Source: Deltaproteobacteria bacterium
GTDB lineage: Bacteria > Myxococcota_A > Polyangia > Polyangiales > JADJMO01
Assembly (NCBI GenBank): GCA_022843175.1
Contig: JALHOE010000067.1
Coordinates: forward strand, 1-40,655
Direction: 5' to 3'
Length of the DNA stretch: 40,655 nucleotides
Shown: piece by piece, positions 1 to 40,655 of the stretch
Numbering within the stretch: the first letter of the stretch is position 1
How the letters are laid out: each line of letters starts with the position of its first letter
Made by a program: the position numbers and the translations under genes
Notes under the pieces: generated by a model
Told to the model about the DNA's origin: nothing
What the model saw: only the letters and a program-made list of their open reading frames with translations
The model's database searches: none

Positions 1-246
1 GGCCGTCGAAGGTCGCGCGTCACCAAACGCGAGGCGGGCCCGCAGCTCACGTTCGATCGCCTGCGCGCGATGCGCCTGCTCGGCGTCGCGCCCTCGGCGG
101 ACGAGGCCGCGATCCGCCGCGCGTTCCGCAGCGCCGCGGCGCTCGTCCACCCCGACCGCCACCCCCATGCGCCGGCGGCCGAGCGCGCGCGTCTTCATGT
201 CGAGCTCGCGGAGCTCAGCGCCGCCTATCACTTGCTGTGCGCGTGA
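1..246 (+). CDS. J-domain protein, C-terminal fragment
   Basis: This is the last 81 codons of a gene whose start lies left of the window. The frame reads into a DnaJ-type J domain: a helix beginning LLGVAPSADEAAIRRAFR, then the HPD tripeptide (in LVHPDRHPHA) that stimulates the Hsp70 ATPase, then a final helix ending LSAAYHLLCA just before TGA. The J domain is therefore at the C-terminus, as in many bacterial DnaJ-like co-chaperones that carry another domain in front. What precedes it cannot be seen. The stop lies 24 bases before the PHP gene on the same strand, so the two may be cotranscribed. The HPD call is firm; the identity of the full protein is unknown. Confidence 0.75.
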   Translation, partial: GRRRSRVTKREAGPQLTFDRLRAMRLLGVAPSADEAAIRRAFRSAAALVHPDRHPHAPAAERARLHVELAELSAAYHLLCA

Positions 247-270
247 CCGGGCACTAACTGTCCTCTCTTG

Positions 271-1461
271 ATGCAGGTCGTCCTCCCGCACGGCCGCGCC
301 ATTGCCGACGAGCTCGCCCTCGAGCTGGTCCGTCGCGGTGCGCGGGTCGAGGTCGTGGGCGATTTGCGCCGAGGTCACGAGCTCGTCGACGAGCTCACGA
401 TCGTGTGCGATCTCGCGCCGAGCGAAGCAGAGTCGGTGCTCCACGCGGAGGACCTCGAGCTCAGCCGCGCGCCGGGCGGCTTGTCGGGCACGCTCAAGCT
501 CGACCACGGCCCGGTTCCCGTGCGGATCCGCTGCACCACCACCCGGGGCTTCGTCGACGCCGTCCTACGCGAGAGCGCGAGCGACGCGCACCTCGCCGCG
601 CTCGAGGCCCGCGCCGAGGCGCGCGGCACGTCACTCTCCTCGGTGACCGGCGATGCAGCCACCGAGCACGCGGTCTACGTCGCGCTCGACCTGCCCTACG
701 TCCCGCCCGAGCTCCGCGACGACGGCTCGTTCGAGGTGCCGTCGCTGATCACCGGCATCCGCGGCGTCTTCCATGCCCACACCACCTGGAGCGACGGCGT
801 GCTCGGCGTCGCCCCGATGGCGCGCGCGGCCCTCGAGCGTGGCTTCGAGTACCTCGGCATCTCCGATCACACCCGCGCCGCGTTCTACGCCAACGGGCTC
901 GACGTCGAGCGCCTGCGCGAGCAACGCCGCGACGTCGCGCGCGCGCGCCGCGAGGTGCCGGGGATCACCCTCTTCCACGGCGTCGAGTGCGACATCCTGG
1001 AGGACGGCACGCTCGATCTGCCCGACTCGGTGCTCGCGGAGCTCGACTTCGTCATCGCCTCGGTGCACAGCCACCTCGACCTGCCGCGCGAGCAGCAGAC
1101 CCGCCGCGTGGTGCGCGCGCTGTCCCACCCGCTCGTGGTCACGCTCGGCCACCCCACGGGCCGGCTCCTGCTCGGTCGCGATCCGATCCAGCTCGACCTC
1201 GACGCGGTCGCGGGCGCCGCCGCGCAGCACGGCGTGTTCCTCGAGATCAACACCACCGCGCAGCGCCTCGATCTCTGCGCCGACCACGTGCGCCGCGCGG
1301 CCTCGTTCGGCGCCAACTTCGTCATCAACCCCGACGCGCACGAGCCGCGCGGGTTCGACACGCTCCCGTTCGGCGTCCTCCTCGCGCGCCGCGCCCGCCT
1401 CTCGGCCGAACAAGTGCTCAACACCTTGTCGGCCGAAGAGGTCCGCGCGCGCCTCGCCTGA
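271..1461 (+). CDS. PHP-domain phosphoesterase derived from DNA polymerase X
   Basis: A 396-residue protein resembling the C-terminal half of bacterial PolX. Residues 28-47 correspond to the nucleotidyltransferase palm, but the usual Gly-Asp-x-Asp catalytic pair aligns with D40-E-L-T43, so polymerase activity is unlikely. LPYVPPELRDD (141-151) is the PolX linker. A complete PHP domain follows, with metal ligands HAH (168-170), DH (199-200), E239, SVHSH (264-268), GHPTGR (293-298) and DAH (355-357). The N-terminal 8-kDa and helix-hairpin-helix regions of PolX are absent. PHP domains in this family are metal-dependent phosphoesterases or 3'-5' exonucleases. I chose ATG 271. An in-frame TTG at 268 lies seven bases after a TAACTG hexamer (255-260) and is an alternative start. 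The gene ends tail-to-tail against the next gene; the two stops form TGATCA. Confidence 0.82.
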   Translation: MQVVLPHGRAIADELALELVRRGARVEVVGDLRRGHELVDELTIVCDLAPSEAESVLHAEDLELSRAPGGLSGTLKLDHGPVPVRIRCTTTRGFVDAVLRESASDAHLAALEARAEARGTSLSSVTGDAATEHAVYVALDLPYVPPELRDDGSFEVPSLITGIRGVFHAHTTWSDGVLGVAPMARAALERGFEYLGISDHTRAAFYANGLDVERLREQRRDVARARREVPGITLFHGVECDILEDGTLDLPDSVLAELDFVIASVHSHLDLPREQQTRRVVRALSHPLVVTLGHPTGRLLLGRDPIQLDLDAVAGAAAQHGVFLEINTTAQRLDLCADHVRRAASFGANFVINPDAHEPRGFDTLPFGVLLARRARLSAEQVLNTLSAEEVRARLA

Positions 1462-2544
1462 TCAGCGGCGGCGACGCAGCAGCGCGAGCGCAGCGAGGCC
1501 GAGACCGAAGCCGAGCAACGGCGCACGGGTGGGGCTCGTGCTGCAGCCGGCGCCTCCGCCGTCCGTCGCGGGGTCGGTCGCGTTGTTCTGCGCCGGCGGC
1601 TCGGTCGTACCCGGCGGGCAGTCGACGTACGTCGTGTGGTACTCGGTCTCGCGCTGCTCGGCCGGCGGCACGAGCTTCAGCTGCACGTCCTCGCTGTCCG
1701 CCTCGCTGAACCACACGCTGAGCTTGGTGAGGCGATCGCCCTTCGCCGCGAGGCCCGCGAGCGACGGCACGTCGGCGTCGGCGATCGCGCCGCCGAACTG
1801 CTGCTTGCGCGAGTAGCCATCGGCGCTCGCGAAGCCGACCTGCTCCTTGCCCTCGGTGATCGCGAACACGCGCCACGAGAAGCCGGACGCCTTGGCCGCG
1901 GTCGCCATCTTCGAGGGGACGATCGGCGCGGGGGTCTTGAACGAGAGCTTGATCGGTCCGAGCGACTTGCACGGCGTGGTGCCGGTCGGCACCGCCCCCT
2001 GCGACACCTTGAACGCGACGAAGAACCACTTCTTCGCGACGTAGTGGTCGAAGGTCGCCTTGGCCCGGGCGTCGTAGGGATACCCGTTGGCGTCGAGCCA
2101 GCTCGTGAACGACGCCTCGTCCTTCGCCTCGAGCTGGACCCAATCGAGGAACCCGACGGTCCCGCTCGCCACGACGGTGGTGCCGCCCGAGGTGCCGGGC
2201 GCGCCGGCGTCCGTCGAGAAGTCGTTGCCGCGCGTGCGACACTCCGTGCGCTCGACGATCTTCGGCTGGCTGATCCGCTCGGCTCCGCCGAACGCCCGCG
2301 CCTCGGCGAGCGCGGGCTCGCTGGTGAGCATCGACGGGACCGGGAGGATGACGCCGAAGTTCTCCGCCGCGCCGCAGAACGTGGGCTGGAAGACGTAGGT
2401 CTCCACCCCGGCCTTGTGCACGAGGATGATGTCCTGGTTCGGATCGACGTTCATGCCCGGGCCGAACGGCGCGCCGCACGGGAGGGCGGCGGGCGCAGCG
2501 AAGAGCGTGGCGGCGGCGAGACCGAGAGAGAGCAGCTTGTTCAC
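1462..2544 (-). CDS. DUF2330 exported protein with MYXO-CTERM-like tail
   Basis: A 360-residue secreted protein of the DUF2330 type: a signal peptide (MNKLLSLGLAAATLF...), then C23 in LPCGAPFGPG, then the family-like segment with DIILVHKAGVETYVFQP and FGVILPVPS. The C-terminus has the three parts of a MYXO-CTERM sorting signal: a Gly/Cys motif (GAGCS), a hydrophobic stretch (LLGFGLGLAALALL) and a terminal RRRR. In myxobacteria such tails are thought to anchor proteins at the cell surface. The start is GTG 2544, behind GGAGGTG at good spacing. The frame stays open far upstream, but that part is antisense to the SUMF1-like gene's coding pattern and is not used. The start overlaps the stop of the upstream gene as GTGA, which implies translational coupling. 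Biochemical function is unknown. Confidence 0.83.
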   Translation of the reverse strand: MNKLLSLGLAAATLFAAPAALPCGAPFGPGMNVDPNQDIILVHKAGVETYVFQPTFCGAAENFGVILPVPSMLTSEPALAEARAFGGAERISQPKIVERTECRTRGNDFSTDAGAPGTSGGTTVVASGTVGFLDWVQLEAKDEASFTSWLDANGYPYDARAKATFDHYVAKKWFFVAFKVSQGAVPTGTTPCKSLGPIKLSFKTPAPIVPSKMATAAKASGFSWRVFAITEGKEQVGFASADGYSRKQQFGGAIADADVPSLAGLAAKGDRLTKLSVWFSEADSEDVQLKLVPPAEQRETEYHTTYVDCPPGTTEPPAQNNATDPATDGGGAGCSTSPTRAPLLGFGLGLAALALLRRRR

Positions 2545-3521
2545 GACGCACCTCCGTACACGCAACGGAATCCGACGTTCGGCGCCCACGAGTCCGGGAG
2601 CTCCGCCTTGCGGCAGGTCGTGCGGAGCGAGCTCGCCCCGCTGACCCAACAACCGCCGCGCATCACGCGCAGCTTGCCCGTAGAGGGCCCCTTGGGATCC
2701 TGCGCGGGGCTCTTCGCGTAGAAGCCGGGGTCGTAGTAGTCCGCGGTCCACTCCCAGACGTTGCCGGCCATGTCCATCGCGCCGTAGGGGCTCGCGCCGG
2801 CCTCGCGCCGCCCGACGAGGTCGGTGTCGCCGACGCAGCCGCTGAAGTTCGCCTTGCTGCAGTCCGCGGCGCCGTTGCCCCACGGATAGGTGCGCGGTCC
2901 CTCGGTCCCCTTCGCCGCGCGCTCCCACTCGGCCTCGGTCGGGAGCCGTCCACCGGCGTACGAGCAGTATGCGCTCGCCTGCGACCACGAGACGAAGATG
3001 ACCGGATAGTCGGCGAACCTTGCGTCGGTGAAATACTGCGGACGGAGCTTCGACGACGACAGCGAGGGCGGCGTGCACCGACCCGCCGTGACGCACGCGG
3101 CGTACTTGGAGTTGGTGACCTCGTAGCGATCCATCTCGAAGGCCGCGCCGCTCACGGTGTGCACCGGCTTCTCGTCGGGCGCGCCGTCGTCGGCGCCCAT
3201 GCCGAACGTCCCCGCGGGCACCTTCACCCGCGCGGGGTTGAGCTTCGGCGCCGCGCACGACGGAGCTTCGTCGGCCAGCGCGTTGCAATTGTTGTCCTTG
3301 AAGTCGCACACCTCGACGGCGCCGGGGTGTACGCCCGGATCGTGGTCGTTGCAGTCGGGGCCCTTGCTGCATCCCTGGCCGTAGCCGTCGCCGTCCTCGT
3401 CGAGACAGCTCGCGGACGCGGGCGTGGGTGCGGCGGTCGCGGGGCGATCGCGGAGGAGCGCGGCGCCGGTCACGGCACCGGCGGACAACAGGGCGAGGGC
3501 GAGGAGGGGGAGGTTTCTCAT
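2541..3521 (-). CDS. SUMF1/FGE-like exported protein with MopE-type motif
   Basis: A 326-residue protein starting MRNLPLLALALL, a signal peptide. Residues about 39-85 hold a MopE-type motif (DEDGDGYG, DCNDHDPGVHPGA, DNNCNALADE), a Ca/Cu-binding repeat common in secreted delta-proteobacterial proteins. From about residue 100 comes a full SUMF1 (formylglycine-generating enzyme-like) domain: VPAGTFGMG, EMDRYEVTN, RLPTEAEWERAA, YPWGN, AGNVWEWT, VMRGGCW and GFRCVYGG. Of the FGE cysteine pair only the one in LRTTC is obvious; the other position reads Ser. It may therefore be a binding or scaffold domain rather than an active FGE. I chose ATG 3521 because it begins the signal peptide; the frame continues 15 codons further up. 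It is the first gene of a two-gene operon with the DUF2330 protein. Confidence 0.85.
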   Translation of the reverse strand: MRNLPLLALALLSAGAVTGAALLRDRPATAAPTPASASCLDEDGDGYGQGCSKGPDCNDHDPGVHPGAVEVCDFKDNNCNALADEAPSCAAPKLNPARVKVPAGTFGMGADDGAPDEKPVHTVSGAAFEMDRYEVTNSKYAACVTAGRCTPPSLSSSKLRPQYFTDARFADYPVIFVSWSQASAYCSYAGGRLPTEAEWERAAKGTEGPRTYPWGNGAADCSKANFSGCVGDTDLVGRREAGASPYGAMDMAGNVWEWTADYYDPGFYAKSPAQDPKGPSTGKLRVMRGGCWVSGASSLRTTCRKAELPDSWAPNVGFRCVYGGAS

Positions 3522-3594
3522 GGCAGCATTCGGCTCAGCACCCCGCGTGCCACCTGCGCCATCCACACCAACTAGCCAAATTCATGGCTCGTCA

Positions 3595-3622
3595 TGACCG
3601 GTCACGATGTGCCAGTGGCACA
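3595..3622. promoter_or_regulatory. Two palindromes between divergent genes
   Basis: TGACCGGTCA at 3595-3604 is a perfect 10-bp palindrome. TGTGCCA-G-TGGCACA at 3608-3622 is a perfect 7-1-7 inverted repeat. Both lie in the 127-bp gap between the divergent SUMF1-like gene and tlyA. The second covers the place where a -35 element for the tlyA -10-like TAAGAT (3637-3642) would sit, as expected of a repressor or activator operator. No regulator can be named. Confidence 0.5.
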
Positions 3623-3636
3623 CTCTCGGCGCAGGC

Positions 3637-3642
3637 TAAGAT
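3637..3642 (+). promoter_or_regulatory. -10-like element of tlyA, possibly leaderless
   Basis: TAAGAT matches the -10 consensus at four of six positions and ends six bases before the GTG start codon. Transcription starting about seven bases downstream would begin at the start codon itself. No Shine-Dalgarno sequence precedes the gene. No good -35 is seen, and the upstream palindrome occupies that region. Confidence 0.4.
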
Positions 3643-3648
3643 GCGCGC

Positions 3649-4398
3649 GTGCCCAAGCTCCGCGCCGATCAGCTCGTGGTCGATCGCGGGCTCGCGCCGT
3701 CGCGGACGCGCGCACAGGCGATGATCATGGCGGGCGCGATCTACGTCGGCGAACGACGCGTCGAGAAGCCCGGCGATCTCCTGCCGAGCGACGCGGCCAT
3801 CGAGGCGCGCGGCGAGGACCACCCATGGGTGTCGCGCGGAGGCGTGAAGCTCGCCGGCGCCCTCGACCAGTTCAAGATCGATCCCACGGGGCTCGTCGCC
3901 GTCGACGTGGGCGCCTCGACGGGCGGATTCACCGACGTGCTGCTCCATCGCGGCGCCGCGAGGGTCTTCGCGGTCGACGTCGGGTACGGCCAGCTGCACG
4001 ACAAGCTGCGCCGCGATCCGCGCGTGGTCGTGCTCGAACGCACCAACGCGCGCACCATGACCACCGAGACGCTCGGCGGCGCGCCCGTCGACCTCGCGGT
4101 GGTGGACGCGTCGTTCATCGGGCTCGAGAAGCTGCTGCCGGCGATCGCGACGGTGCTGCGACCCGGCGGCGTGCTGGTCGCGCTCATCAAGCCACAGTTC
4201 CAGGTGAAGCGCGAAGAGGTCGGCAAGGGAGGGATCGTGCGCGACGACGCGCTTCGGATGCGCGCGAGCGACGAGGTCGCCGCCGCGGCGCGGGCCGCGG
4301 GCTTCGAGGTTCGCGGCGACGCCGAGTGCGTGATCGCCGGCCCCGGCGGCAACCGCGAACGCTTCCTCCACGCCGTAAAATCCGGCGCGCCGCGCTAG
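3649..4398 (+). CDS. tlyA: TlyA family 2'-O-methyltransferase (S4 + FtsJ)
   Basis: A 249-residue protein of the usual TlyA length. Residues 1-60 are an S4 RNA-binding domain (RADQLVVDRGLAPSRTRAQ, AGAIYVGERRVEKPG). The FtsJ-like methyltransferase fold follows: VSRGGVKL with K67, SAM loop DVGASTGGFTD (86-96), VVDASF with D153, ALIKPQF with K181, and E237 in GNRERF. Together these give a K-D-K-E tetrad. TlyA proteins methylate 2'-hydroxyls of cytidines in 16S and/or 23S rRNA and influence capreomycin susceptibility; 'hemolysin' is an old label. The start is GTG 3649; an ATG at 3641 is out of frame. The downstream gene is convergent, nine bases away, so the gene is probably monocistronic. Confidence 0.92.
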   Translation: MPKLRADQLVVDRGLAPSRTRAQAMIMAGAIYVGERRVEKPGDLLPSDAAIEARGEDHPWVSRGGVKLAGALDQFKIDPTGLVAVDVGASTGGFTDVLLHRGAARVFAVDVGYGQLHDKLRRDPRVVVLERTNARTMTTETLGGAPVDLAVVDASFIGLEKLLPAIATVLRPGGVLVALIKPQFQVKREEVGKGGIVRDDALRMRASDEVAAAARAAGFEVRGDAECVIAGPGGNRERFLHAVKSGAPR

Positions 4399-4407
4399 CC
4401 CTCGGCG

Positions 4408-6075
4408 CTACTCGGGGATCGCTTCGCCCGTGGCCAGCTTGTGGTCGCGGAACTCTTCGATGGCCTCGAGGAACGCGAAGGCGACGTTCTTGTCGAACTG
4501 CGTGCCGCAGCAGCGCTCGATCTCGGAGATGGTGACCTCGTGCGGGAGCGCGCGGCGGTAGGCGCGGTCGCTCGTCATCGCGTCGTAGGTGTCGGCCACC
4601 GCGACGATGCGCGCGATCAGCGGGATGTCGTTGCCGCCGAGGCCGAGCGGGTAGCCCTTCCCGTCCCACCGCTCGTGGTGCAGGTGCACGCCGGGGATGA
4701 GCGGCTGGAGGAACTTGATCGGCTCGAGGATGTCGCGGCCGTACGCCGGATGGCGCTTGAAGGCCTCGTAGTCCTCCTGGGTGAGCTTGCCGGGCTTGTT
4801 CAGGTTGAGGACGCAGCCAATCTTGCCAATGTCGTGCATCAGCGCGCTCTGGCGGACGATCTCGATGAGCTCCGGCGGGAGGGCGAGCTTGATCGCCAGC
4901 ATCGTGGAGTACATCGCGACACGATCGCTGTGACCGGAGGTGTAGCGGTCGAGGCGGTCGAGCGCGCGCGCGAGACCCTGAATGGTCTGCTTGAAGGTGG
5001 CCTTGAGGTCCTCGTACAGACGGGCGTTGTCGATCGCCGCGGCGGCGCGCGAGCCGACGATCGAGAGCAGCTTCCGCTGCCCCTCGTCGAAGCGGCGGCC
5101 GGTGGTGAACGACGCGGCGAGGATCCACCCGATGAGGCGCGGCGAGGCGCCTCCCGCGCGGAGCGGCACCGCCATCACGCTCTGCGTCGGCTTGCCGGGC
5201 CCCTCGCGGAAGAAGCGCTGCCCACGCGGGCCGTGCTCGAGCAACGTGGAGTCGACGGCGAGGTGGGCGCGCACGGCCTCCGGGTCGACCTCGTTGAGGA
5301 TCGGCTGGGTCGTCGCCTGCTCCTCGCTCTGCGGAACGGGCGGCGCTTCGGGCGCGAGCGGATCGAACGCGGGCGGGATCACCGACGTGCGCGGCGGCGC
5401 GACGACGCGGTTGCGCTCGAAGTACCCGCCCTCGCCGTCGTCGAGCCAGGTCGACACGAAGTCCGCGCGGATCTCGTGGAGCGCCGTGTCGCAGACGGTG
5501 GCCATCACCTCGTCGAGCGAGAGCGACGCCGCGATCGCCTCGGACACCTTGTAGAGCGAGACAGCCTCGCGGAGGCGGAGGTTCTCGGCCGACAGCCGCT
5601 GCTTCTCGAGCGCGCGCTGGATGATGTGCACGACCTCTTCGACCTTGAACGGCTTGAGCACGTAGTCGTAGGCGCCGCGCTTCATCGCATCGATCGCGGT
5701 CTCGACCGTGCCGAAGCCGGTCATGATCACGGTCAATACATTTGGGCTTCGTTTGCTAATTTCGTCGAGAAGCTCGATCCCGCCCATCTTGGGCATCTTG
5801 AGATCGCTGATCACGACGTCGTACGGGTGGCGCTGCATCTCGTGGAGCGCGTTGACGCCGTCCTCTGCGGTGCGGACCTCGTAGCCCTCCATGCCGAGGA
5901 AGTCGGCGAGGATGTCGCGGATGAACTTCTCGTCGTCGACGACGAGAACGCGCGGCCTTTCCTGCACCGGCGGGAGGATCGAGAACGAGTTCGATCGCGG
6001 CGGCTGCACCAGCGTGATCTTCGGCTCACTCCCCGTGAGCGGCGGTATCAGGATCGGCGGCAGATCGTCGCGCAT
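4408..6075 (-). CDS. Response regulator REC-GAF-HD-GYP phosphodiesterase
   Basis: A 555-residue cytoplasmic regulator. The receiver domain spans about 42-157 with acidic pair D47-D48, phosphoacceptor D91 (in VVISDLKMPK) and K141 in KPF. A GAF-like sensor follows at about 180-350. Its C-terminal side resembles GAF (MAVPLRAG, AAAIDNARLYEDL), but its middle is interrupted by a Pro-rich segment (about 228-262). The HD-GYP domain is at about 355-545 with MHDIGKIG (H414, D415) and the intact HHERWDGKGYP (466-476), so c-di-GMP hydrolysis is likely. No cognate kinase lies next to it. No Shine-Dalgarno precedes the ATG; the leader is pyrimidine-rich. Residues 106-114 are encoded by nine A/T-rich codons, unlike the rest of the gene. 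Confidence 0.92.
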   Translation of the reverse strand: MRDDLPPILIPPLTGSEPKITLVQPPRSNSFSILPPVQERPRVLVVDDEKFIRDILADFLGMEGYEVRTAEDGVNALHEMQRHPYDVVISDLKMPKMGGIELLDEISKRSPNVLTVIMTGFGTVETAIDAMKRGAYDYVLKPFKVEEVVHIIQRALEKQRLSAENLRLREAVSLYKVSEAIAASLSLDEVMATVCDTALHEIRADFVSTWLDDGEGGYFERNRVVAPPRTSVIPPAFDPLAPEAPPVPQSEEQATTQPILNEVDPEAVRAHLAVDSTLLEHGPRGQRFFREGPGKPTQSVMAVPLRAGGASPRLIGWILAASFTTGRRFDEGQRKLLSIVGSRAAAAIDNARLYEDLKATFKQTIQGLARALDRLDRYTSGHSDRVAMYSTMLAIKLALPPELIEIVRQSALMHDIGKIGCVLNLNKPGKLTQEDYEAFKRHPAYGRDILEPIKFLQPLIPGVHLHHERWDGKGYPLGLGGNDIPLIARIVAVADTYDAMTSDRAYRRALPHEVTISEIERCCGTQFDKNVAFAFLEAIEEFRDHKLATGEAIPE

Positions 6076-6152
6076 GAGGAGGGAGGGAACCTTCGAATGG
6101 GCGTTTGGGAATTTTCGCGACGCCCGGCGCCGAGTATACGGTCGTCCACGGC

Positions 6153-6163
6153 GTAACCGTTAC
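6153..6163. promoter_or_regulatory. Short inverted repeat upstream of HD-GYP gene
   Basis: GTAAC-C-GTTAC is a 5-1-5 inverted repeat about 78 bp upstream of the HD-GYP start, in a 258-bp gap. It could be an operator. Nothing identifies the protein. Confidence 0.25.
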
Positions 6164-6200
6164 CCCTAACGTCCCCCCCGCGTGACACCACCGTTTTGAC

Positions 6201-6223
6201 GGTTCGAATCCCAGCTGTCCAGC
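6201..6223 (+). other. tRNA 3'-end-like fragment (T-loop sequence)
   Basis: The gap between the HD-GYP and Fic genes contains GGTTCGAATCC followed by CAGCTGTCCAGC, which looks like the T-loop and acceptor end of a tRNA. The 5' side of the T stem pairs only for GG/CC. No anticodon arm, D arm or matching 5' acceptor strand is visible in the preceding 80 bases. It is at best a tRNA remnant or old attachment site, and may be chance. Confidence 0.25.
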
Positions 6224-6256
6224 GCAGCCGTGGAAAAGCCGGATAAACGGGCGGAG

Positions 6257-6276
6257 CCGCCGGGCTCGACCGGCGG
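6257..6276 (-). terminator. GC-rich hairpin downstream of fic-like gene
   Basis: CCGCCGG (6257-6263) pairs perfectly with CCGGCGG (6270-6276) across a six-base loop. It lies 58 bp past the stop of the Fic-like gene in its direction of transcription. On that strand the sequence after the hairpin is C-rich, then GTTTATCC, so it is a weak terminator candidate. Confidence 0.4.
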
Positions 6277-6333
6277 GGAGCACAGCTGGAGAGTTGTCGA
6301 CATCCACCGAACCGAAGTGCCGGCGATCCATCG

Positions 6334-7110
6334 CTACGAGATGAACGCCTTGGTCTTCGTCTCGTACTCGTCGAGGACCTTCTCGGCGCTCGCGAGGGCG
6401 TTGTCGATCGACTCCTGCACGATGGAGTTCATCGTGGCCGCCGACCCCTTGAGGGCCTCGTAGTACTTCTGCCGCTCGGTGTGGTGGACGATGGCGGGCG
6501 GGTAGCCGGCGCGCAGCAGCAGCAGGTTCATGAACAGGCGCGAGACCTTGCCGCTGTCGGTCTGGAATGGGAAGCAGCGGACGAGATCGTAGTGCGCGCG
6601 CGCGGCGATGCGGACCGGCGAACGGGTGCGCTTGGTCTCCGGCTCGGCGAGCCAGTCCATCACCTGCTTCACCTTGACGGGGATTTTGTCGGGCTGCGCG
6701 TACTCGTGGAAATAGAGGCGGTGCTGCGGAATGTCCTTCCGGTACTTCACCGTCTTGATGTCGCCCTCTTCGGGGTGGAGGATCAGATAGATCTTCTTCA
6801 GCGTGTCGAGGTTGATCGGCTGGCGCTTCTTGCTCGCGTAGTCGCGGATGTAATTGAGCGCCTCGCGGTGGCGGCGGATCTCTTCGCAGATCGGCTGGAG
6901 CGACGAGTCGGGGACGACCGTGATGTTCGGGTCGATCGCGGTCTTGAGCTCGTTGAAGGTGTAGACCGTGCCCTCGAGCGCGCTGTCGTGGAAGATCCAC
7001 GACATGTCGAAGTTCTCGTTGAAGTTGTGCCGGAACGCGTGGTCCGTCTTGGCAAGCCGAGCTTCGATCCTGGCCCACCGCTCCTCGATCGAGCCCTTCG
7101 CCGTCGCCAT
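6334..7110 (-). CDS. Fic-fold protein with degenerate active site
   Basis: A 258-residue protein with Fic/DOC architecture: an N-terminal helix with DSALEG (42-47), resembling the inhibitory S/T-x-x-x-E-G/N motif of class II Fic proteins, then a helical bundle. The active loop reads CFPFQTDSGKVSR (179-191). Against canonical H-P-F-x-D/E-G-N-G-R-x-x-R, the catalytic His is Phe180, D/E is Thr, the first Gly is Asp185, Asn is Ser186 and the first Arg is Lys188. Only PF, the second Gly and the last Arg remain. AMP transfer by the usual mechanism is therefore unlikely. I prefer ATG 7110 to a TTG nine codons upstream. A TACCTT hexamer lies eight bases before the ATG and no Shine-Dalgarno is visible. 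It is transcribed alone, and no antitoxin gene is adjacent. Confidence 0.75.
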   Translation of the reverse strand: MATAKGSIEERWARIEARLAKTDHAFRHNFNENFDMSWIFHDSALEGTVYTFNELKTAIDPNITVVPDSSLQPICEEIRRHREALNYIRDYASKKRQPINLDTLKKIYLILHPEEGDIKTVKYRKDIPQHRLYFHEYAQPDKIPVKVKQVMDWLAEPETKRTRSPVRIAARAHYDLVRCFPFQTDSGKVSRLFMNLLLLRAGYPPAIVHHTERQKYYEALKGSAATMNSIVQESIDNALASAEKVLDEYETKTKAFIS

Positions 7111-7300
7111 TGGCGCGGAAGGTAGTGATCCGAGCAAAGACAGGTCAAGCGAGTTTTTCTGCGTGAATCGTAGGGGAGCAGCGCAGTGTGAAGGCTGGAC
7201 TGGCGCTTACGGGATACACCCGTCGCCGGGCCGTCTCGGGCTGGGTCGGTGAATCGCGGGAAAGCTCGTCGGTACCAATCGTGCTAGGGCGGCGCCCGAG

Positions 7301-8107
7301 ATGTCCGCGCGTCGCTGGATTCTGGTCTCGGGGGTGGTCGCGCTCACCGGCCTCGTCGTGCGTCGTGCCCACGCCGTCCGCGATCCGAGCGAGCTCTCGG
7401 TCGGGGGTTCGGCGGGCGCGCACGACGCGCACATCGCCTGCGGCCCCGATGTCCGGGTGCGGCACGCGAGCGGTGGCGTCCACTACGAGCGGCTGTTCGA
7501 GCAAGAGCCCGGGCGGGGCGCGACGCTCGACGTCCGGGCAGGCCTCGGGAGCACCGCCATCACCGCGGTCAGCGACACCGACAGCAGCGCCAACGCCAGG
7601 ATGCTCGAGGCGAACGAGAGCGGCCGCACCCATATCCTGGTCACCGGACAGGCGCTCGGCGGCTGGGACTGGCGCACCTTCGCGATCCGCGGCGGGGTCG
7701 GCTTGTTCGGCCTCTCGGCGCTGACCGACCAGAACCGCCGGTTCCAGTCGAAGTACTACCCCCTGCCCGCCCTCGACATGCGCATCGGCAAGCGCACCGG
7801 CTTCCGCGGCAACCTGGGGGTCGGTGCGCCGCCGGTCCCGGGGCTCATCCGCTGGTACTCGGTCTACGGCATTCTCGCCTATCGCTTCAAAGAGGGCGGC
7901 GACGTCTCCGTCGGCAACATCACGACGTTCGGCGGCACGCTCGATCAGCGCAATGGCTTCTTCTTCAGCGGCATGTTCCCCATCACCGAGAACGTCCACG
8001 TGGGCGGGTTCGCCCTGATCGGCCCCGACGAGTACTCGAAGCTCAACGGCTTCAACTGGACGGCCGGCGGCGCGGTGCGACTGATGCTCGACGCGCCGGA
8101 GGACTGA
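7301..8107 (+). CDS. Secreted protein, probably outer-membrane beta-rich
   Basis: A 268-residue protein with a signal peptide (MSARRWILVSGVVALTGLVV...AHA, cleavage near residue 25). The rest is rich in alternating hydrophobic and glycine segments (IRGGVGLFGLSAL, RGNLGVGAPPVPGLIRWYSVYGILAY, NVHVGGFALIG) and ends near GAVRLMLDAPED. This pattern suits a small beta-barrel or beta-sandwich in the outer membrane. I recognise no family. A TAGGGC hexamer preceded by TGC (7282-7290) ends ten bases before the ATG and may be an extended -10 giving a very short leader. The gene ends 13 bp from the convergent hydrolase gene. Confidence 0.6.
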   Translation: MSARRWILVSGVVALTGLVVRRAHAVRDPSELSVGGSAGAHDAHIACGPDVRVRHASGGVHYERLFEQEPGRGATLDVRAGLGSTAITAVSDTDSSANARMLEANESGRTHILVTGQALGGWDWRTFAIRGGVGLFGLSALTDQNRRFQSKYYPLPALDMRIGKRTGFRGNLGVGAPPVPGLIRWYSVYGILAYRFKEGGDVSVGNITTFGGTLDQRNGFFFSGMFPITENVHVGGFALIGPDEYSKLNGFNWTAGGAVRLMLDAPED

Positions 8108-8120
8108 GGCTCCGCCCCCT

Positions 8121-10169
8121 TCAGTTCGGGCAGGGCGTACCGAGCGGCGCCGGGGCGGGGACCGTGGCCACGCCGGTCTTGAGGAACGACTCGAAGAAGC
8201 AGCCGTACTGGTACTGCACCTCGTCGCGCTGCGTGTAGATCGCGTGCGGATCGTAGACGCCGTCGCCCTCGTATTGCACGACCACGCCGGTGTACGGCGA
8301 GAGCGACTTGAGGTTGTTCCTCACCGGATACCCGATGATGCCGGACAGCCCGTCGAGCGCGAGGACCTGCTGCATCGTCGGCCACACCTCCTTGCCGGCC
8401 TGCTGGTGGCCGTAGGCGAGCGCGACGCTGTCGTAGACGAGGGTGGTGAAGTAGCTGTCGCCCTTGGCCACGGGCTCGTAGATCGGACGCACCGGGTGTT
8501 TGTCGAGCGGCCTGCGGGCGAGCCGCGGCATGTAGACCATCGGGTCCGAGGCCTCGATCGCGTGCTCGAGCACGTTGAGCATCGGGTGCATGAAGCTGAG
8601 CGTCGGCGCGCCGCCGATCAACCCCGCGACCAGGCCCGCGCCGTCGTCGTAGAGGCTCGTCTTGGTGATGAAATAGGACCAGTAGCCGCCGGCGCCGGTG
8701 GGGACGACAGCGCGGATGCGCGGCTCGATCGCGCCGATGATGTTGGTGTACATCCCGCCCATCGACTGGCCCATCGCCAACACCGGCTCGGCGCGGAACC
8801 GGTGCGCGGCCTCGCCGCTCGGGAGCGCCATGCCGGTGCAGGCCGCGACGACGTCCGGTGCGATCGCGAGCTCGAGGAGCGCGCTGAGGTAGAGCCGTTG
8901 CTCGAGCGCGCCCTGGCGGAATAGATCGCGCATCACCGCGAGGTTCGCGAGGTTGATGTACGCGATGTCCGACGCGCCGGGCAGACGCTCCGGGTTCACC
9001 GGGAACGCGCTGCCCGCCATGGCGAAGCCGTGCGCGGCGACGACGTGGGACGGCCCCTCGCCCTTGGTGTTGCAGCCGGTCTTGCCCTCCCAGGTGTCGC
9101 GATGGCCGTCGGGACACTTGGTGGGGTCGGCCTCGGGGCGCCAGCGGCCGCGATCGACCGGCGCGGTGCTGAACCCCCCCGAGCCGTGGAAGTACATGAC
9201 GAGCGGCCAGCCACCCGCGGGCATGGTGCCCTTGGGAATGGTGACGGTGATCGGGAACGTCTCGTCGCTCTGCTTCTTCGGGACGTCGCCCTCCATCACG
9301 AAGTAGCCGCCGGTGTCGTAGGGCGCCTTGCCGGGCTGGAACTGCGGCACCGTGAGCGTGCCGCGGAGCTCGCAGTAACGCGGGTGGGCGGCGCCGTCGT
9401 CGGGGTCGACCACGAGCTTGTCGATCTTCGCCTTGTGCGCGGCGAGCACCTTGTCGCTCATGGCGCCGAACTCGGCGGCGACGTCGCCGGTGGTGAAGAC
9501 GGTGGCGGCGGCGACGTCGGCGATGCCCTTCTGCGCGAGCGTCTCGAGGAGCGGCGCGTACAGCGCCTTCATCTCCGCGCCGCGCGCGCCCGCGGGGGTG
9601 CCGCCGCTCGCGAGCGTGGTCATCACCTCGCTCGCGTCGACGCCGAGCGCCTTGGTGATCACGAACGCGTATTTGCGGTTGCCGTGCAGGACGAACCCCG
9701 GCCGCGGCGCGACGCCGAGCACGTGGTCGGGCACGTAGTCGTCGGTCGGGAGCACGCTCGCGACCACGGGGAAGAGCCGACCGCGCTCGCTCGACGTCGG
9801 GTCGACGTCGATGAGCAGCACCGGCGACTTCGGGTCGGCGGCGATCACCTCTTCGACGTTGCGCGGCGCGAGCTCCTTGTCGAAGCGGAAATAGCCCGTG
9901 GGCATGACGGGGAAGCCCTTGCGCTCGGACGCGGCGACGCGGAGGTTCGCGACGAGACTCTTGTTGAGCGGGTTCGGGAACGACGCGCCGACCGGCTTGC
10001 CGTCGCGCAGGCGGAGGTCCGAGGGGTACGGGAAGTCCCAGAACGCAGCCTCGGTGGAGAGGTCTGCGTCGAGCTTGAACACCGCGCGCGGCTTGCTCGC
10101 CGCGGGCTGCTCCTCTTGGGAGGAGCACGCCATCGCCATCACCAACACCACGGCACTTCGGTAGTTCAC
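8121..10169 (-). CDS. Alpha/beta-hydrolase-fold lipoprotein
   Basis: A 682-residue lipoprotein. The signal peptide MNYRSAVVLVMAMAC has its lipobox Cys at 15. The N-terminal 300 residues resemble the N-terminal part of large bacterial lipase-like proteins (FDFPYPSDLR-like FWDFPYPSDLR, LNKSL, PVMPTGYFRFD). The catalytic half shows an oxyanion-type HGSGG (328-332) and the nucleophile elbow GQSMGG with S469. A plausible Asp/His pair lies near the C-terminus (YEGDGVYDPHAIY). An esterase or lipase acting on an envelope or external substrate is likely; the substrate is unknown. The start is GTG 10169. The fibro-slime gene ends nine bases upstream on the same strand, so the two probably form an operon and may act on the same surface material. 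Confidence 0.78.
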   Translation of the reverse strand: MNYRSAVVLVMAMACSSQEEQPAASKPRAVFKLDADLSTEAAFWDFPYPSDLRLRDGKPVGASFPNPLNKSLVANLRVAASERKGFPVMPTGYFRFDKELAPRNVEEVIAADPKSPVLLIDVDPTSSERGRLFPVVASVLPTDDYVPDHVLGVAPRPGFVLHGNRKYAFVITKALGVDASEVMTTLASGGTPAGARGAEMKALYAPLLETLAQKGIADVAAATVFTTGDVAAEFGAMSDKVLAAHKAKIDKLVVDPDDGAAHPRYCELRGTLTVPQFQPGKAPYDTGGYFVMEGDVPKKQSDETFPITVTIPKGTMPAGGWPLVMYFHGSGGFSTAPVDRGRWRPEADPTKCPDGHRDTWEGKTGCNTKGEGPSHVVAAHGFAMAGSAFPVNPERLPGASDIAYINLANLAVMRDLFRQGALEQRLYLSALLELAIAPDVVAACTGMALPSGEAAHRFRAEPVLAMGQSMGGMYTNIIGAIEPRIRAVVPTGAGGYWSYFITKTSLYDDGAGLVAGLIGGAPTLSFMHPMLNVLEHAIEASDPMVYMPRLARRPLDKHPVRPIYEPVAKGDSYFTTLVYDSVALAYGHQQAGKEVWPTMQQVLALDGLSGIIGYPVRNNLKSLSPYTGVVVQYEGDGVYDPHAIYTQRDEVQYQYGCFFESFLKTGVATVPAPAPLGTPCPN

Positions 10170-10178
10170 CCCTGCATT

Positions 10179-11009
10179 CTACTTGATGATCGGATTGCAG
10201 TTCGTGAACTCGATGTTGGTGTCGATGCGGAAGTGCGAGCCGTCGGTGTGCCGCTCGGCCTGAAAGACGCTGAGCGGGTAGGTCTTGCCCTTCTCGATCC
10301 CGAGCTCGGACGCGCGCATATCCAGGTTCACCGAGCCGGTCTGGGACGGGTGCACGCCGCCGAGGTCGATGGCGAGCTTGCCGTTGATGAACGTCCACAG
10401 GTCGTCGTCGCCGCTGAAGGTGAAGACCTCGCCTCCGCGGTAGACGAACTCGGTGTGCAGCTCGAACGTGAAGTGGAAGTTGTGGGCGCGCCCCTGGTTG
10501 CCGAAGCCCGAGCCGTCGATCGGGAAGAAGTCCGCGTCGTCGAAGGTGGAGATGCCGCCCGCGCCCTTCGTCATCGTGAGCTTGAAGCTCGACGCGATGT
10601 TCACGTCGGTCACGGTGCGGAACCACTGATCGAACGTGGCCTTGGAGGTGACGAACATCGCGCCGGTCTTGACGAACACGGGCTTGCTGTCGGCGCCGAG
10701 GTTGACGGCGACGATGCCCTTCTCGCCGTCGCCGGTGTACTTCTCGAAGTCGGGGTGGTCGTCCTTGAAGTCGCGCACGGTGCCGGTCAGGTTTGGACCG
10801 CAGCCCGCGTCGCCGTCGGTGCGCGCGGCGACGTCGTCGGCGTTGCCGTCGAGGTGGAAGTCCGTGTCCCCGCCTCCGGAGCCGGAGTCGGAGGCGGAGT
10901 CGCCCCCCATGGAGCTGTCGGCCGTGCCGTTGAGGTCGTCGACCTGGCCACCGTCGGCGGAGCCGCATCCCGCGGCGGCGTAGAGGACGAGCGCGAGCAT
11001 GCTCCGCAT
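10179..11009 (-). CDS. Fibro-slime domain lipoprotein
   Basis: A 276-residue lipoprotein: [15 protein letters not shown] with lipobox Cys 15, then a low-complexity Ser/Gly/Asp linker to about residue 60, then a fibro-slime/PA14-like domain. Recognisable parts are [33 protein letters not shown], the signature [21 protein letters not shown], and a C-terminal RTDGSHFRI-like [11 protein letters not shown]. The domain is found in cellulosome-associated and slime-related surface proteins and is a carbohydrate-binding candidate. An alternative ATG three codons in is possible. It is the promoter-proximal gene of the pair with the hydrolase lipoprotein. Confidence 0.85.
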
Positions 11010-11056
11010 GCCGCCAGTCTACGGGACCGGCGGCGCATCGCACCCCCCCCGTTCGC

Positions 11057-11455
11057 TCACGGCGAGGTTGCGAGCAGGTGCACGTGGGTGTCGACGACGT
11101 GCTTGAACCCCCGCACGCGGCCGCGGCCGTCGAAGCTCCACACGTGGATCTCGTAGTCGCTGAAGTGCTTCCCGGTCGGCCGGTAGGTGGCCTCGACCCT
11201 CAGGATCGCCGCGACCTGATCGCCCCCCACGAGGAGGTTCTCGACCTCGAACCGGGTGAACTCGGCGTCCCTCCCGATGCGCTGGAAGAACGCGAGCACG
11301 TGCTCTCGGCCGCGGCCCGGCTTGAGATAGGGAATGCCGTGGTCGACCGAGTCGTGCTCCCACTCGATGTCCTCGGCGAGCCGCTCCATGATCGCGGGCA
11401 CATCGCCTCGGCCAAACGCTCCGTAGATCTCCTTCACGACGTCCAGATTGCTCAT
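11057..11455 (-). CDS. SnoaL-like / NTF2-fold protein
   Basis: A 132-residue cytoplasmic protein with the SnoaL/ketosteroid-isomerase-like pattern: NLDVVKEIYGAFGRGDVPAIM, LAEDIEWEH, a central strand run (FTRFEVENLLVGGDQVAAILRVEATY) and a C-terminal YEIHVWSFDGRGRVRGFKHVVDT. Proteins of this fold include isomerases, cyclases and hydrolases acting on small hydrophobic molecules; here the substrate cannot be inferred. An excellent Shine-Dalgarno (AGGGAGGAG, about seven bases before ATG 11455) fixes the start. The frame continues far upstream through the neighbouring lipoprotein gene, which is not coding in this frame. Confidence 0.85.
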   Translation of the reverse strand: MSNLDVVKEIYGAFGRGDVPAIMERLAEDIEWEHDSVDHGIPYLKPGRGREHVLAFFQRIGRDAEFTRFEVENLLVGGDQVAAILRVEATYRPTGKHFSDYEIHVWSFDGRGRVRGFKHVVDTHVHLLATSP

Positions 11456-11514
11456 CGGGGTTCTCCTCCCTGTCACCCCCCTACGAGGCGGCCGTCGAAA
11501 CGGATCGGTCGCGC

Positions 11515-12408
11515 TCAGGGGCAGCCGCACCCTGCGGTCTTGCACGTGAGCTTCACCGAGAACGTGTAGTCCCCCTCGTCGTCGAACGCGCTCGAGCCCT
11601 CGACGGTCACGACGTACCAACCGTCGCGCGGCGCGGTGTACGACTTGGCGTGCGAGGTCTTGTTGTAGGCGCAGAAGGCGAGCGTGGAGCACGCGGTGAC
11701 GTCGCAGCCGCTGTTCTCGATGATCTTGAGCGTGCCGTTCCAGCTGAAGCCGGACGAGCTGCACGGCGACGCCGTGGTGAGCACGAGATCGATGATGTCG
11801 CCCGCCTGGAGCCATATCCGGTAGGCGTGGTCGGCGTTGGCGTCCCAGCAGGCAGAGCCCGACTCGTCGAACTTGTTGCTCGCGCTGCACAGGTTGTCGC
11901 TGATCCGGTAGCCGGTGCCGGTCGACGCCGGGACACGGCCGATCGTGCGCGCGTTGGCGCAACCGCTGCGGTTCTCGGTGCCGGTCGCGCATCCGCGGAC
12001 GGCGCAGGAGCCCGCGTCCACGCTGGTGTCGACGACCACGCCCGTGTCCGCCGTGCCCGTATCCACGGGAGTCGTGTCGGCGACCGCGGTGTCGGCGACC
12101 GCGGTGTCGGCGACCGCGGTGTCGGCGACCGCGGTGTCGGCGACCGCGGTGTCGGCGACCGCGGTGTCGGCGACCGCGGTGTCCGCGCCGATCGTGCTGT
12201 CCGCGGCGCCGTCGATCGTGGCGTCCACCGCGCCCTCGGCGGCGCTCCCGCTGTCGTCGCTCGCGACGTCGGGCGTGCTGCCCTCCTCGATCGCGGAATC
12301 GCCGCCGCCGCTGTCCCTCGCCGCCGATCGCACCGGCTCGTCGACACCGACAGCACACCCACCGATCGCGGCGCAGAGCAGGACTGCTGCAAATTTCACG
12401 GCTCGCAT
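11515..12408 (-). CDS. Lipoprotein with DTAVA repeats and PPC-like domain
   Basis: A 297-residue lipoprotein: MRAVKFAAVLLCAAIGGC with lipobox Cys 18. A long Asp/Ala/Thr/Ser-rich linker follows (to about residue 130) and includes seven identical ADTAV pentapeptides. The C-terminal 160 residues (NRSGCANARTIGRV ... YRIWLQAGDIIDLVLTT ... GWYVVTVEGSSAF ... YTFSVKLTC) look like a bacterial pre-peptidase C-terminal (PPC)-type beta-sandwich with several cysteines. Such modules are usually extracellular and carbohydrate- or surface-associated. The linker probably holds the domain away from the membrane. The start is the only ATG before the signal peptide. The frame stays open into the divergent upstream gene, which is a shadow. 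Confidence 0.78.
   Translation of the reverse strand: MRAVKFAAVLLCAAIGGCAVGVDEPVRSAARDSGGGDSAIEEGSTPDVASDDSGSAAEGAVDATIDGAADSTIGADTAVADTAVADTAVADTAVADTAVADTAVADTAVADTTPVDTGTADTGVVVDTSVDAGSCAVRGCATGTENRSGCANARTIGRVPASTGTGYRISDNLCSASNKFDESGSACWDANADHAYRIWLQAGDIIDLVLTTASPCSSSGFSWNGTLKIIENSGCDVTACSTLAFCAYNKTSHAKSYTAPRDGWYVVTVEGSSAFDDEGDYTFSVKLTCKTAGCGCP
12074..12178. repeat. Seven identical 15-bp tandem repeats in a lipoprotein gene
   Basis: The unit GTGTCGGCGACCGCG occurs seven times without a single difference, in frame with the minus-strand lipoprotein gene, encoding (ADTAV)7 in its linker. Because the unit is five codons, slippage would change linker length without breaking the frame. A degenerate eighth unit (GTGTCCGCGCCGATC) follows at 12179. 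Confidence 0.97.
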
Positions 12409-12491
12409 CTTCACACGCGATCGGTCGCAAGCAACGCGCAGTACGTCCACACGTGTAGAAGGCCGCCCGCGCTGTCGCACGAGACCTGTCT

Positions 12492-12516
12492 CGGTCTTTC
12501 GCGGTCTTTCACCGCG
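12492..12516. promoter_or_regulatory. Phased direct repeat and inverted repeat
   Basis: In the 144-bp divergent gap, CGGTCTTTC occurs at 12492-12500 and 12502-12510, exactly one helical turn apart. The second copy is part of an inverted repeat CGCGGT-CTTTC-ACCGCG (12500-12516). This looks like an operator serving the divergent genes 11515-12408 and 12553-13173. A separate 8-bp palindrome ACACGTGT lies at 12449-12456. Confidence 0.4.
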
Positions 12517-12552
12517 ACGCCGCGTGCAGCGGGCTGAGGTAGCGTTGTCGAC

Positions 12553-13173
12553 ATGAAGCGGCTCGCGCTCGTGCTCCTCGTCGGCCTCGCTCTCGCGCCC
12601 GCGTGCAAGCACTCGGACGGCTCCGACATCGAGAAGGACTCGCCGAAGCCCCCGAAGAAGAAGAAGGAGCCGGAGCCGGAGAAGTCGCTCAAGGAGCCGA
12701 AGAAGCACCGCGCGTCGCACGCCGCGTGCAGCAGGGCCGACACGCCTCCGAGCGGCGCCGTCACGTTCGGCCCGAAGTTGCCGACGCCCAAGGGCCCCGC
12801 CTGCAAGAGCAAGGCGGACTGCACCGACAAGGCCAACGGCCGCTGCGCGGTCGGCTTCTGCACCTACGACCACTGCTACGAGGACAAGGACTGCGGCAAG
12901 GGCTCGTGCGAGTGCGTCCAGGAAGGCGTGCGGGGCTATTTCTGCAAGGCGGGCGACTGCGCCGTCGACGCCGACTGCGGCGCCGGCAACTACTGCTCGC
13001 CCACCTGGGGCATGTCGTGCGGCGCCTTCACCGGCGTCATCGGGTACTACTGCCACACCAAGAAGGACGAGTGCACCGACGACGACGAGTGCACGGAGAA
13101 CGGCAAGGGCTACTGCGCCTACGACAACGACAAGGGCCGGTGGCGCTGCGGGTACGGCCATTGCGTCGGCTGA
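12553..13173 (+). CDS. Cys-rich lipoprotein
   Basis: A 206-residue protein with signal peptide MKRLALVLLVGLALAPAC (lipobox Cys 18), a Lys/Glu/Pro-rich linker (about 28-58), then a cysteine-rich region with repeated C-x-x-x-x-x-C units such as CKSKADC, CYEDKDC, CAVDADC and CTDDDEC, each followed by G-x-x-C-type segments. Repeating Cys patterns of this kind are widespread in myxobacterial surface proteins and suggest small disulfide-bonded EGF-like modules. No enzyme motif is seen. A weak -10-like TAGCGT (12540-12545) lies seven bases before the ATG. It is divergent from the DTAVA-repeat lipoprotein and followed 91 bp later by the extensin-like gene. Confidence 0.72.
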   Translation: MKRLALVLLVGLALAPACKHSDGSDIEKDSPKPPKKKKEPEPEKSLKEPKKHRASHAACSRADTPPSGAVTFGPKLPTPKGPACKSKADCTDKANGRCAVGFCTYDHCYEDKDCGKGSCECVQEGVRGYFCKAGDCAVDADCGAGNYCSPTWGMSCGAFTGVIGYYCHTKKDECTDDDECTENGKGYCAYDNDKGRWRCGYGHCVG

Positions 13174-13264
13174 TCGCCCCGGGCGAGGAGCGCGGTGCGA
13201 TCGTGTCGTACCCGGGGAATCACGAACGGCCCAAGCTCGTTCCCGAGCCGGGGTCCAAAGGGCA

Positions 13265-14017
13265 GTGCGCGTCCTCTTCGCGATCATCCTCCTCGGCTGC
13301 ACCTCGCCGCCGGCCCCGGGGCCGAAGGCCGGAAAGTCCCACCCGCCCCGCGTCCTGCCCGCCGCCGCCACCGCGGCCGCCGAGCCCTCCAAGCCAAGGA
13401 GCCCGTTCGCGTACGCGAACATCGACCCCGCCGACGACTACACCGTCGGCCCGCCCGACGTGCGCTCGACCTGCGAGGCCGACCTCGCCGCCGCGGGGAT
13501 CAAGTTCACCACCGCGTCGCTCCCCATTCACACCGCGAAGAAGATCACCTGCGGCGCGCCGCAGGTCGTGATGTACCGCGGGAGCCCGGCCAAGATCGCG
13601 TATCAGCCCTCGGTGATGATCACCTGCACGATGGCGCTCGCGCTCGCGCGCTTCGAGACGATCGTGCAGGACGAAGCGCAAAAGACCTTCGGCAAACGCG
13701 TGGCGAAGATCCAACACGTCGGCACCTACGCCTGCCGCGAGATGGCCGCCTACAAGGGCTGGGTCAGCGAGCACAGTTACGCCAACGCGATCGACCTCAC
13801 CCAGTTCGTGCTGGAGGACGGCCGCACGGTCGACGTGCTCAAGCACTTCATGAAGGAGGGCACCAAGCAGGCCACCTTCCTCCGGGCCGTCACCCGTCGT
13901 GCCTTCGACGAAGAGGTGTTCTCGAGCGTGCTCACGCCGTTCTTCGACAAACTGCACGCCAACCACTTCCACATCGACCTCGCGCGCTTTCGCACGGACG
14001 GCGCTCAGGGATCGTGA
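13265..14017 (+). CDS. Extensin-like (D-Ala-carboxypeptidase-like fold) lipoprotein
   Basis: A 250-residue lipoprotein starting at GTG; MRVLFAIILLGC gives lipobox Cys 12. After a Pro/Ala linker comes the extensin-like C-terminal domain: LAAAGIKF, a Cys pair in the core (C96, C121), TYACREM, the metal/active-site-like SEHSYANAIDL with H170 and D177, and KLHANHFHID with H231, H234 and H236. The fold is related to LAS metallopeptidases that act on peptidoglycan peptides, so a cell-wall role is plausible; activity is not proven for the family. Its last 13 bases overlap the convergent PQQ-like gene. Confidence 0.82.
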   Translation: MRVLFAIILLGCTSPPAPGPKAGKSHPPRVLPAAATAAAEPSKPRSPFAYANIDPADDYTVGPPDVRSTCEADLAAAGIKFTTASLPIHTAKKITCGAPQVVMYRGSPAKIAYQPSVMITCTMALALARFETIVQDEAQKTFGKRVAKIQHVGTYACREMAAYKGWVSEHSYANAIDLTQFVLEDGRTVDVLKHFMKEGTKQATFLRAVTRRAFDEEVFSSVLTPFFDKLHANHFHIDLARFRTDGAQGS

Positions 14018-15237
14018 AAGCGGAGCTTGCCGGTGGCGGCCTCGTAGACGTGCACGTGCTCCACCGACGACTCGTGCCCACGGAGGATCACGGCGTCGGC
14101 GCGTAGCTCGAGCTCCACCCGGTTGTGATACTTGCTGTGCGCGATCGGCGGCAGCTTCGTCTCGCCGGTCCACAGGAGCGAGCCGTCGCGCTTGTTGAGT
14201 CCGAGCACGTCGACGCCGGTCGCGATGATGTTGTGCCGTGCGACGATCAAACGATCGCCGCTCGCGACGGCGACCGCGAAGTGCTCCGGCCACTTCGGCT
14301 TGTGCGACCACTCGAGCTTGCCGCTCGGCGCGTAGAAGCGCACCTCGGGCTCCGCCGCGATCAGCCCCGCGAGCGCGCCCGACGCGTCCTCGATGAAGTC
14401 GGTGAGCTCGTCCTCGATGCGCGCGACCTCCTTGCCGTCGGAGAGCCGCACGACGACGGCGCGCCGCGGGCGCGACCCGACGCCGAAGGAGACCGAGCCG
14501 AGCATGACGTGGTGGCGCGAGGCCGCGATCAGGGAGAAGCGCGAATACGGCGGATCGGTCGGCTTCGCGAGCGTGACGACCGCGTGCATCGTCTCGACGC
14601 CGGTCGGACCGTGGCAGCGCACCTCGTAGTCCGGCGGGGAGTGCTGCGCGAAGCAGAACCCGCCGGCGATCGGGAGGAGCGCGCGGCTGTATTCGTTGGC
14701 CCGCCCCTCGAGGGCCCCCTTCGCGGTGTACCTCCCCGACGTCGCGAGGGCCGCGAGGTCGAGGATGATCAGCTCGCTGCCCGAGCGCAGCACCGCGTGG
14801 TCGTCGACCCCGAGGACCTCGTCGATCGCGACCGTCGTCGTGAGCTTCCGCGCGACCCCGTCGGACTTGGTGACGACGACGACCTCGGACCCCTCGATGA
14901 GCACCACGTAGGTCTTGGTGGTGGTCAGCACGCGCGACGCGGTCTTCCGTGACCACAGCGTCTTGCCGGTCGCGAGCTCGAACGCGTGGAGCTCGGCGTC
15001 GTCGTAGAGCACGTACGCGGCGCGGTCGTCGGTCGCCTCTTCGCGCACCTTGTTCGGCCGCAGCGGGAACACGACCTCGCCGGTCCGCGCTTCGACGATG
15101 CGCCCGTGCAGGCTCACCCGCGAGCTCGCGACCGTCGGGGTCGGCGCTGCGTCGACGGGGGGCGTCGGGTCCTTCTTCACCGTCACCGGCTCACGCTTGC
15201 ACGCGGCGAGGAGGGCGAGCGCGAAGAGGACCCGCAC
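14005..15237 (-). CDS. PQQ-like beta-propeller lipoprotein
   Basis: A 410-residue lipoprotein: MRVLFALALLAAC, lipobox Cys 13, from a GTG start. The body repeats short blade motifs typical of PQQ-like propellers: HAFELATGKTLWSR, GSELIILDLAAL, VRFYAPSGKLEWSHK, DVLGLNKRDGSLLWTGE and HVYEAATGKLRF. Such propellers often serve as scaffolds (as in BamB) rather than enzymes. The first six residues and 17 of the first 18 bases match the start of the adjacent extensin-like gene, so the two signal peptides may share an origin. Its start is two bases from the stop of the upstream ychF, implying cotranscription. Confidence 0.8.
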   Translation of the reverse strand: MRVLFALALLAACKREPVTVKKDPTPPVDAAPTPTVASSRVSLHGRIVEARTGEVVFPLRPNKVREEATDDRAAYVLYDDAELHAFELATGKTLWSRKTASRVLTTTKTYVVLIEGSEVVVVTKSDGVARKLTTTVAIDEVLGVDDHAVLRSGSELIILDLAALATSGRYTAKGALEGRANEYSRALLPIAGGFCFAQHSPPDYEVRCHGPTGVETMHAVVTLAKPTDPPYSRFSLIAASRHHVMLGSVSFGVGSRPRRAVVVRLSDGKEVARIEDELTDFIEDASGALAGLIAAEPEVRFYAPSGKLEWSHKPKWPEHFAVAVASGDRLIVARHNIIATGVDVLGLNKRDGSLLWTGETKLPPIAHSKYHNRVELELRADAVILRGHESSVEHVHVYEAATGKLRFHDP

Positions 15238-15239
15238 GG

Positions 15240-16352
<1,113 letters not shown>

Positions 16353-16457
16353 GGCGCGCTCCGGCTAGCACTGCGCGGAGGGATACGAAAGAGCGGGTCG
16401 GCCCTTGTGCCGCGACCGAGGGCGGTGTTTTCTTTCGTTCATTCCGGGGGTTGTTCG

Positions 16458-16814
16458 ATGACGAAGTCCGAGATCGTCGCCGCCGTTTACGGCAAGGTGG
16501 GCGGGTTTTCGAAGAAAGAAGCGGCCGACATCGTCGAGCTCGTCTTCGAGACCGTCAAAGAGACGCTCGGGCGCGGCGAGAAGATCAAAATCAGCGGGTT
16601 CGGCAATTTCGTCCTCCGAGACAAGCGCCAGCGCCGCGGCCGCAACCCCCAAACGGGCGAGCCGCTCACCATCACCGAGCGCCGCGTCCTCACCTTCAAG
16701 GCCAGCCAAATTCTTAAAGCGATCCTCAATCCGGACGATCTCGAGGAGCACGAAGCGTTGCTCGCAGAGACGCGTAACGCACGCACCAACGGGCACTCCA
16801 ACGAAGCGGAGTAG
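16458..16814 (+). CDS. ihfA: Integration host factor alpha subunit
   Basis: A 118-residue HU/IHF family protein: [28 protein letters not shown], then [23 protein letters not shown] (the beta-arm tip) and [11 protein letters not shown]. The wording matches IhfA more than HU. About 20 residues ([14 protein letters not shown]...) extend beyond the usual end and are acidic and polar. IHF bends DNA in replication, recombination and sigma-54 promoters. A G-run (16446-16450) serves as Shine-Dalgarno. A possible promoter is TTGTGC (16405-16410) with TTTTCT (16428-16433) at 17-bp spacing. The MerR gene starts two bases after the stop, a gene pair seen in many delta-proteobacterial relatives. Confidence 0.93.
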
Positions 16815-16816
16815 AA

Positions 16817-17290
16817 ATGGCGACGGTTCGATTTCTGGGGGGTTCCCCGGGGTCTCGGGAGTCCAGGGAACGAGAGCGCGAGCGCGCGCCGGTCCCCACG
16901 CGCAGGGACAACGCGCAGAAGACGGTCGTCGAGCTGCCGGCGATCCCGGACAAGCTCTACTTCCGCATCGGCGAGGTCGCGAACCTCGTCGGCGTAGAGC
17001 CGCACGTGCTCCGCTACTGGGAGCACGAGTTCCGCTCGATCCGCCCCACCAAGTCGCAGCGCGGCCAGCGGGTGTACTCGCGTAAGGACGTCGATCACCT
17101 GCGCAAGATCCGGAGCCTCCTCTACGAGCAGGGCTTCACGATCGCCGGCGCCAAGAAGGCCCTCCGCGCCCGCGGCGTCGAGCCGCGCGAGGACAACGAC
17201 CCGACCCTCGTCGCGGGCAACCGCGCACGCGAGGCGCTGGTCGAAATCAGACACGACGTCGAGGCCTTCCTCCGCGAGCTCGGCGGCTAG
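16817..17290 (+). CDS. MerR family transcriptional regulator
   Basis: A 157-residue protein. After a charged, Arg/Glu-rich N-terminal tail (1-48) it has the MerR winged helix: [20 protein letters not shown], then [11 protein letters not shown], then [20 protein letters not shown] and a dimerisation helix ([11 protein letters not shown]). There is no ligand-binding domain beyond a short C-terminal helix ([16 protein letters not shown]). It belongs to the small MerR-like proteins found immediately after ihfA. Target genes cannot be read from the sequence. It is coupled to ihfA by a two-base gap. Confidence 0.9.
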
Positions 17291-17338
17291 CCCACTTCCG
17301 GGGCGCGCCGAAACGCGTCGAGCGTCATCGGATGCGGC

Positions 17339-17842
17339 ATGGTCGCCGTCTCCACCGTCGCGATGCCGCGCTGCGGGCTCTACCGGACCACGCGTCCACT
17401 CGGCGAGGACGTGCCCGCGGGCATCCTCGTCAACTTTCACAACCACTCCGACCTCGACCAGCCGGTCGTGCACCTCCCGGTGTTCTCGAGCTTCAACCGG
17501 TGGCAGTGGGACAAGCGAGGGCGTCCGGTCCCCGCGCGCAGCGATCTCGAGTCGCTCCGCGCGCTGCCGCCCGAGGGCTACTACGTGCTCCGGCAGGAGG
17601 CGCGCTTCGACGACGCGAGGTGGCCCGCGGGGTCGCTCGTTCAGCTCGGATACGACCGTGCAGCGACGCCGCTCCTGTTCCTCGCGCAGCGGCGCTTTCA
17701 CCTCGCGGAGAACACCCTGTTCTTCGCCGCGCGCGGGATGCCGTTCGAGCCCGCGAGCCTCGAGGGCGCCCTCGAGCCGCTCGTCGTGCACGAGGAGCCC
17801 GATCCCAACGCCGCGGGCGGCGAGGCGCCGGTGGCTAGGTGA
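17339..17842 (+). CDS. Hypothetical protein
   Basis: A 167-residue protein without signal peptide or membrane segments, and of no family I recognise. Sequence features are a Gly/Tyr/Thr N-terminal part (MPRCGLYRTTRPLGEDVPAG), the segment ILVNFHNHSDLDQPVVHLP, and a Trp-containing FNRWQWDKRGRPVP. The body looks like a single beta-rich domain. The start could be ATG 17339 or the ATG at 17363 (MPRCGLYR); the second gives a tighter N-terminus. The reading frame has normal GC-rich codon use, and the gene overlaps the end of the convergent zinc-motif membrane gene by eight bases. Confidence 0.6.
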   Translation: MVAVSTVAMPRCGLYRTTRPLGEDVPAGILVNFHNHSDLDQPVVHLPVFSSFNRWQWDKRGRPVPARSDLESLRALPPEGYYVLRQEARFDDARWPAGSLVQLGYDRAATPLLFLAQRRFHLAENTLFFAARGMPFEPASLEGALEPLVVHEEPDPNAAGGEAPVAR

Positions 17843-18614
17843 ACGTGCCGACGATCGCGTAGCCGACGCCGACGCACGAAAGGAGCAGCAGCAGCGCCAT
17901 ATACGGGACCGTCGCCCGGTTGACGCGCCTCGTAGCGCCCTCGACCCCGTGCACGTCCCGGAGCCACACCGCCGTGGCGTCGCGGAACAGCCGGCTGTTG
18001 CCCTGCATGCGCGCGCGCGCGCCGGCGAGGTTGCCGACGAGCAGCGGGGCGAGGACGCCGGCGGGGCCGGTGGCGAGGTCCCAGCCGCACGCATAGAGAC
18101 CGGCGCGGAGCACGGCCGCGCGCGAGATCGACGTGCCGAGCTTGCTCCCCTCGCGCGCGACCACCCACTGGTGCACGAGGTGGATGACGATCATCGTGGG
18201 GACGAAGACGAGCGAGATGCGGCCGACGAGGCCGAGCACGGTGAGGACCGCGTGCGCGTCGTGGGTGAGATACCAAGTGACGGCGCCGCCGAGGAGCGCG
18301 AGCGGAACGCACGTAGCGGCCACCGCGACGAGCTCGCACGCGAGGGCGAACGTGAAGGCGGGCCCGACGCCGTTTCCGGTGGAACGGCTGGCACGAACCC
18401 ACAGCTCGAGGTCCGACGCGCTCGTCATCGCGGTGCGCCAGAGCGAGCGGACGGGAGGGGTCTCGCCGTCTTCCCAGGAGAGGAGCCGGTGGATCGGGCG
18501 CTCGCCCGACTGCTCGTAGAGCTCGTGGCCCGGGCACGACGGATCGCCGCATTGCGCGCACACCGCGATCGCGGGCACGTCGCGCATATCGGAGGGATCC
18601 CGGAGCGCACCCAT
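17835..18614 (-). CDS. Membrane protein with N-terminal zinc-binding motif
   Basis: A 259-residue protein. Near the N-terminus, C19-x2-C22-x4-C27-x2-H30 (CAQCGDPSCPGH) forms a compact zinc-site motif. Membrane segments follow at about 84-116, 121-148, 170-197 and 236-257, a four-helix arrangement reminiscent of Yip1-like proteins. The cytoplasmic zinc motif in front of a Yip1-like bundle suggests membrane organisation or trafficking, but this is inference. I start at ATG 18614, 17 codons inside the longest possible frame, because the upstream part has no conserved look. It is divergent from the histidine kinase gene. Confidence 0.68.
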   Translation of the reverse strand: MGALRDPSDMRDVPAIAVCAQCGDPSCPGHELYEQSGERPIHRLLSWEDGETPPVRSLWRTAMTSASDLELWVRASRSTGNGVGPAFTFALACELVAVAATCVPLALLGGAVTWYLTHDAHAVLTVLGLVGRISLVFVPTMIVIHLVHQWVVAREGSKLGTSISRAAVLRAGLYACGWDLATGPAGVLAPLLVGNLAGARARMQGNSRLFRDATAVWLRDVHGVEGATRRVNRATVPYMALLLLLSCVGVGYAIVGTFT

Positions 18615-18684
18615 GGCAGGGCCGATTTTGACGCCGAAAGCCCTCGCGCGCCACCCCAAACCCACGAAAACTTACACGGCGGCC

Positions 18685-18690
18685 TATGAT
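18685..18690 (+). promoter_or_regulatory. -10 element of sensor kinase operon, possibly leaderless
   Basis: TATGAT matches the -10 consensus at five of six positions and lies six bases before ATG 18697, so transcription would start at the ATG. No Shine-Dalgarno is present. A clear -35 is not seen. Confidence 0.45.
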
Positions 18691-18696
18691 CGCCCC

Positions 18697-20202
18697 ATGA
18701 GCAGCGGCCCTGCCTCCGAGCGCGGCACCGCACTTCCTCGCGCGCGGGGGCATGTCCTCGTCGTGGACGACCACGAGGCGCTCGCCGACAACCTGCGCGA
18801 AATCATCCTCGAAGAGGGGTCGATCGACGTCACCGTCCGCGGTAGCGGTGAGGCAGCCCTCGCGTTCGCCCGCAACCACGGCTTCGACGTCGCGATCGTC
18901 GACGTGAAGCTCCCCGACACCTCGGGCGTGGAGCTGTTGCCGCGCCTTCGCGAGGTCGTGCCCGACGCCGAGATCATCCTGATCACTGGCTTCGCCACCA
19001 TCGACGCCGCCATCGCGGCGCTCCGCGGCGGCGCCTTCGCGCTCCTCCTCAAGAGCTTTCGACCCGAGGAGCTGAAGTCGACGGTCGAGCAGGCGATGGT
19101 GAAGGTCGCGCTTCGCCGCGAGCGCGACTGGCTCGAGCGCCGGTATCGCGCGCTCGTCGAGGTCGCCGACGTCATCGTGCTCGGCATCGACCGGCGCGGC
19201 GAGGTCGTCCTCGCGAACCCGAAGTTCACCGCGCTCACCGGAGTGCCCCCCACCACCGCGCGCGGCGAGAGCGTCGAGCGCTGGATCGGCGAGCGCGATC
19301 GCGCCCCCTTTCTCGCCGCGCTCGACGACGTCGCCGCGCGCGGTCAGCCGCGCGAGCTCGAGGCCTCGTTGATCTCGGACGGCGCGTCGCGCGTCATCCG
19401 CTGGCACCTCAGCGCCGAGCACGAGGGCCTCATCTTCGCCATCGGCGTGGACGTCACCGAGCGCCGCGCCCTCGAGCGCCGCGCCGCCAACGCCGAAGCG
19501 CTCTCGACGATGGGCACCCTCGCCCTCGGCCTCGCGCACGAGATCCGCAACCCGCTCAACGCCGCGGTGCTGCAGATGCACCTCCTCGGCAAGCAGGTCG
19601 AGCGCGAGGTCGCGAGCGACACCGCACGCGCTTCGATGCGCGATCGCGTGCAGATCGTGGTGGGCGAAATCAAGCGGCTCGGCCGGCTGCTCACGGAGTT
19701 CCTCGAGCTCGCGCGCCCCCGCGGGCTCGCGCGAGAACGGGTCGCGATCGGCGAGGTGATCGACGCAGTCATCGAGCTGCACGCAGCCGAGGCCTCGCAG
19801 CGCGGCGTCACCGCCGAGCGGCTCGACCAGGGCGTGGTGCCGCCGGTGCTCGGCGATCGCGAGAAGCTCCGCCAGGTGTTCGTCAACCTCTTCGTCAACG
19901 CGCTCGACGCGACGGCGTCGGGGGGCACGGTCCGCATCACGACCGAGCAGCTCGGCGACAAGGTGATGGTCGACATGAGCGACGACGGCTGTGGCATCGC
20001 CGAGGCCGATCTGTCGCGGCTGTTCGACCCCTTCTTCACCACCAAGCCCGGCGGTACGGGCCTCGGGCTCTCCATCGTCCGCAAGATCCTGGAGCAGCAC
20101 GGCGGCGCGCTGTCGGTTCGCTCGCGCGTCGGCGAGGGCACGACGGTCCGCGTCGAGCTGCCCGTCGCGCCGCCGGACTCGGCTACCATGACCCCGCCAT
20201 GA
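18697..20202 (+). CDS. Hybrid REC-PAS-histidine kinase
   Basis: A 501-residue cytoplasmic protein. A receiver comes first (about 17-140) with D69 (in VAIVDVKLPD) as phosphoacceptor and KSF instead of KPF at K119. A PAS-like domain follows (about 150-260). The DHp helix has GLAHEIRNPLNAAV with H281, and the HATPase domain has an N-box (NLFVNALDA), DDGCGIAEADL, FDPFFTTKPGG and TGLGLSIV. There is no membrane anchor, so it senses an internal signal or is itself phosphorylated by another kinase through the N-terminal receiver. ATG 18697 is preferred over a start 28 codons earlier because it follows TATGAT. The stop overlaps the next ATG by four bases (ATGA). Confidence 0.92.
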   Translation: MSSGPASERGTALPRARGHVLVVDDHEALADNLREIILEEGSIDVTVRGSGEAALAFARNHGFDVAIVDVKLPDTSGVELLPRLREVVPDAEIILITGFATIDAAIAALRGGAFALLLKSFRPEELKSTVEQAMVKVALRRERDWLERRYRALVEVADVIVLGIDRRGEVVLANPKFTALTGVPPTTARGESVERWIGERDRAPFLAALDDVAARGQPRELEASLISDGASRVIRWHLSAEHEGLIFAIGVDVTERRALERRAANAEALSTMGTLALGLAHEIRNPLNAAVLQMHLLGKQVEREVASDTARASMRDRVQIVVGEIKRLGRLLTEFLELARPRGLARERVAIGEVIDAVIELHAAEASQRGVTAERLDQGVVPPVLGDREKLRQVFVNLFVNALDATASGGTVRITTEQLGDKVMVDMSDDGCGIAEADLSRLFDPFFTTKPGGTGLGLSIVRKILEQHGGALSVRSRVGEGTTVRVELPVAPPDSATMTPP

Positions 20203-20852
20203 AGCCGTGGATGCGATGGTCGCTGTGGGGCATCCTGTTCTTCGGAGCGCTCTTCGGAGCGCTCCGCTACTGGGTCATCGACTTCTACACCGTCCCCGAG
20301 ACGGCGACCGAGCCCGCGAACTGGGCCAACGCGCCCAACCTCGAGCCGGGCGATTTCGTGCTGGTGTGGCGCATGGGTAAGCCGCACATCGGTGACGTCG
20401 TGCGGTGCCCCGATCCGTCGGCGCCGCCCGAGGCGCCACGCTGGCTCGTCGCGCGCGTCATAGGCATCACCGGGGACAAGATCGAGATGCTCGAGGGGCA
20501 GCTTCGCATCAACGGCTTTCGCGTGCCGACGGGCGCCTGCACGGGACAGCCCCGCAAGGTCGTCGACGAGTCGGGCACCGAGGTCGACATGGTCTGCTAC
20601 TCGGAGGAGCTCGGCGGCGGGAAGCACGACGTGCAGGTGCTCCCCAACGCGCCGGCGGCCGCCGCGCTCGAGCAGGTCATCGCGCCCGGCAAGCTGTTCC
20701 TGCTCAGCGACAACCGCTCGCCGCCGTGGAACCGCGACTCGCGCGAGGTGGGCCAGGTCGATCTCGACTCGTGCACCCAACGACTGGCGGTCCGCCTCGT
20801 GAGCAAGCAGGGTTGGAAGGACGCCGATCGGCGCATGGGGTTCCTCTTCTAA
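20199..20852 (+). CDS. lepB: Signal peptidase I-like protein lacking catalytic Ser and Lys
   Basis: A 217-residue protein with one N-terminal membrane segment (about 7-28) and the S26 peptidase layout. Box B reads VPETATEP (32-39) instead of I-P-S-G-S-M-x-P, so the nucleophile Ser is Ala36. NLEPGDFVLVWR (47-58) matches the following box. Box D reads ARVIGITGD (85-93) instead of K-R-V-x-G-x-P-G-D, so the general-base Lys is Ala85. Box E, SDNRSPPWNRDSREVG (170-185), is intact. The fold is therefore kept while both catalytic residues are missing: probably a non-catalytic relative. It overlaps the kinase gene by ATGA and the next gene by one base, in a tight three-gene operon. The gene symbol denotes family only. 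Confidence 0.85.
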   Translation: MKPWMRWSLWGILFFGALFGALRYWVIDFYTVPETATEPANWANAPNLEPGDFVLVWRMGKPHIGDVVRCPDPSAPPEAPRWLVARVIGITGDKIEMLEGQLRINGFRVPTGACTGQPRKVVDESGTEVDMVCYSEELGGGKHDVQVLPNAPAAAALEQVIAPGKLFLLSDNRSPPWNRDSREVGQVDLDSCTQRLAVRLVSKQGWKDADRRMGFLF

Positions 20853-21865
20853 TGATCCGCGCCGTCATCCTCGCCACGGGCTTCGCCCTGCTCCTCGCGC
20901 CGAAGGCGCCCCCCAAAGAGGCCGCGCCCGCGCTGCCCGCGCCCGACGTCAAGCTGCGCGTCGAGCCGCACGCCAACAAGCCGTGGCGCCTCGAGGTCAC
21001 CAACAACAGCAGCACGCCGCTCCGCGTCGTCGCCGATGCGCGCCTGCTCCGCATGACCATCGAGCCGCCGCCCTCGACGACGCCGCTCAAGAAGGGGCAG
21101 AAGGCGCCGGCGCCCGCCGAGTGCGCCCTCCCCGGCTCGATGCGCAGCGACGAGCGCACGCTCACGCTGCCGCCCGGCGGCAAGTGGGCCGAGGACTTCG
21201 ACCCGCGCCTCTACTGCCTCGACCGCACCGACAAGCTCGTCGACGGCGCGATCCTCACCGCGCGCCTCGGGTGGGCGCCGCCGAAGGGAGGCAAGCTCTC
21301 CGCGCCGTTCGCGGTGGTGCCGGAGTCGGCAGACATCGCGTCGGCCAAGGAGATCGCCGCCGCGTCGATCGTGCTCGACGCGGACATGTACCCGCTCAAG
21401 AACAACACCGGGCTCGGTCCGATCATCGCGGCGCCCGGCGGCGCGCGCTCGGTGGGCAACGGCAAGGACACCGACGTAACCCTCGTGCTCCGCAACATCG
21501 GCGCCGAGTCGCACACGCTCTACCCGCGCCCGCAGCTCGTCGACGCGATGGTGCTCAACCCGCGCGGTCAGGTCATCCCCTGCCGCGGCGCCGCGATCGT
21601 CCCCGCGCCGATCGCCGAGTTCATCACCAAGCTCCCGCCCAAGGGTGTGTGGCAGGCCACCGTGCCGCTCGCCGCGCTCTGTCCGAGCGGCACGTTCGAT
21701 CGCCCCGGCCTCTACCTCGTGACCCCGATGATCCACCTGCCGCCGATGCCGCAGGTGCAGAACGAGGTCAGCGGCGACATCAGCGCCGACCGCCCGCAGC
21801 TCGTGCGCGTGGAGACGGGGAGCAAGCCGTTCTACGACGCGCCGCCCGCCGCCGCGAAGCCCTGA
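20852..21865 (+). CDS. Secreted protein of unknown function
   Basis: A 337-residue protein with signal peptide MIRAVILATGFALLLAPKA. It has two or three beta-sandwich-like stretches (LRVEPHANKPWRLEVTNNS, TDVTLVLRNIGAESHTLYPR, KGVWQATVPLAALC) and a Pro/Ala-rich tail. The phrases LEVTNNSSTPLRV and VLRNIGAESH recall domains that bind or present surface ligands; no enzyme motif is visible. Its ATG shares a base with the TAA of the signal-peptidase-like gene (TAATG), so translation is coupled. The shared operon suggests that kinase, peptidase-like protein and this protein work in one envelope pathway, which is inference. Confidence 0.7.
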   Translation: MIRAVILATGFALLLAPKAPPKEAAPALPAPDVKLRVEPHANKPWRLEVTNNSSTPLRVVADARLLRMTIEPPPSTTPLKKGQKAPAPAECALPGSMRSDERTLTLPPGGKWAEDFDPRLYCLDRTDKLVDGAILTARLGWAPPKGGKLSAPFAVVPESADIASAKEIAAASIVLDADMYPLKNNTGLGPIIAAPGGARSVGNGKDTDVTLVLRNIGAESHTLYPRPQLVDAMVLNPRGQVIPCRGAAIVPAPIAEFITKLPPKGVWQATVPLAALCPSGTFDRPGLYLVTPMIHLPPMPQVQNEVSGDISADRPQLVRVETGSKPFYDAPPAAAKP

Positions 21866-21875
21866 GCGCTCGGCG

Positions 21876-22421
21876 CTACGCGCGCCGGCGAAACGCGACC
21901 ACGTCGGGGGCGAGCTCGAACGCCGCGAGCCCCTCGACCCGTCGGGCGAGCGGGATCTCCGCGCGCGCGACGAGCAAAACGCCGTCGCGCGACAGCGCGC
22001 CCGCGAGGCGCGTGAGCAGCGCGAGCGCCTCGGCTTCGTCGAAATAGATCACCACGTTGCGACAGAGGATGGCGTCGAACGGACCGAACAGCCCCGTGCG
22101 GCGCAGGTCTCCGTGGAGGAACCGACAGCGCGCGGCGACGGCCGGGTCGACGACGTCGCCGGTGAGGTACCGCTTCAACCGCGGCGGCAGCTCGGCCCCC
22201 GGGTAGCGGGCCGCGCGCGCGGTCGCGATGTTCGCCGGATCGAGGTCGATGCCGACGACCTCGCTCGCGGGCAGCATCATCGCCAGCGTGTACACCTCTT
22301 CGCCGGTGGAGCACCCCGCCGACAGCGCCCGCACCCGCGGTCGCGCCGACAGCGCCGGCACGAGCGCCTCGAGCTGCTCGGCGTCGCGGTAGAAGCGGGT
22401 GTGCGGCGACGGCTGATTCAT
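21876..22421 (-). CDS. CheR-type methyltransferase, lacking the N-terminal domain
   Basis: A 181-residue protein with the CheR catalytic domain: TRFYRD (8-13), the SAM loop ALSAGCSTGEEVYTLAM (32-48), GIDLDPANIATAR, GPFDAILCRNVVIYFD (113-128) and a C-terminal LARRVEGLAAFEL segment. Typical CheR proteins are about 270-280 residues and begin with an all-alpha domain; here it is missing. It cannot be restored by an earlier start because a TAG sits immediately before the ATG and the divergent adenosyltransferase gene starts 13 bases upstream. It could methylate chemoreceptors or chemosensory-like proteins; no che genes are nearby. Confidence 0.8.
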   Translation of the reverse strand: MNQPSPHTRFYRDAEQLEALVPALSARPRVRALSAGCSTGEEVYTLAMMLPASEVVGIDLDPANIATARAARYPGAELPPRLKRYLTGDVVDPAVAARCRFLHGDLRRTGLFGPFDAILCRNVVIYFDEAEALALLTRLAGALSRDGVLLVARAEIPLARRVEGLAAFELAPDVVAFRRRA

Positions 22422-22422
22422 C

Positions 22423-22428
22423 TATGAC
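22423..22428 (+). promoter_or_regulatory. -10-like element of adenosyltransferase gene, possibly leaderless
   Basis: TATGAC lies in the 13-bp divergent gap and ends six bases before GTG 22435, the same spacing as at tlyA and the sensor kinase gene. The ATG inside this hexamer opens a frame that stops after four codons, so GTG is the start. Confidence 0.4.
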
Positions 22429-22434
22429 GATCCG

Positions 22435-22989
22435 GTGAAGATCTACACCCGCACGGGCGACGACGGCACCACTGGGCTCTTCGGCGGCGTGCGCGTCAAG
22501 AAGGGCGCGCTGCGCGTCGAGGCCTACGGCACGGTCGACGAGACCAACGCGGCGATCGGTCGCGCCCGCGTCTCGCTCGCCGGCTCGCCGATCGACGCCG
22601 TGCTCGCGCCGATTCAAGAGGAGCTCTTCACCCTCGGCGCCGAGCTCGCGACGGTGCCGGGCAAGGAGGGGTCGCTGAAGATGACGCTGATCTCCGCCGA
22701 CGACGGCGCGCGCCTCGAACGCGAGATCGACGCCGCCGAGGAGGGCCTCGCGCCGCTCAAGTCGTTCGTGCTCCCCGGCGGCACCGCCGGCGCGGCCGAC
22801 CTCCACCTCGCGCGCTGCGTCGCACGCCGCGCCGAGCGGCTGCTGGTCACGCTCGCGGACCAGGAGCCGGTCCGCAGCGAGTGCATCGTGTACCTCAATC
22901 GCCTGAGCGATCTGCTGTTCACGCTGGCGCGCCGCGCCAACCACCTCGCCGGCGTCCCGGACGTGCCCTGGATCGGCCGCGAACGCTGA
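22435..22989 (+). CDS. pduO: ATP:cob(I)alamin adenosyltransferase, PduO type
   Basis: A 184-residue protein of normal PduO/MMAB length. It carries the N-terminal ATP-binding signature YTRTGDDGTTGLFGG (4-18), GTVDETNAAIG (32-42), SFVLPGG, ARRAERLL and YLNRLSDLLFTLAR. The enzyme transfers the 5'-deoxyadenosyl group of ATP to cob(I)alamin, making coenzyme B12 for enzymes such as methylmalonyl-CoA mutase. The start is GTG 22435; upstream there is only TATGAC at -10-like spacing. It begins a same-strand run with mtnP (15-bp gap), the isomerase-like gene and the PfkB gene. Confidence 0.95.
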   Translation: MKIYTRTGDDGTTGLFGGVRVKKGALRVEAYGTVDETNAAIGRARVSLAGSPIDAVLAPIQEELFTLGAELATVPGKEGSLKMTLISADDGARLEREIDAAEEGLAPLKSFVLPGGTAGAADLHLARCVARRAERLLVTLADQEPVRSECIVYLNRLSDLLFTLARRANHLAGVPDVPWIGRER

Positions 22990-23004
22990 GGTAAGCCAGC
23001 GCGC

Positions 23005-23871
<867 letters not shown>

Positions 23872-23875
23872 TCGC

Positions 23876-24496
23876 ATGAAGAAGATCCAGTTCCTTTTCG
23901 ACTTCATCTCGCCCTACGCGTACCTCGCGTGGACGCAGATCCACGCGCTCGCCGAGCGCAACGGCGCCGAGGTCGAGCCGGTGCCGATCCTGTTCGCGGC
24001 TCTGCTCAACACCCTCGGGCAGAAGGGCCCCGCGGAGATCCCGCCCAAGCGGGTCTACGTGTTCAAGGACGCGTACCGCAAAGCCCACGCCCTCGGCGTG
24101 CCGCTCGCGCCGCCGGCGACCCACCCGTTCAACCCGCTCCCGGCGCTGCGCGCGGTCACCGCGTTCCCCGAGCGTCGCCTGATCGACGCGCTCTTCCGCG
24201 CGACGTGGGTCGAGGGCCGCCGGGTGGATCTCCCCGAGGTCGTGCTCGACATCGCCTCCGAGGCCGGTTTCGCCGTGGAAATCACCGACGCGGTGAAGGC
24301 GCAGCTCAAGGCCAACACCGAGCGCGCCCTCGCGAGCGGCGCGTTCGGGGTGCCGACGATGCTGGTCGAGGGCGAGCTCTTCTGGGGCGTCGACTCGCTC
24401 CCGCACCTCGAGGCCTTCCTCCAGGGACGCGATCCGGTCCCTGCGGACGCGTTCGCCAGGTGGGGGGGGATCCTCCCCTCCGCCTCGCGTATTTGA
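23876..24496 (+). CDS. 2-hydroxychromene-2-carboxylate isomerase-like (DsbA family)
   Basis: A 206-residue protein of the kappa-class GST/HCCA isomerase group: FDFISPYAYLAW (8-19), where S12 takes the place of the DsbA catalytic Cys; the middle helical domain (ALGVPLAPPATHPFNPLPALRA); and the cis-Pro loop GAFGVPTMLVEGELFWGVDSL. Family members use glutathione to isomerise hydroxychromene carboxylates in naphthalene breakdown, but many relatives in non-degraders have unknown substrates. No aromatic-degradation genes are nearby, so this is a family name only. It is packed four bases after mtnP. Confidence 0.88.
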   Translation: MKKIQFLFDFISPYAYLAWTQIHALAERNGAEVEPVPILFAALLNTLGQKGPAEIPPKRVYVFKDAYRKAHALGVPLAPPATHPFNPLPALRAVTAFPERRLIDALFRATWVEGRRVDLPEVVLDIASEAGFAVEITDAVKAQLKANTERALASGAFGVPTMLVEGELFWGVDSLPHLEAFLQGRDPVPADAFARWGGILPSASRI

Positions 24497-24530
24497 CGCC
24501 CCGCGCAAGCTACGGAACGAGGCGCGACGC

Positions 24531-25478
24531 ATGTCCCGCCTATTGATCGTTGGCTCTGTCGCGTTCGACGACCTCGAGCTCCCCACCGGAAAGCACGACA
24601 ACGTTTGGGGCGGGTCCGCCTCCTATGCGAGCCTCGCGGCGTCGCTGTTCACACCGATCGATCTGGTCGGCGTGATCGGCGAGGACTTCCCCGACAAGCA
24701 CCTGCAAACGCTCCGCGGCCACGGCATCAGCACCGAGGGTGTCGAGCGCGCAGCCGGCAAGTCGTTCCGCTGGGCCGGTCGCTACGACGCGACGCTCTCG
24801 AGCCGCACCACGCTCGACACGCAGCTCAACGTCTTCGCCGACTTCAAGCCGAAGATCCCGGCGTCGGCGCGGCGCGCGCCCTTCGTCCTGCTCGGCAACA
24901 TCCACCCGTCGTTGCAGCTCGAGGTCCTCGAGCAGGTCGAGAAGCCCCGCCTCGTCGTGGCCGACACGATGAACTTCTGGATCACCGGCGAGCCCACGGC
25001 GCTCAAGAAGCTGCTCCATCACGTCGACGTCCTCGTCATCAACGACGAAGAGGCGCGCCAGCTCGGCGAGCACCACAACGTCTCGCGCGCCGCCGCCGCC
25101 ATCCGCAAGATGGGCCCGAAGCACCTGGTCGTGAAGCGCGGCGAGTACGGCGCGCTCCTGTTCGATCCGGAGGGCACCTTCTTCGCGCCCGCCTACCCGC
25201 TCGAGGACGTCCTCGATCCCACCGGCGCCGGCGACACCTTCGCGGGCGGCTTCCTCGGCTACCTTGCCCACGTCGACGCCAAGGGTGGGTCGGTCGACCG
25301 CGCCGCGTTCCGCCGCGCGATCGTCGCGGGCAGCGCGATGGCCTCGTTCTGCGTGGAGGACGTCGGGCCGAACCGGCTCTTGACGCTCAGCGGCACGCAG
25401 CTGCGCGACCGGCTCGGCCAGTTCAAGCAGCTCGTCCACGTCGAGCACGAGCTCGACGCCCTCTCGCTCCTCCGTTGA
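24531..25478 (+). CDS. PfkB family sugar/nucleoside kinase
   Basis: A 315-residue ribokinase-fold kinase. The N-terminal signature is GSVAFDDLELP with GGSASYAS (27-34), then VGVIGEDFPDKH. The C-terminal signature DPTGAGDTFAGGFLGYL (229-245) contains the anion hole GAGD and catalytic D235; NDEEA is at 171-175. The substrate is not certain. Its place next to MTA phosphorylase suggests a role in adenosine, ribose or methylthioribose salvage, which is inference from context. It is the last gene of the run 22435-25478; the following gene has its own promoter-like sequence. Confidence 0.93.
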   Translation: MSRLLIVGSVAFDDLELPTGKHDNVWGGSASYASLAASLFTPIDLVGVIGEDFPDKHLQTLRGHGISTEGVERAAGKSFRWAGRYDATLSSRTTLDTQLNVFADFKPKIPASARRAPFVLLGNIHPSLQLEVLEQVEKPRLVVADTMNFWITGEPTALKKLLHHVDVLVINDEEARQLGEHHNVSRAAAAIRKMGPKHLVVKRGEYGALLFDPEGTFFAPAYPLEDVLDPTGAGDTFAGGFLGYLAHVDAKGGSVDRAAFRRAIVAGSAMASFCVEDVGPNRLLTLSGTQLRDRLGQFKQLVHVEHELDALSLLR

Positions 25479-25503
25479 GCCCTTCTGAGCACGGCAAACG
25501 TGC

Positions 25504-25509
25504 TAGGGT
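25504..25509 (+). promoter_or_regulatory. Extended -10-like element
   Basis: TAGGGT is preceded by TGC, giving an extended -10 form. It lies 36 bases before ATG 25546, leaving a short leader that holds GGAGGG at proper Shine-Dalgarno spacing. The same CGTGCTAGGG string occurs before the gene at 7301. Confidence 0.35.
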
Positions 25510-25545
25510 CTGTGATTCCTTGACCTCGTGCTCGGAGGGACTGCG

Positions 25546-26637
25546 ATGAAAGTTTCGATCGTCCTGGCGCTCGCCGCATCGTGCGGCTTCGGCGTCCTCG
25601 CCCATGCCGGCTGCAGCAGCAGCGATGACACCACGCCCGGCAAGACGGACACCGGCACCACCGGTGGCGCGTGTACGCTGACCGATCCGCTCAACCCGCC
25701 GGTCTCCTGCGGCCCGACCGAGGGCGGCGCCACCGAGTGCAGCACGACGACCAAGGTCGAGACCTGCCCGAACAACGAGTGCATGTCCCAGGTGGACCAG
25801 CCCGGCACCACCAAGGACTTCCGCATGGGGCGCATCCGCCTCTGGTCCCCCGACGCGCTCCTCTCGCTCGTGAGCATCGCGGTCGACCCGAACGTCAACG
25901 CCAAGTGCGCCAATGCGGGCAGCGAGTCGTTCACCTGGCTCATGCAGATCGACACCGCCGCCAAGACGATCAAGACCGGCGGCTCGCGCTCCTCGACCGA
26001 CAGCAAGACGTTCGCGTTCCTCAACGAGAAGGTCAACGCGGCGGACGTCGGCGCCATCTGCCCCGGCTTCAAGGGCCCGTCCGAGCCGGTCGACCTCTCG
26101 CCGGTCTCCACCACGATCACGCTCAACGGCGACACCTTCGAGACGCCGTCGATCGCGCAGATCAACGTGCCGATCTTCGACTCGTCGGGCATCCCGATCA
26201 TCCTCCCCCTGCGCGAGGCGACGCTGAAGAACGCCACGATCAAGGGCTCGTGCATCGGCAAGTACGAGAAGAAGTTCTGGTGCGACGGCGACTCGCTCGG
26301 CTGGACGACCGGCGGCGCCCTCGTCGCGAAGATCACCGCAGAAGACGCCGACACGGTCCCGGTGAAGAGCGCCGGTTGCCAGTCGCTCTGCGCGATCCTC
26401 GTCAACGACGCCACCAAGACGGACGGCAAGGTCTGTAAGCGCGGCGCCGACGGCAAGATCCCCGAGATCGGCACCCACTGCGTGGGCGGCGCCAACTGCA
26501 AGAACGCCTTCCTCCTCTCGGCGACCTTCGGCGCCTACGGCGTGAAGATCTCCGGCTCGGCCCCCCCGCCCCCCGCGGACGCGGGCACCGACTCCGGCGG
26601 CACCGAGACCGGCCCCTCCGACGCCGCCGGCGACTGA
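25546..26637 (+). CDS. Lipoprotein of unknown function
   Basis: A 363-residue lipoprotein. The signal peptide MKVSIVLALAASCGFGVLAHAGC has the lipobox AHAGC with Cys 23, followed by SSSDD. A Thr/Gly linker comes next, then a Cys-containing beta-rich domain (TECSTTTKVETCPNNECMSQ, GRIRLWSPDALLSLVSIAVD, PGFKGPSEPVDLSPVS, ILPLREATLKNATIKGSCIG, KFWCDGDSLGWTTGGALVAKITAEDAD). A terminal acidic Gly/Asp/Ser tail (GTDSGGTETGPSDAAGD) ends the protein. I recognise no family. GGAGGG before the ATG decides the start. Confidence 0.72.
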   Translation: MKVSIVLALAASCGFGVLAHAGCSSSDDTTPGKTDTGTTGGACTLTDPLNPPVSCGPTEGGATECSTTTKVETCPNNECMSQVDQPGTTKDFRMGRIRLWSPDALLSLVSIAVDPNVNAKCANAGSESFTWLMQIDTAAKTIKTGGSRSSTDSKTFAFLNEKVNAADVGAICPGFKGPSEPVDLSPVSTTITLNGDTFETPSIAQINVPIFDSSGIPIILPLREATLKNATIKGSCIGKYEKKFWCDGDSLGWTTGGALVAKITAEDADTVPVKSAGCQSLCAILVNDATKTDGKVCKRGADGKIPEIGTHCVGGANCKNAFLLSATFGAYGVKISGSAPPPPADAGTDSGGTETGPSDAAGD

Positions 26638-26649
26638 CCACGCCCGCCT

Positions 26650-26715
26650 GGAGCCGCGACCGTCAGGGAGCGGGTTGTCACGCAAGACACCCCGCTCACT
26701 CACGCTCGCGGCTCC
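26650..26715 (+). terminator. Long two-part hairpin, probable terminator
   Basis: GGAGCCGCGA (26650-26659) pairs perfectly with TCGCGGCTCC (26706-26715). Inside it GAGCGGG (26668-26674) pairs with CCCGCTC (26691-26697), and four more pairs follow after one mismatch. CATTCGTTTTG follows the outer stem. The position is 12 bases past the stop of the 25546 lipoprotein gene, which suits a terminator. The size is unusual, and a structured RNA or recombination site cannot be excluded. Confidence 0.55.
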
Positions 26716-26887
26716 ATTCGTTTTGTGCCGCCTACACCTACATTGGGCGGCGCCCATGGAATCGTCCGTCCGTCACACGCAAGTGAACGTCGTTGCTTGA
26801 GCCCCCCCCCCGCGGGCCGTAGGATTTTGGAAACCTTCGCTCGCTGCAGCTGCCCAACTCCATGAGTGGGCGGCCCGGGAGGACTCC

Positions 26888-29800
26888 ATGTCTCGCTTCG
26901 CTTCTTGGCTCGGGCCCGATCTCGCCTTCGCCCTCAAGAACACCGCCATCGCGGCCGGTTTCCTCGCCGCGGCCAACGCGTGTGGCGGCGGAGGCTGCGG
27001 GAGCAGCTGCGCAGGCTCGAGCGTCATCCCGGGCGGTTTCAACAAGGAGATGCGCGTCACGAACGCTGCGGGCGTTCGCATCACGCGCCCCGGTCTCGAC
27101 TTCCTCGAGAAGAACCTGCCGACGGTGATCCAGAAGGTCCTCGAGGGCGGCGGCAGCGCCGTGAAGGACGGGATCATGACCTTCGAGATCGGCGAGTCGA
27201 AGGGCTCCACGAAGATCCTCTTCTTCGACATCAACTACACGATCTGCCCCGGCGGCCCGAAGCCCACCGACAAGCCGCCGAAGTGCGTCGTCGAGCTCAA
27301 CATCGCCAAGATCTCGGCGATCAAGATCGACTCGGTCACGCCGAAGAACCTCAAGGTCCACGCCCGCATCCCGATCCGGCTCCAGCGCCTCGGCATCACC
27401 GCGAGCGTCATCGGCAACGTCGAGGCGACGCTCGGCAAGCCGCCGGTCGACTGCGGCGCGGTCAACTTCCAGGACGTCGACATGGACGTCGACATCGCGC
27501 TCGAGGAGATCCCCAACGACGCGACGCACGCGGTCCGCGCGGGCTACACCAAGATCAACATCGACCCGTCCAAGTTCAAGTTCAACGAGACCCAGGTCAA
27601 GGACGGCTTCAAGTTCTGCGGCAGCGGCTTCAACGACACGATCGCCAACTGGTTCAAAGACCTCATCGCCGGAATGATCGTCGGCCAGATGGGCTCGCAG
27701 CTCGCGAAGCCCCTCTCCGACGCGACGTGCATGAAGGCGCAGAAGCTCCCCGACGGCAGCGAGCAGTGCCCGACCGGCACGTTCAACAAGAGCGGCACCT
27801 GTCGCTACACCGACAAGGCCGACGGCGAGTGCGTGCCGATGCTCCTCGGCATCGAGTCGCGCTTCGACCTGAGCGGCCTGCTCGCGTCGATGTCGCCAGG
27901 GACCAGCGGCGGCCTCGACTTCATGCTCGCGAGCGGCGGCAACATGACCCCCGCGCCGAGCACCGGCGCGACGGTCAACGGCGTCACGCTCAACATGCTC
28001 GGCGGCGCGCAGCCCACCGAGGTGAGCAGCTGCGTCCCCAAGGTCGACAACCCGCTCCCGATGGGGCTCCTCCTGCCCGACGTGCTCTCCGCCAACGAGG
28101 TCCCGGACTGGAAGGGCACCTCGCCGCCGCACCTCGGCATCGGCCTCGCCGAGAAGTACCTCAACCACGCCGCCACCGGCGCCTACAACTCCGGCGCGTT
28201 CTGCATCGGCATCTCGAGCGAGCAGATCAACCAGCTCAACGCCGGTCTGTTCTCGCTCCTCCTGCCCTCGATCCGCGGCATCTCCGACAAGTTCAACCCC
28301 GGTGAGACCTCGCCGGCGATGGCGCTCGCCATCCGGCCGCAGAAGGCGCCGAACATCACCGTCGGCGACAACACCGCGGACTTCACGAGCCCGCTCCTCG
28401 ACCTCCAGCTCAAGGACACCGATCTCGACTTCTACATGTGGTCGCACGACCGGTTCATCCGCATGTTCACCGGCCGGATCGACATCAAGGTGCCGATCAA
28501 CCTCGAGGCCGGCAAAGAGGGCATCGGCCTCAAGTTCCCGCCGAAGAACCCGCTCTCCTTCACCAACCCGCGCATCAGCAACAACACGCTGCTGCTCGAG
28601 AAGGACGCGCAGGTCGGCAAGCTCGTCGAGTCGATCGGCGGTCTGATCCCCGCGTCCACGTTCTCGAACATCAAGCCGATCAAGCTCGACTCGGCGCTCG
28701 CGTCGTACGGCCTCAAGCTCACCATCCCCGAGGGCGGCATCCGCAAGGTGCTCAAGGGAGAGGAGCGTTGGCTCGGCATCTTCGCCTATCTCGAGCCGGC
28801 CACCGCGGCGATCCCGGCCACCAAGACGTTCGCGCAGATCGTCAAGACCGACATCGACCCGAAGAACTTCGACCTCGCCACCGTCGGCGACGCGCCGCCC
28901 AAGGTGCTCGTGCACGCCTCGGCCGCCGAGGACAACGGCAGCAACAAGGTCGAGTACGCGTATCGCGTCGACAAGGGCCTCTACACCACGTTCTTCCCCG
29001 AGCGCGATTTCACGGTCACCTCGCCGTTCTTCGTCCTCCAGGGCAAGCACACGATCCAGGTCGTGTCGCGCATCGTCGGCCGCCCCGAGAGCGAGAGCGA
29101 GCCGGTCAACCTGCCGGTCGTCATCGACGTGCTCGCCCCGGTGATCCGGGTGAAGAGCGACGTCGCCGGTGTGGTGACGATCCTCGCGTCCGACATCGTC
29201 AGCAAGGGCTCTGACCTCCAGGTCGAGGCTCGCGTCGACGGCGGCGCCTGGATCCCGGTCCCGCTCGTCGACAACAAGCGCATCGTCAGCGTCCCGCTCG
29301 AGGGCACGCAGATCGAGGTCCGCGCCACCGACGAGGGCGGCAACGTCGCCTCGACCAGCTCCGCCCTGATCCGCGGCCGCGCCGACAGCACGGTCCCCGG
29401 CGGGTCGGGCTGCGGCTGCTCGGTCCCCGGCAACGACACCACCTCCACCACCGGCGCGGTCTTCGGCGTGCTGGCCGTCGTCGGCGCGGTGCTCGAGCGT
29501 CGTAGGCGCCGCGCGCGCGAGGTCGCGGCGGCTTCATTATTGGTCGCAGCGAGCGGCGCGAGCGGCTGCACCTGCGCGGGCGGCGGCGAGGACGACGCGC
29601 AGATCACCTGCAACAGCAAGCCCGACCTCGTCCCGTACGTGATCGGCTCCCACACCAGCGTCGCCGTCGCCGGCGACGGCACCGTCTGGGTCGCGGGCTA
29701 CGGCGAGGGCGATCCCTCGGGCGGCAGCTCCGACGACTTCCAGGGCGATCTCGTGATCGGCAAGTACAACAAGGAGAAGGGCGCGGTCGACTGGCAGGTC

Positions 29801-31063
29801 GCCGACGGCGTGCCCGCTCCGCAAGAGGGCACCGAGCTCTCGTTCAACAACTGCGGCTACCGCGGCGGCGTGAGCGATCCCGGCGACGACGTCGGCCAGT
29901 ACACCTCGATGGTGCTCGACTCGGGCGGCAGCCCGATCGTCGCGTACTTCGACCGCACCGGCGGCCAGCTCAAGGTCGCGCGACCCAACGGTAAGAAGTG
30001 GGGCACGCACGTCATCGAGACCCAGGCCAAGGGCTGGGCCGGCAAGTTCACCTCGATGGTGCTCGTCTCCGGCAAGCCGGTGATCGCCTATCAGACCCTC
30101 GAGGCGGGCAGCGGCGGCTACGCGAAGGCGCGGGTCCGCCTCGCCAAGTCGCAGACCGAGCAGCCGAGCAGCCAGGGCGACTGGTCGCTCGAGGACGTCG
30201 CCGTCGACGAGAAAGCGCCCTGTATCCAGGCGATCTGCGGCGCGGGGCAGAAGTGCCTCAACGGCGACAGCGCCGCGATGATCGAGCCGGTCTGCACCGC
30301 CACCGTCTCCGGCTGCATGCCGGTGTGCGGCGACGGCGAAGCGTGCGTGAAGAACAAAGACGGCGCCGTGTCGTGCCAGAAGACGCGCGCCCAGCTCGGC
30401 ATCTACGTCAACGCGCTCGGCGCGGGCCTCTCGCTCGCCGCCTCGTCGTCCGGCGAGCTCGGCGTCGTGTTCTACGACCGCTTCCACGGCAACCTCCGCG
30501 CGTCGTCCAACAAGGGCGGCAAGTGGACGACGACGCCCACCACGGCGCCGCTCGACGGCTGGACCGGCGACGTCACCAAGAACAAGCTCACCGGCGACCG
30601 CGGCTTCAGCCCCAACCTGGCGATCGACTCCACCGGCAATTGGCACGTGGTCTACGGCGACGGCATCAAGGAGTGGCTGCTCTACAAGTTCGTGCCCGGT
30701 GGCGACGTCACCAAGGCAGCGCCCGCGGTCGCCATCGACGACGGCACGAGCGCCGACGGCAGCGCGTCCAACAAGTTCACCGACGGCCAGCACGTCGTGG
30801 GCGAGAACGCGCACATCGTCGCGGACGGCAGCAACCTCAAGATCGTCTACCAGGACTCCACCGCCGGCACGCTGCGGTGGGCCAAGGGCCCGGGCGGCCC
30901 GACGGCGAAGTTCACCCGGGGCGTCATCAAGCAGGACGGGTTCGCCGGCTTCTGGCCGCGCATCGTCGGCGGTGAGGCGTTCAACTTCTTCCGCATGAAG
31001 GGCGAGACCAACGGCGGCGATCCGGTCATCCTCGGCAACGTGCGCTCGGTCGCGCTGCCGTGA
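26888..31063 (+). CDS. Composite MYXO-CTERM protein + beta-propeller lipoprotein, one frame
   Basis: One uninterrupted 1391-codon frame, started at ATG 26888 behind GGGAGGACTCC. It opens with a lipoprotein-like signal (hydrophobic to residue 31, AANAC with C32, then CGGGGCGSSC). Residues about 45-830 form a large secreted region of unknown family. At 842-873 there is a full MYXO-CTERM-like tail: GCGCS (C842, C844), a hydrophobic run (AVFGVLAVVGAVLE) and RRRRR. Directly after come VAAASLLVAASGASGC (lipobox, C894) and a second exported domain of Asp/Gly-rich propeller-like repeats (VAVAGDGTVWVAGY, MVLDSGGSPIVAYFDR, LAIDSTGNWHVVYGD, IVADGSNLKIVYQD) with a Cys cluster at about 1110-1165. It may be a true fusion, or two proteins with an internal GTG start at 29489. 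Confidence 0.75.
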   Translation: MSRFASWLGPDLAFALKNTAIAAGFLAAANACGGGGCGSSCAGSSVIPGGFNKEMRVTNAAGVRITRPGLDFLEKNLPTVIQKVLEGGGSAVKDGIMTFEIGESKGSTKILFFDINYTICPGGPKPTDKPPKCVVELNIAKISAIKIDSVTPKNLKVHARIPIRLQRLGITASVIGNVEATLGKPPVDCGAVNFQDVDMDVDIALEEIPNDATHAVRAGYTKINIDPSKFKFNETQVKDGFKFCGSGFNDTIANWFKDLIAGMIVGQMGSQLAKPLSDATCMKAQKLPDGSEQCPTGTFNKSGTCRYTDKADGECVPMLLGIESRFDLSGLLASMSPGTSGGLDFMLASGGNMTPAPSTGATVNGVTLNMLGGAQPTEVSSCVPKVDNPLPMGLLLPDVLSANEVPDWKGTSPPHLGIGLAEKYLNHAATGAYNSGAFCIGISSEQINQLNAGLFSLLLPSIRGISDKFNPGETSPAMALAIRPQKAPNITVGDNTADFTSPLLDLQLKDTDLDFYMWSHDRFIRMFTGRIDIKVPINLEAGKEGIGLKFPPKNPLSFTNPRISNNTLLLEKDAQVGKLVESIGGLIPASTFSNIKPIKLDSALASYGLKLTIPEGGIRKVLKGEERWLGIFAYLEPATAAIPATKTFAQIVKTDIDPKNFDLATVGDAPPKVLVHASAAEDNGSNKVEYAYRVDKGLYTTFFPERDFTVTSPFFVLQGKHTIQVVSRIVGRPESESEPVNLPVVIDVLAPVIRVKSDVAGVVTILASDIVSKGSDLQVEARVDGGAWIPVPLVDNKRIVSVPLEGTQIEVRATDEGGNVASTSSALIRGRADSTVPGGSGCGCSVPGNDTTSTTGAVFGVLAVVGAVLERRRRRAREVAAASLLVAASGASGCTCAGGGEDDAQITCNSKPDLVPYVIGSHTSVAVAGDGTVWVAGYGEGDPSGGSSDDFQGDLVIGKYNKEKGAVDWQVADGVPAPQEGTELSFNNCGYRGGVSDPGDDVGQYTSMVLDSGGSPIVAYFDRTGGQLKVARPNGKKWGTHVIETQAKGWAGKFTSMVLVSGKPVIAYQTLEAGSGGYAKARVRLAKSQTEQPSSQGDWSLEDVAVDEKAPCIQAICGAGQKCLNGDSAAMIEPVCTATVSGCMPVCGDGEACVKNKDGAVSCQKTRAQLGIYVNALGAGLSLAASSSGELGVVFYDRFHGNLRASSNKGGKWTTTPTTAPLDGWTGDVTKNKLTGDRGFSPNLAIDSTGNWHVVYGDGIKEWLLYKFVPGGDVTKAAPAVAIDDGTSADGSASNKFTDGQHVVGENAHIVADGSNLKIVYQDSTAGTLRWAKGPGGPTAKFTRGVIKQDGFAGFWPRIVGGEAFNFFRMKGETNGGDPVILGNVRSVALP
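29489..31063 (+). other. Possible in-frame internal lipoprotein start
   Basis: If translation began at GTG 29489, the product would be a 524-residue lipoprotein with an ideal signal: n-region LERRRRRARE, h-region VAAASLLVAASGA, lipobox ASGC. No Shine-Dalgarno is visible before it, and no stop separates it from the first protein. The h-region contains TCA TTA TTG, codons rare in this GC-rich sequence. Confidence 0.35.
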
Positions 31064-31076
31064 ATGCCCCGTCCCG

Positions 31077-31409
31077 ATGAGTGAGCTCTTCGACCTCATC
31101 GATCGCGAGATCAACGCGATCGAGGCCGTGCAGACCAAGAAGGTGATCGACCTCGCGAGGCGGTTGCTTCCGAACCTCACGGCCGAGGACATCCGCAATC
31201 CCCACGATTTCCCCGAGCTCGGCGATCCCGATTGGCAATACGAGGACGGCGTCCTCGCCGGCATCCAGTCGGTGCGCATCGCGCTGAGAGCGATGAAGAA
31301 CCGCCATGAAGAAGAAGAAGGAAGAATCCCCCAAGCCCCAAGCGGCGCCCAAGTTCCGCCCGCTGGAGGCCCAGCTCAAGGAGCTGCAGAAGAGAGCCGC
31401 CGCAGATAA
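31077..31409 (+). CDS. Small hypothetical protein
   Basis: A 110-residue protein. The first 75 residues read like a compact helical domain (LFDLIDREINAIEAVQTKKV, LARRLLPNLTAEDIRNPHDF, VLAGIQSVRIALRAM). The rest is low-complexity and overlaps the start of the Smr-domain gene by 104 bases in another frame. I recognise no family; it has normal codon use up to about 31300. It starts 13 bases after the composite gene's stop. The overlapping tail may not be conserved. Confidence 0.55.
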   Translation: MSELFDLIDREINAIEAVQTKKVIDLARRLLPNLTAEDIRNPHDFPELGDPDWQYEDGVLAGIQSVRIALRAMKNRHEEEEGRIPQAPSGAQVPPAGGPAQGAAEESRRR

Positions 31410-32061
31410 GGGCGCGCCCGCCCAAGCACCCGCGCAGCCTCCTCCGCCGAAGCCCCGCGAGCCGACCCTCACCAAGCAGGAGCGCGAGGAGCTCGCCGCG
31501 CTCGATCGCTCCCACACCGACGAGTTCTACTTCCGCCGGTTGATGGGCGGCGTGCAGCCCCTCGGCGACGACAAGCGGGGCCGCGTCACCACCGCGCCGA
31601 AGCTACCGAAGCGAGAGGCCAAGCCGCCGCCCGCGCGCGATCCCGACGAGGACGTGCGCGATCACCTGATGAACCTCGTCGAGGGCGCGGCCCGCTTCGA
31701 GGTCAACGACGACGGCCGCCACCTCGAGGGCCGACGGATGGACCTCGCCGACGGCACGTTCCGCAAGCTTCGGCGCGGCGAGCTGCCGATCGACGCGCGC
31801 CTCGATCTCCACGGCAAGCGCTCCGACGAGGCCCGCGACGCGCTCGAGAAGTTCCTCAAGGAGAAGCGCACCCGGCGCGATCGATGCGTGCTCGTGATCC
31901 ACGGGCGCGGGGAGCACAGCCCGGCCGGCATCGGCGTGCTGCGCGGCGAGATCTCCGCCTGGCTCTCCCAGGGCCGGTCGTCCCAGCACGTCGCCGCGTT
32001 CGCGACCGCCCACGGCGAGGACGGCGGCGAGGGCGCGCTCTACGTGCTGCTTCGCCCATAG
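31306..32061 (+). CDS. Smr-domain protein
   Basis: A 251-residue protein with a Lys/Pro/Ala-rich N-terminal region, then a C-terminal Smr domain (about 160-250): ARLDLHGKRSDEARDALEKFL with the LDLHG signature, VLVIHGRGEHSPAGIGVLRGEI, and VAAFATAHGEDGGEGALYVLL. Stand-alone Smr proteins of this type (as in E. coli SmrA/SmrB) are nucleases or nicking enzymes; SmrB cleaves mRNA at collided ribosomes, and the family also includes DNA endonucleases. The IHGRG loop typical of active members is present. The ATG is preceded by GAACCGCC and overlaps the small upstream gene, so the two may be coupled. Confidence 0.88.
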   Translation: MKKKKEESPKPQAAPKFRPLEAQLKELQKRAAADKGAPAQAPAQPPPPKPREPTLTKQEREELAALDRSHTDEFYFRRLMGGVQPLGDDKRGRVTTAPKLPKREAKPPPARDPDEDVRDHLMNLVEGAARFEVNDDGRHLEGRRMDLADGTFRKLRRGELPIDARLDLHGKRSDEARDALEKFLKEKRTRRDRCVLVIHGRGEHSPAGIGVLRGEISAWLSQGRSSQHVAAFATAHGEDGGEGALYVLLRP

Positions 32062-32093
32062 CCCCCCGCGGGAAGCATCCGCCCGGCGGGGGC
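32061..32093 (+). terminator. GC hairpin after Smr gene
   Basis: GCCCCC (32061-32066) pairs with GGGGGC (32088-32093), with further partial pairing inside. GTTCGTT follows, giving a short T-rich end. This suits termination of the transcript from the composite gene or the Smr gene. Confidence 0.45.
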
Positions 32094-32106
32094 GTTCGTT
32101 CGGACG

Positions 32107-32967
32107 ATGGCCCGCCGTGAGCTCATCGCCGCCTGTGGTCTGATCGGCGCGCTCGGCGGCGCCCTGTTCGGATACGCGCTGCAGCGGCCGCACACCTACC
32201 GCGGCTCGTGGGACCTCGTCCTCGCGCTCACCGGATGCACCGCGATCAGCGCGACGCTGCTCGGCATCGCGCTCACGCGAACGCCGCTGGCCGACGCGCA
32301 CCGCGCCGGCGCGCGCGCGACCGCGCTCTCGTTCGCCTTCGGCGCGCTCAACGGGGTGCTGATGGTCGCGGCGATGGCTTTGCTCAAGGGAGCGCCGGGC
32401 ACCGTGCTGATCGGCATCGCGCTCTTCGCGGCGATGTTCGGGGGCGTCTGCGCGCTGCCGTTCATTCCGGCGATGGTCGCGGTGGCCGTCACCGCCGCGC
32501 GCGTCACCGCCCGGCCGGGCTCGATCGCCGACGCCGCGCAGCGACGCCGGATCCTCCGCGTCGCCGCGCTGAGCCTCGCGATCGCGTCCGCCCTGCTCCC
32601 CCGCCGCGGGACGACGTCGATCTGGCTGCACCTGCCGATGCACGTCGCCAACGTCGCCCTCGCGCTGATCGTCGCGCTGCTGTTCGCCGAGCTCGCCGCG
32701 CTCGCGCGTCTGAAGAAGAGCGCGCTCGGGCCGGAGTGGGAGCCCTCGACGATCGACGCGCCGCCCGACGTGGACTTCGGGCTCGGCTCCGAACGCTTCA
32801 TCCGCCGCGCGCACGACGAGACGTACCGCCATGAGCTCGGGGTGAGCGCGATCGTGCACGGCGACCGCGACCGCGCGCTCGACGCGGTGCGCACGTCGCT
32901 CCGCGGACACTCCCTCGCCGGCGGAATCGCCGCGCTTGCGCTCGCAGTGCAGTGCGCGCTCCGTTGA
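32107..32967 (+). CDS. Integral membrane protein of unknown function
   Basis: A 286-residue protein with about five or six membrane segments: 7-25 (IAACGLIGALGGALFGYAL), 36-57 (DLVLALTGCTAISATLLGIAL), two between 74 and 132 (ALSFAFGALNGVLMVAAMALL, VLIGIALFAAMFGGVCALPFIPAMV), and two between about 148 and 203. A cytoplasmic tail of about 80 residues ends in another short hydrophobic stretch (SLAGGIAALALAVQCAL). I recognise no family. It follows the Smr-gene terminator-like hairpin, so it is likely expressed separately. Confidence 0.66.
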   Translation: MARRELIAACGLIGALGGALFGYALQRPHTYRGSWDLVLALTGCTAISATLLGIALTRTPLADAHRAGARATALSFAFGALNGVLMVAAMALLKGAPGTVLIGIALFAAMFGGVCALPFIPAMVAVAVTAARVTARPGSIADAAQRRRILRVAALSLAIASALLPRRGTTSIWLHLPMHVANVALALIVALLFAELAALARLKKSALGPEWEPSTIDAPPDVDFGLGSERFIRRAHDETYRHELGVSAIVHGDRDRALDAVRTSLRGHSLAGGIAALALAVQCALR

Positions 32968-32970
32968 CAG

Positions 32971-33024
32971 GCGCGCGCGTCAGCGAGCGCCTAAACGCCG
33001 CAAGCGCGCGCGTCAGCGAGCGCC
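32971..33024. repeat. 21-bp perfect direct repeat, two copies
   Basis: GCGCGCGCGTCAGCGAGCGCC occurs at 32971-32991 and 33004-33024, 33 bp apart start to start. A third shortened relative (GCGCACGCGTCAGCGCC) is at about 33185-33201. The first and third are both followed by TA(A)ACGCCGC. They flank a large inverted repeat. Confidence 0.9.
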
Positions 33025-33026
33025 CA

Positions 33027-33175
33027 GTACCCGGCGGCGGAGGTTCCGCCAGAGGTTGCGTCCATGGTCGTGCGCGTGATCCGTGGTCGTGAGCGGGCAC
33101 GGGCACGGGCACGGGCACGGGCACGGGCACGGGCACGACAGCAGAACCTCTGGCCAAACCTCCGCCGCCCGGTAC
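33027..33175. repeat. 31-bp inverted repeat around a hexamer array
   Basis: The left arm 33027-33057 and right arm 33145-33175 are reverse complements at 28 of 31 positions. The 87-bp spacer contains TGGTCGTG twice and the GGGCAC array. It lies in the gap between two converging genes, so it could be a bidirectional terminator, a cruciform or a small palindromic mobile repeat. Confidence 0.9.
33095..33136. repeat. Seven tandem GGGCAC hexamers
   Basis: Seven identical GGGCAC units run without interruption. They sit in the loop of the surrounding inverted repeat and encode nothing in an annotated gene. Confidence 0.96.
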
Positions 33176-33236
33176 CAAGCGCAGGCGCACGCGTCAGCGC
33201 CTAACGCCGCCCAACACCGCACGCGAGGACGGGCCC

Positions 33237-35135
33237 CTACTTGAGCATGTCCTTGAGGAGATCGTCCTCGCCGGCCGGCGCGGAGCCGGAGGGGGCGGGA
33301 GCCGCGGAGCCTGACGGCGCGGCCGAGGCCGAGCCGCCGCCCAGCATCGACTTGAGGAGCTCGTCCTCGTCGACGCCCGAGGGATCGCCGCTCCCCGCGG
33401 GAGCTGCGCTGCCCGCGGGCGACGGCGGAGCAACGCCATTCTTCGCGTTGCAGCGGCTCTTGTTCGCGGACCACCGCTGCGACCACGGCGTCCCGCAGAC
33501 CTCGTCGCGGAACTTGTCCTTCCATGCGTTCTGCACGCACGTCTTCTCGAAGGCCTTCACGCAGTAGTTCTGGTAGTCGGCGTCGTCGCTGTCGTTGGTG
33601 GACGCGGCGAGGCAGTGCACGAGCTCGCTGCGGCCGTCGCACGGCTTGCGGTTGAGCGGATCGCTCTGCACGCACTGCAAGCGGTCGTATTCGAACGTGG
33701 GACGCTCGCAGTCCTCGATCGACTTGAGATCCTTGAGCCGCTCCGTCTCGACCTGCTTCTCGAGCAGGAAGGTGGAGATGCGTGGGATGTACGTGACGAG
33801 CCCGAGGCAGATCACGAGCAGGCCCACGAATGGCAAGACGATCTTGTAGAGCGAGACGACCGGCCGCTCGAAGCGGAAGCTCGAGATGTACAGGTTGAGC
33901 CCGAGCGGCGGGCACACGTACGCGATCTCGAGGTTGAGGAGGAAGATCATCCCGAGGTGGAACGGGTTCATCCGGAACGTCGTCGCGATCGGGATGATCA
34001 GCGGGACCGACACGAGGATGGCGGAGAACCCGTCCATCAGCATGCCGATGACGAGCAGGAAGATGTTGAGCCCGATGAGGAACTTCCACGACGTGTCGAG
34101 CGACGTGTGCGTCTCGAGCCAGTGCAGGAGGTGCTCCGGCACGCGCACGAAGTCGACGTAGTTCATCAGCGAGTTCGCCATCGCGAGGATCAGGATGACC
34201 GCTCCGGCGAGCGACATGCTGTTGCGCGCGATGCGCGGGAGATCCTTCTTGAGGTCGAGGTCCTTGTAGACCCACACCTCGACGACCAGCGTGTAGAGCG
34301 CGGTGATCGCGGCCGACTCGTCGAGGCCGGTGAAGCCGGTGGCGAGGCCGCCGAGGATGATCACCGGGACGAAGAGCTCCCACTTGATGAGCCACAGCGA
34401 AGCGCCCATCTCCTTGAGATCGAGCGGCGTCGTCGGGAGCTTGGTCTTGATGCCGACGTAGGCGCTGTAGATGCCGAGCACCACCATGACGAGGAAGCCG
34501 GGGAGCAGGCCCGCCTTGAACGTCTCGTTGATCGGGACCGCGGCGACGAGGGAGTAGACGAGGATCGGCAGCGACGGCGGCAGGAGCAGACCGAGGGAGC
34601 CGCCGGTGGTGACGAGGCCGAGCGAGAACTCGTCGGGGTATTTCTGCTGGCGAAGCGCCGGGTAGAGGAGGCCGCCGATGGCGACGATGGTGACGCCGCT
34701 CGCGCCGGTGAGCGTGGTGAAGAACGCGCTCGCGCAGATGCAGACGATCGCCAGACCGCCCGGCATCCAGCCGAAGAACGCGCGCGACGCGCGCACGATG
34801 CGCTCGGGCGTCTTCGACTCGGCCATGAGGTAGCCGACGAAGGTGAAGAGCGGGATGGTGACGAGGATCGGCGAGCCCGCGAACTTGTCCTGGAGGACAT
34901 CGCCGGCGATGAAGCGCACGAATTGGCGCGTCGGGTCGTCGATCGTGACCCAGGCGAAGGCGGCGCCGCCGCCCATGATCGCGAACAGCGGGATGCCGAG
35001 GAACGCGAGGAGGACGAACGCACCGGCGGTGCGGCCGAAGACCAGGAGGAGGATCGCGACCAGCGCGGCGATGCCCTTGGGGATCGGTCCGAGCTTCGGC
35101 GTGATGTCCTTCGGCGTGGAGGCGGGGCCGCTCAT
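33237..35135 (-). CDS. dctM: TRAP transporter large permease with Cys-rich tail
   Basis: A 632-residue DctM-type permease, about 200 residues longer than usual. The membrane part (to about 458) has the standard phrases GIPLFAIMGG, SPILVTIPLFTFVGYLM, TGASGVTIVAIGGLLYP, GGSLGLLLPPSLPILVYS, ATGFTGLDESAAITALYTL, MDGFSAILVSVPLIIPIA and EIAYVCPPLGLNLY, forming the ion-coupled transport channel. The extra 174 residues hold eight cysteines (476, 488, 499, 508, 525, 533, 547, 562), a Ser/Ala/Pro/Gly linker and two copies of an acidic motif (DEDELLKSML 589-598; EDDLLKDMLK at the end). Disulfide potential suggests the tail is periplasmic. The ATG overlaps the dctQ stop as ATGA. Confidence 0.9.
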   Translation of the reverse strand: MSGPASTPKDITPKLGPIPKGIAALVAILLLVFGRTAGAFVLLAFLGIPLFAIMGGGAAFAWVTIDDPTRQFVRFIAGDVLQDKFAGSPILVTIPLFTFVGYLMAESKTPERIVRASRAFFGWMPGGLAIVCICASAFFTTLTGASGVTIVAIGGLLYPALRQQKYPDEFSLGLVTTGGSLGLLLPPSLPILVYSLVAAVPINETFKAGLLPGFLVMVVLGIYSAYVGIKTKLPTTPLDLKEMGASLWLIKWELFVPVIILGGLATGFTGLDESAAITALYTLVVEVWVYKDLDLKKDLPRIARNSMSLAGAVILILAMANSLMNYVDFVRVPEHLLHWLETHTSLDTSWKFLIGLNIFLLVIGMLMDGFSAILVSVPLIIPIATTFRMNPFHLGMIFLLNLEIAYVCPPLGLNLYISSFRFERPVVSLYKIVLPFVGLLVICLGLVTYIPRISTFLLEKQVETERLKDLKSIEDCERPTFEYDRLQCVQSDPLNRKPCDGRSELVHCLAASTNDSDDADYQNYCVKAFEKTCVQNAWKDKFRDEVCGTPWSQRWSANKSRCNAKNGVAPPSPAGSAAPAGSGDPSGVDEDELLKSMLGGGSASAAPSGSAAPAPSGSAPAGEDDLLKDMLK

Positions 35136-36808
35136 CCCTTGCCTCCCTTCTTCTTCTCGTCGTCCTTGATCTTGTTCTGCTGCTCGATGAGCTCCTGCGC
35201 GCGCGCGAGCTCGGAGAGGTCACCGACGAGGGTGCGCTCTTCCTCCTCTTCGGCGGCGATCTTCTCGGCGATCTCGAGCCGCTGCGCGGTGGGCACTTCG
35301 GGTGGGATCGACGACTTGCGAGCGGGTGGATCGCTCGCCTTCTTCTCGGTGGCCGGCACCGAGGCCCACGAGTCGAGCGGCGGCTCGGACTTCTTGGTGG
35401 GCTCCTTCGGCGCGTCGGACACGTCCCTGACCTCGTGGTGCGGACGCTCGCCGCCGAGATCCTTGGCGCGGTTGTCGGCGTCCTCGGCGCCGGCGTCGAC
35501 CTTGGCCTTGGACGCCGAGAGCGCGTCGAGGGCGTTGGTGTCGTCCGCCGGGAGCGCGTCCTGCCCGACGTGCGCCCTCGCCTCCTGGTCGACCCGGGTC
35601 TCGACGATCGGCGGCTCGACGGCGGTGTCGCCTCCGTGCATCGGCGCGTCGGCGCCGTGCGCGGCGTTGGGATCGGTCGACACCGCGCCGCCGAGTGCGA
35701 GGGCGCCGCGAAGGAGGAAGCGCAGACCGATCATGAGGAAGCCCCACGGGAAGATCAGCGAGAGGTCGGCCTCGAGCGGCGTGCGGTCGTCGGGCTCGGG
35801 CGCGGTCGCGAGCGGAGCGCGCGTGCCCGTGCCGTCGCCGACGTCGCACGCGCCGGTGAGGCGCCAATCGGGGTTGATGCTGCCGCCCTTGGCGCCGAGG
35901 TCCTCGATCTCCTTCGGGGTGAGGCACGGCTTGGCCGGATAGGGAACGGCGGGAGCCGGCGTGCCGGCGGCCGGAGCGGTGGGCGGATAGACGTCGGCCC
36001 AACCCTTCTCGTTGAGCTCCTGGTTCCACTCCGCGCCCGTGTACCACTTGTCGAACGGCTTCCCGTTGATGACCACATTGCCGAAGCTGCGGATGTCGAG
36101 CGCGAGCTGACGCCGCACGAGGAACGTGTGCCGGCCCACCGACTTGGAGACGAAGGCGATCTTCTCGCCCTTGGTCGAGGTCTTGGCCGCGCCGAAGCGG
36201 GTGATCGCGAGGTAGTCGACGAAGCCCCAGGCGATGACGAAACAGGCGAACGCCGAGACAATATAACCAAACAATGCAACGATCAGGCGCGGGCGCGGAC
36301 CGATGAACCGCATGACCACGTCGATGTTGATCTGCCGGCCGGCGCCGGTGGCGAGGGAGCCGCCGAGCAGCGCGACCCAGATCGTGAACAAGCGGGCGGA
36401 GACGATCTGCGGCGTGCCCATCTGCTTGATGAGCGACGCGTCGGCGAGCCAGCGCGAGACGTTGGCGAAGTAGTCGTGCTTCTTGGCGACGAGGAGGAGC
36501 AGCACGCCGGCGGCGAACAGCACGCCGGGGACGATCAGCTTCTTCGGGAGTCGCTCGCGCGCGGGGATGCGCGTCCACGACGCGGCCGACGCGAGCCCCG
36601 CGAACGTGAGGATGATGCCGGGGAAGTTCGCGAGCTTGCCGCCCTTGGTGTGGAACGCATTGAGCGTGACCCACCCGGTCATGTAGAGGATCGCGGCGAT
36701 CAATACGCCGAGGACCAAGTACGTCTCGATCTTCGTCCAGACCGCGTCGAGCCTCACGAGCGGCTTCGTCCAGCGCGCGGGCTGACCCTCAGCGGGGCGA
36801 GCTTCCAT
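35132..36808 (-). CDS. dctQ: TRAP transporter small permease, greatly enlarged
   Basis: A 558-residue protein; ordinary DctQ proteins are about 160-220. The DctQ core is recognisable: an N-terminal membrane helix (28-50), GGSLATGAGRQINIDVV with the following amphipathic segment (149-172), and a helix at 175-200. Two additional hydrophobic stretches (61-79, 90-108) lie between the first and second core helices. A 150-residue hydrophilic insertion (201-350, with C295 and C321) separates the last two membrane segments. A charged tail (375-558) ends in a Glu/Lys-rich helix (AEEEEERTLVGDLSEL...). The start ATG 36808 has no clear Shine-Dalgarno. DctQ pairs with DctM; here both have extra domains, perhaps contacting each other or the TPR partner. 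Confidence 0.82.
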   Translation of the reverse strand: MEARPAEGQPARWTKPLVRLDAVWTKIETYLVLGVLIAAILYMTGWVTLNAFHTKGGKLANFPGIILTFAGLASAASWTRIPARERLPKKLIVPGVLFAAGVLLLLVAKKHDYFANVSRWLADASLIKQMGTPQIVSARLFTIWVALLGGSLATGAGRQINIDVVMRFIGPRPRLIVALFGYIVSAFACFVIAWGFVDYLAITRFGAAKTSTKGEKIAFVSKSVGRHTFLVRRQLALDIRSFGNVVINGKPFDKWYTGAEWNQELNEKGWADVYPPTAPAAGTPAPAVPYPAKPCLTPKEIEDLGAKGGSINPDWRLTGACDVGDGTGTRAPLATAPEPDDRTPLEADLSLIFPWGFLMIGLRFLLRGALALGGAVSTDPNAAHGADAPMHGGDTAVEPPIVETRVDQEARAHVGQDALPADDTNALDALSASKAKVDAGAEDADNRAKDLGGERPHHEVRDVSDAPKEPTKKSEPPLDSWASVPATEKKASDPPARKSSIPPEVPTAQRLEIAEKIAAEEEEERTLVGDLSELARAQELIEQQNKIKDDEKKKGGKG

Positions 36809-36846
36809 CGTGCGCGAGGGTATCAGGCGCGCACGACGCATCGGGA

Positions 36847-36886
36847 CAAAACAACGAGCCCCCCACCAAGGAGCGGCGAGGGGCTC
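36847..36886 (-). terminator. Intrinsic terminator/attenuator between dctP and dctQ
   Basis: On the minus strand GAGCCCC (36886-36880) pairs with GGGGCTC (36862-36856) and is followed by GTTGTTTTG. It lies 32 bases after the dctP stop and about 48 before the dctQ start. Partial termination here would yield more binding protein than membrane subunits. Confidence 0.7.
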
Positions 36887-36917
36887 GAAAGCGGCGAGCG
36901 CCGCGGTTTCCGGGAAA

Positions 36918-37934
36918 CTACGGGTTGGCGGCCGCCGTCGACTCGATCTTGCCGACCAGGGCCGGGTCGAAGGTGCCGGCCTTGAGCGCGTCGCGCGAGG
37001 CCTTGAAGATCGCATCCCACTTGGAAACGTCGTCCGCGGTGGGCTTGTAGATCGTGACGCCGGTGCGGCTCTTGAAGCGGGTCCAGGCCGCCGCGTCCTC
37101 GTTGCGAATGCGCTGTTTGAGGCCGGTGGACGACTCGGCCATGACCTTGCCGGTGTCGATCACGGCCTGCTTCTGGTCGCCCGGGAGCTTGTCGAGCGAG
37201 TCGGTGGACATGACGAGACCACCGACGACGATGCCGTTGACCTGGTCGACCGCGTTGTCGAACTTGCTGTTCCACTGGAGCATCTCGGCCGCGAGGGCGG
37301 AGACGCTCATGCAGTTGATCTTGCCGTTGTCGATGTTGGGGAGCACCGACATGAGCTCGGCCGGGAACGGGTTCACGCCGCCGATCTTGCCGTAGACCGT
37401 CTTGAGGATCGGGTCCTCGGCGTAGACCCACGGGCTCTTGCCCTTGACGTCGTCGGGGACGTGGACGGCGAAGCCCTTGCTCAGGAAGTGCGACTGGCCG
37501 ACGTCCGCCCAGGCGATGGGGGTGAACTTCTTCTCGGTGAGGAACTTGTCGTAGTCGGCCTGGATCGCGCCGCGGACCGCGTCGACGGCCTTCCAGGAGC
37601 GGATCGCGCCGGGGACCTGGATGGCGAGGAGGCGTTTGTCGATCTTGCCGAGACCGACGGAGGTGACCGCGGCGCCGTCGAGCTGGCCCGCCTTCATCTT
37701 GTCGATCATCGTCGATTCGGTGCCCTGGGTGCTGTTGAAGAAGAAGTCGAACGAGACCGCGTTGTTGGTCTTCGTCTCGACGGCCTTCTTCCAGGTCTTG
37801 AAGACCTGACCCCACGGCGAATCCGGCGCGGCGGGCGTGCCGACCTTCAGCTTGGTCTGCGCGTTGGCGCTGCCAGCCGAGAGCGCGAGGAGCGCGGCGG
37901 CCGCGCTGACACCAATAAGGACCTTACGAACCAT
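36918..37934 (-). CDS. dctP: TRAP transporter substrate-binding protein
   Basis: A 338-residue periplasmic protein with signal peptide MVRKVLIGVSAAAALLALSA, cleaved after SANA before QTKLKVG. The DctP fold is seen from KVGTPAAPDSPWGQVFKTW through MIDKMKAGQLDGAAVTSVGLG, RSWKAVDAVRGAI, GINPFP-like GGVNPFPAELMSVL, and VVGGLVMSTDSLDKL. It captures the substrate and delivers it to DctQM. Ligand identity is not readable. A strong Shine-Dalgarno (GAGGAGGAG, seven bases upstream) fixes ATG 37934. It is followed by the attenuator and then dctQ, and preceded 164 bp upstream by the TatT lipoprotein gene on the same strand. Confidence 0.92.
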   Translation of the reverse strand: MVRKVLIGVSAAAALLALSAGSANAQTKLKVGTPAAPDSPWGQVFKTWKKAVETKTNNAVSFDFFFNSTQGTESTMIDKMKAGQLDGAAVTSVGLGKIDKRLLAIQVPGAIRSWKAVDAVRGAIQADYDKFLTEKKFTPIAWADVGQSHFLSKGFAVHVPDDVKGKSPWVYAEDPILKTVYGKIGGVNPFPAELMSVLPNIDNGKINCMSVSALAAEMLQWNSKFDNAVDQVNGIVVGGLVMSTDSLDKLPGDQKQAVIDTGKVMAESSTGLKQRIRNEDAAAWTRFKSRTGVTIYKPTADDVSKWDAIFKASRDALKAGTFDPALVGKIESTAAANP

Positions 37935-38098
37935 CTGACTCCTCCTCACGAGATGAAACAGCCCCGCGTCGTAGGACGGGCGGCAGCGTTCCTTCTTCAA
38001 ACGACTGCCGCTGCACGGCGGGAACGACGGGGCGGCAGGCTAGCGCGAACACAGCTGTGCGCGAAGACTAACGCGATGCGTCACCAGGACGCGAGGGC

Positions 38099-39082
38099 TC
38101 ACAGCTCCCAGCCGCAATCCTCGCGGGCCACGTCCTCGATCCACTTCTTGCTCGTGTAGCGGCGCGCCTTGCGCTTGGCGATCGCGTTGGTGAGTCGCGC
38201 CTCGGGGAGCGGATCGTCGGCCTCGAGCACCTCGTTGAGGAGCTTCATGTACATGTCGAACGAGGCTTTGCGGCCGGGCGACTCGTCGTGCATGCGGCAG
38301 GCGTAGCTGCGCGCCATCTGCACCCTGCCGAGCAGGACCTTACCGCCGTTGATCTGGAAGGCCTTGTCGAAGTGCGCCTTGGCCTTGTCGAACGACTCCT
38401 GGCCGAGCGTGTTGAAGCCGGTGCGCGCGTAGTAGGAAGCGAGGATGACGTGACCCGAGCCGCGCTCGATGCCGTCGTTGAGCTCGACGGCGCGCTCGAC
38501 GAACGTGCGGCCGATGAACACCTGACCGATCGCGCCGATGTCGCCCTTGTCGACGTTCACGCGCGACATCCACGCCTGACCGGTCCAGAAGAGGAAGTCG
38601 GCGTCCTCCTCGTCGGTGAACTTCTTGACGTACTCCTGAATCTCTTTCTCGGAGCCGTGCTTGATCGCCTCGTGGATGCCGGCGTTCTTCGACTCCATCC
38701 ACTCGAGGCCGTAGTTCACCGAGCGGGTGTACATGCTCTTGGCGCGAGCGCGGTGGTAGGCGATCTGGTCGTCGTCGCCGGCGAGGATCGCCTGCTCGAG
38801 GTCGTCCTCGACGAACGCGAAGGCGAGCGAGGCCCAGCCGCGAATCAAGAGGTAGTAGGCGTTGTCGTCGTCGGGCACGAGCATGTGCATGCCCTCGAAC
38901 TGCGCGATGCCCGCCGAGGCGGCGATGCGCGCGGTCTCGAAGTCCGCCGTCGTCTGGAAGGCCGCCGAGCCCTCGCGGGTCGACTTGATCTGACCCTTGG
39001 CCAACGTCTTCTTGATGCAGCCCGAGCTCGCGAGCGCGGCGCCGAGGACGAGCGGAAGTGCCAGACGAGAGAGGAGGCTCAT
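38099..39082 (-). CDS. tatT: TatT-type TPR lipoprotein of TRAP transporter
   Basis: A 327-residue lipoprotein (MSLLSRLALPLVLGAALASSGC, lipobox Cys 22) built almost wholly of alpha-helical repeats: ARIAASAGIAQFEGMHMLVPDDDNAYYLLIRG, YTRSVNYGLEW, DFLFWTGQAWMSRVN, VERAVELNDGIERGSGHVILASYYAR and AKAHFDKAFQINGGKVLLGRVQMARSYA. This is the pattern of TatT, the trimeric tetratricopeptide partner of a TRAP binding protein described in Treponema pallidum (Tp0956 with Tp0957). Its position in front of dctP-dctQ-dctM supports a TPAT-type transporter for possibly hydrophobic ligands. The start is ATG 39082. Confidence 0.88.
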   Translation of the reverse strand: MSLLSRLALPLVLGAALASSGCIKKTLAKGQIKSTREGSAAFQTTADFETARIAASAGIAQFEGMHMLVPDDDNAYYLLIRGWASLAFAFVEDDLEQAILAGDDDQIAYHRARAKSMYTRSVNYGLEWMESKNAGIHEAIKHGSEKEIQEYVKKFTDEEDADFLFWTGQAWMSRVNVDKGDIGAIGQVFIGRTFVERAVELNDGIERGSGHVILASYYARTGFNTLGQESFDKAKAHFDKAFQINGGKVLLGRVQMARSYACRMHDESPGRKASFDMYMKLLNEVLEADDPLPEARLTNAIAKRKARRYTSKKWIEDVAREDCGWEL

Positions 39083-39085
39083 GGC

Positions 39086-39101
39086 CCCGTTGCGTAACGG
39101 G
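39086..39101. promoter_or_regulatory. Small hairpin just upstream of tatT
   Basis: CCCGTT-GCGT-AACGGG is a 6-4-6 inverted repeat, three bases before the tatT start in the 51-bp gap to the HEAT-repeat gene. It could be an operator or a weak terminator for the upstream gene. Confidence 0.35.
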
Positions 39102-39133
39102 CCGCGGGCATTCGGGTCAAGAGCTTCGCGGGG

Positions 39134-40441
39134 TCAGCCCTTCGGTGTCGACAGGACCGCGCAGGCCGCTCCGTCTCGAACGTCGATATCCGTCGAGGCC
39201 AGGAGGGGCCGGACCTCCCCCGGGGCCCCGAGCCGGACCAGGGCCGAGGCGACCCGGAACCGCAGGGAGGACGGCGTGGATAGGTCCGCGATGAGACGAG
39301 GCTTTGCGCGCGCGTCGCCGGCGCCCGCGAGGGCGACGGCCGCATCGGTGCCCACCTTGTCCGGACGGGCCATCAGCCCGAGGAGCGCCTCGATCGCCTT
39401 CGGGGTGTGGGTCGGCGCGTGGAGGAGCGCCTCGGCCGCCACGACCTTCACGGACGGATCGTCGGCGGGGCTCTTGCTGGCGAGGATACCGAGCAGGACC
39501 TCGGCGTGCTCCGGGCGGCGCGCGTCGAGGAGTCGGATCGCGTGCGCCCGGACGGCGGGATCGTGCTCGTTGGCGAGCCGGGCGAGCATGAGCGCGCCGT
39601 TCTGACCGCCCGCGCCCATCATCGCGGAGGCGGCGTCGACCGTGGCGTGGCCCTCGTCGCGCCCGAGCACCCGGTCGAGCAGCTGCCGGCCGCCGGCGTC
39701 GAACAGCACGGGGACCGCGAGCGCGCGCGCGATCGCGCCGCGCATCGCCTCGTCTCCGCCGGACCACAGGTCGTTGAACCGGTCGACGAGATCGGCGCGC
39801 GGCGAGCCCTCGTCGAGCTTCGGGGCGATCTTCGCGAGGGCACGCACCGCGTCGACCTGCACGATCGCGATCGGATCGCGGCGCGCGGCCTCGAGCAGCA
39901 GCGGGAAGTCGCTCGCGCAGCCGGCGTCGCCCGCGGCGGCCACGGCGGCGCGGCGGACGTGCTCGTCGTCGTCGATCGCGCGCTCGGCGCGCAGCGCGGC
40001 CTCGCCCGAATCGAAGAGCCCGCGCGTCGCCACGGCGCGCCACCGCGGGCGCTTGTCGTCGCGATGGGCGTCGGTGAACGCGTCCGGGTCGGCCACGCCG
40101 CTGTCGACGAGGACCCACGCCGCCGTCGCAGCGATGTCGTCGTCGCCCTTGGCCGTGCTCTCGAGCGCCGAGGAGATCGGCTTGGCGCAGGTGGTCAGAG
40201 CGAGGAGGCGGCGGACGCCCTCGTCGCCCGCGAAGCGCTGGAGGTCGTGCTCGAGGATCGCCCGGGAGACCGCGCGGATGTCGCCGTCGTCGAGATCGTT
40301 CTTCGCGGCCCGGTCGTCGAGCTCCTTTTTGAGCGCGGGAAAGTCGCCGTTGTGCGCGTGACGCACGGCCGGCGCCCGGCCGCAGCCGAGGGCGACGATC
40401 ATGACGACGGAGCACAGAAGACGCTTGCGGACGGGGACCAT
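39134..40441 (-). CDS. HEAT-repeat lipoprotein
   Basis: A 435-residue lipoprotein. MVPVRKRLLCSVVMIVALGC places the lipobox Cys at 20. The body is a run of HEAT-like helical pairs with the characteristic phrases DEHVRRAAVAAAGDAG, VQVDAVRALAKIAP, EHDPAVRAHAIRLLDA, DPSVKVVAAEALLHA, GTDAAVALAGAG and RFRVASALVRLG. Such solenoids serve as protein-protein scaffolds at the membrane. A TACACT hexamer (40454-40449 on this strand) lies seven bases before the ATG. Its stop is 51 bp before tatT, so it might be cotranscribed with the TRAP operon; a divergent gene starts 20 bases upstream. Confidence 0.78.
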   Translation of the reverse strand: MVPVRKRLLCSVVMIVALGCGRAPAVRHAHNGDFPALKKELDDRAAKNDLDDGDIRAVSRAILEHDLQRFAGDEGVRRLLALTTCAKPISSALESTAKGDDDIAATAAWVLVDSGVADPDAFTDAHRDDKRPRWRAVATRGLFDSGEAALRAERAIDDDEHVRRAAVAAAGDAGCASDFPLLLEAARRDPIAIVQVDAVRALAKIAPKLDEGSPRADLVDRFNDLWSGGDEAMRGAIARALAVPVLFDAGGRQLLDRVLGRDEGHATVDAASAMMGAGGQNGALMLARLANEHDPAVRAHAIRLLDARRPEHAEVLLGILASKSPADDPSVKVVAAEALLHAPTHTPKAIEALLGLMARPDKVGTDAAVALAGAGDARAKPRLIADLSTPSSLRFRVASALVRLGAPGEVRPLLASTDIDVRDGAACAVLSTPKG

Positions 40442-40448
40442 CGCGGGG

Positions 40449-40454
40449 AGTGTA
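40449..40454 (-). promoter_or_regulatory. -10-like element in a 20-bp divergent gap
   Basis: TACACT on the minus strand matches four of six -10 positions, seven bases before ATG 40441. The overlapping TGTACC (40451-40456) lies five bases before the divergent ATG 40462, so the two genes may share a bidirectional start region with almost no leaders. Confidence 0.35.
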
Positions 40455-40461
40455 CCGCGCG

Positions 40462-40655
40462 ATGGCCGGTGGGATCGAACCGCGTGCGGGCGACGTGCTC
40501 GTCGTGGTCAACGCGCACGCCCGACGCTTCGTCGAGAACCGCTCCCTGCTGCTCGATCTCGATCGCCTCGTCGAGCGCCGCGCTCGCCTGCGCGTCACCC
40601 GCACGCGGGCCGAGCTGCGCGCGGCCGCCCGCGAGGCGCGCGAGACGAGCACCCG
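40462..40655 (+). CDS. N-terminal fragment, possible diacylglycerol/lipid kinase
   Basis: The first 64 complete codons of a gene that continues past the window. It begins MAGGIEPRAGDVLVVVNAHARR, where the strand VLVVVNAHARR resembles the opening N-P-x-x-G-like strand of diacylglycerol kinase-type lipid kinases. The rest is Arg/Leu-rich helix. The assignment is tentative because the catalytic glycine motif lies beyond the edge. It is divergent from the HEAT-repeat lipoprotein. Confidence 0.5.
   Translation, partial: MAGGIEPRAGDVLVVVNAHARRFVENRSLLLDLDRLVERRARLRVTRTRAELRAAAREARETST

Follow-up and report, generated by a model that had tools for sequence, protein, structure and literature searches.

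Can a single open reading frame in a bacterial genome yield two surface proteins, each sorted by a signal of its own? This question is raised by a frame in the window, that is, the whole stretch of 40,655 nucleotides that was analysed. The frame (26888..31063, plus strand, as are all of its parts described below) runs from the ATG at 26888 to the stop at 31063 through 1391 codons without interruption, and it encodes a product of 1391 amino acids. An N-terminal signal peptide with a lipobox-like C32 (AANAC; 26888..26983) was assigned by comparison with the N-termini of relatives, nearly all of which have a clearer lipobox, for example, LVASC or LIAGC. It is followed by an exported N-terminal half of approximately 800 residues (26984..29401).

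A MYXO-CTERM motif lies in the interior of the protein, at residues 839-875 (29402..29512). The NCBIfam model for this motif, TIGR03901, scored 25.2 bits against the whole protein and 30.8 bits against the 90-residue hinge on its own, with a cut-off of 20. The layout of the motif is complete: the cysteines C842/C844 (29411-29419), a transmembrane helix recognized from sequence and hydropathy (TM1, residues 856-869, 29453..29494) and the arginines R871-R875 (29498-29512). The Arg cluster extends to R877 (29498..29518), and it is also the n-region of a second signal, which comprises the hydrophobic run TM2 (residues 879-893) and the lipobox-like C894 (ASGC; together 29522..29569, with the codon of C894 at 29567-29569). 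The Arg block is common to the two signals, since one cytoplasmic basic stretch ends TM1 and begins TM2. Neither signal stands where it is usually found: the tag is not C-terminal, because 497 residues lie beyond C894, and the second signal is internal, not N-terminal as in ordinary lipoproteins. The exported C-terminal half counted from C894 has 498 residues (29567..31060). The preliminary description had reported a 1391-codon frame in which an internal MYXO-CTERM motif is followed by a lipobox-like C894, and this was confirmed by the open frame, by the TIGR03901 score and by 97 relatives of the same order with the same arrangement. In the hinge region of relatives (29567-29575 in the window), a further cysteine is usually found two residues after the first one of the second signal (GCxC), a pattern that mirrors GCGC in the MYXO-CTERM motif.

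The identity of the two halves was studied by Pfam, NCBIfam and PDB profile searches, which gave weak matches only and placed neither half confidently in a family. For the N-terminal half, Pfam gave a weak match to LBP/BPI/CETP (TULIP) for two members out of 44, the best E being 0.0043, and none for the window protein. The C-terminal half is beta-propeller-like according to weak family matches, namely BNR_4 in 9 of 45 members (best E 1.8e-4) and RCC1_2 in 8 of 45, with none for the window protein. AlphaFold models built from one or two sequences had pLDDT values of 39 (for the C-terminal half) and 34, too poor for a fold search. Elsewhere in the window, a DUF2330 protein with its own terminal MYXO-CTERM tail is encoded at 1462-3372 (minus strand), and TRAP transporter genes (DctM, DctQ and the T-component, TAtT) are located downstream on the opposite strand, at 33237-39082 (minus strand).

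Of 183 genomes searched in the same order, 136 had matches to the protein. Among the loci fetched from this order, 97 frames covered both halves without a stop, with identities down to approximately 30%, and in two cases the halves were split. It had been considered that relatives might always encode two separate genes; this was not the case. In an alignment of 27 hinges the mean column identity was 28%, and invariance was confined to an Arg-Gly pair upstream of the tag, to the first cysteine of the MYXO-CTERM motif (C842) and to the Gly-Cys in the second signal (G893, C894). Junctions were parsed in 95 fused frames; two others, which read CGSC and so fall outside the CxC pattern, were left out. 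A cluster of at least three R/K residues and a second hydrophobic run were present in 95/95 parsed junctions, and the same number had the full layout of a lipoprotein signal (basic n-region, h-region, small residue, Cys). The second cysteine was preceded by Gly in 91 of them and by Ala in 4. Many relatives have a longer Arg-rich linker, and in the parsed junctions the second cysteine comes 10-24 residues after the last basic one. Position -3 of the lipobox is variable in the family, with A, F, S, T or W instead of L, and the N-terminal signals of split relatives are just as loose at this position.

Beyond the order, a profile of the C-terminal half matched genomes of other classes; with the same order included, the phylum had matches in 96 of 235 genomes. 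Twenty loci from outside the order were fetched, 18 of them picked for a long frame and two (L265 and L266) for short frames. All 18 long-frame loci were fused and contained the cysteine, TM1, the basic stretch, TM2 and the second cysteine; because they were picked by length, they indicate that the hinge is widespread and give no estimate of its frequency. The fusion is real and conserved, within the same order as well as among the loci sampled from other parts of the phylum.

The two split loci were examined together with paralogues consisting of the N-terminal half only. In locus L085, the N-terminal gene ends in RRRSSRRDARTKAVK directly before its stop, and the C-terminal gene starts from an ATG that overlaps with it in a different frame, MNARTCLVGALALTLAGVANPGCSCG. 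In locus L110, it is a GTG that overlaps with the stop (MNRTKLFLFSVASFAGVFQGCDCG), and the tail of the N-terminal gene is weaker, with one cysteine (SSSCATRT) instead of CxC. In both cases the N-terminal half ends in a MYXO-CTERM-type tail, and the C-terminal halves start in the manner of ordinary lipoproteins, with MNARTCLVGALALTLAGVANPGC or MNRTKLFLFSVASFAGVFQGC. The N-only paralogues stop directly behind the MYXO-CTERM tail. In these cases, the hinge is resolved by splitting or truncation into one ordinary signal or two. An approximate tree of N-terminal halves (FastTree) had fused genes to either side of the midpoint root, with each of the two splits nested on its own and the N-only paralogues in six places; since the root was not inferred, this tree does not prove the direction of change. 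Group f20 (L265 and L266) has the halves as two adjacent genes, both of which begin like lipoproteins. Because its N-terminal gene has no MYXO-CTERM tail, the tag is dispensable when the halves are separate.

The same hinge was found in unrelated proteins when MYXO-CTERM tails were inspected one at a time, covering 64 matches in the source genome and 70 of 81 in a second genome. Nearly all of the 64 matches end no more than approximately 32 residues past the Arg cluster. Three tags of the source genome have more than 100 residues beyond them and in every case lead straight into a lipobox-like signal: those of the window gene, of a 1113-residue protein (containing ARRRFAALAVTLVGCSSP) and of a subtilase-like protein (containing RRRRALCVALALTGCGSPG). 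In the second genome, such a continuation was observed for 2 of the 70 inspected tags, both of which reach a lipobox and belong to orthologues of the window family and of the 1113-residue family. Taken together, 5/5 tails with more than 100 residues beyond them in the two genomes reach a lipobox. The 1113-residue protein (L212:2333-5674, minus strand) is unrelated to the window protein, and its MYXO-CTERM/lipobox hinge reads ARRRFAALAVTLVGC. Its family (P0002) shows the fused hinge in roughly a dozen genomes, and in at least three other genomes the family is split into a MYXO-CTERM protein and a lipoprotein, two of the second genes beginning MKRLCVLAVSVLLAAC and MKRTDWLAVVLACSLVSAC. In the third protein (L187:34-1662, plus strand), which we take from our own reading of its sequence to be subtilase-like, the MYXO-CTERM motif is followed by RRRRALCVALALTGC and then by approximately 110 residues; the relatives found for it were confined to genomes of the same taxonomic family.

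Because the hinge is conserved across myxobacteria, the gene probably encodes a precursor from which two surface proteins are cut. We hold with moderate confidence that this polyprotein-like precursor is cut by the myxosortase MrtC and by LspA. The N-terminal half would be exported by Sec, and TM1 would halt transfer and leave the Arg cluster on the cytoplasmic side. TM2, oriented N-in as a lipoprotein signal peptide is, would then resume export; as the second signal would need this reset of orientation, TM1 would be required in the fused form. Processing of the cysteine before TM1 by a myxosortase, presumably MrtC here, would leave the N-terminal half anchored by its C-terminal cysteine, and lipidation of C894 by Lgt and cleavage by LspA would release the C-terminal half as a lipoprotein. 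The TM1-Arg-TM2 hairpin would be discarded, and the two products would arise in a 1:1 ratio. MrtC is encoded in the source genome (L139; NF040594, 266.9 bits, cut-off 195), and Lgt and LspA are taken as present, as in other Gram-negative bacteria. The MYXO-CTERM score above the cut-off, the 97 fused frames of the order, the invariant C842, G893 and C894, the ordinary signals of the split and N-only forms, the similar splits of the P0002 family, the 5/5 long tails that reach a lipobox, the encoded MrtC and the published cleavage by MrtX speak for such a precursor. The loose -3 position of the lipobox, the putative anchoring (as opposed to cleavage) named in a related NCBIfam model, which the window protein matches below its cut-off, and the untagged N-terminal genes of group f20 speak against it. 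Whether a hairpin of MYXO-CTERM and lipoprotein signals with a common Arg block, excised by myxosortase and LspA to give two surface proteins 1:1, is a general myxobacterial module for encoding polyproteins, built more than once in unrelated pairs, is in our judgement about evenly balanced.

Among the alternatives, the one that survives best, although we consider it unlikely, is a permanent anchor, in which the TM1-Arg-TM2 hairpin stays, its cysteines are possibly lipidated and the halves are kept joined as a single protein, both on the same face of the membrane. It is favoured by the NCBIfam model lipo-invert, a TM-RRRR-TM-Cys module whose name refers to putative C-terminal anchoring; by locus L147, in which this layout precedes a short Ig-like end; and by the weak match of the window protein to this model, which 15 of the 27 hinges match at E<=0.1. 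However, a plain hairpin would need neither the MYXO-CTERM cysteine nor the Gly-Cys at its far end, and both are invariant, and the splits and N-only paralogues fall into the two known signals. Somewhat less probable still is the use of one site, such that either myxosortase cuts, leaving the hairpin on the C-terminal half, or LspA cuts, leaving the MYXO-CTERM hairpin on the N-terminal half. Consistent with this, only a C-terminal tag is cut in published work (PMC11980579), and processing of an internal lipobox by LspA was not found in the literature searched; however, both cysteines are equally conserved, and the C-terminal half is a standalone lipoprotein where the genes are split.

The preliminary description had offered two interpretations, a fusion that is processed to yield two surface proteins and has one Arg block common to both signals, and a nested lipoprotein gene started at an internal GTG (V868, 29489..29491). 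The former is the better supported, its cleavage steps being deduced; the latter was not upheld. Although the product of this GTG, MLERRRRRAREVAAASLLVAASGASGC, would have a plausible signal peptide, in-frame start codons made up 5.7% of junction codons vs 5.0% in random segments, and they were not found at a conserved position; in 10 of the 95 parsed junctions, in-frame ATG, GTG and TTG were absent. A Shine-Dalgarno (SD)-like sequence, defined as at least 5/6 matches to AGGAGG upstream of the start, was present at 1/97 junctions and in 2/97 random segments vs 62/97 true N-termini. Because start codons were not enriched and SD-like sequences were nearly absent from the junctions, the GTG was judged not to be a start, and internal initiation near it is very improbable. 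Loss of a stop or a change of frame through a sequencing or assembly error, conceivable in a draft genome of 470 contigs, can be dismissed, since a lost stop would not recur in 97 genomes and since GC3 holds steady at 0.8-1.0 throughout the junction, so that the coding signal is continuous.

Polyproteins are rare in bacteria. If the precursor reading is true, a conserved polyprotein cut at two known sorting signals would provide a simple assay of myxosortase on an internal substrate and a test of LspA on an internal signal, and it would show how fused genes hold two surface proteins at equal dose. Annotation pipelines may overlook the second mature protein.

The shared MYXO-CTERM/lipobox hinge, its conservation and its recurrence were not found in the literature searched, and a search on lipo-invert, midcut-by-XrtH and bacterial polyprotein precedents gave nothing useful. 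We know of no polyprotein with a sorting tag and a lipobox on one basic block. A bacterial polyprotein cut by signal peptidase is the cytochrome b/c1 precursor FbcH of Bradyrhizobium, which, like the window protein, holds two exported or membrane proteins in one frame but depends on other enzymes and signals. With bacterial lipoproteins, the substrates of Lgt and LspA, the second signal shares the basic n-region, h-region, small residue and cysteine, whereas their signal is N-terminal. The lipo-invert model (NF058595) likewise combines a transmembrane segment, an Arg cluster, a hydrophobic run and a cysteine, but the window protein scored 13.7-16 bits against it (residues 853-901) with a cut-off of 37, and its membership in this family was rejected. 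Among 140 genomes of the phylum, L147 was the only match over this cut-off; unlike the window protein, it has no MYXO-CTERM cysteine and its C-terminal part is short. The two designs may be related.

In Myxococcus xanthus, MrtX cleaves MYXO-CTERM tails, and the cysteines of the motif are required (PMC11980579). The window protein resembles the substrates of MrtX and MrtC in its cysteine motif, transmembrane helix, Arg cluster and score above the cut-off, and MrtC is present in the genome; it differs in that its motif lies mid-protein, with a lipobox signal and then another exported half behind it. Internal MYXO-CTERM motifs do occur in rare cases, for which processing was proposed, and MXAN_5598 of M. 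xanthus was proposed to be a gene fusion with a processed N-terminal part (PMC11980579). MXAN_5598 is like the window protein in its internal motif and in the proposed fusion and processing, but its second part is an outer-membrane barrel with an OmpA domain, and a lipobox on a common Arg block was not described for it. MYXO-CTERM and lipoprotein signals are already known; the new part is the hinge that they share and its repeated use.
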